Virus record (IMG/VR): IMGVR_UViG_3300027969_000199
Location: 1 to 39,739 of that record
Reading direction: 5' to 3' (one strand)
DNA: 39,739 nucleotides
Source: a virus
Shown here: positions 1-39,739 of the stretch, piece after piece
How positions within the stretch are numbered: position 1 is the stretch's first letter
Layout: every line of letters starts with the position of its first letter
Made by a program: the position numbers and the translations under genes
The notes under the pieces: generated by a model
Database searches by the model: none
What the model saw: the letters and a program-made list of their open reading frames with translations, nothing else
What the model was told of the DNA's origin: nothing

Positions 1-3000
1 GTAGCCGCCCCACCAGTTCAATTTATTGGACCAAGATCTGGTGGAACTAAGGGTACTTCAACTCCATCTCCAACAACTGGATTTGCTGGCGGAGACGGTC
101 TGGGTTCATATCTTTGGGGATATGATGGAGACTGGTTTCCAAATAGTGGAGTTGTATTTACTTACGACTGGTTTTGGGCAAATACAGCTAGTGCAGATGA
201 TGCAACTGCCTCATACACTCCAGCCACATCTTCTGGCGCAGACGATAAGATTTCAAATGTAAATGCAAATTTAGGGTGGCTTGTTAACAATGAACCTAAT
301 GGCGTGTGGTTATATTTTAGAGTAAATGCCTCAAATGCTTCTGGTGTTGCAAGAGCAGTAAGTACTCCAGTTAGACTTATAAGACAAGAGCCATCAGCAA
401 GCACATGGTCAATGGTATCTGCAGCATCATCGTCACTAAATACGCCAAAGTTTGTAAGTACATCTATTAGCAATTTGTGGTATGACGCACCACATTTCTA
501 TGAATCAAAAGTGGAATGGTTCTCAGAATCTTCAAATACAAACCCATCCCTCAATGCCACTACCCTTGTAAAAACACAAACTGTAGGATCATTTGCTTCC
601 AATAGGACTGAAATTGATGGAACTGCAATTACACAGCAGCCAAGCTATACCCCAGTAAATGTTAACTCTTTAGGCTACTCCGATGCAGACAAATATATAA
701 TTGCAAAACTTACTCTTATAAATAGTTATACAAAATATAACAATGATCCACAAATATATTTTACAAGTACATCAGTCCCAGTAGGACAAGTAAGAACCAT
801 TACCCCACAATGGAATGATTATATATATGTGTCTACAAACGGATACATAGGACTTGCAGGCTCTACTGGAAATACTGGACTTAATGATACTGGAACACAG
901 GGGCATGTAGTTAGCTTTTTGAACAAAGATTTAAAACAAATTAGCTTAAAATATAAAGCAACTGCTACAGAATACATAGTTGATTGGTCTGGAAAAATTT
1001 ATGATGTTGCTAGCAATACAGTAACATATAGATATCAGGCAATATTTTATCCAGGTCAAAATTATGTAGATTTTCATGTTATAACTAATGGCGGAGGAAC
1101 TTCTGGAAATGCGTATCTTTATAATGGTGCACAGCAAGTACCATGGGGAGCATCAAAGCCAACTGGATCTGCTTATAGGATATATCTTACAAGCGGTGTA
1201 GCATTTCAATCAATAACATACAGTCCTGTATCGACTACAACTGGTTTTACTTCTGTCACCACACAAGATCAGGTAGATGATGGAGCAACAACACTACAAC
1301 TAATTCAGGGAGTGTCAAAGCCAACAATTATCTCACAACCATCTTGGCAATTATTAAGTGGTAACGCTAATAAAATTGGATCTGTATATAGATTATCCGT
1401 AGGTAGTTGGGCAAACTCTCCCACATCTTATGAAATGCACCTTTATAGAAATGATCAGGCAGGATATGACACTTCTGGTTTTCCAATAACATTGAATTCT
1501 AGTCAAACATATTATGACTGGACGGCAACATCAAGCAACGTTTCTTTATCATTATCTGTATATGCAACTAATTCAGCTGGAACAAGCGACATATCTACAG
1601 CAACAACAAGCATTGGGCCATTTACTGCTAATTTAGCAGCACCAACACCAACATCAGTAACTTGGGATGGAACTAAATTTAAAATATATTCTGAAGGTGG
1701 CGATGGGCCATATTATCAAATGTGGTATTCGACTGGAACATCACAACCAGACTCTGCAACAAATGGCTATGATTATTCTGAAATTGCACCTAGTCCAATT
1801 ACATTTACGCCATCATTTACACCAAGTACTGGTTCCACATATAATTTTTGGCTAAGGTCTGCAACATCTTTAACAGCAACATCATATAATGTTAATATGG
1901 GTCAATATAGTCAAAATTATGTTTCAGTAACAATACCTGGTCCAAGTGCATTTTCAATGAACATATATGATAGTACAGTAACTCCAAATGGACCGAATTC
2001 CATAACCATAACACAATCATCAAATACATTAAATTTTGATTGGGCCGATGAAGCAGCTGCAACAGGTGGATGGTATAGCTCTATATCTGGTGGAACACAG
2101 GGTGCAAGAAATAATATAAGAACTGTTTCGTATGATTTTTGGTCTGTAACAGCAAATACTTATTACTCTGGACAGGTATATGCAATAAATACATCAAAAC
2201 AAGTTACTATGGATTGGTCTGGTGGAACTGGAGCAAATAGCTGGACTTTATATTATGATATAAATGGTGGAACAACTCAAACCCTTAACACAACGTCAAC
2301 TAGCTTTACAATATCTACTACTGGCGCAGTAAGAGTTTTAGGTATCAGAGCATTTGCAAATTCAAATTATACTGGTGCTTATAGGGATGGCTCATACAAT
2401 AGCTCATTATATATAACTCCAACAAATAAAAATTCTGCTATTACATATTGGTCAACAACTTACGTGCCAGTAACTACATATGGTGCTTGCGATGTTGTAA
2501 ATGGAACAAGTTATGGATCATATTATGATGATTGTAGTGGTCAGCTATACAGACAATGTAGATCAACAACTACATCATATAAAAGAATTATATATATAGA
2601 TGGAACAAACAGCGGAACTTATGATACTTCTGGATGTACTACAACCACGTCTGGCACAGATTGTGGTTCTTATAGCTATACAAATGGTAAATGTGGATAC
2701 ACACTAACTTGCACCGCATCTTGCGGAACGTATAGCGCATATGGAGCATATGGTCCATATACTGCATACGGGGCATGCTACTCTACTGGAGCAACTGCTC
2801 AAAAAGATAGATCAAGAGAAAGGTGTAGGACAAGAACTTGCATTGCTACCGATTGCAGCAGTTATGTTCAGACCTCGTGTGAGACACAGGTTCAGTCTAC
2901 AGCCTGTACTGTTACAAGGTGGATCTGTAATAGCTTTGATTATTCTAACTCAACTAGCGCTAACTATCAATGGTGTTTGACCCCAGGCGGCGGAGACTGT

Positions 3001-3051
3001 AATGCAAGATTTAACTCTGCTGGAACAAGGTCCTCGTGTGCCTTCTCATAA
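1..3051 (+). CDS. Large tail-fibre-like structural protein, 5' partial
   Basis: The frame is open from base 1 to a TAA at 3049-3051, giving at least 1016 residues; the true start lies outside the window. The protein is rich in Ser, Thr, Tyr, Asn and Gly with beta-sandwich-like repeats resembling fibronectin-III or Ig-like modules (segments such as PTPTSVTWDGTKFKIY). Around bases 800-1190 there is a module with YVSTNGYIGLAG that recalls nidogen-like surface domains. The last ~200 residues change character: more than 20 cysteines, Tyr/Gly runs such as YSAYGAYGPYTAYG and an Arg-rich RSRERCRTRTC stretch. Composition, size and position before other small structural genes fit a tail fibre or adsorption protein acting outside the cell; no enzyme motif was seen. 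The Cys-rich tip could be a disulphide- or metal-stabilised receptor-binding head. The role is inferred from composition. Confidence 0.6.
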   Translation, partial: VAAPPVQFIGPRSGGTKGTSTPSPTTGFAGGDGLGSYLWGYDGDWFPNSGVVFTYDWFWANTASADDATASYTPATSSGADDKISNVNANLGWLVNNEPNGVWLYFRVNASNASGVARAVSTPVRLIRQEPSASTWSMVSAASSSLNTPKFVSTSISNLWYDAPHFYESKVEWFSESSNTNPSLNATTLVKTQTVGSFASNRTEIDGTAITQQPSYTPVNVNSLGYSDADKYIIAKLTLINSYTKYNNDPQIYFTSTSVPVGQVRTITPQWNDYIYVSTNGYIGLAGSTGNTGLNDTGTQGHVVSFLNKDLKQISLKYKATATEYIVDWSGKIYDVASNTVTYRYQAIFYPGQNYVDFHVITNGGGTSGNAYLYNGAQQVPWGASKPTGSAYRIYLTSGVAFQSITYSPVSTTTGFTSVTTQDQVDDGATTLQLIQGVSKPTIISQPSWQLLSGNANKIGSVYRLSVGSWANSPTSYEMHLYRNDQAGYDTSGFPITLNSSQTYYDWTATSSNVSLSLSVYATNSAGTSDISTATTSIGPFTANLAAPTPTSVTWDGTKFKIYSEGGDGPYYQMWYSTGTSQPDSATNGYDYSEIAPSPITFTPSFTPSTGSTYNFWLRSATSLTATSYNVNMGQYSQNYVSVTIPGPSAFSMNIYDSTVTPNGPNSITITQSSNTLNFDWADEAAATGGWYSSISGGTQGARNNIRTVSYDFWSVTANTYYSGQVYAINTSKQVTMDWSGGTGANSWTLYYDINGGTTQTLNTTSTSFTISTTGAVRVLGIRAFANSNYTGAYRDGSYNSSLYITPTNKNSAITYWSTTYVPVTTYGACDVVNGTSYGSYYDDCSGQLYRQCRSTTTSYKRIIYIDGTNSGTYDTSGCTTTTSGTDCGSYSYTNGKCGYTLTCTASCGTYSAYGAYGPYTAYGACYSTGATAQKDRSRERCRTRTCIATDCSSYVQTSCETQVQSTACTVTRWICNSFDYSNSTSANYQWCLTPGGGDCNARFNSAGTRSSCAFS

Positions 3052-3053
3052 CC

Positions 3054-3082
3054 TTGACAGCCTTAGCGCATATTGATATAAT
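3054..3082 (+). promoter_or_regulatory. Consensus promoter, predicted leaderless
   Basis: TTGACA (3054-3059), 17-bp spacer, TATAAT (3077-3082) with a TG extension (TGATATAAT). The ATG at 3089 follows the -10 box after only 6 bases, so transcription should begin at or beside the A of the start codon. The -35 box begins 2 bases after the stop codon of the upstream structural gene. Confidence 0.85.
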
Positions 3083-3088
3083 ATAAAT

Positions 3089-3478
3089 ATGATAATTATT
3101 AATTTTGATACCGTACACTGGTCTTCTGCTGGAGTTAAATTAGATAAGGTTGCTTCTGGAATAGAAGGCTCAGCCACATGTTTAATTATAAATAATAAGA
3201 TTGTTAAAATTATTCCTATTGATCTAGATTTTCATAATATTTTATGTGAGGCAACAGAATTTAAAGAAGGACAGGAAAAATACGACATATATCCTGTAGA
3301 AATATTAAGGCCAGGAAAAGAAAAAATATTACTTTTGTGCGATGAAATGCTACAAGCAATATTGCTTTCAAATCCAATCATTGCCAGGATAGAAGAACAT
3401 CATAAATATAAAGAATTAGTTATGACTGGATGGTCATATATTGACGGGGAATTTGTCATTCCTGGAGAGATGGAATAA
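3089..3478 (+). CDS. Hypothetical protein (129 aa), leaderless start
   Basis: Not recognised. The protein is soluble-looking with a beta-strand-rich N-terminal half (MIIINFDTVHWSS...CLIINNKIVKIIPIDL) and no obvious motif. Its start is set by a perfect promoter whose -10 box ends 6 bases before the ATG; no Shine-Dalgarno sequence is possible on such a transcript. It overlaps the next gene by one base (TAATG), so the two are probably translated in a coupled way. It opens the short operon that follows the large tail protein. Confidence 0.75.
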   Translation: MIIINFDTVHWSSAGVKLDKVASGIEGSATCLIINNKIVKIIPIDLDFHNILCEATEFKEGQEKYDIYPVEILRPGKEKILLLCDEMLQAILLSNPIIARIEEHHKYKELVMTGWSYIDGEFVIPGEME

Positions 3479-3756
3479 TGTCAAAAACAAAGTGGGACCT
3501 ATGGCTTGAAAAAAATCATCAGCCAGAAGAAATAAACGTAGAAGAGGTTAGAAATACTCCAAAGCCCGTCAGACCTTGGGATATGTTAAAAACTTCAACG
3601 GAGATGGCTTCAGATGAGCTTCAGGAAAAGAGATACTCTATTTGCAAAGCTTGCCCAAAATTCATAAATTCCACATCTCAGTGCAGAGAGTGTGGGTGCT
3701 TTATGGCAATGAAAACATCATTATTGCAGGCTACCTGCCCACTGAATAAGTGGTAG
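3478..3756 (+). CDS. Small zinc-binding phage protein (92 aa)
   Basis: The N-terminal half is charged and probably flexible (KWDLWLEKNHQPEE). The C-terminal ~45 residues hold a compact Cys cluster, ICKACPKF then CRECGCFM then CPLNKW, i.e. CxxC...CxxCxC...C, as expected of a small zinc ribbon. Proteins with this tail are common near structural genes in large aquatic phages, but their role is not established. It starts in the stop codon of the upstream gene. I know the pattern, not the function. Confidence 0.7.
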   Translation: MSKTKWDLWLEKNHQPEEINVEEVRNTPKPVRPWDMLKTSTEMASDELQEKRYSICKACPKFINSTSQCRECGCFMAMKTSLLQATCPLNKW

Positions 3757-3783
3757 TGTGGTATATTTAGACAAGGAGATAAA

Positions 3784-4002
3784 ATGACAGAATCATTAGT
3801 TACAAATGAAGAGAAGTTAGTCCTAATAAATGATAGGATAAAGACACTCCAATATTTTTTATATGAGGTAGAGTTGGGGCTGGCAGAAGAAAATGCTGGA
3901 TCTTCACCTAGCCCAGAAAAGATTTCTGACCTAAATGACCAAAAGGCTGATTTAGAGTCTAAGATTGATGCAATGAGGGCAAAAAAAGCTATCATTGTAT
4001 GA
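3784..4002 (+). CDS. Small coiled-coil protein A (72 aa)
   Basis: It has a strong RBS (AAGGAGAT) 6 bases before the ATG. It is almost entirely helical, with heptad-like spacing in KLVLINDRIKTLQYFLYEVE and in LNDQKADLESKIDAMRAKK, separated by a Ser/Pro loop. The layout matches the next gene (KL..I...IK.L...Y..EL...... S ..I..L...L..K), so the two look like diverged duplicates. They lie between tail genes, so a minor structural or assembly role is possible; no function is known to me. Confidence 0.7.
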   Translation: MTESLVTNEEKLVLINDRIKTLQYFLYEVELGLAEENAGSSPSPEKISDLNDQKADLESKIDAMRAKKAIIV

Positions 4003-4023
4003 TTATTGATAGAATGATATAAT
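3995..4023 (+). promoter_or_regulatory. Promoter for coiled-coil protein B
   Basis: TTGTAT (3995-4000), 17-bp spacer, TATAAT (4018-4023) preceded by TGA (extended -10). The -35 overlaps the last codons of the upstream gene. The transcript would carry a short leader with an AGGAGG-type RBS before the ATG at 4040. Confidence 0.6.
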
Positions 4024-4039
4024 ATACAAGGAGGAAATA

Positions 4040-4267
4040 ATGCCAACAACAACTACAACATTATCAAATGCTGACAAATTAAACATAATTGATCAGCACA
4101 TTAAGGGCCTAGAATTTGCAATCTATGGCTTTGAGCTAGACATGATTGAGGCAACAGCCGTATCAGATACTTCAGCTGACACAATTGCTGGTATCACAGC
4201 AAGACTTACCTCATTAAATGCAAAAAAGACAGCGCTTCTTGCAGAAGCAGAAACCCTAGCAGAATAG
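4040..4267 (+). CDS. Small coiled-coil protein B (75 aa)
   Basis: Preceded by a strong RBS (AAGGAGG at about 4028-4034). The protein begins with a Thr run and then two helices, KLNIIDQHIKGLEFAIYGFEL and ITARLTSLNAKKTALLAEAETLAE, joined by a Ser/Asp-rich loop. It repeats the plan of the 3784 gene and is most simply a tandem paralogue. A role in virion structure or assembly is inferred from position only. Confidence 0.72.
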   Translation: MPTTTTTLSNADKLNIIDQHIKGLEFAIYGFELDMIEATAVSDTSADTIAGITARLTSLNAKKTALLAEAETLAE

Positions 4268-4274
4268 GAATACC

Positions 4275-4490
4275 ATGGCAGACAAAGCGGAACTAATAAT
4301 TTCCGCCCTACAGCAACGCATTGGAGAAATCGTATCTAACTACGAGACTCAAGTAGCATTTTTAAGGGCAGAGATTACAGAGCTAATAGAGCAAAAACAG
4401 AATTGGAGCAAAGATATAAATGAGTATTCTAACTCGCTTCTTGAAAAAATCTCAGATCCAGCAGACGCAGACCTATTTACTCAGGAGTAA
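4275..4490 (+). CDS. Small coiled-coil protein C (71 aa)
   Basis: Third helical protein in a row, starting 7 bases after the previous stop. It is one long predicted coiled coil (LQQRIGEIVSNYETQVAFLR then EITELIEQKQNW) with an acidic end (DPADADLFTQE). It has no catalytic motif. Its 3' end overlaps the next gene by 71 bases in another frame. Confidence 0.7.
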   Translation: MADKAELIISALQQRIGEIVSNYETQVAFLRAEITELIEQKQNWSKDINEYSNSLLEKISDPADADLFTQE

Positions 4491-4848
4491 AGCATATTCA
4501 ATTTCTGGTTTATTTTATAAAACAGAAAAAGGATATTTTTATATAAAATCTGGGAAAAGATATAAGGTCTACTCAGAGAGATGCCTTCAGTCCTGGTCCT
4601 CAAAGGTAATAGACATTGAATTTTCAAACCTTTCTCACATCCCATACGCAGGTATCCTTGGATTTAGAGACGGAACTATTATTCATAACGTGGCAGATGG
4701 TAAAATATATATAGTGTCTGACAATAAAAAGCTTCACATAAAGACTCCAGATGCCTTTCCAGAGGGCTGGATAGAGGCAAATAAAGTTACTGTCAGCGAT
4801 ACAGAAATTGATCTGCATAAAGAAGGGGTAGCAATAAATGAAAGTTGA
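4420..4848 (+). CDS. Hypothetical beta-rich phage protein (142 aa)
   Basis: Not recognised by name. It has short beta repeats with motifs such as YFYIKSGKRYKVYSERC and GFRDGTIIHNVADGKIYIVS, of the kind seen in small phage structural or tail-associated proteins. The only ATG is at 4420, inside the preceding gene, with a GGAG 11 bases upstream. The overlap is long (71 bases). An AGGAG at 4483-4487 suggests the alternative that translation begins near 4492-4503 at a non-canonical codon, but no ATG, GTG or TTG fits there. It ends inside the start of the 4838 gene. Confidence 0.6.
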   Translation: MSILTRFLKKSQIQQTQTYLLRSKAYSISGLFYKTEKGYFYIKSGKRYKVYSERCLQSWSSKVIDIEFSNLSHIPYAGILGFRDGTIIHNVADGKIYIVSDNKKLHIKTPDAFPEGWIEANKVTVSDTEIDLHKEGVAINES

Positions 4849-5302
4849 TGTTCAAGAGTTTAGTGCAAACAGTGCTTTGGACTATGCAGACCTTAATAAA
4901 TTAGTATTAGCAATAAAGACGCTGGCTGCAGCAATGCCAACAGTTACAACTCCTGTTCCATCTGCTGGATCACCAACAGCAACTGTCACAAATGCCGCTC
5001 CATCATTTTTAACTGGAGGATATACTGTATCAAATGCAATTCCAGTTAGTAGTACTAATACTGGTTCTCCATTTACAGTTCCATTTCAACGTGATGGCAA
5101 GCCAGTAACTTTTTCGTCTCCTCCTTTTGTAGTTGCTTGGGCCTCTACTGGAGGAAATACTACTAGTGGTTTAGCTGTTGTAAATAAAGCTGGAAATGCT
5201 ACAACTACAGGATTTAATATAAGAGTTGGATGGGTTGGAAGAGCTAAGTCTGGAAATGTTGGCATAAGTTACCTTGCAATAGGTAACGAAATAAAATCAT
5301 AA
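4838..5302 (+). CDS. Lectin-like structural/adsorption protein (154 aa)
   Basis: The N-terminus is a short helix (DYADLNKLVLAIKTLAAAM), followed by a Pro/Thr linker and a beta-sandwich-like half. The closing pattern, TTGFNIRVGWVGRAKSGNVGISYLAIG, resembles the end of H-type-lectin-like domains in phage fibres (field effect 'nfwylAiG' pattern). This would be a virion-surface protein that helps bind the host. The N-terminal helix could be the virion anchor. The family assignment is inference from the pattern. Confidence 0.55.
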   Translation: MKVDVQEFSANSALDYADLNKLVLAIKTLAAAMPTVTTPVPSAGSPTATVTNAAPSFLTGGYTVSNAIPVSSTNTGSPFTVPFQRDGKPVTFSSPPFVVAWASTGGNTTSGLAVVNKAGNATTTGFNIRVGWVGRAKSGNVGISYLAIGNEIKS

Positions 5303-5305
5303 TCT

Positions 5306-5334
5306 TTGTAATATTCAAATTTTTATAGTATAAT
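5306..5334 (+). promoter_or_regulatory. Promoter before HNH gene
   Basis: TTGTAA (5306-5311), 17-bp spacer, TATAAT (5329-5334). The ATG at 5344 is 9 bases after the -10 box, so the mRNA would have a leader of a few bases at most, with no room for an RBS. Confidence 0.6.
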
Positions 5335-5343
5335 AGTTATAGT

Positions 5344-5619
5344 ATGACACGGTATCAGCCGATTAAAAGCTGGCATCAAAGAAATACTATGATTAGTCGT
5401 AATGGATATATCTTAGTATGGGTGCCAGAACATCCCAAAGCCTTCGCAGGAGGCTGGTATTATGAACACGTTTTAGTAATAGAGAAAGAGATGGATAGAA
5501 TGGTTAAGACTAATGAAACTATTCATCATATAGACGAAGATAAAACAAATAATCAGACATATAATCTTTTTATATGTTCAAGAAAAGAACACGATAAAGC
5601 ACACAAACAATGTGCTTGA
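5344..5619 (+). CDS. HNH endonuclease (91 aa)
   Basis: Small HNH-family nuclease. The core reads YEHVLVIEKEM then ETIHHIDEDKTNNQTYNLFI then KEHDKAHKQ: a His-containing first strand, the HH-D-x-N-N-x2-N loop and the closing helix with H. Such stand-alone HNH proteins are usually homing or nicking enzymes in phages. No intron-like split gene is visible beside it, so it is probably free-standing. The transcript appears leaderless or nearly so. The stop codon is embedded in the -35 box of the following promoter. Confidence 0.85.
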   Translation: MTRYQPIKSWHQRNTMISRNGYILVWVPEHPKAFAGGWYYEHVLVIEKEMDRMVKTNETIHHIDEDKTNNQTYNLFICSRKEHDKAHKQCA

Positions 5620-5644
5620 CATAATAGAAACAATAGATTATTAT
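5616..5644 (+). promoter_or_regulatory. Promoter overlapping HNH stop codon
   Basis: TTGACA (5616-5621) contains the TGA stop of the HNH gene; after a 17-bp spacer comes TATTAT (5639-5644). Predicted start of transcription is about 5651, the first bases of the hairpin described next. Confidence 0.7.
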
Positions 5645-5649
5645 TAAAT

Positions 5650-5672
5650 AAAGGCGACGAAGAGTCGTCTTT
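5650..5672 (+). promoter_or_regulatory. 5'-end stem-loop of metallophosphoesterase mRNA
   Basis: AAAGGCGAC (5650-5658), loop GAAGA, GTCGTCTTT (5664-5672): 9 bp with one G-U. It begins exactly where the upstream promoter should start transcription, so it is more likely a 5' stability/translation element than a terminator, although a short T run could give weak termination from upstream. A 5-codon ORF (5681-5698) overlaps the start codon of the next gene. Confidence 0.55.
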
Positions 5673-5694
5673 CTACATATATGAACGGATTTTT

Positions 5695-6519
5695 ATGACA
5701 CAGGCAAAGAATGACCTTAAATGGATGCTCTCATCAGATCAACAGTTTCCATATCAAGATGATAAGATGATAGAGCTTTGGTTTAAGGTGATGAAGTGGT
5801 TTAAGCCAGACGTTGTAGATTACCTTGGAGATACAGATGACCAGGCATGCTACAGCAAATACACTGAAGGCAAGCCAACAGAATTTTTAAAAGCATACAA
5901 GAACGATGATGTCACTAATGATTTAGAGTTAATGATCAAGGACATGAGAATCGAAGCAAGCGGAGCAAGAGAGTTTTATGCTAAGACAAGAAAGATTGCT
6001 CCAAAGGCACAGCTTTTCTCTGCTCTAGGAAACCATGATATTAGAATATTTGATTACTTAGATAAAAAGATTCCAGAGTATGCAAAGCATGTTACTCCAG
6101 AAGCCCTATGGAGTCTAGATTCTTTGGGTTACGATTATATTTATTATGATAGCCTTCCAAGAAGACGCTTTGGAGATATTCACGTTCATCACGGTATGTC
6201 AATTGCTGCAGGCGGTGCAGTCAGAAAAGATATGGAAGATATGCAGGTATCCTTGATTAGAGGACACTCTCATAGAATTGCTTCTCATATGGTTACTTAT
6301 GAACTAAGAAATAATGGAGAAGGTGAAACTCTTCGTGGATATGAAATTGGTCACATGTGTGATGAAAAGGGTCCAGGAATGAAGTATACTCAACACCATG
6401 ACTGGCAAAAGGGATTTGCCATTGCTCATATTGAAAATGGAAACTATCCACACATTCAGATGATTCACGTTTCACCAGACTACACTTGTGTAGTTGACGG
6501 AAAGAAATTCACACTATAG
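5695..6519 (+). CDS. Calcineurin-like metallophosphoesterase (274 aa)
   Basis: Two-metal phosphoesterase of the calcineurin superfamily. Metal-binding motifs appear in order: D15 in SSDQQFPYQD, GDTDD (45-49), GNHD (112-115), HVHHG (163-167) and GHSHR (190-194). This is the full set, so it should be active on a phosphodiester or phosphomonoester; the substrate is unknown (candidates are nucleic-acid ends or cyclic nucleotides). The RBS is weak, and translation may be coupled to the 5-codon ORF ending at 5698. It has its own promoter and 5' hairpin. Its length suits a single-domain enzyme. Confidence 0.85.
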   Translation: MTQAKNDLKWMLSSDQQFPYQDDKMIELWFKVMKWFKPDVVDYLGDTDDQACYSKYTEGKPTEFLKAYKNDDVTNDLELMIKDMRIEASGAREFYAKTRKIAPKAQLFSALGNHDIRIFDYLDKKIPEYAKHVTPEALWSLDSLGYDYIYYDSLPRRRFGDIHVHHGMSIAAGGAVRKDMEDMQVSLIRGHSHRIASHMVTYELRNNGEGETLRGYEIGHMCDEKGPGMKYTQHHDWQKGFAIAHIENGNYPHIQMIHVSPDYTCVVDGKKFTL

Positions 6520-6522
6520 AAT
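6494..6522 (+). promoter_or_regulatory. Possible promoter at end of metallophosphoesterase gene
   Basis: TTGACG (6494-6499), 17-bp spacer, TAGAAT (6517-6522), partly within the coding end. The boxes are near consensus, but coding constraint could explain them, so this is a moderate call. Confidence 0.4.
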
Positions 6523-6568
6523 TCGTAGCAAAACTACGATAGTAAGAAAATACTCTAGTAATAGAGTA
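6523..6568 (+). terminator. Two intergenic hairpins
   Basis: TCGTAG/CTACGA (6523-6528 with 6534-6539, loop CAAAA) and TACTCTA/TAGAGTA (6551-6557 with 6562-6568, loop GTAA). There is no U-tract, so they may be a weak terminator plus leader structure before the RBS (AAGGAG) of the next gene. Confidence 0.4.
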
Positions 6569-6590
6569 CAAACAGTATAAGGAGAAAAAC

Positions 6591-6998
6591 ATGGATGGAT
6601 TAGTAATTTTTGGTGCCTCATTGGTTACCATTGTTGCAACATCTCTAATTAAGACAGTAAGAATGTCAGCAAAGACAAAGAGCACATTAGCACTTGTAAC
6701 TAGCGCAGTAGCAGGAATTGCTACAGCATGGATCCAAAGTGGTGCATCTTTATTCAGCGGAGATTCGCTTCAGTCTGCTATGCTAGTATTTGGTACTTCA
6801 CAAGCTATTTATAACTTGGTTCTAAGAGGTACGCCTGCAGACGCTATTTTGGAAAAGTCATTTGGCGGTGGAAATAAGTCAGTTGCTCAAGCAACATCTA
6901 TGGCTTCACTTCTATCAGATATTGCAAAGACAAATAAGCCAGCAGCAAAGAAAACTACAGCTAAGAAAGCAACTGTAAAAAAGACCTCAGACAAGTAG
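6591..6998 (+). CDS. Small membrane protein with Lys-rich tail (135 aa)
   Basis: Two or three hydrophobic segments (residues ~3-22 LVIFGASLVTIVATSLI, ~33-50 ALVTSAVAGIATAWIQ, ~60-76) are followed by a Lys/Ala/Thr tail (PAAKKTTAKKATVKKTSDK). This topology is holin-like, but the gene is far from the endolysin, so another membrane role is equally possible. The basic tail recalls histone-like nucleic-acid binding and could tether DNA to the membrane (inference). It has a good RBS (AAGGAG) before the ATG. Confidence 0.65.
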   Translation: MDGLVIFGASLVTIVATSLIKTVRMSAKTKSTLALVTSAVAGIATAWIQSGASLFSGDSLQSAMLVFGTSQAIYNLVLRGTPADAILEKSFGGGNKSVAQATSMASLLSDIAKTNKPAAKKTTAKKATVKKTSDK

Positions 6999-7006
6999 GT
7001 CTTAAT

Positions 7007-7192
7007 ATGAGATGCAAAAGATGCCTTGGTTCCGTGTTCTTAGACAGAGTATTCTCTCAAAAATTACACGTAGAACTTTTTTGCATCAGGTGTGGTAAAA
7101 GATGGATGTTAGATAAAGAGAGGAATGCATTAGGTAGATGGCTAGACGCAAAGGAAAGACGCTATCTAAAAAAGTCAGGTATTTCTTCGTAA
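7007..7192 (+). CDS. Zinc-ribbon micro-protein (61 aa)
   Basis: MRCKRCLGSVF and FCIRCGKRW form a CxxC...CxxC zinc ribbon; the C-terminal half is basic and helical. A nucleic-acid-binding or adaptor role is likely but unproven. The gene starts 8 bases after the preceding stop, and its 3' end overlaps the next gene by 55 bases in a different frame. Confidence 0.65.
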   Translation: MRCKRCLGSVFLDRVFSQKLHVELFCIRCGKRWMLDKERNALGRWLDAKERRYLKKSGISS

Positions 7193-7656
7193 ACGAAATG
7201 CTGCATAAAACGCTGCATGTAAATCGTAGTAGTGATATTGTAACAGCATGGTGTTATTCTCAAAAGAGAAGAACTGCCTACTCTTGGTCTGAGACTCAAA
7301 AGGGTATGGAAAAAGCCTATACAATCACAGAAGTAGCTAACATTCTAAATCGTCACAGAATGACGATAGATAAATATATTCGTGATGGAATAATTAGAAC
7401 TCCAGAAAGAAGTTATAAGATTGATGGTAAGTTTGACTCTTACGGCAAATACTTCTTCTCTGAAAAAGAGGTTCTAGAGCTTCATGATTATTGCTCAACG
7501 GTCAGTGTAGGGAGACCACGCAAGGATGGGTTAGTAAATTCATCTGGTCTCCCTACTAGATCTGAGGTTAGATCAATGTTAAAAGAAACATCAACATTAT
7601 ATATAAAGAATGACTCAGGGGAATTTATTCCAGTTTGGAAGGAAAACGTATGGTAA
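7138..7656 (+). CDS. Helix-turn-helix DNA-binding protein (172 aa)
   Basis: A MerR/excisionase-type helix-turn-helix is visible in the middle: AYTITEVANILNRHRMTIDK then YIRDGIIRTPERSY, ending in KYFFSEKEVLELHDY. The N-terminal ~55 residues are basic (MARRKGKTLSKKVRYFF) and carry WCYSQKRRTAYSWSE. This is probably a phage regulator or a DNA-organising protein for the early/replication genes downstream. The 7138 start overlaps the previous gene by 55 bases; the ATG at 7198 would remove the overlap but also the conserved-looking basic N-terminus, so the longer form is preferred. Confidence 0.72.
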   Translation: MARRKGKTLSKKVRYFFVNEMLHKTLHVNRSSDIVTAWCYSQKRRTAYSWSETQKGMEKAYTITEVANILNRHRMTIDKYIRDGIIRTPERSYKIDGKFDSYGKYFFSEKEVLELHDYCSTVSVGRPRKDGLVNSSGLPTRSEVRSMLKETSTLYIKNDSGEFIPVWKENVW

Positions 7657-7955
7657 TAAGGCGGAAGAAGCAACAGCAATATATACTTCCTCAAACTGAA
7701 TTCAATATTGCAAAGAACAGTAGTCTATATTTAAAGAACGCAGCCACAATGTTATCTAAAGCGGCATCTATTGCTGAGATAACTAATGATACAGATACAC
7801 TTCTTCAGATAGCTGGAGCGTGGCTAGAAATTGGTAAGCAGGACAAAAGATTAAAAAAGAATAAGCGTAAGCCTCAATTATCCGTAGGCTTTACACCGCT
7901 CATAGAACGTGATATTATTGAAGAAGAAGAGGATGAGGATGACGATTATGAGTGA
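7650..7955 (+). CDS. Hypothetical charged protein (101 aa)
   Basis: Starts at the ATG at 7650 after GGAAGG, overlapping the previous stop by 7 bases. The N-terminus is basic (VIRRKKQQQ), the middle is helical (LKNAATMLSKAASIAEITND and LLQIAGAWLEIGKQDKRLKK), and the C-terminus is strongly acidic (EEEEDEDDDYE). The acidic tail recalls DNA-mimic or SSB-like partner tails, but I do not recognise a family. It precedes the helicase genes in one tight operon. Confidence 0.65.
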   Translation: MVIRRKKQQQYILPQTEFNIAKNSSLYLKNAATMLSKAASIAEITNDTDTLLQIAGAWLEIGKQDKRLKKNKRKPQLSVGFTPLIERDIIEEEEDEDDDYE

Positions 7956-8151
7956 AAACACAAAGGTAAAGGTAGATCTCCAGTACACACGTAACCTTGG
8001 CAACTATGAAAGCATTAAGGTAAGCATTGGGGTAGAAGATTTTTTGCGGTCAGAAGAGAATGTAGATAAGGCTACAGAGCGTGTATACGCATTTGTAGAA
8101 GGAAAGCTAATTGAAAAAATGCAGGAGATTGAAAAGGAGCTTAAGTCTTAA
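7948..8151 (+). CDS. Hypothetical protein (67 aa)
   Basis: The start at 7948 has a GAGG-type RBS and overlaps the previous gene by 8 bases. Short alpha/beta protein: an N-terminal strand pair (VKVDLQYTRNLGNYESIKVS) and a helix (ATERVYAFVEGKLIEKMQEI). Small proteins of this form often accompany replication genes in actinophages, but I cannot name a function. It ends in a TAATG overlap with the next gene. Confidence 0.65.
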   Translation: MSENTKVKVDLQYTRNLGNYESIKVSIGVEDFLRSEENVDKATERVYAFVEGKLIEKMQEIEKELKS

Positions 8152-8486
8152 TGGCCAAAGAAGAGGCGAGACAGCCATACATTCTCATCTCAATCTATGA
8201 GATGCTATATAAAGAAAAATATAATCGTACTCCAAAAATTAATAAGTATCGTGAAAAATGGGCCATGCAAGATGTTATTGATAGTATAGGTTTTGATCGT
8301 GCTAGAAATGTTTTAGAGTATTACTTTAGGACAAATCGTCCAGGGCATCCACTGCAACATTTCTTCTTTAATTTTGACAAGCTCGACCATGTAATGATAG
8401 AATTGGATAAAGACAAGTTAGCTAGAGAAAAGCTAAGAATGCAAACAAAACAGATGGTAGAAGAGAGAGAATCACTTGAACACTGA
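8151..8486 (+). CDS. Hypothetical protein upstream of helicase (111 aa)
   Basis: Predominantly helical and charged (PYILISIYEMLYKEKYNRTP, then WAMQDVIDSIGFDRARNVLE, then a Lys/Arg/Glu C-terminal helix). It lies between small DNA-associated genes and the DnaB-type helicase, overlapping the helicase start by 11 bases. By position it could be a helicase loader or cofactor, but no loader motif (such as a Walker box) is present; this is only a suggestion from context. Confidence 0.65.
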   Translation: MAKEEARQPYILISIYEMLYKEKYNRTPKINKYREKWAMQDVIDSIGFDRARNVLEYYFRTNRPGHPLQHFFFNFDKLDHVMIELDKDKLAREKLRMQTKQMVEERESLEH

Positions 8487-9735
8487 AGCGGCAGTAATTA
8501 GTGCAGTATGTAAGAATAAAGATATCTCTGTTCTCATGCAAGAGAATGTGGATGATCTTTTTCAGTCGCATAAAGATGTATGGGAAGGATTAAAATCTTA
8601 CTACTCTAAGTTCAGGTCTGTTCCAGAAGCGGATGTTCTATCAGATAAATTTAGAGACTTTGATGTAATTGCTACTAATGCGGAAACTGGATATTACTTA
8701 GACCAACTAAAGAATGAATTCCTTTCTGGTAAAATTAGAAACTTATTATTAAATACAGGTTCATCACTTAAAGAAAATGCTGCTTCTCGTGTAATTGCGG
8801 ATATGCAAAAAGAAATATCAAAGCTTGGTAAGTATGCAAATAATGTAAGAGACGTAGACTTAACAGATTACGAGAGTGCACAAAAGCATATTATGGCACT
8901 AAGAGAACGCTCAGATGCCATGGGTGGCTCCCCAGGTATTGCTACAGGGTTTAAGGCTATGGATATTGCATACCCAACTGGTATGGCTCCTGGACACCTA
9001 ATTGTTGCTATTGGTTGGCCAGGACGTGGTAAGACGTGGCTCACATCCTACCTTGCGTGTAAAGCTTGGGAACAAGGATTCAAGCCTATGATTGTATCTC
9101 TTGAGATGTCACCAGAAAATATGCGTGATCGTATTTATACCATGTTAGGCTCTGGACAATTTAGAGCAAGTGATTTTGCTCGTGGAGATGTAAACATTGA
9201 CGATTTTGGAGCATGGGGTAAGAAAAGATTTGCGGATAAGCGTGGATTCATCCTTGTTTCAAATGAGGGAATGGCGGATGTAACTCCAGCAACAGTTCAG
9301 GCAAAGATTGATCAACACAAACCAGATTTAGTTATTCTTGATTATCACCAGCTATTTACTGATACAAAGCGAAGCAACGGTGCTACTGAGCGTAACATGA
9401 ATATTTCTCGTGAGTTTAAGATGTTAGCCGTAAGTAACAATATTCCAGTAATTGATATTACTGCAGCAACTATGGATGACGTATCAGATCAAGATGCGCC
9501 ACCAATGCTATCTCAGGTTGCTTGGTCAAAGGCTATTGAGTATGATGCTGATATGGCTATCGCTATCCACAAGCATGCAGATACGGACCTTATTGAGGTA
9601 GTTTCTAGAAAGAATAGACACGGGAAAAACTTCTCATTCTATTTAAATTGGGACATTGACAGGGGTATAATTGAAGAAGTATACCAGAACGGAAGTCAGA
9701 ATGACCCACAGAAAGATTCACCGATTTCAGGTTAA
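8476..9735 (+). CDS. dnaB: DnaB-type replicative DNA helicase (419 aa)
   Basis: RecA-fold hexameric helicase that unwinds duplex DNA at the phage fork. The Walker A motif GWPGRGKT is at residues 180-187, Walker B-like LVILDYHQLF lies around 270-280, and a DnaB-typical segment SQVAWSKAIEYDADMAIAIH follows. The N-terminal ~140 residues are helical and would contact primase. The start is TTG at 8476; no ATG is nearby in frame, and the upstream reading overlaps the preceding gene by only 11 bases. It is shorter than bacterial DnaB but normal for phage versions. It is followed by the primase. Confidence 0.92.
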   Translation: MNTEAAVISAVCKNKDISVLMQENVDDLFQSHKDVWEGLKSYYSKFRSVPEADVLSDKFRDFDVIATNAETGYYLDQLKNEFLSGKIRNLLLNTGSSLKENAASRVIADMQKEISKLGKYANNVRDVDLTDYESAQKHIMALRERSDAMGGSPGIATGFKAMDIAYPTGMAPGHLIVAIGWPGRGKTWLTSYLACKAWEQGFKPMIVSLEMSPENMRDRIYTMLGSGQFRASDFARGDVNIDDFGAWGKKRFADKRGFILVSNEGMADVTPATVQAKIDQHKPDLVILDYHQLFTDTKRSNGATERNMNISREFKMLAVSNNIPVIDITAATMDDVSDQDAPPMLSQVAWSKAIEYDADMAIAIHKHADTDLIEVVSRKNRHGKNFSFYLNWDIDRGIIEEVYQNGSQNDPQKDSPISG

Positions 9736-10030
9736 CGGCATCATACGTGATGACGCAGACTTCATACGACTAAGAAATCAATACGAGAATTTATTAACTC
9801 ACCAGATGAGGATAACTGGATATGTCAAGGTACTTGACATAAACCCAGCCTTTTCGGTACAATTTAATACTATAGAGCAAAATTACGACTTTGTGTTTAC
9901 AATGCATGGAGTCTTCGTAGGAAAGAGAAAAGCGTGGCATTCAGAGGGAATGGTTCAGGGTCAATTGATTCACAGGTATACGCCCCATTACAAATCAGAG
10001 CTGTCCTCAGAGCGATCAATGTCGAAATAG
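9701..10030 (+). CDS. Hypothetical protein between helicase and primase (109 aa)
   Basis: Starts at ATG 9701 with GGAAG upstream, overlapping the end of the helicase gene by 35 bases and the start of the primase by 97. Mixed alpha/beta sequence with a basic N-terminus (THRKIHRFQVNGIIRDD) and a beta-rich middle (MRITGYVKVLDINPAFSVQF). No family recognised. Its position inside the helicase-primase unit suggests a replication accessory role. The long overlap with the primase start makes the exact extents uncertain. Confidence 0.6.
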   Translation: MTHRKIHRFQVNGIIRDDADFIRLRNQYENLLTHQMRITGYVKVLDINPAFSVQFNTIEQNYDFVFTMHGVFVGKRKAWHSEGMVQGQLIHRYTPHYKSELSSERSMSK

Positions 10031-10935
10031 TCTCTCAAACAGGTAACGACTTTCTTTGTCTTTGCCCATTTCACGGAAACAGAAACACACCAAGCTTTAG
10101 CGTAAGCAAAGAGCGTGGAGCATTTATATGTTTTAATCCTTCATGTGGTGAATCAGGAAGCATAATAGAATTAGTTAAGAAGATGACTGAAAGAAATGAT
10201 TTTGAATCAATTCGTTTTATTGCATCTAAAGAAGATGAGATTAAAGAAGACTTTGAAGAAAGACTTTCAGATATTATGGTAGATTCAGAAGATCTAAAAG
10301 AGTTTGATATGTCAATTATTACAAAGCTCTCTTCTGAAATGTCAGGAAGCAATGATGGAAGAGACTACATGCATATGCGTGGGTTTACTGACCAGACTAT
10401 ATTAGATTTTGATATTGGGTTTTCTTCAAACCAACAGATGGTTACTGTTCCAGTGCATAGCGCTGATGGTAAATGTATTGGTATCGTAGGAAGACATATA
10501 ACAGAAAAAAGATTCAAGAATTCACCAGGTTTACCAAAGAGCAAAACTGTATTTAATATACACAGAGCTAAAAAAGTAAGTCCAGTGGCTATAGTTACAG
10601 AAGCATCTTTTGATGCTATGAGATTACATCAGGCAGGATTTCCAAACGGAGTCGCTACACTTGGTGGACATATCTCTAATGATAGTATTAGCCTTTTAAA
10701 TAAGTATTTTACTAAGGTTATTATTATGACAGACAATGATCAAGCAGGCAGAGAGCTTGGCTTGGCAATTGTAAAAAAGTTAAAGGGTAAAGAAGTCCTA
10801 TGGGCTGTTTACGACAATAGCACAATATATCCGCATGGAGCAAAAGATGTTGGCGATATGACTGATGAGGAAATTAAACATTGTGTTAACAATGCTATAC
10901 CTCATTACGAGTACTCCAATAATATGATACAATAG
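9934..10935 (+). CDS. dnaG: DnaG-type DNA primase (333 aa)
   Basis: Makes RNA primers. The N-terminal CHC2 zinc finger is CPFH (44-47) followed by PSFSV and C66...C71 (CFNPSC). The Toprim domain carries the catalytic acidic motifs EASFDAM (E223, D227) and MTDNDQAG (D267, D269). The C-terminal helicase-binding region of bacterial DnaG is missing, so the enzyme is a short phage form. The start is GTG at 9934, giving about 40 residues before the zinc finger; no other initiation codon fits. It overlaps the preceding gene by 97 bases. Confidence 0.9.
   Translation: MAFRGNGSGSIDSQVYAPLQIRAVLRAINVEIVSQTGNDFLCLCPFHGNRNTPSFSVSKERGAFICFNPSCGESGSIIELVKKMTERNDFESIRFIASKEDEIKEDFEERLSDIMVDSEDLKEFDMSIITKLSSEMSGSNDGRDYMHMRGFTDQTILDFDIGFSSNQQMVTVPVHSADGKCIGIVGRHITEKRFKNSPGLPKSKTVFNIHRAKKVSPVAIVTEASFDAMRLHQAGFPNGVATLGGHISNDSISLLNKYFTKVIIMTDNDQAGRELGLAIVKKLKGKEVLWAVYDNSTIYPHGAKDVGDMTDEEIKHCVNNAIPHYEYSNNMIQ
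10905..10933 (+). promoter_or_regulatory. Possible promoter for SSB gene
   Basis: TACAAT (10928-10933) with a TGA extension (TGATACAAT); 17 bases upstream is a weak TTACGA. Transcription would start near 10940 and give a ~45-base leader containing a TTATAG/CTATAA hairpin and an AAGGAG RBS. Confidence 0.45.
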
Positions 10936-10983
10936 AAGTAACGGGGCATTTATAGCCTCAACTATAAAAGGAGAATATATAAA

Positions 10984-11661
10984 ATGAGTATCGTTCGTGG
11001 TCTTAAGAATATGAATAAGACATTAGATAAACCAACTTACAACAGCGGTGAAGGTTCAAAAGCTCGCTGGCTTAAGCTTGAAGATGGAGAAAGCATTAAG
11101 ATTCGCTTTCTGCAAGAGTTAGATCCTGACTCACCAACATATGACGAAAAAATGGGCCTAGGTTTTATTGCACTAGAGCATACTAATCCAAAGGATTATC
11201 GTCGCAAGGCACTAGACACTATGGAATCAGACGGCAGAGACTGGGCTAATGAACAGCACCGTAAGGACCCTAAAGCAGGCTGGAAGGCCCGTAGCCGCCT
11301 TTACATCAACGTTCTAGTAGATGACGGCAAGGAAGAGCCATACGTAGCTATCCTTTCTCAAGGCACAAGCGCAAAGACAGTTACTCCAACTCTTATTGAG
11401 TATGCTGGAGAAATGGGAAGTATCTCAAACTGCACTTGGCGAATTAAACGCACAGGTACAAAAACAGATACAAGTTACACAATCATCCCACTTGCAAAGG
11501 ATGAGCAACCATTTGATACATCAGCACTAGAACTAATTGATCTTGAAAAAAGCGCAGTGCGCTATGTTCCTTATGCAGAGCAAGAAGCATTTTACCTATA
11601 CGGTGACGGCGGAGCTGCAGAAGAATCAGTAGAAACAACCACATCTAATTTAGAGTGGTAA
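10984..11661 (+). CDS. Probable single-stranded DNA-binding protein (225 aa)
   Basis: Begins MSIVRGLKNMNKTLDK, followed by an OB-fold-like beta-rich body (WLKLEDGESIKIRFLQEL, LYINVLVDDGKEEPYVAILS, CTWRIKRTGTKTDTSYTIIP) and an acidic, aromatic-ended tail (EESVETTTSNLEW). Such acidic tails recruit replication proteins in gp32/gp2.5-like SSBs. Its setting between primase and polymerase supports the same role. It has its own RBS, a likely promoter upstream and a strong terminator downstream, which would allow the high expression that an SSB needs. The assignment is by architecture and context, not by a signature motif. Confidence 0.65.
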   Translation: MSIVRGLKNMNKTLDKPTYNSGEGSKARWLKLEDGESIKIRFLQELDPDSPTYDEKMGLGFIALEHTNPKDYRRKALDTMESDGRDWANEQHRKDPKAGWKARSRLYINVLVDDGKEEPYVAILSQGTSAKTVTPTLIEYAGEMGSISNCTWRIKRTGTKTDTSYTIIPLAKDEQPFDTSALELIDLEKSAVRYVPYAEQEAFYLYGDGGAAEESVETTTSNLEW

Positions 11662-11671
11662 ATAATTAATC

Positions 11672-11697
11672 TATAGGGGGGCGAAAGCCCCCCTATA
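11672..11697 (+). terminator. GC-rich terminator hairpin with GAAA loop
   Basis: TATAGGGGGGC (11672-11682), loop GAAA, GCCCCCCTATA (11687-11697): an 11-bp perfect stem between the SSB-like gene and the polymerase. No T-tract follows, as is common in actinobacterial terminators; it could also protect the 3' end of the SSB mRNA while allowing read-through. Confidence 0.75.
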
Positions 11698-11711
11698 AGT
11701 AATGGAGAATA

Positions 11712-14700
11712 ATGACAGACTTTACACATCTTCACGTTCATAGCTATTATAGCCTTATGGATGGGTTGAATTCGCCTGCAGAATTAATGCAGGCAGCAAA
11801 AGATCTTGGACATACATCTATTGCCATTACTGACCACGGAACTTTATCTTCTCACAGAGAAATGCAAATTGCGGCGGAGGAACAAGGATTAAAGCCTATC
11901 TTAGGTTTAGAAGCATACATATCACCTACAGACAGGTTTGATAAGTCGTCTAAGACAGATAAGAGTGTTCAGGCTTATAACCACATCATCTTGCTAGCAA
12001 AAAATGAAAATGGATTAAAGAATTTAAATAGGCTTTCAGAGATTGCGTGGACTGAAGGATATTATCATAAGCCTAGAATTGACAGAGAAATTTTGGCTGA
12101 ATATAAAGAAGGAATCATTGCACTGTCTGGATGCATGAATGGTCTTATCTCAAAAGCAATTATTCGTGAAGAGTATGACGAAGCAAAGGCACTTGCTAAA
12201 TGGTTTAAAGATACATTTGGTAATGACTTCTATATGGAAGTACAGCCACATAACCCACAAGATCTTAATAAAAAGCTTCTAGAGCTTGCAGATGCTTATG
12301 GCATTAAGCCTATTGCAACAGCAGACTGTCACTATGCTAAGGCAGAAGATCGTGCAACAGAAGAGGCTATGCTTATTCTTTCAACATCACCAAAGATTAA
12401 TAAAGATGCAGACTTTGAGGCATCACGAAAGATGACAAACATTTTTGAAAGATTAAATTACCTATACCCAGAAAGAAAAATATCTTTTCAGGATATCAAT
12501 GTTTATGTTTCTTCAAGAGAAGAGATGCAAAAAGATTTTGTTGAGCAGGGGTTTACTAGAACTGATATCTATCACAACACTTTAGAGGTTTCAGATAAGA
12601 TTGGCTCATATGAATTTAGAAGAGGCTTAGACTTACTACCAGTACCAAAGACAAATGCTGACAACAAGCTAAAAGAGTTGGCATTAAATAGTCTTAAGGA
12701 GAAGGGACTAAATAAAGAGTCTCACGGAAATGATGAGTATGAGCTTAGACTAGATGAAGAATTACAAATCATCAAGGATAAAAGTTTTGCTTCGTACTTC
12801 TTGGTTGTTTCCGATATGATTAACTTTGCAAAGAACAAAGATATCATGGTTGGTCCAGGACGTGGATCTGCTGCTGGCTCATTAGTATGCTACCTACTTG
12901 GCATTACTACTGTAGATCCAGTAAAATTTGATTTGTTGTTCTTCCGTTTTATCAATCCAGAGCGTAATGACTTTCCTGATATTGATACAGACTTTGAGGA
13001 TCGACGTAGAAAAGAAGTTAAAGAGTATTTGAGAAAGAAGTTTAAGCACGTAGCTTCTATCTCAACGTTTACATATTTCAAGGATAAAGGAGTCGTAAGA
13101 GATGCTGCTCGTGTATTTGGAGTACCACTATCTGAAGTTAATAAAGCGCTTAAGCAAGTTGACACGTTCGAAGAGTTCGAAACAAGCCCAAACGCATTCT
13201 GGTTCAGAGAAAGATATCCAGAGGTAACTGAACTAGCAAGAAGTCTTCGTGGCAAGATACGAAGTGTTGGTATGCATGCTGCTGGGATGGTAGTTGCAAA
13301 AGACGAACTTGTAAAGTTTGCACCAATTGAAACTAGATCTGATAAGGATGATGACGTCAGCGGACGAATACCTGTTGTTGCATACGATATGGATACTGTT
13401 GCAGACATTGGTCTTATTAAGATCGACGCACTTGGATTAAAAACATTATCAGTTATATCTGACACACTAAAGATGATTAGTGACAGGCATGGAAAGCATA
13501 TTGATTTAGAGTCACTAGACCTAACTGATCCAAAAATATTTGAAGATCTATCAAAAGGATTTACAAAAGGTATCTTCCAGGCAGAAGCAACACCATACAC
13601 AAACCTTCTAATAAAGATGGGTGTTAGTACCTTTGAAGACTTGGCTGCTTCAAATGCTTTGGTTCGTCCAGGAGCAATGAATACTGTAGGTCATGCATAC
13701 ATAGCCCGTAAAAAAGGACAGGAAGATATTGTTTATCAGCACGAAATAATGAGACAGTTTACGGAGAGAACTTATGGCGTTATTATTTACCAGGAACAAG
13801 TTATGCAAGCATGCGTACACCTTGGCGGTATGTCCATGTCGGAAGCAGATAAAGTTAGAAAGATCATTGGAAAGAAAAAGGATGCTAAAGAGTTTGATGA
13901 GTTTAAGGAAAGGTTCGTTGAAGGTGCTTCAAAGCATATTCCAGTCAAAACTGCTGAAGAGCTTTGGCATGACTTCGAAGCACACTCTGGATATTCCTTT
14001 AATCGCTCTCATGCTATTGCTTACTCTCTTCTCAGTTATTGGACTGCTTGGTTAAAACACTACTATCCTACAGAGTTTATGTTTGCAATTCTTAGAAACG
14101 AGCATGATAAAGATGCACGTACTGAGTACCTTATTGAGGCAAAGAGACTTGGAATCAAGATTCTACTTCCTCACGTAAATGAATCAGATTTAGATTTTAA
14201 GATTCAAAAAGATGCAATTAGATTTGGTCTTTCAAATATTAAGTTTATATCTGATAATATTGGTAAGAAGTTGATGGAAGCTGGTCCATTTAAATCCTAT
14301 AAAGATTTAGAAGATAAAGCTTCTGTTAAAGGTAGTGGAATTAATTCAAGAGCTTTAGCAGCACTAAACTCAATTGGAGCAGCAGCTTTTGAAGATAATC
14401 CACGAACTGGTAAAGAGTCAGAGAACCTATATGAGTATCTAAGTATTCCAAAGTTTGATCTTGGAAGAGTGTCTCCACACATTAAGGCACAGGTCACAGC
14501 ACTTGAAGACTTTGAAGAGCGTGGAACATTCGTTATGCTTGCTATGGTTAAGGGAATCAAGAAGGGCAACGGATGGTCCAGAATCGAAATGGTAGACGAG
14601 ACTGGAACTATTGGAGTATTCCATACGGAGCAAACACAAATTGAAGTAGGTAACATGTACTTCTTCTTGGTCGGAGACAATAGAATCCATAGATATGTTA

Positions 14701-14996
14701 CAATAGATGATGTAGCAAATAGGGTTAATGATACATTCGTAACATTCCTACACTCAGAAAGTTTAAATATACCAGATGGAATGAAGATGAGCGTAAGCCT
14801 TCTCCCATACAGAACAAAGCAGGGGAAGTCTATGGGCCATTTAATTATGTCTAATAGTTCTAAAGAACTTACTCGTGCAATTGTATTTCCACAATCGTAT
14901 GATAAATTAAAATCAAGAATCAAAGATGGAATGATATACATTCCAGAAATCGGCCAAACAGACGATGGCACTTATTCGCTAAGGAGCGTAAAATGA
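11712..14996 (+). CDS. dnaE: DNA polymerase III alpha subunit (1094 aa)
   Basis: Family C replicative polymerase. N-terminal PHP domain: THLHVHSYYSLMDG and AITDHGTLS carry the metal-binding His/Asp residues. Polymerase core: GPGRGSAAGSLVCYLLGI, then the catalytic pair in PDIDTDF (D423, D425) and the third Asp in IKIDALGL (D572). A thumb/fingers and helix-hairpin-helix-like region follows (around 800-880), then an OB-like C-terminal third (GTFVMLAMVKGIKKGNGWSR). The length is near that of bacterial DnaE. A phage that carries its own Pol III alpha rather than Pol A or Pol B would still depend on the host clamp and loader, since none is seen here. RBS GGAG; ATGA overlap with the next gene. Confidence 0.95.
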   Translation: MTDFTHLHVHSYYSLMDGLNSPAELMQAAKDLGHTSIAITDHGTLSSHREMQIAAEEQGLKPILGLEAYISPTDRFDKSSKTDKSVQAYNHIILLAKNENGLKNLNRLSEIAWTEGYYHKPRIDREILAEYKEGIIALSGCMNGLISKAIIREEYDEAKALAKWFKDTFGNDFYMEVQPHNPQDLNKKLLELADAYGIKPIATADCHYAKAEDRATEEAMLILSTSPKINKDADFEASRKMTNIFERLNYLYPERKISFQDINVYVSSREEMQKDFVEQGFTRTDIYHNTLEVSDKIGSYEFRRGLDLLPVPKTNADNKLKELALNSLKEKGLNKESHGNDEYELRLDEELQIIKDKSFASYFLVVSDMINFAKNKDIMVGPGRGSAAGSLVCYLLGITTVDPVKFDLLFFRFINPERNDFPDIDTDFEDRRRKEVKEYLRKKFKHVASISTFTYFKDKGVVRDAARVFGVPLSEVNKALKQVDTFEEFETSPNAFWFRERYPEVTELARSLRGKIRSVGMHAAGMVVAKDELVKFAPIETRSDKDDDVSGRIPVVAYDMDTVADIGLIKIDALGLKTLSVISDTLKMISDRHGKHIDLESLDLTDPKIFEDLSKGFTKGIFQAEATPYTNLLIKMGVSTFEDLAASNALVRPGAMNTVGHAYIARKKGQEDIVYQHEIMRQFTERTYGVIIYQEQVMQACVHLGGMSMSEADKVRKIIGKKKDAKEFDEFKERFVEGASKHIPVKTAEELWHDFEAHSGYSFNRSHAIAYSLLSYWTAWLKHYYPTEFMFAILRNEHDKDARTEYLIEAKRLGIKILLPHVNESDLDFKIQKDAIRFGLSNIKFISDNIGKKLMEAGPFKSYKDLEDKASVKGSGINSRALAALNSIGAAAFEDNPRTGKESENLYEYLSIPKFDLGRVSPHIKAQVTALEDFEERGTFVMLAMVKGIKKGNGWSRIEMVDETGTIGVFHTEQTQIEVGNMYFFLVGDNRIHRYVTIDDVANRVNDTFVTFLHSESLNIPDGMKMSVSLLPYRTKQGKSMGHLIMSNSSKELTRAIVFPQSYDKLKSRIKDGMIYIPEIGQTDDGTYSLRSVK

Positions 14997-15253
14997 ACGA
15001 AGATATGAAAAACGAATCACCAGAATCAGAAAATGAGCTTATTGCTCCATTTGAAGGTAAGCTAGACATTAGCCATGTTGTTTCAGTTATTATGGATCAC
15101 ATTGGCGGAATTGTAAGAATTCCAGCAGAAAAATTTACTAGCTCTATGACAGTAGATAGAAAGCTAATTATAGAATACGATAATGAATCTAGAGACTTTA
15201 TTATTACAATTGAGCAAGGTCTAGTTGGCAAAGAGGAGATTGAAGTTGAGTAA
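14993..15253 (+). CDS. Hypothetical acidic protein (86 aa)
   Basis: Translationally coupled to the polymerase (ATGA overlap). Acidic N-terminus (MNEDMKNESPESENE), then an alpha/beta domain (LDISHVVSVIMDHIGGIVRI, KLIIEYDNESRDFIITIEQG). No family recognised. Its location between polymerase and MazG suggests an early replication-associated gene. Confidence 0.65.
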   Translation: MNEDMKNESPESENELIAPFEGKLDISHVVSVIMDHIGGIVRIPAEKFTSSMTVDRKLIIEYDNESRDFIITIEQGLVGKEEIEVE

Positions 15254-15587
15254 TTTAGTAACAGACTACGGCCTAGACGCCTTTGCAGCAACCTTGCACG
15301 AGAGTGCAATTGAGAAGGGGTTTTGGGACGGAGAGGTCACATACGATAAGCTTGGAAACAAGTTGGCGTTAGTTCATTCAGAGGTAACAGAAGTTCTGGA
15401 AGCATTACGCAAGTCAAAGGGTAGCGAAGAAATCGTAGAAGAAATCTCTGATGTTATTATTAGACTTTTAGATGTCTATGCAGCAATGAGAAATACTGGA
15501 ATGGTAGATCATTCATTAGACGACATACTTCACAAGAAGATCAATAAAAATTTATCTAGACCAAAGCTTCATGGGAATCTTTTCTAG
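15246..15587 (+). CDS. MazG-like nucleotide pyrophosphohydrolase (113 aa)
   Basis: All-alpha NTP pyrophosphatase. The metal-binding helices are visible as LALVHSEVTEVLEALR (ExxE) and EIVEEISDVIIRLLDVYAAM (ExxxD). These enzymes hydrolyse (d)NTPs or alarmones; in phages they are thought to adjust nucleotide pools or stress signalling. I chose the TTG at 15246, which has GAGGAG 8 bases upstream and overlaps the previous stop; the frame also opens at a TTG at 15225 without a comparable RBS. It sits with polymerase and RecA in the same operon. Confidence 0.82.
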   Translation: MSNLVTDYGLDAFAATLHESAIEKGFWDGEVTYDKLGNKLALVHSEVTEVLEALRKSKGSEEIVEEISDVIIRLLDVYAAMRNTGMVDHSLDDILHKKINKNLSRPKLHGNLF

Positions 15588-15872
15588 ATGACACTTGGCG
15601 GTTACTTCCTATATGGTAGCGAGGGAGAACTACTGCTAGTTATTAAAAGCGACAATGAAGATCTTTTATTAACTATTATTAAAAAGCTACAAGCTTCAAG
15701 AGATAAAGATATTAAAAAACTAGGATCAGAATTAGAGGAAAACTTTCATGACAGAGATATCAGAAATTCTAGCAAAGCTAGACCCCAAAACAAGACAAAG
15801 AGTGCAAGCCGCAGTAGAAGTGGAAACAATAAAGCAAAAGACACCAAGCATAGGACTAAACCTAGCACTTAA
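15588..15872 (+). CDS. Hypothetical protein overlapping recA (94 aa)
   Basis: The ATG follows the MazG stop directly. The N-terminal ~50 residues form a compact alpha/beta unit (GGYFLYGSEGELLLVIKSDN, LLLTIIKKLQASRDKDIKK) that would otherwise leave a 160-base hole. The rest is a Lys/Ser/Arg-rich tail (KTKSASRSRSGNNKAKDTKH) read in a different frame from the first 125 bases of recA. Either this is a genuine overlapping basic tail or the functional part is only the first half. No family recognised. Confidence 0.55.
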   Translation: MTLGGYFLYGSEGELLLVIKSDNEDLLLTIIKKLQASRDKDIKKLGSELEENFHDRDIRNSSKARPQNKTKSASRSRSGNNKAKDTKHRTKPST

Positions 15873-16749
15873 AGGTGGCTTTGGCCATGGAAGACAAATT
15901 TTAGTATGGGGGAATAAGTCTGCTGGAAAGTCCTCATTCTGTTTGCAGATGATTGCAGAAGCACAAAAAGAAGGAAAGACCTGTGCTTGGATTGACGCAG
16001 AGCATTCTTATTCTCAGGAGTGGGCAGAAAAGCTAGGAGTTAATTCAGATGAGTTAATCTACTCACCAGCAAAAACTATTAATGATATGGTTGATGTTGC
16101 ACAGCAGTTGATGGAAGCTGGAGTTGATATTATTGTTGTAGACTCTATCTCAGCACTACTGCCAGCAATTTACTTTGAAAAAGATAGCAATGATTTAAAG
16201 AAACTAGAAGACACCAAGCAGATTGGTGCAGAAGCAAAGGATATGACACATGCCGTCAAAATGCTTAACTACGCAAACAAGAACACACTACTTGTACTCA
16301 TTTCGCAACAACGAAATCAATTTGGATCTATGCATGCTAGCCACATCCCAACGGGAGGAATGGCAGTTAAGTTTTTCTCATCCACAGTTGTCAAACTTTG
16401 GTCTTCGGAAGCTGAAGCTAATGCTATCAAATCTGGCATTACGGTTGGTGACAAAATTATTGAGCAGAGAGTTGGAAGACCCGTTAACTGGATTATTGAT
16501 TACAACAAACTCGGCCCCCCTAATCTATCGGGACAATACGACTTCTATTATCAAGGAGAGCACGTAGGAATAGATGAAGTAGGAGAAGTTTTAGACGTTG
16601 CTGAGCAACACGGCGCTGTTGAAAAAGGCGGAGCATGGTATACTATAGGTAAAGAAAGATTTCAGGGTAGAGCAAAGACTGTTCAGTATCTTAGAGAAAA
16701 TCCTGACGTAGTAGAAAGCCTGAAGGCAAAAATTTATGGGCAAGATTGA
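15748..16749 (+). CDS. recA: RecA-like recombinase (333 aa)
   Basis: Strand-exchange ATPase. Walker A GNKSAGKSS is at residues 55-63, Walker B is VDIIVVDSISALLP, and a RecA-type L1/L2 region holds LLVLISQQRNQFGSM and THIPTGG-like ASHIPTGGMAVKFF. The protein is close to bacterial RecA in length. It would repair and recombine phage DNA, together with the nucleases and the RuvC-like resolvase just downstream. RBS GAGGA 10 bases upstream of the ATG; it overlaps both neighbours. Confidence 0.93.
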   Translation: MTEISEILAKLDPKTRQRVQAAVEVETIKQKTPSIGLNLALKGGFGHGRQILVWGNKSAGKSSFCLQMIAEAQKEGKTCAWIDAEHSYSQEWAEKLGVNSDELIYSPAKTINDMVDVAQQLMEAGVDIIVVDSISALLPAIYFEKDSNDLKKLEDTKQIGAEAKDMTHAVKMLNYANKNTLLVLISQQRNQFGSMHASHIPTGGMAVKFFSSTVVKLWSSEAEANAIKSGITVGDKIIEQRVGRPVNWIIDYNKLGPPNLSGQYDFYYQGEHVGIDEVGEVLDVAEQHGAVEKGGAWYTIGKERFQGRAKTVQYLRENPDVVESLKAKIYGQD

Positions 16750-16930
16750 AGATCTAATAGGCAAGAAGCCTAAGCCAACCGTAGTATCAAAAGATAAAAT
16801 AGAAATGGGTGGTGCATTTAGTTGCCAAACATGTAATAAAGTTGTATCAGAAGCAGAGTATAACCGTCAGGAGTACTTTGTTTTTTGGACCTGCCCAGAT
16901 GGACATATATCAAAGGTTAGCCTAGGATAA
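16736..16930 (+). CDS. Zinc-ribbon protein (64 aa)
   Basis: Overlaps the end of recA by 14 bases. The N-terminus is basic (MGKIEDLIGKKPKP); the C-terminal half is a ribbon, CQTCNKVVSEAEY then FWTCPDGHISK, with CxxC and C..H as metal ligands. Probably nucleic-acid-binding; the role is unknown. It ends in a TAATG overlap with the next gene. Confidence 0.65.
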   Translation: MGKIEDLIGKKPKPTVVSKDKIEMGGAFSCQTCNKVVSEAEYNRQEYFVFWTCPDGHISKVSLG

Positions 16931-17241
16931 TGTCAGAGCGTGGTGAAGTAAAACGTGATAGTGCTAAGGCTCAAAAAAATAGTGGCCGTGGTGACTATCA
17001 AAAGGGTGATGCACAATGGAAACAGTTTCTTGTAGATTATAAAGAAGCTTCATCGTCATTTACTTTGAATAAGCCAGTATGGTCAAAGATATGCACAGAT
17101 ACTTTTAGAGTTAATAGAGATATGTATCCAGCACTTAAAATCATACTAGGAACAGATTCAAAGGTAAGACTTGGAATAATTGAGTGGGCAATTTTAGAAG
17201 AACTAATTACATTTTGGGAGGATAATCATGGGGTCAAATAA
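16930..17241 (+). CDS. PD-(D/E)XK-like nuclease, possible resolvase (103 aa)
   Basis: The segment SGRGDYQKGDAQWKQFLVDYKEASSSFTLN fits the compact PD-(D/E)XK pattern: an acidic residue after a Gly-Arg-Gly start, then D-x-K on the next strand (VDYK), followed by a helix (WSKICTDTFR) and a strand (PALKIILG). Small proteins of this kind in aquatic phages are often labelled Holliday-junction resolvases. The neighbourhood (RecA, Cas4-like, RuvC-like) supports recombination or repair. The catalytic assignment is inference and needs a profile search. Confidence 0.55.
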   Translation: MSERGEVKRDSAKAQKNSGRGDYQKGDAQWKQFLVDYKEASSSFTLNKPVWSKICTDTFRVNRDMYPALKIILGTDSKVRLGIIEWAILEELITFWEDNHGVK

Positions 17242-17371
17242 TAAGCATCCAATGAATAAAACTGTTATTAAAAATGGCAGAATAGTAAGAATCCGTAAAG
17301 ACGGAGCAATAAAAGCTGATCTAGGACCTTACCTGACAGTACATAAAAAGAATTTGGAGAAAAAGAAGTGA
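17228..17371 (+). CDS. Small basic hypothetical protein (47 aa)
   Basis: ATG at 17228 inside the end of the previous gene; stop TGA 17369-17371. Basic beta-hairpin-like peptide (NKTVIKNGRIVRIRKDGAIK). It ends with a Lys-rich EKKK that shares bases with the RBS and GTG start of the next gene, so coupling is likely. No family recognised. Confidence 0.6.
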   Translation: MGSNNKHPMNKTVIKNGRIVRIRKDGAIKADLGPYLTVHKKNLEKKK

Positions 17372-17526
17372 GAGAACTTATATTAACTACGCTTACAGGT
17401 ATTGCTGTAGGTGGAGTGTTTAGTGTATTTAAACTACCAATTCCCGCACCACCAGTATTTGCTGGGTTAATGGGCATTGTTGGGCTTTGGATTGGCTACG
17501 CCTTGGTACAGAAGGCTTTCCAGTGA
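17368..17526 (+). CDS. XapX-like membrane protein (52 aa)
   Basis: GTG start at 17368 (GTGA overlap), preceded by GGAG. Two membrane segments separated by a Pro-rich turn: ILTTLTGIAVGGVFSVF, then KLPIPAPPVFAGLMGIVGLW. The P-x-P-A-P-P-V-x-A-G-L-x-G-I-x-G-x-x-x-G pattern is that of the XapX domain, a ~50-residue membrane peptide known from bacterial genomes with unknown function. I know of no role for it in phages; it lies between recombination genes. Good length match to the family. Confidence 0.7.
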   Translation: MRELILTTLTGIAVGGVFSVFKLPIPAPPVFAGLMGIVGLWIGYALVQKAFQ

Positions 17527-17636
17527 CAACATTTCTTTTTGGACTACTACTTGGATTTGCCTTCGGATACCCATTTGGATTATTTATAGATAGATTGGAT
17601 AAGCATGTCAGACAAAAGCGTACTAGAGCTAATTAA
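17523..17636 (+). CDS. Membrane micro-protein (37 aa)
   Basis: GTG at 17523 in a GTGA overlap with the XapX-like gene; TAA at 17634-17636. One hydrophobic helix, TFLFGLLLGFAFGYPFGLFI, then a basic tail (DRLDKHVRQKRTRAN), so a single-pass inner-membrane peptide with the basic end inside. It may act with the XapX-like neighbour. It overlaps the next gene by 32 bases. Confidence 0.5.
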   Translation: MTTFLFGLLLGFAFGYPFGLFIDRLDKHVRQKRTRAN

Positions 17637-17934
17637 TGATGTAACAGAATTTAACGACCTTCATGATCTAATGAAGGACGAACAACTTGATAGAGCGTTA
17701 GCAATTGTTATTAAGTTAATTATGAATCCTGATATACCATCAGCAAAAGCCCCTATGTTAATTATTGAACTACAAGCAATCAGCGCAAAACTAGCCGTAC
17801 TCGCTGCCTATTATACAACTTTCGGCAGAGATAAGAGCAATACTTTGAACTACAATAAAAAGAATATTTACTACTCTGCGAAAGAGGCCATAGATAGATT
17901 AGTGGACGCACTAAAGTATGCTGCGAGAAACTAA
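17605..17934 (+). CDS. Hypothetical helical protein (109 aa)
   Basis: All-helical sequence (LELINDVTEFNDLHDLMKDE, RALAIVIKLIMNPDIPSAKA, LIIELQAISAKLAVLAAYYT) with a basic C-terminus. It stops directly before the Cas4-like gene, and similar arrangements occur in other actinophages, but I do not know its function; a recombination accessory protein is a guess from context. Confidence 0.65.
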   Translation: MSDKSVLELINDVTEFNDLHDLMKDEQLDRALAIVIKLIMNPDIPSAKAPMLIIELQAISAKLAVLAAYYTTFGRDKSNTLNYNKKNIYYSAKEAIDRLVDALKYAARN

Positions 17935-18708
17935 ATGGGTAGAGATCTAATAACAAACTTAAAATTCAAGAAAACAATGGGAGAGTTTGATCCAATTGAA
18001 TTCGGAAGAATGATGAATGAAGCCTACACAGCAAATAGAAACTTAGATAGGTATGCAAAAAAGCATACTTTTTCTCCAAGCACCGTCGGTTATGGATATG
18101 GAATGTGTCCAAGATACTGGTTCATAGCATTTAACGGCTGTGAGTTTGAAGATAATTTTGATGCAATTGCAATTGCTAATATGGAAAATGGGAAACAGGC
18201 ACACGAAAGAATTCAAACTTTATTAGAAAGCGCAGGTCTTGCTAAAGAGTTAGAAAGAGAAATTCTATGTGATGATCCTCCCATAAGAGGCTTTGCAGAT
18301 ATGATTGTTGACTGGTATGGCACTGAAATAATTGGAGAATTAAAAACAGTCAGAGACGAAGTGTTTGCTGCAAGACAGACGAGCATGGCTCCAACTACAT
18401 CACACCTAATTCAGCTATTACTTTATATGTGGGTTGAAAAGCTTGATGAAGGCTTTTTGATGTATGAAAATAAAAATAGCAACGAGATTCTTATTATGCC
18501 TATTAATATGAATGCTAGACATAGAGCTCTTATTGAAAAGACTATTGAGTGGATGAGAGTAGTTTATAAAAACTATCAGGCAGGACATTTGCCAGAAAGA
18601 CCATTCACTAAAAGTACATCTACATGCAAGTACTGTCCAGTAAGAAAAGAATGTTGGGCTGGAGAACATGGAGATTTAATTATAGAAAAATTGGATCTTC
18701 CAAAATGA
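17935..18708 (+). CDS. Cas4-like PD-(D/E)XK exonuclease (257 aa)
   Basis: RecB/Cas4-family nuclease that likely resects DNA for recombination. Visible elements: an early Cys in MCPRYWFIAF, the helix GKQAHERI, the catalytic core RGFADMIVDWYG...IIGELKT (D and ExK), the QxxxY-like helix HLIQLLLYMW, and a C-terminal Cys cluster CKYCPVRKEC that with the N-terminal Cys would bind an Fe-S cluster. No CRISPR array or other cas gene is in the window, so this is a phage recombination nuclease. It follows the previous stop without a gap. Confidence 0.85.
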   Translation: MGRDLITNLKFKKTMGEFDPIEFGRMMNEAYTANRNLDRYAKKHTFSPSTVGYGYGMCPRYWFIAFNGCEFEDNFDAIAIANMENGKQAHERIQTLLESAGLAKELEREILCDDPPIRGFADMIVDWYGTEIIGELKTVRDEVFAARQTSMAPTTSHLIQLLLYMWVEKLDEGFLMYENKNSNEILIMPINMNARHRALIEKTIEWMRVVYKNYQAGHLPERPFTKSTSTCKYCPVRKECWAGEHGDLIIEKLDLPK

Positions 18709-18998
18709 TATGCGCTAGATTTGAGTGCTCAGCAAGCTTTGAGCCAAAGACACACAATCAAAAATATTGTTCTGATGAATGCTGCCGTATTGCAACTAAT
18801 AAAAGAATCATGGAGAAATACTATGAGAAAAAAGCTATTAGAAGCGGAGCAGTAAGAATATGCAAGAATAAAGGTTGCGAAAAACAGCTTAGTAGATACA
18901 ACTATGATTCCGTGTGCTCATCTTGTGAGTCCTTAGCAATAAAGAATGCTAAGAAAAAGTTATTGGATATGATAAATGACGCTGGCAAAGCTAAATAA
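18705..18998 (+). CDS. Zinc-finger protein (97 aa)
   Basis: Starts at ATG 18705 (ATGA overlap). Two Cys clusters: ICARFECSASFEPKTHNQKY followed by CSDECCRIA (C..C...C...C), and ICKNKGCEKQL with CSSC. Between them is a basic helix (NKRIMEKYYEKKAIRSG). The first cluster has the F.P...NQ.YCS..C pattern of small DNA-binding zinc fingers found in actinophages. The gene probably encodes a regulator or recombination accessory protein. Confidence 0.68.
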   Translation: MICARFECSASFEPKTHNQKYCSDECCRIATNKRIMEKYYEKKAIRSGAVRICKNKGCEKQLSRYNYDSVCSSCESLAIKNAKKKLLDMINDAGKAK

Positions 18999-19545
18999 AG
19001 TAAGCGCATCTACCGTAATTGGTATAGACGCATCTACTAATTCTGTAGCATTTTGTCTTTTCAGAGATGGAAAGCCAGAAAGATATGGCAAGATTCTTCT
19101 TAACGGAATGACAATTTATGAAAAGATAGCTGATGCTAGAAACAAAATTGGTGCATTTAGCGAGGAGCTTAAGGCTGATTATATCGCAATGGAAGGCGCA
19201 ATTATGGTTAAGTCTGCTGATGCGGTAATAAAACTATCATATGTATACGGAGTAGTACTTGCTGAACTTATGCAGTATAACCCAGAGGTAATAACTGTTG
19301 CACCTATATCTTGGCAGTCATACATAGGAAATAAGAACCTTACTAATGATGAAAAGAATGGTATTAAAATTACAAACCCAGGAAAAACAGATTCCTGGTA
19401 TAAGACAAAGCAAAGAGAAATAAGAAAGCAAAGAACCGTAGACTGGGTAAAAAGATCTTTCGGTATTGAGCTAGATGATTTTGATGTTGCGGATGCAGTA
19501 GGTATTGCCTTCTTTGCACAGAAGACATTGACGGAGAAGAAGTGA
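18976..19545 (+). CDS. RuvC-like Holliday-junction resolvase (189 aa)
   Basis: RNase H-fold nuclease: the first strand IGIDASTNSVAF carries D18, the second acidic site is E73 in AMEGAI, and the closing helix has D170 and D173 in FDVADAVGIA, giving the complete acidic tetrad of RuvC-type enzymes. It would resolve branched DNA before packaging. It overlaps the upstream zinc-finger gene by 23 bases and the downstream HTH gene by a GTGA. Confidence 0.85.
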   Translation: MTLAKLNKVSASTVIGIDASTNSVAFCLFRDGKPERYGKILLNGMTIYEKIADARNKIGAFSEELKADYIAMEGAIMVKSADAVIKLSYVYGVVLAELMQYNPEVITVAPISWQSYIGNKNLTNDEKNGIKITNPGKTDSWYKTKQREIRKQRTVDWVKRSFGIELDDFDVADAVGIAFFAQKTLTEKK

Positions 19546-19703
19546 AGCTCTACCAAAGCAAAGATTATTTATTTAGAAGATATGTACTTCAAAAGAAAAC
19601 GATAAAGGAGATAGCAGAAGAATGTCAAGTATCGCACATGACAATCCAGAGATATCTGGAAGACTTTGGTCTGATAAAGAATCAGAGGAAGTGGAAAAGG
19701 TAG
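19542..19703 (+). CDS. Small helix-turn-helix protein (53 aa)
   Basis: GTG start at 19542, overlapping the RuvC-like stop (GTGA), with GGAG upstream. The translation contains a clear HTH: QKKTIKEIAEECQVSHMTIQ then RYLEDFGLI (first helix TIKEIAEEC, turn QVS, recognition helix HMTIQRYLEDF). The tail is basic (NQRKWKR). It resembles the HTH of resolvases or of short terminase/regulatory proteins. The second half is overlapped by the start of the methyltransferase gene in another frame. Confidence 0.6.
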   Translation: MKLYQSKDYLFRRYVLQKKTIKEIAEECQVSHMTIQRYLEDFGLIKNQRKWKR

Positions 19704-20452
19704 AAACTATCTACCCAATAACTATGGCTAAAACCAATTATGGATTTAGTCTATATGTCGTTGATGGAGACGAACACGTCGGTGGAAACATTCAGAAGCT
19801 TGGATTCTGGGAGCCAGAAACAACAAATTGGCTAATAAAAAATGTACAAGAAACTGATACATGCCTGGACATAGGAATGAACATTGGTTATTTTACAGAG
19901 ATCATGGCTAGGGCAACTGGTCCATACGGAAGAGTGTTTTCATTTGAAGCAAACAAAGAGCTTGTTAATGTTTATGAAAAAACTATTCTAGAATCAGATA
20001 ACGATTATGAGTCCACTGGTGCTATTAACTTGTTCGATATTGGCTTATCTAATGAAACTAAAGAGGCTTTTATATTAATTCCAAATACAAATATTGGCGG
20101 AGCAGGAATAACAGATGAAGACAGCACAGTAGATGGTATGACAAGCCTTCCAGTAATGCTTGATAATATAAACAATATTATAGATGAAATTACAATTGAC
20201 GAGATTGATATTATTAAGATGGATGTTGAGGGTCACGAAGAAAAGATCTGGGACACTTTAGAAAGACCTTTAAAGTCATGTCGTGCTGCGATTGTAGAAC
20301 TAGGACCATATCACTCAGAAGAGTTTTTAAATAAAGTATCATCTCAATTTAACATGTATAGATTAGTTAATGATGAAGAGATGGAAATTGTAGTTGGAGA
20401 TATTATAGATGCTCCACACCATATGAATGTTGTATTAAGGCATAAATCCTAG
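19622..20452 (+). CDS. FkbM-family methyltransferase (276 aa)
   Basis: SAM-dependent methyltransferase. Motif I is TCLDIGMNIGYFTEIMARA; the acidic strand is RVFSFEANKELV; the FkbM-typical IDIIKMDVEGHEEKIWDTLE follows. The acceptor is unknown (sugars or peptides in known FkbM enzymes). The 19622 start has AAGGAG upstream but makes the first ~27 residues a shadow of the HTH gene; a later start (ATG 19724) keeps the whole fold and is possible. It could modify a virion glycan, host envelope component or small molecule. Confidence 0.8.
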   Translation: MSSIAHDNPEISGRLWSDKESEEVEKVETIYPITMAKTNYGFSLYVVDGDEHVGGNIQKLGFWEPETTNWLIKNVQETDTCLDIGMNIGYFTEIMARATGPYGRVFSFEANKELVNVYEKTILESDNDYESTGAINLFDIGLSNETKEAFILIPNTNIGGAGITDEDSTVDGMTSLPVMLDNINNIIDEITIDEIDIIKMDVEGHEEKIWDTLERPLKSCRAAIVELGPYHSEEFLNKVSSQFNMYRLVNDEEMEIVVGDIIDAPHHMNVVLRHKS

Positions 20453-20462
20453 TTAATTAGCT

Positions 20463-20491
20463 TTGACATTTTAGTTGACCAAGAGTATACT
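20463..20491 (+). promoter_or_regulatory. Promoter for the terminase operon
   Basis: TTGACA (20463-20468), 17-bp spacer, TATACT (20486-20491). Predicted start near 20498, giving a ~15-base leader that contains AGGAGA before the ATG at 20513. Confidence 0.82.
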
Positions 20492-20512
20492 TTATATAGA
20501 ACAGGAGATATC

Positions 20513-21082
20513 ATGTCTGAAATAGAATTAGCAGAACGTTTTGACCGTATGAACAAAGTAGTAGAACAAATGCTTATGGGCAATAGTGCTACTCAAATTT
20601 CAAAGACTCTATCTCTTCCACGTAAAGACGTGCTAGAATTAATTGAAGAATGGAAAACTGTTGTTCGTGATGATTCAAGTGCAAGAGACCGTGCAAAAGA
20701 AGCGGTAGCAGGTGCAGATCAACACTACGCAATGCTCATTAAAGAGGCCTGGAAGACTGTAGACGATGCAGATCAGGCAGGACAACTAAATGTTAAGGCT
20801 ACCATATTAAAGCTTATCTCAGACATTGAGCAGAAAAGAATTGCTATGCTTCAGCAGCTTGGACTACTTGATAATGCAGAGCTTGCCAGCCATCTTGCAG
20901 AAACAGAAAGAAAGCAAGACATTCTTATTGGAATATTAAAAGATATATCAGCAGAGTACCCGCAGGTAAGAAATGAAATTATGCGTAGGCTTTCACAGAT
21001 ATCTAATCAAGTTGAAGAAGTAATCATTGCAGAGGCAAATAATGTAACTAGCCTCAGAGATGTGAGCGAAGATGTCGTTTAA
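20513..21082 (+). CDS. terS: Probable terminase small subunit (189 aa)
   Basis: The N-terminal helix-turn-helix, MLMGNSATQISKTLSLPRKD followed by VLELIEEW, suits recognition of phage DNA. The remainder is helical (AKEAVAGADQHYAMLIKEAW, LKLISDIEQKRIAMLQQLGL), suited to ring assembly. It overlaps the start of the large terminase gene by 11 bases, the classic order for a small subunit. It lacks any enzyme motif. The name rests on architecture and position. Confidence 0.75.
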   Translation: MSEIELAERFDRMNKVVEQMLMGNSATQISKTLSLPRKDVLELIEEWKTVVRDDSSARDRAKEAVAGADQHYAMLIKEAWKTVDDADQAGQLNVKATILKLISDIEQKRIAMLQQLGLLDNAELASHLAETERKQDILIGILKDISAEYPQVRNEIMRRLSQISNQVEEVIIAEANNVTSLRDVSEDVV

Positions 21083-22850
21083 TTTTGCAGACATAATTGA
21101 TATACTTGACGGTGAAGAGTTTGAAGAACGCCCAGTAGAGTTAGATGAATTTGTTGTCAGCCACGAGTATCTTGGACTACCACCATTATCCGAGTATCAA
21201 TACATGCTTATCAGAGCAAGCTCACAAATATATAAGAGGGCAACTTTAAATAAATTATATGGTGAAGAAGCTGGCGAAAAGCGCTGGAAAGAAACAGTCA
21301 ATGAAGTAGTAGCACAACTGGGTAAGGGATCAGGTAAAGACTACTGCTCTACTATTGCCGTTGCTTATATTGTTTATCTTTTATTATGTTTAAAAGACCC
21401 AGCAAAATATTTTGGAAAGCCTCCTGGAGACTCAATTGATCTTATTAATATTGCTGTTAACGCACAGCAGGCTAAGAATGTTTTTTTTAAAGGGCTTAAG
21501 ACAAGAGTTGACAAGTCCCCTTGGTTTGCAGGAAAGTATATAGCAAAGGCGGACGTAATTGAGTTTGATAAAGGCATTAGCTGTCACTCAGGTCACTCCG
21601 AAAGAGAAGCATTTGAGGGATACAACGCACTAGTAGTTATCCTGGACGAGATTTCTGGATTCAGTGTTGACAATACAACAGGTCACGAGCAAGCTAAAAC
21701 GGCTGGAGCAATATATGATATGTATAGGGCATCAGTAGATTCACGTTTTCCAGACTTTGGTAAAGTAATACTTCTTTCATTCCCACGCTATAAGAATGAT
21801 TATATACAGCAAAGATATGAAGCAGTCGTTGCTCAAAAAGAAGTAAAGGTATTGAGTCATAAATTTAAGATGGACGAAGATCTTCAAGATGGTGTAGATG
21901 GAAATGAATTTACTGTTGAATGGGAAGAAGATCAAATAATATCCTATAAGATTCCAAAGACTTTTGCATTGCGTAGACCAACATGGCAGATTAACCCAAC
22001 TAGAACTATTGATGATTTTAAGGTAGCTTTCTATACAAATCCAACAGATGCATTGTCACGCTTTGCATGTATGCCACCAGAAGCAGTAGACGCTTTCTTT
22101 AAGTCAAGAGAAAAGATTGAGGCGGCATTTGTCTTAAATAATGGTGTAGACAACTCCACTGGAAGATTTGAAGAAGCCCTAAAACCGTTGGAAGATATGG
22201 AATATTTTGTGCACGTTGACTTAGCTCAAAAGCATGACCATTGTGCAGTATCTATGTCTCACGTAAGTGAGTGGGTAAAGATTAGATCATTTAATGATTA
22301 TGAGCAGGTAGCTCCTAAAGTTATTGTTGATGCAGTAAGATGGTGGACTCCTACTTCAGATAAGTCTGTTGATTTTACTGAGGTCAAAGATTATATTATT
22401 TCTCTTAAGTCTAGAGGTTTTAATATTAAGGCTGTAACATTTGACCGATGGAACTCACACGATATGATGCAACAAATTAAAAATTATAATATTCACACAG
22501 AGATATTATCCGTAGCAAAGAAGCACTACGAGGATATGGCTCTTGGAATTATGGAAGAAAGAATAACTGGTCCAGATATTAAGCTTTTAATAGACGAGTT
22601 ATTGCAGTTAAGAATTGTGAGAGACAAGGTAGATCACCCTAGAAAGGGCTCTAAGGACCTTGCAGACGCCGTGTGCGGGTCTATATATAATGCCATATCA
22701 AGATCACAAAAAGGCGATAGAGAAATTAATATTCACACTTGGGCTGGAAGCAAAGAAGATAATGTAAATAGCAAGGTAACTAAGGATGGAGTACCTAAGA
22801 GGATGCCAGCAGAACTCTTAGATGCAATATCAGGAATGAGTATACTATGA
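21072..22850 (+). CDS. terL: Terminase large subunit (592 aa)
   Basis: ATP-driven DNA packaging motor and headful/cos nuclease. ATPase domain: Walker A-like GKGSGKD (84-90) and Walker B LVVILDE (D192, E193). RNase H-like nuclease domain: D383 in HVDLAQKHDH, D458 in TFDRWNSHD, D532 in KDLADAVCG. The order and spacing match phage TerL. The C-terminal ~40 residues form a loop-rich tail. It overlaps both neighbours (ATGA with the next gene). Portal and capsid genes expected beside terminase are absent, so the structural module must lie elsewhere, probably left of the window. Confidence 0.93.
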   Translation: MSFNFADIIDILDGEEFEERPVELDEFVVSHEYLGLPPLSEYQYMLIRASSQIYKRATLNKLYGEEAGEKRWKETVNEVVAQLGKGSGKDYCSTIAVAYIVYLLLCLKDPAKYFGKPPGDSIDLINIAVNAQQAKNVFFKGLKTRVDKSPWFAGKYIAKADVIEFDKGISCHSGHSEREAFEGYNALVVILDEISGFSVDNTTGHEQAKTAGAIYDMYRASVDSRFPDFGKVILLSFPRYKNDYIQQRYEAVVAQKEVKVLSHKFKMDEDLQDGVDGNEFTVEWEEDQIISYKIPKTFALRRPTWQINPTRTIDDFKVAFYTNPTDALSRFACMPPEAVDAFFKSREKIEAAFVLNNGVDNSTGRFEEALKPLEDMEYFVHVDLAQKHDHCAVSMSHVSEWVKIRSFNDYEQVAPKVIVDAVRWWTPTSDKSVDFTEVKDYIISLKSRGFNIKAVTFDRWNSHDMMQQIKNYNIHTEILSVAKKHYEDMALGIMEERITGPDIKLLIDELLQLRIVRDKVDHPRKGSKDLADAVCGSIYNAISRSQKGDREINIHTWAGSKEDNVNSKVTKDGVPKRMPAELLDAISGMSIL

Positions 22851-23101
22851 GTAAATACGTAAGCACTAAATTCAATGGCATGATGTGTGCCTGTGTTGGT
22901 AAGCATGTGCCATTGCCAGTAACACTTGAAACATATGAAGGAAATCATTTATGTCCAACAACATATAATAATGTTATTGAATATAAAAAGATCTGGGAAG
23001 TGCTTGGCAACGAGCCACCTGGAAGTATTAGAAAGCATTTTAGTGAGTTCGTACAGGATCTTGTACGATCAAGTGTAGACAAATCCAAGCAACTGTTGTA
23101 G
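22847..23101 (+). CDS. Hypothetical protein (84 aa)
   Basis: Coupled to terL (ATGA). N-terminal half has Cys and His (MMCACVGKHVPLPV, GNHLCPTTY) that could bind one metal ion; the C-terminal half is helical (NVIEYKKIWEVLG, KHFSEFVQDLVRSSVDKSKQ). No family recognised. It shares the operon with the packaging genes. Confidence 0.65.
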   Translation: MSKYVSTKFNGMMCACVGKHVPLPVTLETYEGNHLCPTTYNNVIEYKKIWEVLGNEPPGSIRKHFSEFVQDLVRSSVDKSKQLL

Positions 23102-23104
23102 AAT
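23076..23104 (+). promoter_or_regulatory. Possible promoter for tRNA(CAT)
   Basis: TAGACA (23076-23081), 17-bp spacer, TAGAAT (23099-23104), partly within the end of the preceding gene. Transcription would start 1-2 bases before the mature 5' end of the tRNA. Confidence 0.45.
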
Positions 23105-23112
23105 TGTATAAG

Positions 23113-23186
23113 GCGGCAGTAGCTTAGTTGGTTAAAGCCCCGAACTCATAATTCGGTAATCGTAGGTTCAAGTCCTACCTGCCGCA
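23113..23186 (+). tRNA. tRNA with CAT anticodon (elongator Met, or Ile2)
   Basis: Full cloverleaf: acceptor GCGGCAG/CTGCCGC, D stem GCTT/AAGC, anticodon stem CCGAA/TTCGG with loop CTCATAA (anticodon CAT, 23147-23149), T arm GTAGG/CCTAC, discriminator A. CCA is not encoded. C11:G24 and a paired 1:72 mark it as an elongator, unlike the CAT tRNA at 37037. It could read AUG, or AUA if C34 is changed to lysidine; the sequence alone does not decide this. Confidence 0.9.
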
Positions 23187-23203
23187 CAAAGAAAGGAGTA
23201 ATC

Positions 23204-23305
23204 ATGGCTAACAAAGAACAAAAAGGCAACGCAAATAAAAAGAAAGAGCCTAAGCTCTCTCTAAAAGAAAAACGTGCAAAAAAGCAAGAGAAGAAGAACA
23301 AGTAG
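23204..23305 (+). CDS. Lysine-rich micro-protein (33 aa)
   Basis: ATG at 23204 with a strong AAAGGAG 6 bases upstream; stop TAG 23303-23305. About half the residues are Lys (NKKKEPKLSLKEKRAKKQEK). Too short for a fold; likely a nucleic-acid-binding or charge-neutralising peptide. It stands between a tRNA and a structured non-coding stretch. The good RBS is the main reason to believe it. Confidence 0.55.
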   Translation: MANKEQKGNANKKKEPKLSLKEKRAKKQEKKNK

Positions 23306-23311
23306 TATAAT

Positions 23312-23427
23312 TGTATTACCATAGTTTGTGGATGAGCCACAGCTCTGGTCCTGGCCAACGTGCTTGTAGGTACCTTGGGATGGAAGACTAGTTACTGCTG
23401 CCCAGCCTTCGGGCTGGGCAGTACTAT
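23312..23427 (+). ncRNA. Possible structured leader or small RNA
   Basis: 133 bases with no ORF separate the Lys-rich peptide from the 23439 gene. They hold a TGTGG/CCACA hairpin (about 23324-23340), a GC-rich middle with CCTGGCCAA...CCTTGG, and at the end a 10-bp UUCG hairpin (CTGCCCAGCC, 23398-23407, with 23412-23421), extendable with bulges. A TATAAT lies at 23306-23311, without a convincing -35. It may be a 5' leader or regulatory element of the following gene, or an independent RNA; I recognise no known class. Confidence 0.4.
23398..23421 (+). terminator. UUCG-capped GC hairpin
   Basis: CTGCCCAGCC, loop TTCG, GGCTGGGCAG: a 10-bp perfect stem. No U-tract follows and an AAGGAAGG RBS comes 6 bases later, so it is either an intrinsic terminator of the actinobacterial type or a stabilising leader hairpin. 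Confidence 0.6.
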
Positions 23428-23438
23428 AAGGAAGGCAC

Positions 23439-23768
23439 ATGGAAGATTTCGAGATGGACCAAGATGGCTTTGATCAAATGATGGAGCACTATGTAGAAAT
23501 AGGCGCTGTAACTGTCAACGGTATAGATGTGTCTGGTAATTTTATTTATGTTATTACAGACAAGGCAAAGGAATTAGCTCCAGATTTATGGGAGATGCAT
23601 CATGAGATGATTGATGAAGCTCTGGTAGGATTATTTGAGCAGGGATTAATAGAAGTAGAGTACGATGAAGATCTAAATGCCAATATGAAAATATCAGATG
23701 CGGCTAGAGAAGTTATGTATCAACTAGGATACGTAGATATGGAAAATTTGGATGACCCAGACAACTAG
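23439..23768 (+). CDS. Hypothetical acidic protein (109 aa)
   Basis: RBS AAGGAAGG. Acidic, helix-rich; the middle and C-terminus (LIEVEYDEDLNANMKISDAA, REVMYQLGYVD) suggest a winged-helix-like or small alpha/beta fold, but no motif is decisive. It overlaps the following HNH gene by 17 bases. Confidence 0.65.
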   Translation: MEDFEMDQDGFDQMMEHYVEIGAVTVNGIDVSGNFIYVITDKAKELAPDLWEMHHEMIDEALVGLFEQGLIEVEYDEDLNANMKISDAAREVMYQLGYVDMENLDDPDN

Positions 23769-24090
23769 AGATAGATATTATGCGGATCTAGAAAGACTAT
23801 TACCAACAAAAAGAAAAGATAAGACTGGCCATAAAAGGCGATTCATTCAAGAATATAAAAATAATAAGCCGTGTGCAGATTGCCAAGTCGTACTACCTTG
23901 GTATATAATGGAATATGACCATGTTAGGGGAGAAAAAATAGCTAACCTAACTAAAATGTATGCAACCCATACAATGGAAGAGATTGTAGAAGAAATTGCT
24001 AAGTGTGACATTGTTTGTTCTAATTGTCACAAGCATCGTACTTGGGTGTCCATGATTGGACAGGATAGGGCAGGAAATGAAAAAGATTGA
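23752..24090 (+). CDS. HNH endonuclease with Cys ligands (112 aa)
   Basis: Second HNH protein. The zinc/HNH signature is PCADCQVVLPWYIMEYDHVR followed by CDIVCSNCHKHRTW: two CxxC pairs framing the DHVRGEK strand and the final N-CHKHR helix. The N-terminal helix is basic (DLERLLPTKRKDKTGHKRR). Unlike the 5344 protein, this one is a Cys-stabilised HNH, so the two are not recent copies. Free-standing homing or packaging-associated roles are known for the family. Confidence 0.85.
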   Translation: MTQTTRDRYYADLERLLPTKRKDKTGHKRRFIQEYKNNKPCADCQVVLPWYIMEYDHVRGEKIANLTKMYATHTMEEIVEEIAKCDIVCSNCHKHRTWVSMIGQDRAGNEKD

Positions 24091-24304
24091 GCTGACAGAA
24101 AACCAAGCAAAACAATTAGAGTCGTTTGTAGAAGACCATATGAATGGTTGCTATATGATGCTGCATGACGAAGAAGATGTAAGAGAAGGATTTGAATCAT
24201 ATGGCCCATATTGCGGATGTCAAACTTGTGACACACGAGAGCAATTGATGGCAACATTTGATTGGTTAAGATCTCAAAACATTGTTGACGTATACGTCAA
24301 CTAG
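24077..24304 (+). CDS. Hypothetical protein with Cys cluster (75 aa)
   Basis: ATG 24077 follows GGGCAGGA and overlaps the HNH stop. The N-terminal helix (TENQAKQLESFVEDHMNGCY) is followed by YGPYCGCQTCDTREQLMATF, a CxCxxC motif that could bind zinc. It lies directly before tRNA-Arg. No family recognised. Confidence 0.6.
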   Translation: MKKIELTENQAKQLESFVEDHMNGCYMMLHDEEDVREGFESYGPYCGCQTCDTREQLMATFDWLRSQNIVDVYVN

Positions 24305-24309
24305 TCTAT

Positions 24310-24382
24310 GCCTCTGTAGCTCAGGGGATAGAGCGACGGACTTCTAATCCGCAGGCCGCAGGTTCGATTCCTGCCAGGGGCA
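24310..24382 (+). tRNA. tRNA-Arg (TCT anticodon)
   Basis: Cloverleaf: acceptor GCCTCTG/CAGGGGC (one G-U), D arm GCTC/GAGC, anticodon loop CTTCTAA (TCT), T arm GCAGG/CCTGC, discriminator A; CCA not encoded. It reads AGA, which is the dominant Arg codon throughout this window, so it would supplement a host tRNA in short supply. Confidence 0.92.
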
Positions 24383-24385
24383 CTG

Positions 24386-24414
24386 TTGACAGTGCATAAA
24401 AAAAAGAGTATAAT
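24386..24414 (+). promoter_or_regulatory. Consensus promoter after tRNA-Arg
   Basis: TTGACA (24386-24391), 17-bp spacer, TATAAT (24409-24414), beginning 3 bases after the tRNA. The leader holds AAGGAG before the ATG at 24437. Confidence 0.85.
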
Positions 24415-24436
24415 TAAAATATAACAAGGAGTTGAC

Positions 24437-24784
24437 ATGCTAGGAGATAGTAGATTTACAAAAGCCCAAGGCCCGTGCTGGGAAGGCTATGAAATGATTG
24501 GCTATAAAACTCAAAATGGCAAGAAGGTTCCTAATTGTGTCAAGGTTGATGCAAAGAAGTCTAATGATACTGGGTTTGAAATTGTAGAAGTTCATCCAAG
24601 ATGTGAAGGGCCAGCTTTAGTTGAAACAAATGGTACATCTGTTCTCTGCTATGGTTCTATGGAAGAGGCAAGATCGGCATTAGAAGATATGGGACGTGAG
24701 GCGGAACCAGCGTCAGTAAGACCTAACGATATGAGTAAGATTTGGAAAGGATCAGGCTTTGAAACTCCTAGATGCTGCCCCTGA
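24437..24784 (+). CDS. Phage protein with PCWEGY motif (115 aa)
   Basis: The first third holds GPCWEGYEMIGYKTQNGKKVPNCV, a conserved Cys-bracketed patch often seen in phage proteins, including ends of structural or protease proteins. The rest is alpha/beta with further Cys (HPRCEG, LCYGSMEEAR) and a CC near the end. Strong promoter and RBS. Its biochemical role is unknown to me. Confidence 0.65.
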   Translation: MLGDSRFTKAQGPCWEGYEMIGYKTQNGKKVPNCVKVDAKKSNDTGFEIVEVHPRCEGPALVETNGTSVLCYGSMEEARSALEDMGREAEPASVRPNDMSKIWKGSGFETPRCCP

Positions 24785-24986
24785 AATAGAAGAGATTGAA
24801 CTTAAAGTAACAGATAGGTGTGATGCATGCCAAGCGCAAGCATTTGTTTATCTAAAAGGAGTTACTGGTGAGTTGTATTTTTGTGGCCACCACTATGCAA
24901 AAAACGAAGAAAAGATAAAGTCCTGGGCATTTACAATAATTGATGCTCGTGATACAATTAATAGCAAGCCAGATTCAAACAACTAA
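24759..24986 (+). CDS. DUF7455-like zinc protein (75 aa)
   Basis: TTG start at 24759, overlapping the previous gene. The core, DRCDACQAQAFVYLKGVTGE then LYFCGHHYAKNEEKI, is a CxxC...CxHH zinc site that matches the small actinobacterial family DUF7455. Function unknown. Its presence is a useful marker for an actinobacterial host. Confidence 0.7.
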   Translation: MKLLDAAPEIEEIELKVTDRCDACQAQAFVYLKGVTGELYFCGHHYAKNEEKIKSWAFTIIDARDTINSKPDSNN

Positions 24987-25001
24987 GAGAACGGATATGC
25001 G

Positions 25002-25472
25002 GTGCAAACATTTTTACCATACAGCGATTTTGACGAATGCGCTTCAGTTTTAGATTCACGTAGATTAAACAAACAGTTATTAGAGGGTAGACAAATCCTT
25101 AACTCTTTGGCTGGAATCTCAAAGGGTTGGCGTAATCACCCAGCAGTTAAAATGTGGGCGGGGTCAGAATTAGTTCTATATAATTACCTAAATGCTATTG
25201 CTAAAGAATGCTACAATCGTGGAATTAAGTTTAAGAATAACTTGGATGCAATTGATCAAACAATTGACACTCATTTTCAAGCGGTAGAGTTTAATAATCG
25301 TCCATTCTGGATGAAAGATCAAACACTTTTACGAAGAGTAAATGCAACACACCAAGCTAATCTATATAGAAAGGATAGCCACGAATACGCACTATTTCAA
25401 TCCGCATATGATGATGTAAACAATGATCCATGCTGTGATACCTGTAGCTATTTTTGGCCAACTCACGAATAA
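25002..25472 (+). CDS. Pyrimidine-dimer glycosylase-like protein (156 aa)
   Basis: GTG start at 25002. The N-terminus MQTFLPYSDFDECASVLDSR then RLNKQLLEGRQIL, followed by WRNHPAVKMWAGSELVLYNY, matches the family often annotated as pyrimidine dimer DNA glycosylase/endonuclease V-like in actinobacteria. If active it would excise UV dimers, useful to a phage in lit waters. The C-terminal CCDTC motif is extra. Catalysis by this branch is less certain than for the T4 DenV enzyme. Confidence 0.7.
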   Translation: MQTFLPYSDFDECASVLDSRRLNKQLLEGRQILNSLAGISKGWRNHPAVKMWAGSELVLYNYLNAIAKECYNRGIKFKNNLDAIDQTIDTHFQAVEFNNRPFWMKDQTLLRRVNATHQANLYRKDSHEYALFQSAYDDVNNDPCCDTCSYFWPTHE

Positions 25473-25673
25473 ATGCCAAAGTATCAATATAAATGTGAAT
25501 GTGACGTAAGCGTAGCAGTTGAAGATAATATACACGAGTTTGAAAGATCAATCATGGAAGATGAGCCAGACTATCCTTGCGGATATTGTGGTAAAGATAT
25601 GGTTCGTGTTTATAGTTCTTTTGGAATTAAATTCAACGGTCCTGGCTTCTATAAGACAGATAATTCTAAGTAA
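25473..25673 (+). CDS. FmdB-type zinc ribbon protein (66 aa)
   Basis: MPKYQYKCECDVSV begins like FmdB-family putative regulators; the second pair is CGYCGKDMVRVYSSFGIKF followed by NGPGFYKTD, the typical FmdB ending. Four Cys would bind zinc. The role in phages is not known; regulation is assumed from the family name only. It starts directly after the previous stop. Confidence 0.78.
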   Translation: MPKYQYKCECDVSVAVEDNIHEFERSIMEDEPDYPCGYCGKDMVRVYSSFGIKFNGPGFYKTDNSK

Positions 25674-25680
25674 TTATCAA

Positions 25681-25753
25681 TGGGGATTAGCTCAGTCGGC
25701 AGAGCGGGAAACTGTTAATTTCTAGGTCATAGGTTCGAGTCCTATATCCCCAG
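25681..25753 (+). tRNA. tRNA-Asn (GTT anticodon)
   Basis: Acceptor TGGGGAT/ATCCCCA, D arm GCTC/GAGC, anticodon stem GGAAA/TTTCT with loop CTGTTAA (GTT), T arm ATAGG/CCTAT, discriminator G. The complete CCA tail is not encoded. Confidence 0.92.
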
Positions 25754-25757
25754 CAAT

Positions 25758-25831
25758 GCGAGTGTTACATAATGGTAGTGTCTCTGCCTTCCAAGCAGAT
25801 AGTGCCAGTTCGATTCTGGTCACTCGCTCCA
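25758..25831 (+). tRNA. tRNA-Gly (TCC anticodon)
   Basis: Acceptor GCGAGTG/CACTCGC, anticodon stem TCTGC/GCAGA with loop CTTCCAA (TCC), T arm GCCAG/CTGGT, discriminator T, then CCA. It lies 4 bases after tRNA-Asn and should be cut from the same precursor. It reads GGA, the most used Gly codon here. Confidence 0.92.
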
Positions 25832-25837
25832 ATATAG

Positions 25838-25910
25838 GCCCTTATAGCCCAGCGGTAGAGGCACACGACTTAAAATCGTGACAGCGTTGGTTCGAATCCA
25901 ACTAGGGGTA
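25838..25910 (+). tRNA. tRNA-Leu-like (TAA anticodon) with short variable loop
   Basis: Acceptor GCCCTTA/TAGGGGT (two G-U pairs), D stem GCC/GGC, anticodon stem CACGA/TCGTG with loop CTTAAAA (anticodon TAA), variable loop ACAGC of 5 bases, T arm GTTGG/CCAAC, discriminator A. The anticodon reads UUA (Leu), but bacterial tRNA-Leu normally has a long variable arm. A73 agrees with Leu identity. Either a slimmed-down tRNA-Leu or a tRNA charged with another amino acid. Confidence 0.85.
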
Positions 25911-25916
25911 CTATTC

Positions 25917-25925
25917 TGGTATAAT
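25917..25925 (+). promoter_or_regulatory. Extended -10 promoter, predicted leaderless
   Basis: TGGTATAAT (25917-25925), with no good -35 because the upstream bases are the end of the tRNA. The ATG at 25932 follows after 6 bases, as in the other leaderless units. Confidence 0.6.
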
Positions 25926-25931
25926 CGTTGT

Positions 25932-26318
25932 ATGAGCATGTACACATATTATACAAAGATTGACAAGGTAGTCGACGGTGATACAGTAGACGTATTTATT
26001 GATCTAGGATTCAGCGTATGGCATAAGGAAAGAATTAGACTTTCTGGAATCGATACAGCAGAAAAAAACACCCCACTTGGGAAGGCATTAAAGGCTTATA
26101 TGATTTCTTTGCTAGAAGGAAAGACAGTTAAGCTTGAAGTAACTAAGCCAGATAAGTACGGAAGATACCTAGGAAAGATTTATCTTAACTCGGAAGAAAG
26201 CATTAACGACCAATTAATTAAAGTTGGTCTCGCTAAAGGCTACGGCGGAGATTCAAAAGTTGGTCTCTGGACAGAAGAAGAATTAGCTAAAACTGAAATA
26301 ACCGCAACACTAAAGTAA
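25932..26318 (+). CDS. Staphylococcal-nuclease-like protein (128 aa)
   Basis: SNase (thermonuclease) fold: VVDGDTVDVFIDLGF (calcium-site Asp), KERIRLSGIDTAE (Arg and Glu of the active site), and KPDKYGRYLGKIYL (second Arg). All key positions are present, so it should cut DNA or RNA; no signal peptide is visible, so it acts in the cytoplasm, perhaps on host DNA. The start at 25932 is chosen because the -10 box ends 6 bases before it; a longer frame back to 25878 lies inside the tRNA. Confidence 0.85.
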   Translation: MSMYTYYTKIDKVVDGDTVDVFIDLGFSVWHKERIRLSGIDTAEKNTPLGKALKAYMISLLEGKTVKLEVTKPDKYGRYLGKIYLNSEESINDQLIKVGLAKGYGGDSKVGLWTEEELAKTEITATLK

Positions 26319-26326
26319 GGGACAAT

Positions 26327-26497
26327 ATGTCAGAAGATACATACATTGACAAGCTAGAGCCGCATGTTGATAAAGAGCCAGATCTAAAAAAGAAGTCCGT
26401 TTGGGAAGGTGTTTTTAATCCAGCAAGCCCAAACAGCACAGAGGAAATCTTAGAAGAAATTCTTATAGAGACCCTTGACGAAAAGCTATCAGACTGA
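26327..26497 (+). CDS. Acidic hypothetical protein (56 aa)
   Basis: ATG 26327 to TGA 26495-26497, starting 8 bases after the nuclease stop with an AAGGGA RBS. Acidic, helix-forming C-terminus (TEEILEEILIETLDEKLSD) and a basic patch in the middle (DLKKKSVWEG). No family recognised. It could bind or inhibit the adjacent nuclease, but nothing in the sequence proves it. Confidence 0.6.
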   Translation: MSEDTYIDKLEPHVDKEPDLKKKSVWEGVFNPASPNSTEEILEEILIETLDEKLSD

Positions 26498-26528
26498 TAG
26501 AATTAAATATACTAACTGAAAGAAGAAA

Positions 26529-26750
26529 ATGGCTAAATTGAATTACGAGGCAGCTCATAAAGTTGTCGACGCAAACTATAATCTATATTGGGACGGATGG
26601 GACATCTGTTCTTGGCGTAGAGACCATAAGGGTTTTTTTAATAAACAAGGAATTTTTAGGAATGGTAACTGGGGAATTGTAGAGTGCTTCAAGATGGAAG
26701 ATGATGGCACGTGGAAGGTCCCAGATAAATATGTCAAATATATTAAATGA
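26529..26750 (+). CDS. Hypothetical protein rich in Trp (73 aa)
   Basis: Seven Trp in 73 residues (LYWDGWDICSWRRDHKGFF, NWGIVECF, TWKVPDKYVKYIK), suggesting a small beta-rich fold. AGAAGA RBS. It lies before the WhiB gene and overlaps it by 20 bases. Family not identified. Confidence 0.65.
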   Translation: MAKLNYEAAHKVVDANYNLYWDGWDICSWRRDHKGFFNKQGIFRNGNWGIVECFKMEDDGTWKVPDKYVKYIK

Positions 26751-27045
26751 TTTAGGCGTAGATGTAGAAGATTTAAATTGGACAGACTTAGCAGCATGTT
26801 CAGGTATGCCAGCGGAATTCTTTTTTGATACATACGAAGTTGATCAAACTTTAGCTAAAAACATTGATGAAATGTGTTTAGTTTGCCCAGTAGCAAAGCA
26901 GTGCCTTGCCGCTGGAGTAGAGGGAGATGAATACGGTGTATGGGGCGGAGTCTATTTAACTTTAGGTGACGTAGATAAAACTAGGAACTCTCACAAAACT
27001 CCAGAAGTCTGGAAAAGATGGAAGAGTAAGCATGGACAAAGGTAG
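26731..27045 (+). CDS. WhiB-family Fe-S transcription regulator (104 aa)
   Basis: WhiB-like protein: four cysteines at 23, 49, 52 and 58 (DLAAC, MCLVCPVAKQC) to hold a [4Fe-4S] cluster, then the G-V-W-G-G turn (69-73) that contacts the sigma factor, then a basic tail (KRWKSKHGQR) for DNA. WhiB proteins are found only in actinobacteria and their phages; they bind the SigA region 4 and redirect transcription. I chose ATG 26731; an ATG at 26701 would add 10 residues and a 50-base overlap. Confidence 0.9.
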   Translation: MSNILNDLGVDVEDLNWTDLAACSGMPAEFFFDTYEVDQTLAKNIDEMCLVCPVAKQCLAAGVEGDEYGVWGGVYLTLGDVDKTRNSHKTPEVWKRWKSKHGQR

Positions 27046-27304
27046 AGTTATATACAACAGGGAAATGGCTAAAGCTGTAAGACAGGTAAAGCCACCCTTT
27101 TCAGGAATTGTAATCGATATAGCGGAATATCCAGAATTTTTAACTATAAGAATGTATGAAGATAATATAATGTCTTTTGATATTAATCAAAGGGTTACTA
27201 TAACTGATTACATAACTTTAGTTAGAAAAGTGATCGAATCATATGGTGTAAGATGCGAGTTCGAAGGAGTCCCAGGCGATGGCAGAACAAAGGTACAACG
27301 ATAG
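27032..27304 (+). CDS. Hypothetical protein (90 aa)
   Basis: Overlaps the WhiB gene by 14 bases. Basic N-terminus (KGRVIYNREMAKAVRQVK), then a beta-rich body (SGIVIDIAEYPEFLTIRMY, IMSFDINQRVTITDY). No motif recognised. Its place in a WhiB operon suggests an early or regulatory gene. Confidence 0.62.
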   Translation: MDKGRVIYNREMAKAVRQVKPPFSGIVIDIAEYPEFLTIRMYEDNIMSFDINQRVTITDYITLVRKVIESYGVRCEFEGVPGDGRTKVQR

Positions 27305-27503
27305 AATACAGATAGTATGGCTCCATGAAGAACAATGTCATGGATCTATCGTTAAAGAAGGTGCATATGCATCTCTAGTTCGATACCAGCAAGACGGTAT
27401 AGACTTTGAGGTGTTTGTTGACAACGGAGATTTCTCTATTGTGGATGAAATAGGCTTTGAGCATATTGAGGAGTATGATGACGGATCAGATACTTTGCTA
27501 TAG
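27279..27503 (+). CDS. Hypothetical acidic protein (74 aa)
   Basis: AAGGAG 9 bases upstream of ATG 27279. Beta-rich (IQIVWLHEEQCHGSIVKEG, ASLVRYQQDGIDFEVFVDN), acidic end (EEYDDGSDTLL). The sequence looks like a short barrel or a KOW/SH3-like domain, but this is weak. Overlaps the next gene by 26 bases. Confidence 0.6.
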   Translation: MAEQRYNDRIQIVWLHEEQCHGSIVKEGAYASLVRYQQDGIDFEVFVDNGDFSIVDEIGFEHIEEYDDGSDTLL

Positions 27504-27720
27504 TTGTAGCAAATCAAGATTTAAGATAAGCGTTAAGAAATCAACACTTATTAAAGGAATAAATTTGCTACTATGTGACCAATGCATATCTTCTGGATAT
27601 GAGCCAAGATGGGCTATCATTCTGGCTGGAAGACAATATGGATCGGAACTTGTAAAAGAATACGTACTTAATCATAAATACTATGGTGAAGAGATAAGTG
27701 CAACGGAGCTTCTCGTATGA
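27478..27720 (+). CDS. Zinc-binding hypothetical protein (80 aa)
   Basis: The ATG at 27478 is preferred over that at 27475 because GAGGAG ends at 27473. Two CxxC pairs (LCYSCSKSRF, LLCDQCISSG) make a treble-clef-like zinc site; the C-terminal half is helical (YGSELVKEYVLNHKYYGEE). Function unknown. ATGA overlap with the membrane protein downstream. Confidence 0.62.
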   Translation: MTDQILCYSCSKSRFKISVKKSTLIKGINLLLCDQCISSGYEPRWAIILAGRQYGSELVKEYVLNHKYYGEEISATELLV

Positions 27721-27941
27721 AAAAATCAGAAAAAATTGGATATATTTTAGGAATACTAATAGGACTATCATTCTGGATTTATTTAATATATTATGTAGCA
27801 TCTGAATTGTTTAATAGAATTATCAATGATTCTGGAGATCCATACCCAGTGTTGACACTATTGATTGGAATTGCTATACTTATAAGACAGACTTCTTTAA
27901 CTAAGAAATTCAAAGCTATTCAAGAATGGATAAATAAATGA
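27717..27941 (+). CDS. Two-pass membrane protein (74 aa)
   Basis: Two hydrophobic helices: IGYILGILIGLSFWIYLIYY and YPVLTLLIGIAILI, with basic ends (MKKSEK and SLTKKFKAIQEWINK) placing both termini inside. Overlaps its neighbours by ATGA on both sides. It precedes the Ntn-hydrolase; the two could be linked functionally, but only by proximity. Confidence 0.65.
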   Translation: MKKSEKIGYILGILIGLSFWIYLIYYVASELFNRIINDSGDPYPVLTLLIGIAILIRQTSLTKKFKAIQEWINK

Positions 27942-28492
27942 CAGTTATTTGTGCCGTTGTAAATGAGAATGGCTCGTATATTGCTGGTGACCGTGGTGCA
28001 TCCGATGACAATATCATCTTGCCCTTGGCTCACCCAAAGGTTTGGCAGATAGGTCCATATCTTTTTGGATACTACGGAAGTATGGACGGCGAAAAAGTTA
28101 TGTATAACTTTGAACCACCACTACCTACAGCAGCACAAAAAAAGAATATAGACAAGTTTATGGGTAACGATTTTACTAAAGCCCTAAAAGAATTCTATGA
28201 CGAGCATTTCGTATTTACTGCAGAAAAAGAATGCGACTTTGGAATGATTATCATTACAGAAGGCAAGATGTACGAGCATGATGCTGGAACTATGTCAATG
28301 ACAAGATTTGAAACAGATTTCCTTTCAGTTGGAAGCGGATCAGAGTATGCTTATGGGTCACTATATAGCACACAGGTCTGGAGTGACGGAAAGAAAAGAG
28401 TAAGAATTGCAATTGAAGCTGCTACAAAATATAGCCCTTCATGCATGCAGCCAATAGATGTAATATCGATACTAAGAAAAGAGATAAAATAA
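27938..28492 (+). CDS. HslV/proteasome-like Ntn-hydrolase (184 aa)
   Basis: After removal of Met1 the protein begins TVICAVV, and counting from that Thr the catalytic residues of HslV and proteasome beta subunits are in place: Thr1, Asp17 (IAGDRGASD) and Lys33 (HPKVWQIG). A later SVGSGSEYAYGSL segment resembles the Ser/Gly loop (around residue 129) of HslV. The length (184) is close to HslV. These enzymes form ring-shaped peptidases. No propeptide is present and no HslU-like ATPase is in the window, so the partner, if any, would be the host's. Target unknown. Confidence 0.75.
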   Translation: MTVICAVVNENGSYIAGDRGASDDNIILPLAHPKVWQIGPYLFGYYGSMDGEKVMYNFEPPLPTAAQKKNIDKFMGNDFTKALKEFYDEHFVFTAEKECDFGMIIITEGKMYEHDAGTMSMTRFETDFLSVGSGSEYAYGSLYSTQVWSDGKKRVRIAIEAATKYSPSCMQPIDVISILRKEIK

Positions 28493-28701
28493 TGAATGAC
28501 TTTACACTTCAAGATTTAGAGAAGATGATTTCTGATATTTCAGGAGAATTCTATGCGGAATTCTATTCTCATCAAAACCCAGACGGGGATCAAGAATTTA
28601 TTACCGTCCATAGACAGTTTGCTGAGACATACGTAGTATTTACTGTTAATAGACTTATTCAAAGATTCAACGAAATGATGGCCCCTAATGCCACAGAATG
28701 A
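28492..28701 (+). CDS. Hypothetical protein (69 aa)
   Basis: TAATG overlap with the Ntn-hydrolase gene fixes the start at 28492. Helical, acidic (FTLQDLEKMISDISGEFYAE, ETYVVFTVNRLIQRFNEMM). No family recognised. It overlaps the DUF1599-like gene by 14 bases, so the three are one translational unit. Confidence 0.62.
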   Translation: MNDFTLQDLEKMISDISGEFYAEFYSHQNPDGDQEFITVHRQFAETYVVFTVNRLIQRFNEMMAPNATE

Positions 28702-28978
28702 TTTTGAAACAGACGTAAAGAAGATTTTTGACGAGGCCTACGTTCTCTTGATACGAAAGCACAAGGATTACGGCCCAAAAAATATTTCATCTGCTCCAGG
28801 CGGAGCTCTTAATGGTCTAATTGTGCGAAAGCATGATAAGTTTGAGAGAATTAAAAACCTATTTTTTAATAAGAAAGACAGCAAGCCACAGTTTGAGACA
28901 CTTAGAGAGTCATTTATTGATGATCTAAACTATAGCGCAATTGCCATGATGGTAATTGACGGCAAGTGGCCAGAGTAG
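28688..28978 (+). CDS. DUF1599 (Nmad1)-like protein (96 aa)
   Basis: RKHKDYGPKNISSAPGGALN followed by GLIVRKHDKFERIKNL and ESFIDDLNYSAIAMMVIDGKW matches the DUF1599 pattern (KHxDYG, RxxDKxxRxxNL, ESxxDDLxxxxNYxxIAxM). The family is called nucleotide modification associated domain 1 because of its association with modified-base genes in phages; its fold is MazG-like in character. The biochemical reaction is not established. No clear base-hypermodification pathway is visible in this window. Confidence 0.78.
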   Translation: MPQNDFETDVKKIFDEAYVLLIRKHKDYGPKNISSAPGGALNGLIVRKHDKFERIKNLFFNKKDSKPQFETLRESFIDDLNYSAIAMMVIDGKWPE

Positions 28979-28980
28979 AT

Positions 28981-29009
28981 TTGACGGATAGTGCTATTTT
29001 TGGTACTAT
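28981..29009 (+). promoter_or_regulatory. Strong promoter for secreted protein cassette
   Basis: TTGACG (28981-28986) starts 2 bases after the preceding stop; 17-bp spacer; TACTAT (29004-29009) with a TGG extension. Predicted start 29016. Confidence 0.75.
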
Positions 29010-29015
29010 TGTTAG

Positions 29016-29034
29016 ATGTGTGAGAGACACACAT
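29016..29034 (+). promoter_or_regulatory. 5'-end mRNA hairpin
   Basis: ATGTGTG, loop AGAGA, CACACAT: a 7-bp stem that begins at the predicted +1 base. Such terminal hairpins protect mRNAs from 5' decay; here it would support high expression of the secreted protein. The leader then runs 40 bases to an AAGAGGA RBS region. Confidence 0.55.
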
Positions 29035-29073
29035 AAATAAACCAAATCATATGAAGAGGAATAAAAAACAAAC

Positions 29074-30102
29074 ATGAAGAAACTATCAATTATCACGGCA
29101 GTGCTTGTGGCAATGACTACTTTAGTAGCAGCCCCAGCAGCCAATGCTAATGCTGGAACTGTTACCCTTACGGTAGCTGGATCAGCAGCAACAGGTGGAA
29201 CAGTAGTAGGAACTCCTGTATCACTACCAGTACCAGCAGATAACAGCATTGATGCAGCAGATGCATTAAAGATTGCTGTAACATCAGTTGACACTGGAAC
29301 AGTAGTAACAGCAGTTGCAACTAATGCAACAATTGTTTCTGCTCTTGCAACATCAGCAGCACCAGTAACTGCATCAAGCGGTTCATCAACACTTTCAGTT
29401 TCAACAGGAACTGGAAACTCAGCAGACTTTTATGTATATACAAAGAGCACATCAGTAGGAACAGTTGCGATTACTCGTGCTGGAACTACAACAGTGTACT
29501 ATGTACAAGGTACAGCAGGAGCACTGAACTCAATTGCAATCACCGCACCAGCAACTGGAGCAGCGGGAACAGTTGCAACTCTTAAGGTAACAGGATACGA
29601 CGTATTCGGTAACCCAAAGGGTGGAGCAACAATTAATACTTTAGTAAGCTCAAATGGTGCAGCAACTGCAACAGCGCTTACAACAGATACAGCAGTAGCA
29701 ACACTTGGAACTAAGGAGCAGACAGTTACACTTCCTGCTTCAGGTTCAGTTGTAGTTACAGCATACGCAACAGTAGCAACAGCCGTAACAGGCCTTACAG
29801 CACCAGTAGGTTCTGTAGTTGCAACAATTGCAGTGCGTGATCTTGCAGGAGAACTTGCATCAAAGAATGCAGAACTCGCAGTAGCTAATGCAGCACTTGC
29901 AGCAGAAAAGGCTGGACGTGCAGCAGACAAGGTTGCAGCAGATAAAGCACTTGCAGATGCAGCAGCAAAGCTTGCAGCAGATGCAACAACAGCAAAGGCT
30001 TCGGCAGATCTTGCTAAAGCTACTTACATCGCAGAGTACAACGCTCTTGCTAAGAAGTGGAATGCAAAGAATCCAAAGGCTAAGGTTGCTTTAAAGAAGT
30101 AA
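29074..30102 (+). CDS. Ala-rich secreted surface protein (342 aa)
   Basis: A classic Sec signal peptide (MKKLSIITAVLVAMTTLVAA, then PAANA as the cleavage site). The mature part is Ala/Thr/Val/Gly-rich; residues ~150-255 have an invasin/Big-1-like Ig domain (GTVATLKVTGYDVFGNPKGG, then LVSSNGAATATALTTD). The last ~75 residues form an Ala-rich coiled coil (ELASKNAELAVANAALAAEK), ending in a basic tail (KKWNAKNPKAKVALKK). It has its own promoter, 5' hairpin and a perfect terminator, i.e. an independent cassette. It is probably displayed on or released from the infected cell, perhaps derived from a host envelope protein; function unknown. Confidence 0.78.
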   Translation: MKKLSIITAVLVAMTTLVAAPAANANAGTVTLTVAGSAATGGTVVGTPVSLPVPADNSIDAADALKIAVTSVDTGTVVTAVATNATIVSALATSAAPVTASSGSSTLSVSTGTGNSADFYVYTKSTSVGTVAITRAGTTTVYYVQGTAGALNSIAITAPATGAAGTVATLKVTGYDVFGNPKGGATINTLVSSNGAATATALTTDTAVATLGTKEQTVTLPASGSVVVTAYATVATAVTGLTAPVGSVVATIAVRDLAGELASKNAELAVANAALAAEKAGRAADKVAADKALADAAAKLAADATTAKASADLAKATYIAEYNALAKKWNAKNPKAKVALKK

Positions 30103-30120
30103 TCTTACTTAACCAGAATT

Positions 30121-30148
30121 GGGACTAGAGAAATCTAGTCCCTTTTTT
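30121..30148 (+). terminator. Perfect intrinsic terminator
   Basis: GGGACTAGA (30121-30129), loop GAAA, TCTAGTCCC (30134-30142), then TTTTTT. A 9-bp perfect stem and U-tract, 19 bases after the stop codon of the secreted protein gene. Confidence 0.95.
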
Positions 30149-30189
30149 GTTTTCTGTTTAATGTTACACAAGATTGCTAAACATAGTGC

Positions 30190-30198
30190 TGATATAAT
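30190..30198 (+). promoter_or_regulatory. Extended -10 promoter
   Basis: TGATATAAT with no convincing -35. Transcription would start near 30205, giving a short leader with GAGAGGGA before ATG 30230. It restarts transcription after the terminator at 30121. Confidence 0.6.
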
Positions 30199-30229
30199 AG
30201 TAATGTACGATTAAATAAGTAGAGAGGGA

Positions 30230-32962
30230 ATGAAAAAACGGCTATTAATTAGTATGTTTTCAGCAGTGTTATTAGCACTGCTATTAGCTATTTTATCCCC
30301 AAATAAAGCTCATGCAGAAGATCCAGTTCCAGCACCAGCAGAACAAGTAATTGTAAGCCCCGCACAGCAAGCAGTCAATACAGCAATTGCAACAGCAACA
30401 ACAGAAGTGGCACAGGCAGCGCAAGCCTCAGATACAGCGACAGTAACAATAGCCACAGCGGTTCAAGCAGTAGCAACATCTAACACAGCAGTAAATGCAG
30501 CAAATACTGCGGTGACTGCGGCAACTATTGCGGTAGCCGAAGTGTCAAATGTATCTCCAGTTGTAGAAAATGCAACGGCGGTTGTTCAAGCAATTACTTC
30601 AACAGTAGCATCAATTACACAAGCCGTAGCCGCAATACCAGTAACGGCTACAACTCAAACACCAGAAGTCGCTACAGCACAAGAAGTTGTTACAGCAGCA
30701 ACCACTGTTGTTGAGTCTGCAACTACATCCTTAACACAAGCAGTTGCTACGGCAGCAACTCCAGCAGGATCACCCGTTCCATCTGTTACCATAGAGCAAG
30801 TTTCTACAGCAATTGCAACAGAAGTTGCTCAATCAGAAACAGCAACAGTTTTAGTTCAAGCAGCTCAGACAGCAATAGACACAGCAACTGCAACAGTTGC
30901 TACAGCAACTACGGCGGTGGCAGCAATAACACCTGCACGTACAGAGGCTCAAACACAATTAACTCAAGCAAATGTAGCAATTAATAACGCACAGGATGCA
31001 GTCAATGCTCTTGCAGCAACTATTGGCACTACAACAAATGTTTTAGCAAACACAGATGATGCGGGTGTACGCATGAATCTACCATTTAATTTACAAATGG
31101 GCGGGGTAACATATAACAATGTTTACGTTGGATCTAATGCAACTATTACCTTTGGTGTTAATGAGGGACAAAACTATTACTCTACCCCCAATGCACCTTC
31201 TATTTCTGTAGCGGGATATGATTGGACTACATGGAGTAATGGCTCTGGAGTTACCTACTCAACAACAACTAACACCCTTTCAGTTGCTTGGGATGTTCGT
31301 GTATATCCTTTAAGAACTGCTGATACTCAAATGACTCAAATTAGATTTAATGCAGATGTAAACCCAGCAGATGGCGCTTGGCAAGCAGATGTTAGCGTAA
31401 CTGGACCAATACCAAATGGTGCTAGGTTTAACGTAAGAGAGACAACTGGTGGTACAGTAACAAATATTAATAATACAAGCACTACTACAGGATTTACTGG
31501 GACAATTTCTCAGGGGTCTGCATTTACTCCTACACCTGATCCAAGCAATGCATCAGTTCAGGCGGCAATAGATACAGCAAATGCACAAATTGCTACATTA
31601 AACTCAGCAGTTACGGCTATTGTTGCAACAAATACAGCAAATACAACAGCCGCAGCAGCAATTCCTGTAATCGCTACTGTTTCTGCAAACACTGTGACTG
31701 CATTAGCAACAGCAAACACAACATTAACTACAAAGGTAGCAGACATTGCAATTGTTTCTACAGCTGTAGAAAAAGTAACTACTGCACCTACAATAATTGC
31801 AGAAGCGCAAACAGTAATTAATGCAGTTCCTGCACCAGCGCCCTTGCCAGCCCCTGCTCCACCTGCAACAGTTGAACCACCAGTAGTCGTGCCACCTGTA
31901 GACACTACACCAGTAGTCGTGCCACCTGTAGACACTACACCAGTAGTCGTGCCACCTGTAGACACTACACCAGTAGAAACAGAGCCTATAGATACAGAGC
32001 CAGTAGATACAGAACCCGTGGATACCACACCAGTGGAAACAGAACCTACAGACACTACTCCTGTGGAAACAGAACCTACAGACACTACTCCTGTGGAAAC
32101 AGAACCTACAGACACTACTCCTGTTGAAACAGAGCCTATAGACACAGAGCCTGTTGAAACAGAACCTGTGGATACAGAACCAGTAGACGTTGAACCAGTT
32201 GATATAGAACCAGTGACGGGATCCGAAGAAGATGTAGCCAATACAGTTGATGATGCACTGTCAGATGGTAAATTAGATAGTGAAGAGGTTGATGCAATTG
32301 CAGAGTCAATGGCAGCAGATGGAGAAATTGATGCAGAAGAAACTGATCAATTAATTGAGGCATTATCAGAAGATGGTAAAGTTTCTGTAGCAGATCAAGA
32401 AGCCGTACTTGAAGCACTTGCCTCAGATGGTGAAGTTTCAAAAGAAGATGTTGCAGCAATTGTTGCACTAGCAAGTTCAGATGGTAAATTATCTGAAGCA
32501 GAAAAAGATATTGTTGCTGATGCGTTAATTCAATCAGTGCCAGAAGGTGAAAATCTTACTAAAGAACAGGTAGCGGAAGCTGGAATTAAATTATCAGATT
32601 TACCACCACAGACACCAGTTGATGTTCGTACATCCGAAAATGGTGAGGCTGTTGTTATTACAGCAGAGGTTGCCGTTCAAGTAGAACTAGTTTCCGACCC
32701 AGCAGCATTTGCAGCAGAATTATTTAATGACCCTGTAGCAGCATTACAAGCATTGGGTAGCATAGGCGCAGATATGACAGAAAGCGAAAGAGAAGAAGCA
32801 ACCGAAATGGTTGTAGCAACAGTTGTAGCAGCAGGAGCGGCAATTAACGCTGCAGCAGTTGCCACGGGAGGAGCCACTGGAGGTGGCACAGGGGGCGGAG
32901 GAAGTTCTGGTGGAGGCTCAGGAGCTAATTCACCAGGTTCACGAGGAGGAAGAAGATGGTAA
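30230..32962 (+). CDS. Very large secreted modular protein (910 aa)
   Basis: Sec signal peptide (MKKRLLISMFSAVLLALLLA, cut after NKAHA). Mature layout: Ala/Thr/Val-rich coiled coil (~30-260); a beta domain (~270-430) with YNNVYVGSNATITFG and WDVRVYPLRTADTQM resembling nidogen-like modules; a second helical stretch (~440-530); a Pro/Thr/Glu stalk with repeats of DTTPVVVPPV and DTTPVETEPT (~550-665); five ~18-residue repeats headed DGKLDSEE / DGEIDAEE / DGKVSVAD (~670-770); and a Gly-rich tail ending RRW. It overlaps the next membrane gene by 7 bases and leads into the lysis genes. It probably spans or coats the cell wall; role unproven. Confidence 0.75.
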   Translation: MKKRLLISMFSAVLLALLLAILSPNKAHAEDPVPAPAEQVIVSPAQQAVNTAIATATTEVAQAAQASDTATVTIATAVQAVATSNTAVNAANTAVTAATIAVAEVSNVSPVVENATAVVQAITSTVASITQAVAAIPVTATTQTPEVATAQEVVTAATTVVESATTSLTQAVATAATPAGSPVPSVTIEQVSTAIATEVAQSETATVLVQAAQTAIDTATATVATATTAVAAITPARTEAQTQLTQANVAINNAQDAVNALAATIGTTTNVLANTDDAGVRMNLPFNLQMGGVTYNNVYVGSNATITFGVNEGQNYYSTPNAPSISVAGYDWTTWSNGSGVTYSTTTNTLSVAWDVRVYPLRTADTQMTQIRFNADVNPADGAWQADVSVTGPIPNGARFNVRETTGGTVTNINNTSTTTGFTGTISQGSAFTPTPDPSNASVQAAIDTANAQIATLNSAVTAIVATNTANTTAAAAIPVIATVSANTVTALATANTTLTTKVADIAIVSTAVEKVTTAPTIIAEAQTVINAVPAPAPLPAPAPPATVEPPVVVPPVDTTPVVVPPVDTTPVVVPPVDTTPVETEPIDTEPVDTEPVDTTPVETEPTDTTPVETEPTDTTPVETEPTDTTPVETEPIDTEPVETEPVDTEPVDVEPVDIEPVTGSEEDVANTVDDALSDGKLDSEEVDAIAESMAADGEIDAEETDQLIEALSEDGKVSVADQEAVLEALASDGEVSKEDVAAIVALASSDGKLSEAEKDIVADALIQSVPEGENLTKEQVAEAGIKLSDLPPQTPVDVRTSENGEAVVITAEVAVQVELVSDPAAFAAELFNDPVAALQALGSIGADMTESEREEATEMVVATVVAAGAAINAAAVATGGATGGGTGGGGSSGGGSGANSPGSRGGRRW
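31880..31969 (+). repeat. Tandem repeat, 3 x 30 bp, identical
   Basis: Three exact copies of a 30-bp unit starting CCAGTAGTCGTGCCACCTGT, in frame, encoding repeats of PVVVPPVDTT. Exact identity at the DNA level indicates recent unit expansion and allows slippage to change stalk length. Confidence 0.9.
32033..32122 (+). repeat. Tandem repeat, 3 x 30 bp, identical
   Basis: Three exact copies of a 30-bp unit starting GTGGAAACAGAACCTACAGA, in frame, encoding PVETEPTDTT. A second, independently expanded repeat in the same stalk. Confidence 0.9.
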
Positions 32963-33135
32963 GAATAATAAAGAATATCCTAAAAGATATGGTAGATCAG
33001 GCATGGACTCTCCTTGGAATGTTTATTGCCTGGGTAGTACTAGATGGTAGTGCTAAAACAATTGTTGGCTATGGAATTATAGCTACAACAGCACTATGGA
33101 TATTAACAAGTCCTATTCGCAATAGGGAGGAGTAA
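32956..33135 (+). CDS. Two-pass membrane protein, holin candidate (59 aa)
   Basis: ATG 32956 lies in the last codons of the large secreted protein gene (7-base overlap); TAA 33133-33135. Basic amphipathic start (VRIIKNILKDMVDQA), then two membrane helices (WTLLGMFIAWVVLD, AKTIVGYGIIATTALWIL) and a charged end (PIRNREE). Size and topology suit a class II holin, and endolysin follows three genes later. Confidence 0.65.
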   Translation: MVRIIKNILKDMVDQAWTLLGMFIAWVVLDGSAKTIVGYGIIATTALWILTSPIRNREE

Positions 33136-33139
33136 AATA

Positions 33140-33448
33140 ATGGCAAGAAAAAAAGATATAGATCTAACAGTTATAGACGAGGCAACAGGTGCAGAAGTCC
33201 TTGGTGGCGCTGTCACAAATCTTTGGAATATATTCTTAAGAATTGTTGCTGTATTTGCAGCTTCAGGGCTATCAGTAATTGGTGCAGGAGCAGTAGTAGG
33301 AATCAGCACAGCAACAGCCGTAACAATGGCTGGTCTATTGGGTGTAGCAACAGTAGTTGAAAGACTAGCTCGCTCATTCCTAGATGATGGAAAGCTTAGC
33401 TCAGAAGAAATTAATGCGGCATTTTCTAAGGTAGATAAGCAAGCGTAG
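33140..33448 (+). CDS. Membrane protein with DGKLSSEE tail, holin candidate (102 aa)
   Basis: RBS GGGAGGAG. Soluble N-terminus (ARKKDIDLTVIDEATGAEVL), two hydrophobic helices (IFLRIVAVFAASGLSVIGAG, VVGISTATAVTMAGLLGVAT), and a cytoplasmic tail with FLDDGKLSSEEINAAFSKVD. The tail repeats the DGKLDSEE-type motif of the large secreted protein just upstream, so the two may interact or share ancestry. With the 32956 protein it could be a holin/antiholin pair. Confidence 0.65.
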   Translation: MARKKDIDLTVIDEATGAEVLGGAVTNLWNIFLRIVAVFAASGLSVIGAGAVVGISTATAVTMAGLLGVATVVERLARSFLDDGKLSSEEINAAFSKVDKQA

Positions 33449-33449
33449 T

Positions 33450-33478
33450 TTGACCAGAATGAGGGGATAGGTTATAAT
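33450..33478 (+). promoter_or_regulatory. Promoter for endolysin unit
   Basis: TTGACC (33450-33455), 17-bp spacer, TATAAT (33473-33478). The -35 starts 1 base after the preceding stop codon. Start of transcription about 33485. Confidence 0.75.
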
Positions 33479-33490
33479 TGATCTATCCCC
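33463..33490 (+). terminator. Terminator-like palindrome enclosing the -10 box
   Basis: GGGGATAG (33463-33470), 12-base loop containing TATAAT, CTATCCCC (33483-33490), followed by TTATTTATT. It can terminate the upstream holin transcript while its loop carries the -10 box of the next promoter. It may alternatively be an operator. Confidence 0.6.
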
Positions 33491-33507
33491 TTATTTATTG
33501 GAGAAAA

Positions 33508-33648
33508 ATGGACATTGACTTAGATATCATCAATGACCGTATCAGAGATAAAATGATTAATGAAATAAGCGGACTTGAACTTCCAGAAGCCTGGACTCCA
33601 ACTCAGGTAATTGATTACATAATATATATATTACGAAAGGGCAGGTAA
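33508..33648 (+). CDS. Small hypothetical protein before endolysin (46 aa)
   Basis: ATG 33508 with TTGGAG upstream; TAA 33646-33648. Acidic helical start (DIDLDIINDRIRDKMINEIS), then WTPTQVIDYIIYILRKGR, an amphipathic helix with basic end. It might regulate the endolysin or form part of the lysis timing circuit, from position only. Confidence 0.6.
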   Translation: MDIDLDIINDRIRDKMINEISGLELPEAWTPTQVIDYIIYILRKGR

Positions 33649-33652
33649 TACT

Positions 33653-34459
33653 ATGGCCGCAAAAGGCTCATTAGAAGCAATCATTGAGGTTGCAAAAAAA
33701 GAAGTTGGGACTATCGAAGGTCCTAAAGATAACGAAACAAAATATGGAAAGTGGACAGGAGCAAACTTCCTTCCATGGTGCCAATCATTTGTTTCTTGGT
33801 GTGCATTTACATCTGGATTAGATCCAAAGAAGTATCCAAAGAGCGCAGCAACAATTGCAGCGTCTGATTGGTTTAAGAAGAATGATCGTTGGGCAGATGC
33901 TCGTAATGACGAACCATCAGCAGGAGACTGGATTTATTTTGATTTTCCAGATGATGGTGTCAACAGAATTTCACACGTAGGAATATGTATAAAGAATAAT
34001 GGTAACGGAACTATTCAGGTTATTGAAGGAAACACTTCAGGAACCGCAAAGGGAGACCAAAGAAATGGCGGAATGTGCGTAGAGAAGACTCGTGCATATG
34101 TCAAAGATAATAAGTTAAAGCTTATTAACGCAGTAGTTGGTTGGGGACGTCCAGTTTATTCTGGAGAAGAAAATACACCACTGCTATCAAAGGTTGGATC
34201 TTCAGATTCGCCTGCAAAGCCAGCACCAGCAAAGGCTGCAACACCAGTTGTTAAAGCTGCTCCAGCAGAGTTTAAGCCACTTAAGGTTGGATCTAAGGGT
34301 CAAGGTGTCAAGAATGTACAGGCGCTCCTTAAAATCAAAGCTGACGGGGATTTTGGTTCAGGAACTGCAAATGCAGTAAAGGAATTTCAAAAGAAAACAA
34401 AGCTTCCAATAACTGGTATCGTAGATAAAGCGACATTTACTGCTTTAAAGTCAAAGTAG
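33653..34459 (+). CDS. Endolysin: CHAP domain plus peptidoglycan-binding domain (268 aa)
   Basis: Cell-wall hydrolase. N-terminal CHAP amidase/endopeptidase: catalytic C43 in LPWCQSFVSWC, H108 in RISHVGI, followed by VIEGNTSG. A Pro/Ala/Lys linker (AKPAPAKAATPVVKAAPAE, ~190-210) leads to a C-terminal PG_binding_1 domain (LKVGSKGQGVKNVQALLKIK, then ADGDFGSGTANAVKEFQKK). No signal peptide, so release depends on a holin, for which two candidates lie upstream. Good agreement with actinophage lysins that attack peptide cross-links. Confidence 0.92.
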   Translation: MAAKGSLEAIIEVAKKEVGTIEGPKDNETKYGKWTGANFLPWCQSFVSWCAFTSGLDPKKYPKSAATIAASDWFKKNDRWADARNDEPSAGDWIYFDFPDDGVNRISHVGICIKNNGNGTIQVIEGNTSGTAKGDQRNGGMCVEKTRAYVKDNKLKLINAVVGWGRPVYSGEENTPLLSKVGSSDSPAKPAPAKAATPVVKAAPAEFKPLKVGSKGQGVKNVQALLKIKADGDFGSGTANAVKEFQKKTKLPITGIVDKATFTALKSK

Positions 34460-34460
34460 T

Positions 34461-34490
34461 TTGACAGATACAGCGAGAGTTTGATATAAT
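34461..34490 (+). promoter_or_regulatory. Promoter for hsp20
   Basis: TTGACA (34461-34466), 18-bp spacer, TATAAT (34485-34490) with TGA extension. The -35 starts 1 base after the endolysin stop codon. Confidence 0.8.
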
Positions 34491-34524
34491 AGTGTAGTAC
34501 CTGCCCAATGGGGGGTACTACACT
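34491..34524 (+). promoter_or_regulatory. Perfect 10-bp palindrome at hsp20 transcription start
   Basis: AGTGTAGTAC (34491-34500), 14-base spacer, GTACTACACT (34515-34524), immediately after the -10 box and across the predicted start (~34497). It does not match the CIRCE or HspR operators. It could be an operator, or an mRNA hairpin if transcription starts early. The RBS (AAAAGGAG) lies outside it. Confidence 0.65.
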
Positions 34525-34548
34525 AACTCGCTTAAAAGGAGCAGAAAA

Positions 34549-34977
34549 ATGGTAACAACAACAACGTTCGGCCTGGATTTTTTTAGAGATCCTTTCTTTA
34601 TTGGCTTTAATCGTGAAGTAGAAAGATTTAATAGCCTACAACAAATTAACCGTGGATCATTCCCACCATATGACCTAATAAAGCTAGACGATGACAAATA
34701 TCGTTTGTCTTTAGCCGTGGCAGGATTCACAAAGGACGATATTACAGTATCAGTAGAGGATAGTAGCCTCATGATTACTGGAGATATTACAGAAGTATTA
34801 GATGCAGAGGTGCTACATAAGGGTATCGCTGGTCGTAAATTTACAAGATCTTTTGAGCTTGGAGAATATATGGAAGTATCTGAAGTAACATTGAAAGACG
34901 GAATGTTAACTATTGATATTGATCGCAATATTCCAAAAGAAAAGCTTCCTAAGATTATTAAGATAAATAACAAATAG
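34549..34977 (+). CDS. Small heat-shock protein Hsp20 (142 aa)
   Basis: Alpha-crystallin-domain holdase chaperone. N-terminal region with Phe-rich FGLDFFRDPFFIGF and PPYDLIKLDDDKYRLSLAVA, the GFTKDDITVSVEDSSLMITG core, and the closing LKDGMLTIDI plus a C-terminal IKINNK with an IxI-like anchor. Resembles IbpA-type proteins; Hsp20 genes occur in other large aquatic phages, where roles in virion assembly have been suggested. It stands alone between its own promoter and a strong terminator. Confidence 0.9.
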   Translation: MVTTTTFGLDFFRDPFFIGFNREVERFNSLQQINRGSFPPYDLIKLDDDKYRLSLAVAGFTKDDITVSVEDSSLMITGDITEVLDAEVLHKGIAGRKFTRSFELGEYMEVSEVTLKDGMLTIDIDRNIPKEKLPKIIKINNK

Positions 34978-35016
34978 AAGTATCAGACATTGTTCTGATC
35001 AAAACTAAATATAGAG

Positions 35017-35046
35017 ATGGCAGGGGAGTCTTGACTCCCCTGCCAT
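35017..35046 (+). terminator. Strong terminator hairpin of hsp20
   Basis: ATGGCAGGGGAG (35017-35028), loop TCTTGA, CTCCCCTGCCAT (35035-35046): a 12-bp perfect stem, then ATTTAGG. The -35 box of the next promoter (TTGACT, 35031-35036) is inside its loop and 3' arm. Confidence 0.85.
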
Positions 35047-35059
35047 ATTTAGGTATAAT
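35031..35059 (+). promoter_or_regulatory. Promoter inside terminator, predicted leaderless
   Basis: TTGACT (35031-35036), 17-bp spacer, TATAAT (35054-35059); ATG at 35066 after 6 bases. Same spacing as the promoters at 3054 and 25917. Confidence 0.8.
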
Positions 35060-35065
35060 GGATAT

Positions 35066-35344
35066 ATGATCAATCCAATTTGGACGGAAGAGGCTATAGA
35101 AGCCATTCAAACTAAAAAGCTAAGCATGAAATCATTCTATCTAGATGAATCAGTATTGGCCAATGCAGTTCTTGAGAAAGTAGTAGAGAACATAGAGCAA
35201 AGATTATATGAGTGTCCAAACGTAGAAAAATATGTGTGTAGTGTTTGGTGGAAGCATGATGAATGTACGGCATTTATGAGATTGCTAGAAGATTTAACTG
35301 GTAATGATAGATACAGAGAAAAGAAATGGGTGGCAAATGAATAA
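35066..35344 (+). CDS. Hypothetical protein (92 aa), leaderless start
   Basis: Helical, acidic protein (NPIWTEEAIEAIQTKKLSMK, LANAVLEKVVENIEQRLYEC) with two Trp-Trp/His elements (VWWKHDEC). Not recognised. It starts directly at the predicted transcription start and overlaps the thioredoxin gene by 8 bases. Confidence 0.68.
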   Translation: MINPIWTEEAIEAIQTKKLSMKSFYLDESVLANAVLEKVVENIEQRLYECPNVEKYVCSVWWKHDECTAFMRLLEDLTGNDRYREKKWVANE

Positions 35345-35696
35345 GAAGTTAGTACATTTTACTGCAGAATGGTGCAAGCCTTGCAAAGCAATGAAACCAA
35401 TAATTGGTCAATTTATTGAGCAAAACCCAGACATGGAGTATGTTCTTGTAGATATAGATACGGAACCAGAAGTTGCTAAATCACACGGGGTTATGGGAGT
35501 TCCAACTTTTATTAGTTATGTTGATGGAAAACAACACACATCACACACAGGGGCAATGCGCCTTGCAAACTTAAAACAAATGTTTCCAGAAGATGGTCAG
35601 GAAATTTTTAAAACATCAAATATGGAATCTGCTGCTCTATCAGAAACAGATGCTATGGGCAGAGAAATGTTTTGGAAAGACGCTGGCCGTCCATGA
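35337..35696 (+). CDS. Thioredoxin-like protein (119 aa)
   Basis: Thioredoxin fold: LVHFTAEWCKPCKAMKPIIG carries the CxxC redox pair (C13, C16), FVLVDIDTEPEVAKSHGV-like sequence follows, then the cis-Pro loop VMGVPTFISYVDG. ATG 35337 is chosen because it gives the usual ~8 residues before the first strand. The last ~30 residues (SNMESAALSETDAMGREMFW) are an extra tail. It could keep ribonucleotide reductase or other phage proteins reduced, or act in virion assembly; no reductase gene is in the window. Confidence 0.9.
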   Translation: MNKKLVHFTAEWCKPCKAMKPIIGQFIEQNPDMEYVLVDIDTEPEVAKSHGVMGVPTFISYVDGKQHTSHTGAMRLANLKQMFPEDGQEIFKTSNMESAALSETDAMGREMFWKDAGRP

Positions 35697-36430
35697 TTAA
35701 TCCATTTAATAAAAATAAAATTAAAGAAGGCGAGATTCATTTTCGCCCTATAGACCAAAACAGATTTTTTGCACAAAATGCTCCAACACCTGCGATTAAA
35801 CATCTTCCAAAATGGTATAGAGAAATACCTAGAAATTATAAGCCAAGTGAAAAGTTTATTGCACAAAAACCTACTAGATTAACAGCTATGCCACAGGGAA
35901 CTATTAAGAAATGTATTCCACTTATGGATGGAATGAGTGCTGGATATATGTATACAACTCCAGTAGAAGTTAATTTTGATCCAATATCAGCAACGTTTGC
36001 ATGGGCACACGAATATGAATTTATTCAATGGCATCAGCAAGAACAGATTGATGGTTGGAAAGCAACAGATGAGTATATTCCTATAGGGTTTAAATGGCGT
36101 AATCTAAATATTATTAAGACACCTCCAGGGTGGTCATGTTTATTTACTCACCCATTAAATAGAATGGATCTTCCATTTCAAACATTGTCTGCAGTTGTAG
36201 ATACAGATAAACATGATGTTCCAACTCATTTCCCATTTTTTATGAAGCACGGTTTTGAGGGTAAGATACCTTTAGGAACTCCAATTGTTCAGATAATTCC
36301 ATTTAAAAGGCAGGAGTGGAAGTCAGTGGCGGATAAATATGACTTGTATGATCCAGCTATGTTAAATGCACTGACTCTTGTAGAAGATAACTATAAGAAG
36401 AATACGTGGGAGTCAAAGAAATATGAATGA
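35693..36430 (+). CDS. DUF6065-like protein (245 aa)
   Basis: Start at ATG 35693 (ATGA overlap). Features: an N-terminal APTPAIKHLPKWYREIPRNY segment, KKCIPLMDGMSAGYMYTTPV, NIIKTPPGWSCLFTHPLNRM, LPFQTLSAVVDTDKH, and a final GTPIVQIIPFKRQEW. This pattern fits the DUF6065 family (about 250 residues), which turns up in phages and aquatic bacteria with unknown function; the conserved His, Asp and GTP-x-VQ-x-IP residues suggest an enzyme or a metal-binding barrel, but none is established. It sits after thioredoxin. Confidence 0.72.
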   Translation: MINPFNKNKIKEGEIHFRPIDQNRFFAQNAPTPAIKHLPKWYREIPRNYKPSEKFIAQKPTRLTAMPQGTIKKCIPLMDGMSAGYMYTTPVEVNFDPISATFAWAHEYEFIQWHQQEQIDGWKATDEYIPIGFKWRNLNIIKTPPGWSCLFTHPLNRMDLPFQTLSAVVDTDKHDVPTHFPFFMKHGFEGKIPLGTPIVQIIPFKRQEWKSVADKYDLYDPAMLNALTLVEDNYKKNTWESKKYE

Positions 36431-36647
36431 TTGTGGCGGACCAACACCAATACAAATGTTTAGACGAGCACTAGAAAAGATTAATAGTACACCCAACTAT
36501 CAGTATGAATTATTCAGTGTGTTAGAAGAAGATAGATGGGTACCAATGGAGGATAGAATAGAGCATTCTACTTTTTATCATATGTATCCATATGACTATA
36601 TTACTAATTATATTAGTTCTTGGGAGAAGAAGAATTGTCTGACTTAG
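36423..36647 (+). CDS. Hypothetical protein (74 aa)
   Basis: Overlaps the DUF6065-like gene by 8 bases. Helical start (CGGPTPIQMFRRALEKINST), aromatic-rich body (YQYELFSVLEEDRW, FYHMYPYDYITNYISSWEKK). No family recognised. Its 3' end overlaps, tail to tail, the only minus-strand gene by 35 bases, so the two transcripts could form a double-stranded stretch. Confidence 0.62.
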   Translation: MNDCGGPTPIQMFRRALEKINSTPNYQYELFSVLEEDRWVPMEDRIEHSTFYHMYPYDYITNYISSWEKKNCLT

Positions 36648-36948
36648 ATACAGCAGCTTCAATTCTATCAATTGCATCACGCAATGATGATCCAGAATTA
36701 TTAAATAATTCATCTTTAATCACTTTAAGTTCTTTTTCGATATAATCAAATCTATCAGATCCCATCTGAAGTCTTTCGGTTACTCCAGGAATATCGCCTT
36801 TACCATACCAGTCATTAACAAATTGAAACCAAGTGTTAAAGCCTTTAACAATCTTTGTTATTAAATAGCCTAAAGCACCAAAGGCTGCGCCAATTAGTAC
36901 TATTAATTCCAGTGTCATAGTTAATTGCATAATAGTATAATTATACAT
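36613..36948 (-). CDS. Membrane-anchored coiled-coil protein (111 aa)
   Basis: The sole minus-strand gene. One N-terminal membrane helix (LELIVLIGAAFGALGYLITK), then an amphipathic region (GFNTWFQFVNDWYGKGDIPG) and a coiled coil (DRFDYIEKELKVIKDELFNN, LRDAIDRIEAAVSKS). This topology resembles small phage membrane proteins sometimes labelled holin-like, but it may instead serve exclusion or host takeover. A minus-strand promoter, TTCACA-17-TATAAA, ends 5 bases before the ATG at 36948, so the start is taken there and the mRNA is predicted leaderless. ATG 36930 is an alternative. Confidence 0.7.
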   Translation of the reverse strand: MYNYTIMQLTMTLELIVLIGAAFGALGYLITKIVKGFNTWFQFVNDWYGKGDIPGVTERLQMGSDRFDYIEKELKVIKDELFNNSGSSLRDAIDRIEAAVSKSDNSSSPKN

Positions 36949-36953
36949 TAGTA

Positions 36954-36982
36954 TTTATAATAATTGTGGATAAACATGTGAA
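36954..36982 (-). promoter_or_regulatory. Minus-strand promoter overlapping DnaA box
   Basis: On the minus strand: TTCACA (36982-36977), 17-bp spacer, TATAAA (36959-36954), then 5 bases to the ATG. The -35 is part of the second DnaA box, and the first DnaA box lies in the spacer, so DnaA binding would block this promoter. Confidence 0.6.
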
Positions 36983-36985
36983 TAA
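36965..36985 (-). promoter_or_regulatory. Two tandem DnaA boxes
   Basis: On the minus strand, TTATCCACA (36973-36965) and TTATTCACA (36985-36977) both match TTATNCACA exactly, in the same orientation and 12 bp apart, in AT-rich DNA between divergent genes. This may be an origin component or a DnaA-controlled promoter. Confidence 0.6.
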
Positions 36986-36994
36986 CTTTTGTAG

Positions 36995-37023
36995 TTGACA
37001 AACTTTTCTTAATCGACTATAAT
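36995..37023 (+). promoter_or_regulatory. Consensus promoter of initiator-like tRNA
   Basis: TTGACA (36995-37000), 17-bp spacer, TATAAT (37018-37023). Transcription would start near 37030, 7 bases before the mature tRNA. Confidence 0.88.
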
Positions 37024-37036
37024 TAATATATAGCGA

Positions 37037-37113
37037 CGCAGAGTAGAGAAGCTCGGTATCTCGTCTGGCTCATAACCAGAAGGCCATGGGTTCAAATCCC
37101 ATCTCTGCTACCA
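37037..37113 (+). tRNA. Initiator-like tRNA-Met (CAT), CCA encoded
   Basis: Acceptor CGCAGAG/CTCTGCT leaves C1 opposite U72 unpaired; D stem GAGA/TCTC gives A11:U24; anticodon stem TCTGG/CCAGA with loop CTCATAA; T arm ATGGG/CCCAT; discriminator A, CCA (37111-37113). A missing 1:72 pair and A11:U24 are initiator marks; two of the three usual G-C pairs above the loop are kept. It has its own consensus promoter, separate from the main tRNA cluster. Confidence 0.88.
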
Positions 37114-37325
37114 GTCTTGGAACATGACTTAAAACTGTTCTTATTTCCTAACCAATGGGTGGTTGGAAAAACGACCTGAGCAAGTCTAAGTAAACTGCTC
37201 ATTTTATTTCCACTAATTAGAGTGGTAGTGTGTTGGAGTTGGTGGAAGCCTATATCGTAAGAGTAGGAATACCTGGAGTTACACAGAAGGTGTATCTATA
37301 AGCAACAGGGCACACTATCACTTGA
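37114..37325 (+). ncRNA. Possible structured non-coding RNA
   Basis: 228 bases without an ORF between tRNA and the 37342 gene. Helices visible by eye: TTTCC-(T)-AACCA with TGGTTGGAAA (37144-37154/37160-37169, one bulged T); TGAGCA/TGCTCA (37177-37182/37196-37201); CCACT/AGTGG (37210-37214/37221-37225); a closing stem GTGGTAGTGTG with CACACTATCAC (37222-37232/37311-37321, one G-U) that competes with the previous one; and TACAC/GTGTA (37280-37284/37290-37294) inside it. Likely transcribed from the tRNA promoter. It could be a riboswitch-like leader or a stable RNA; no known class was recognised. Confidence 0.5.
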
Positions 37326-37341
37326 AAATGAAAGGTTAACA

Positions 37342-37545
37342 ATGTCTGAACAAGATATATACTTCTATGGCGGAGAAGATGGAAGTTTTATTAAAACATT
37401 TAAAGATAAAGAAGATGGCTTATGGTATTCATTACATTCTGGAGTAAATAAAAGAATGTTCTTTATGGCATTAGGCATGAAGACAGAAAAAGAAGCGTAC
37501 GATCTAATCGTAAAAACATCTACAGAAAAGAGAGAAAGTGATTAA
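37342..37545 (+). CDS. Hypothetical protein (67 aa)
   Basis: Compact beta-rich start (DIYFYGGEDGSFIKTF, GLWYSLHSGVNKR) and helical end (EKEAYDLIVKTSTEKRE). RBS GAAAGG. Not recognised. It follows the possible structured RNA, so it would be the first target of any leader control, and overlaps the GroES gene by 8 bases. Confidence 0.65.
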   Translation: MSEQDIYFYGGEDGSFIKTFKDKEDGLWYSLHSGVNKRMFFMALGMKTEKEAYDLIVKTSTEKRESD

Positions 37546-37831
37546 GCCAATCGGAGGACTACTCCTTGTGAAGCGCAATCAGTCAGAAGATAAGACTACT
37601 AAGAGTGGTTTAGTTATCTCGGCTGCAGTATCAGAAAGCGATATGAAGACTGGAACTATTGTTGATATGGGGCCAGGTGAGCAGAACTATATTGGCGATC
37701 TTATTCCAATTATTGGTCTATGCGTAGGAGATACCGTCTACTACACAGAGCGTAGTGCAACGGAGATTGAGGATGAAGACTCAACAAAGTATGATTTAAT
37801 TAGCTCAAAGAATGTGCTGGCAAAGCGATGA
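37538..37831 (+). CDS. groES: GroES-like co-chaperonin (97 aa)
   Basis: GTG start at 37538. GroES beta-barrel pattern: IKPIGGLLLVKRNQSEDKTT, a mobile loop with SGLVISAAV, TGTIVDMGPGEQNY, VGDTVYYTE and a final KYDLISSKNVLAKR. The length matches GroES. It would cap the host GroEL, as T4 gp31 does, to help fold the capsid protein. No GroEL gene is present. Confidence 0.88.
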   Translation: MIKPIGGLLLVKRNQSEDKTTKSGLVISAAVSESDMKTGTIVDMGPGEQNYIGDLIPIIGLCVGDTVYYTERSATEIEDEDSTKYDLISSKNVLAKR

Positions 37832-37977
37832 GTCAAAAGAGGCAGCAAAAGCTACTAAAGCGACGTAAGAATAAGGCTAAGGGCGAAGCACATTTTAAGA
37901 TGAGACAATTTCATAGGTTTGCACAGGGCATGCTTGCTCAAATGCAGAAAGAAGAGAAGGCTAGTGAGCCGTCGTAG
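37828..37977 (+). CDS. Small basic protein (49 aa)
   Basis: ATGA overlap with groES; TAG 37975-37977. Strongly basic (SQKRQQKLLKRRKNKAKGEA), then MRQFHRFAQGMLAQMQKEEK. Probably binds nucleic acid or an acidic partner; not recognised. It overlaps the next gene by 14 bases. Confidence 0.62.
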   Translation: MSQKRQQKLLKRRKNKAKGEAHFKMRQFHRFAQGMLAQMQKEEKASEPS

Positions 37978-38323
37978 AAGAGGGCTTGATATATTTTCAA
38001 CCCCTGAACATAAGACACGCATATTGCCATTGCGATGGATTGTTAATTGGTTGAATAGCCCTGCAACTGCATGCTTAGTAAGAGCGGTAGAACTTGATGA
38101 AAGAAAAGATTATGGCTGGCGGTATAAGATGTATGCCTTTGGCTGGAAGTATCTAAATAAGCCATATGAACGTTGGGGAACAGTATATAAGCTAGACCTA
38201 AAAGCTTGGAAGAAAGACCTCTCAGATCCTGGATGGGATGATTATGATGAGTTTGGTGTAGCATATTGGGAAAAGACTGGAACAGTTGATCCAGATTATT
38301 ATGGAGATAAAAATGTTAAATAA
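37964..38323 (+). CDS. Hypothetical protein (119 aa)
   Basis: GTG start at 37964 after GAGAAGG. Basic N-terminus (SRRRRGLDIF), then aromatic-rich alpha/beta sequence (YGWRYKMYAFGWKYLNKPYE, RWGTVYKLDL) and an acidic end (DPGWDDYDEFGVAYW). No family recognised. The frame also opens at a TTG at 37919, which would mostly duplicate the upstream gene's DNA. Confidence 0.62.
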   Translation: MSRRRRGLDIFSTPEHKTRILPLRWIVNWLNSPATACLVRAVELDERKDYGWRYKMYAFGWKYLNKPYERWGTVYKLDLKAWKKDLSDPGWDDYDEFGVAYWEKTGTVDPDYYGDKNVK

Positions 38324-38459
38324 AACTATTAGTATTATTAAATGTAAGTTTAAAGGACACACATTAGTGGCAGCAGGAAGCTGCCCATTTACAGGTTCAT
38401 CATATGAATATTGTGAACGGTGTGGGGTAATGATACCTATTCAAAAAGCAGTTGACTAA
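38313..38459 (+). CDS. DUF1660-like zinc micro-protein (48 aa)
   Basis: ATG 38313 to TAA 38457-38459, overlapping the previous gene by 11 bases. IIKCKFKGHTLVAAGSCPFT then YEYCERCGVMI: C...H...C...CxxC fits the small prophage family DUF1660 (K-L-x-G-H...G-S-C-P-x-T-G...C-x-x-C). Function unknown. Confidence 0.65.
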   Translation: MLNKTISIIKCKFKGHTLVAAGSCPFTGSSYEYCERCGVMIPIQKAVD

Positions 38460-38481
38460 AATACTATCAGTATAGTATACT
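38452..38481 (+). promoter_or_regulatory. Promoter with nested palindromes, predicted leaderless
   Basis: TTGACT (38452-38457, overlapping the preceding stop), 18-bp spacer, TATACT (38476-38481), ATG 38488 after 6 bases. The spacer and -10 hold two overlapping palindromes, ATACTAT/ATAGTAT (38461-38478) and CAGTAT/ATACTG (38468-38482), which could be an operator. Confidence 0.68.
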
Positions 38482-38487
38482 GAATAT

Positions 38488-38697
38488 ATGATAAACAACA
38501 TGGAGATACCTGATCCATTTGCTACATTTGTAGCTAATAAGTACAAGAATACTAGCGGACTTAAGTACGACTTCTTTGCAAGGGAATGGTATCTAAAAAC
38601 AGCCTGTTGCGGTGAAGAGCTATATGCTCCAAGCAAGAAAATTATTAATAAGATACGTTTATACCATACTAGAAATGAATGCATGGGTGGATACTAA
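38488..38697 (+). CDS. Hypothetical protein with Cys pair (69 aa), leaderless start
   Basis: EIPDPFATFVANKYKNTSGL followed by FFAREWYLKTACCGEELYAP and RLYHTRNECMGGY; the CCG, C and H residues might bind zinc. Not recognised. The start is placed by the promoter spacing. TAATG overlap with the next micro-protein. Confidence 0.62.
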   Translation: MINNMEIPDPFATFVANKYKNTSGLKYDFFAREWYLKTACCGEELYAPSKKIINKIRLYHTRNECMGGY

Positions 38698-38792
38698 TGA
38701 ATTGTAATAAATGCGGGATGGATAAAGAGAATATTGAGTATTGGGACACTCATCAAACTATGAGTGATTATAAGGTATGGTGTACAAATTGA
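38697..38792 (+). CDS. Zinc-finger micro-protein (31 aa)
   Basis: ATG 38697 (in TAATG) to TGA 38790-38792. MNCNKCGMDKENIEYWDTHQ with a final WCTN: a CxxC...H...C site in 31 residues. Similar tiny zinc fingers appear in phage operons. It is supported by the overlaps on both sides. Confidence 0.5.
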   Translation: MNCNKCGMDKENIEYWDTHQTMSDYKVWCTN

Positions 38793-39256
38793 ATAAAAGA
38801 CTATCAATTTTTGTTAGTATTATATTAACCATATTAGTATTCCAACCAGAGGTTCAGGCTAGACCTAATGAGCCACAGCACTGGTCTGGGAAGGCTAAGC
38901 CTTTACCTAAGCCTTCTAAAGTAAAGTTTAACACTACCTCTTGCGAGAGGCTAGACACTGCCGTTAGAGATCAGGCAGATGCCATGGTTTCATATCTAGG
39001 CCACAGAACTAAGACTAATAAGGATAAGACTATTAAAGCTACGCAGGAGCTTTCAGGTAGATTCCTATATGAGCAGAAGAAGTTCCCAGAATCAATTAGA
39101 CCATATATGCGAAAAGTGAGTGAGGCGGCGGTAGAAGAACTCACTCGAATTACTAGAGAAGGCGTACTTACATGGAGTTACTCCATAGATGACGCATATC
39201 TAGTATATGTAAAGAAGGTCCAGGAATTGGGTTATGTAGGAAGTAAGTGCCTATAA
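38777..39256 (+). CDS. Small secreted protein (159 aa)
   Basis: Signal peptide: basic start (YKLNKR), hydrophobic core (LSIFVSIILTILVF), AxA-like site before RPNEPQHW. The mature part is basic and helical with only two cysteines (TTSCERLD near its start and SKCL at the end), so one disulphide could close the chain. It could act in the envelope during lysis, as a spanin-like or inhibitor protein, but actinobacterial phages rarely need spanins; function unknown. ATG 38777 is used; TTG 38789 is possible. Confidence 0.65.
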   Translation: MVYKLNKRLSIFVSIILTILVFQPEVQARPNEPQHWSGKAKPLPKPSKVKFNTTSCERLDTAVRDQADAMVSYLGHRTKTNKDKTIKATQELSGRFLYEQKKFPESIRPYMRKVSEAAVEELTRITREGVLTWSYSIDDAYLVYVKKVQELGYVGSKCL

Positions 39257-39474
39257 TGTGGTCATGGATACTGGCAGCAATTGGCGTCACAGGCATATTC
39301 CTTGTAGGTAAGAAAACCATCTACGGATGGTTAATTCTCCTACTAAATGAATGCATTTGGATCGCCTATGCCATTGTTACTGACCAGTACGGTTTTATAG
39401 TCATGGCTTTATCATATGCTGCAGTCTATATTAAATCCTATCTGTCCTGGAGAAAAGATATCACGACGCCCTAA
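39256..39474 (+). CDS. Three-helix membrane protein (72 aa)
   Basis: TAATG overlap sets the start at 39256. Hydrophobic helices MWSWILAAIGVTGIFLVG, GWLILLLNECIWIAYAIV and YGFIVMALSYAAVYI, and a basic end (KSYLSWRKDITTP). The W-L-x-x-x-x-N-E-x-x-W-x-x-Y pattern vaguely recalls PnuC/SWEET-like half-transporters, but the protein is too short for confidence. Last gene of the window. Confidence 0.65.
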   Translation: MWSWILAAIGVTGIFLVGKKTIYGWLILLLNECIWIAYAIVTDQYGFIVMALSYAAVYIKSYLSWRKDITTP

Positions 39475-39482
39475 CTAGGGCG
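39467..39482 (+). terminator. Terminator hairpin at the end of the last gene
   Basis: CGCCCT (39467-39472), loop AACT, AGGGCG (39477-39482), with the stop codon inside the loop side, followed by GTGTGTGAAATAAAT. The GC stem is short but convincing. Confidence 0.6.
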
Positions 39483-39526
39483 GTGTGTGAAATAAATAGC
39501 AGTATTCCCTATGCTATATACATAAT

Positions 39527-39556
39527 CATATAGAGGCATATAAGCCCATATGAGCC
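39527..39556 (+). repeat. Three 10-bp tandem repeats (CATAT unit)
   Basis: CATATAGAGG, CATATAAGCC, CATATGAGCC, head to tail with no spacer. The exact 10-bp period puts each CATAT on nearly the same face of the helix. Confidence 0.75.
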
Positions 39557-39572
39557 AATTGATCCATATTGA

Positions 39573-39611
39573 ACAAGGAGTAGGTTGCTCCTACTCCTAA
39601 TATCTCCTTGT
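39573..39611 (+). repeat. Competing inverted repeats
   Basis: GGAGTAGG (39577-39584) can pair with CCTACTCC (39590-39597), or ACAAGGAG (39573-39580) with CTCCTTGT (39604-39611). Both are perfect 8-bp stems and exclude each other, as in attenuators, or they may be binding sites. Confidence 0.65.
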
Positions 39612-39633
39612 AGAGCTATCAGAAGGCCTATAA

Positions 39634-39660
39634 AGTGGAGTATAGTGGAGCAAAGTGGAG
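39634..39660 (+). repeat. Three AGTGGAG iterons, 10-bp period
   Basis: AGTGGAG at 39634, 39644 and 39654 with 3-base spacers (TAT, CAA). The regular period suggests cooperative protein binding. Confidence 0.75.
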
Positions 39661-39739
39661 TAATATTACTAAAAGAATATCAATGTTTACCGCGTTGAAT
39701 CAATATTTATCATTAGTTCCAGTTTCTGCTCATACTATT

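Follow-up and report, generated by a model that had tools for sequence, protein, structure and literature searches.

The window analysed here is the whole stretch of viral DNA, 39,739 nucleotides in length. On its plus strand, the open reading frame at 27938-28492 encodes a putative proteasome-like N-terminal threonine peptidase of 184 residues. The translation reads MTVICAVVNENGSYIAGDRGASDDNIILPLAHPKVW...SVGSGSEYA..., also given as MTVICAVVNENGSYIAGDRG...HPKVW...SVGSGSEYA. With Met numbered as residue 0, the presumed nucleophile Thr1 is encoded at 27941-27943, Asp17 at 27989-27991 and Lys33 at 28037-28039, all on the plus strand, and the GSGS motif covers residues 131-134. Thr1, Asp17 and Lys33 occupy the exact positions of the catalytic residues of HslV and proteasome beta subunits. 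The conservation of this register is nearly complete. An alignment of 197 sequences, made of homologues and a few HslV and BPH (beta-proteobacteria proteasome homologue) references, has Thr1 in 195, Asp17 in all 197 and Lys33 in 196. The two exceptions at Thr1 are a serine in L041 and a frame with a misplaced start in L116, and the only exception at Lys33 (L033) is an apparent alignment slip by one residue. The Met-Thr pair, Asp and Lys are invariant in a smaller alignment of 88 sequences. The Met-Thr start is retained in nearly all relatives, and the absence of a propeptide, claimed in the preliminary description, is borne out. Compared with sister contigs, dN/dS of the protease is 0.03-0.15, indicating strong purifying selection. 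In one sister contig (L024:8001-8465) the protease frame stops early, at 154 residues, by a frameshift or an assembly error.

The gene order around the protease in most sister contigs is WhiB, three small genes, membrane peptide, protease, small ORF and phrog_1485. A 74-residue peptide with two hydrophobic stretches lies directly upstream of the protease (27717-27941, plus strand). The end of its frame and the beginning of the protease frame share 4 bp (ATGA). Nine of the ten sister contigs show this overlap, and the peptide diverges faster than the protease among sister contigs. Two other contigs, L051 and L052, carry a different short hydrophobic peptide with the same 4-bp overlap; BLAST between the two peptides gives E=0.11. 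Downstream, a small ORF of 69 residues (28492-28701, plus strand), not retained in all relatives, separates the protease from a DUF1599-like protein (28688-28978, plus strand; phrog_1485, 2.4e-15, with a weak match to PF07659). The preliminary description had put the protease next to both a membrane peptide and a DUF1599-like protein; the hydrophobic peptide does adjoin it, while the DUF1599-like gene is the second one downstream. Every searched contig of the group that has WhiB also has phrog_1485, as does phage LanE43-AprF5, and in Microbacterium phage WaterT it lies directly upstream of the protease homologue. Between phrog_1485 and the endolysin lie genes for two large proteins rich in repeats and in Ala, Thr and Pro (29074-30102 and 30230-32962), whose N-termini look like signal sequences; neither matches a PHROG. 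Several protein-folding genes accompany the protease in the window, namely Hsp20 (34549-34977), thioredoxin (35340-35696) and a GroES-like co-chaperonin (37538-37831).

The carrier can be assigned from two further genes. A WhiB-like regulator, a marker of an actinobacterial host, is encoded at 26701-27045 on the plus strand (PF02467, 9.1e-12; phrog_472), and WhiB has been taken as an actinophage marker (PMC6802176, PMC10202952). The window carries it, as do the contig of L051 and each of the five sister contigs searched. In the same search none of the 42 other AAH-bearing viral contigs has it, one of these being the 8-kb fragment with L052. The terminase large subunit (21072-22850, plus strand) is 60% identical to that of Streptomyces phages such as Gilson (Stanwilliamsviridae). 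Judged from WhiB and the terminase, the carrier of the protease is an actinobacterial phage, as had been supposed.

The fold of the protease is predicted with high confidence. The AlphaFold2 model built from 88 sequences has pLDDT 94 and pTM 0.90 and adopts the alpha-beta-beta-alpha Ntn-hydrolase fold; it replaces a poor run on eight close sequences (pLDDT 57). Helices of the model span residues 51-57, 65-69 and 71-90. In Foldseek the best PDB match is BPH (PDB entries 5ovs, 5ovt and 5ovu; 6e-12, TM 0.76), followed by HslV (6e-11), with TM values of 0.7-0.77, and against a viral library phage proteins come on top, some of them named HslV or proteasome subunit. Profile methods agree with the structure. 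The protease matches PHROG phrog_1040, 'peptidase HslV family', over its full length (E=3.8e-16); control genomes of E. coli, B. subtilis and archaea also yield matches to that PHROG. Searched against the PDB, a profile built from 21 relatives retrieves Thermotoga HslV (2e-15), BPH (4e-14) and 20S beta subunits, and hhalign of this profile with E. coli HslV gives 96.5% probability. Pfam PF00227, proposed earlier as a check, scores only 14.1 bits, below the gathering score of 22.4; we attribute the shortfall to divergence, the fold and profile searches both being positive. The protease thus illustrates how Pfam cut-offs miss members of a family. Because the phrog_1040 match, the conservation of Thr1, Asp17 and Lys33 and the predicted fold coincide, the register first noticed in the translation is not a chance arrangement.

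The label HslV, in contrast, does not hold in the strict sense. The protease scores 11.7 bits against the NCBIfam HslV equivalog TIGR03692 (cut-off 157.75) and 23.4 bits against the bacterial 20S beta family TIGR03690 (cut-off 191.9), which rules out strict membership in either. The proteasome-like fold and the conserved triad stand; HslV identity does not. HslV shares the fold, the triad and the Met-Thr start, but no HslU-like partner is found in the window or in ten partial sister contigs. A 2021 survey reported 22 new proteasome homologues; AAH and PPH are among them, and both occur in phages (Fuchs, Alva and Lupas 2021, PMC8665760), so a phage-borne proteasome homologue is not a new kind of protein. 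In our tree the protease groups, with support 99/98, with AAH-type references, whose AAH identity is taken from their taxon distribution; homologues from Rhizobium, Azospirillum, Frankia and Streptomyces fit the distribution of AAH. When long branches are reduced, the protease and the alpha-proteobacterial and actinobacterial AAH-type sequences stand apart from HslV (100/97), with the protease as a sister branch. This deep sister branch consists of the protease, L051 and L052 (99/92), and the protease's own branch is long. Placed by sequence, the protease is an AAH-side proteasome-like peptidase on a separate deep branch, and neither HslV nor a 20S beta subunit. It resembles AAH in Thr1/Asp17/Lys33, the lack of a propeptide, a length of about 180 residues and carriage by phages. 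It differs in sharing only 20-31% identity and in forming a deep branch of its own, found in WhiB-bearing phages; at position 46 it has Gly, like HslV-like loops, whereas AAH mostly has Ser or Thr.

Other members of the superfamily are more distant. BPH, which is without a known unfoldase (PMC8665760), is the best structural match, but it shares only about 17-22% identity and falls outside the AAH side of the tree, on a long branch. The genes of LanE43-AprF5, WaterT and Pumpernickel are likewise phrog_1040 members with Thr1 in cultured actinophages, but lie outside the AAH side and nearer to HslV, with long branches. PPH has about 140 residues and misses helix H2 (PMC8665760). With 184 residues, a 20-residue helix at 71-90 and a PPH-like sequence located elsewhere in the tree, the protease is not a PPH. 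Connectase lacks helices H1 and H2 (PMC8665760), and the model of the protease has its three predicted helices, so assignment to connectase is not favored either. An alignment of 14 diverse sequences contains no segment conserved enough to scan a collection with. Bacterial genomes scanned with a pattern of the close group contain pattern matches but no relative, and no close bacterial copy is found among them. In Aeromonas phage 4L372D two proteasome-like genes stand in tandem (L021:4001-5454), one on the AAH side and the other PPH-like and extended at its C-terminus, possibly forming a hetero-oligomer. In Actinoplanes couchii (L130:4001-6337) AAH lies within a 779-residue open frame, perhaps a fusion, and in four Rhizobium genomes (L055-L058) AAH is cut short after codon 38. 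Several homologues, from phages that are unrelated and from a plasmid of Bacillus, have a gene for thymidylate synthase (ThyX or ThyA) adjacent or close by (L034:5186-6444, L039:4001-6513, L019:2691-4579 and L017:1761-4582).

An active enzyme is the simplest reading of the intact register, the fold and the purifying selection. We consider it probable, at roughly 60%, that the protease is a catalytically competent proteasome-like N-terminal threonine peptidase of a deep branch beside AAH, carried by an actinophage, oligomeric, and acting in the infected cell rather than as a capsid protease. From the Met-Thr start we infer that Met would be cleaved off by the host's methionine aminopeptidase, leaving Thr1 free. 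To judge from the fold and conservation, Thr1 would owe its activation to Asp17 and Lys33, as it does in HslV and proteasome beta. The protein would form a homo-oligomer, for which a double ring like that of BPH or HslV is the likeliest arrangement. The AAA_2 profile of HslU/Clp-type unfoldases has no match in the window or in ten sister contigs, all partial. PF00004 has none in the sister contigs searched, also partial genomes, and one weak match in the contig of L051. On these searches a phage-encoded unfoldase partner was rejected, although such a gene may lie outside the partial contigs. Since no dedicated phage unfoldase is found, we propose that the peptidase would work within the infected cell and attack proteins that are small, flexible or unfolded; a host AAA+ unfoldase might also be used. 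Specific substrates, the degradation of host regulators and interference with the proteasome, the latter two raised in the preliminary description, are unsupported guesses.

A different function is possible for the same fold. Connectase is a ligase, and a proteasome-like protein is not necessarily a protease (PMC8665760). The protein could be a connectase-like processing enzyme or ligase with one or few targets instead of a general protease, perhaps working at the membrane together with the upstream peptide, or on nucleotide-metabolism enzymes. No unfoldase is found in the partial contigs, a small membrane peptide lies directly upstream in two distant actinophage lineages, and thymidylate synthase lies no more than 1.5 kb away in 4 of 23 genomes, where 0.65 would be expected (P=0.004, post hoc). 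However, those sister contigs in which ThyX is found do not show this proximity, the predicted helices differ from connectase as described above, and no membrane peptide lies upstream in L006/L027 and most other homologues. We regard such a specific enzyme as unlikely, though worth keeping in mind. The membrane peptide and the protease might also form a two-gene unit, in which the peptide brings an unfoldase-free peptidase to the infected actinobacterial membrane, where membrane or envelope proteins would be processed. Since about 20% of the small ORFs in these contigs are rated hydrophobic, the link in two actinophage lineages is only suggestive, and we hold this arrangement to be quite doubtful.

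A role in capsid or scaffold maturation, also proposed earlier, would suit a phage protease whose gene has a terminase about 5 kb upstream. Three long sister contigs (G001, G006 and G008), however, encode an S78 prohead protease that lies tens of kilobases away from the protease gene, and in WaterT the protease homologue coexists with an annotated capsid maturation protease. Homologues in other phages are often near nucleotide-metabolism genes. Because a separate S78 enzyme is present in these contigs and both genes occur in WaterT, capsid maturation is very improbable. A subunit that joins or disturbs the host 20S proteasome, as an actinobacterial host and a proteasome-like fold might suggest, is hardly credible given the 23.4 bits against the 20S beta cut-off, an intact triad under selection that is ill-suited to a mere decoy, and same-side relatives in phages of Salmonella, Vibrio, Aeromonas and others, groups that are not known for 20S proteasomes.

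With its deep branch beside AAH, the protease extends the AAH side to actinophages. The 2021 survey found no Actinobacteria-specific phage with AAH (PMC8665760), and an AAH-side branch in WhiB-encoding actinophages fills this gap. L170, from a viral contig, falls within the Streptomyces AAH sequences of the tree and points in the same direction. The genes of LanE43-AprF5, WaterT and Pumpernickel represent a second, more HslV-side type in cultured actinophages. Phage-borne proteasome homologues are widespread, and no experimental study of one surfaced in literature searches. LanE43-AprF5 is a cultured 'Ca. Planktophila' phage whose record is unannotated and whose proteasome-like gene lies at L018:10001-10534. 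With a related gene in this phage, the function is open to study in a freshwater group that is abundant.
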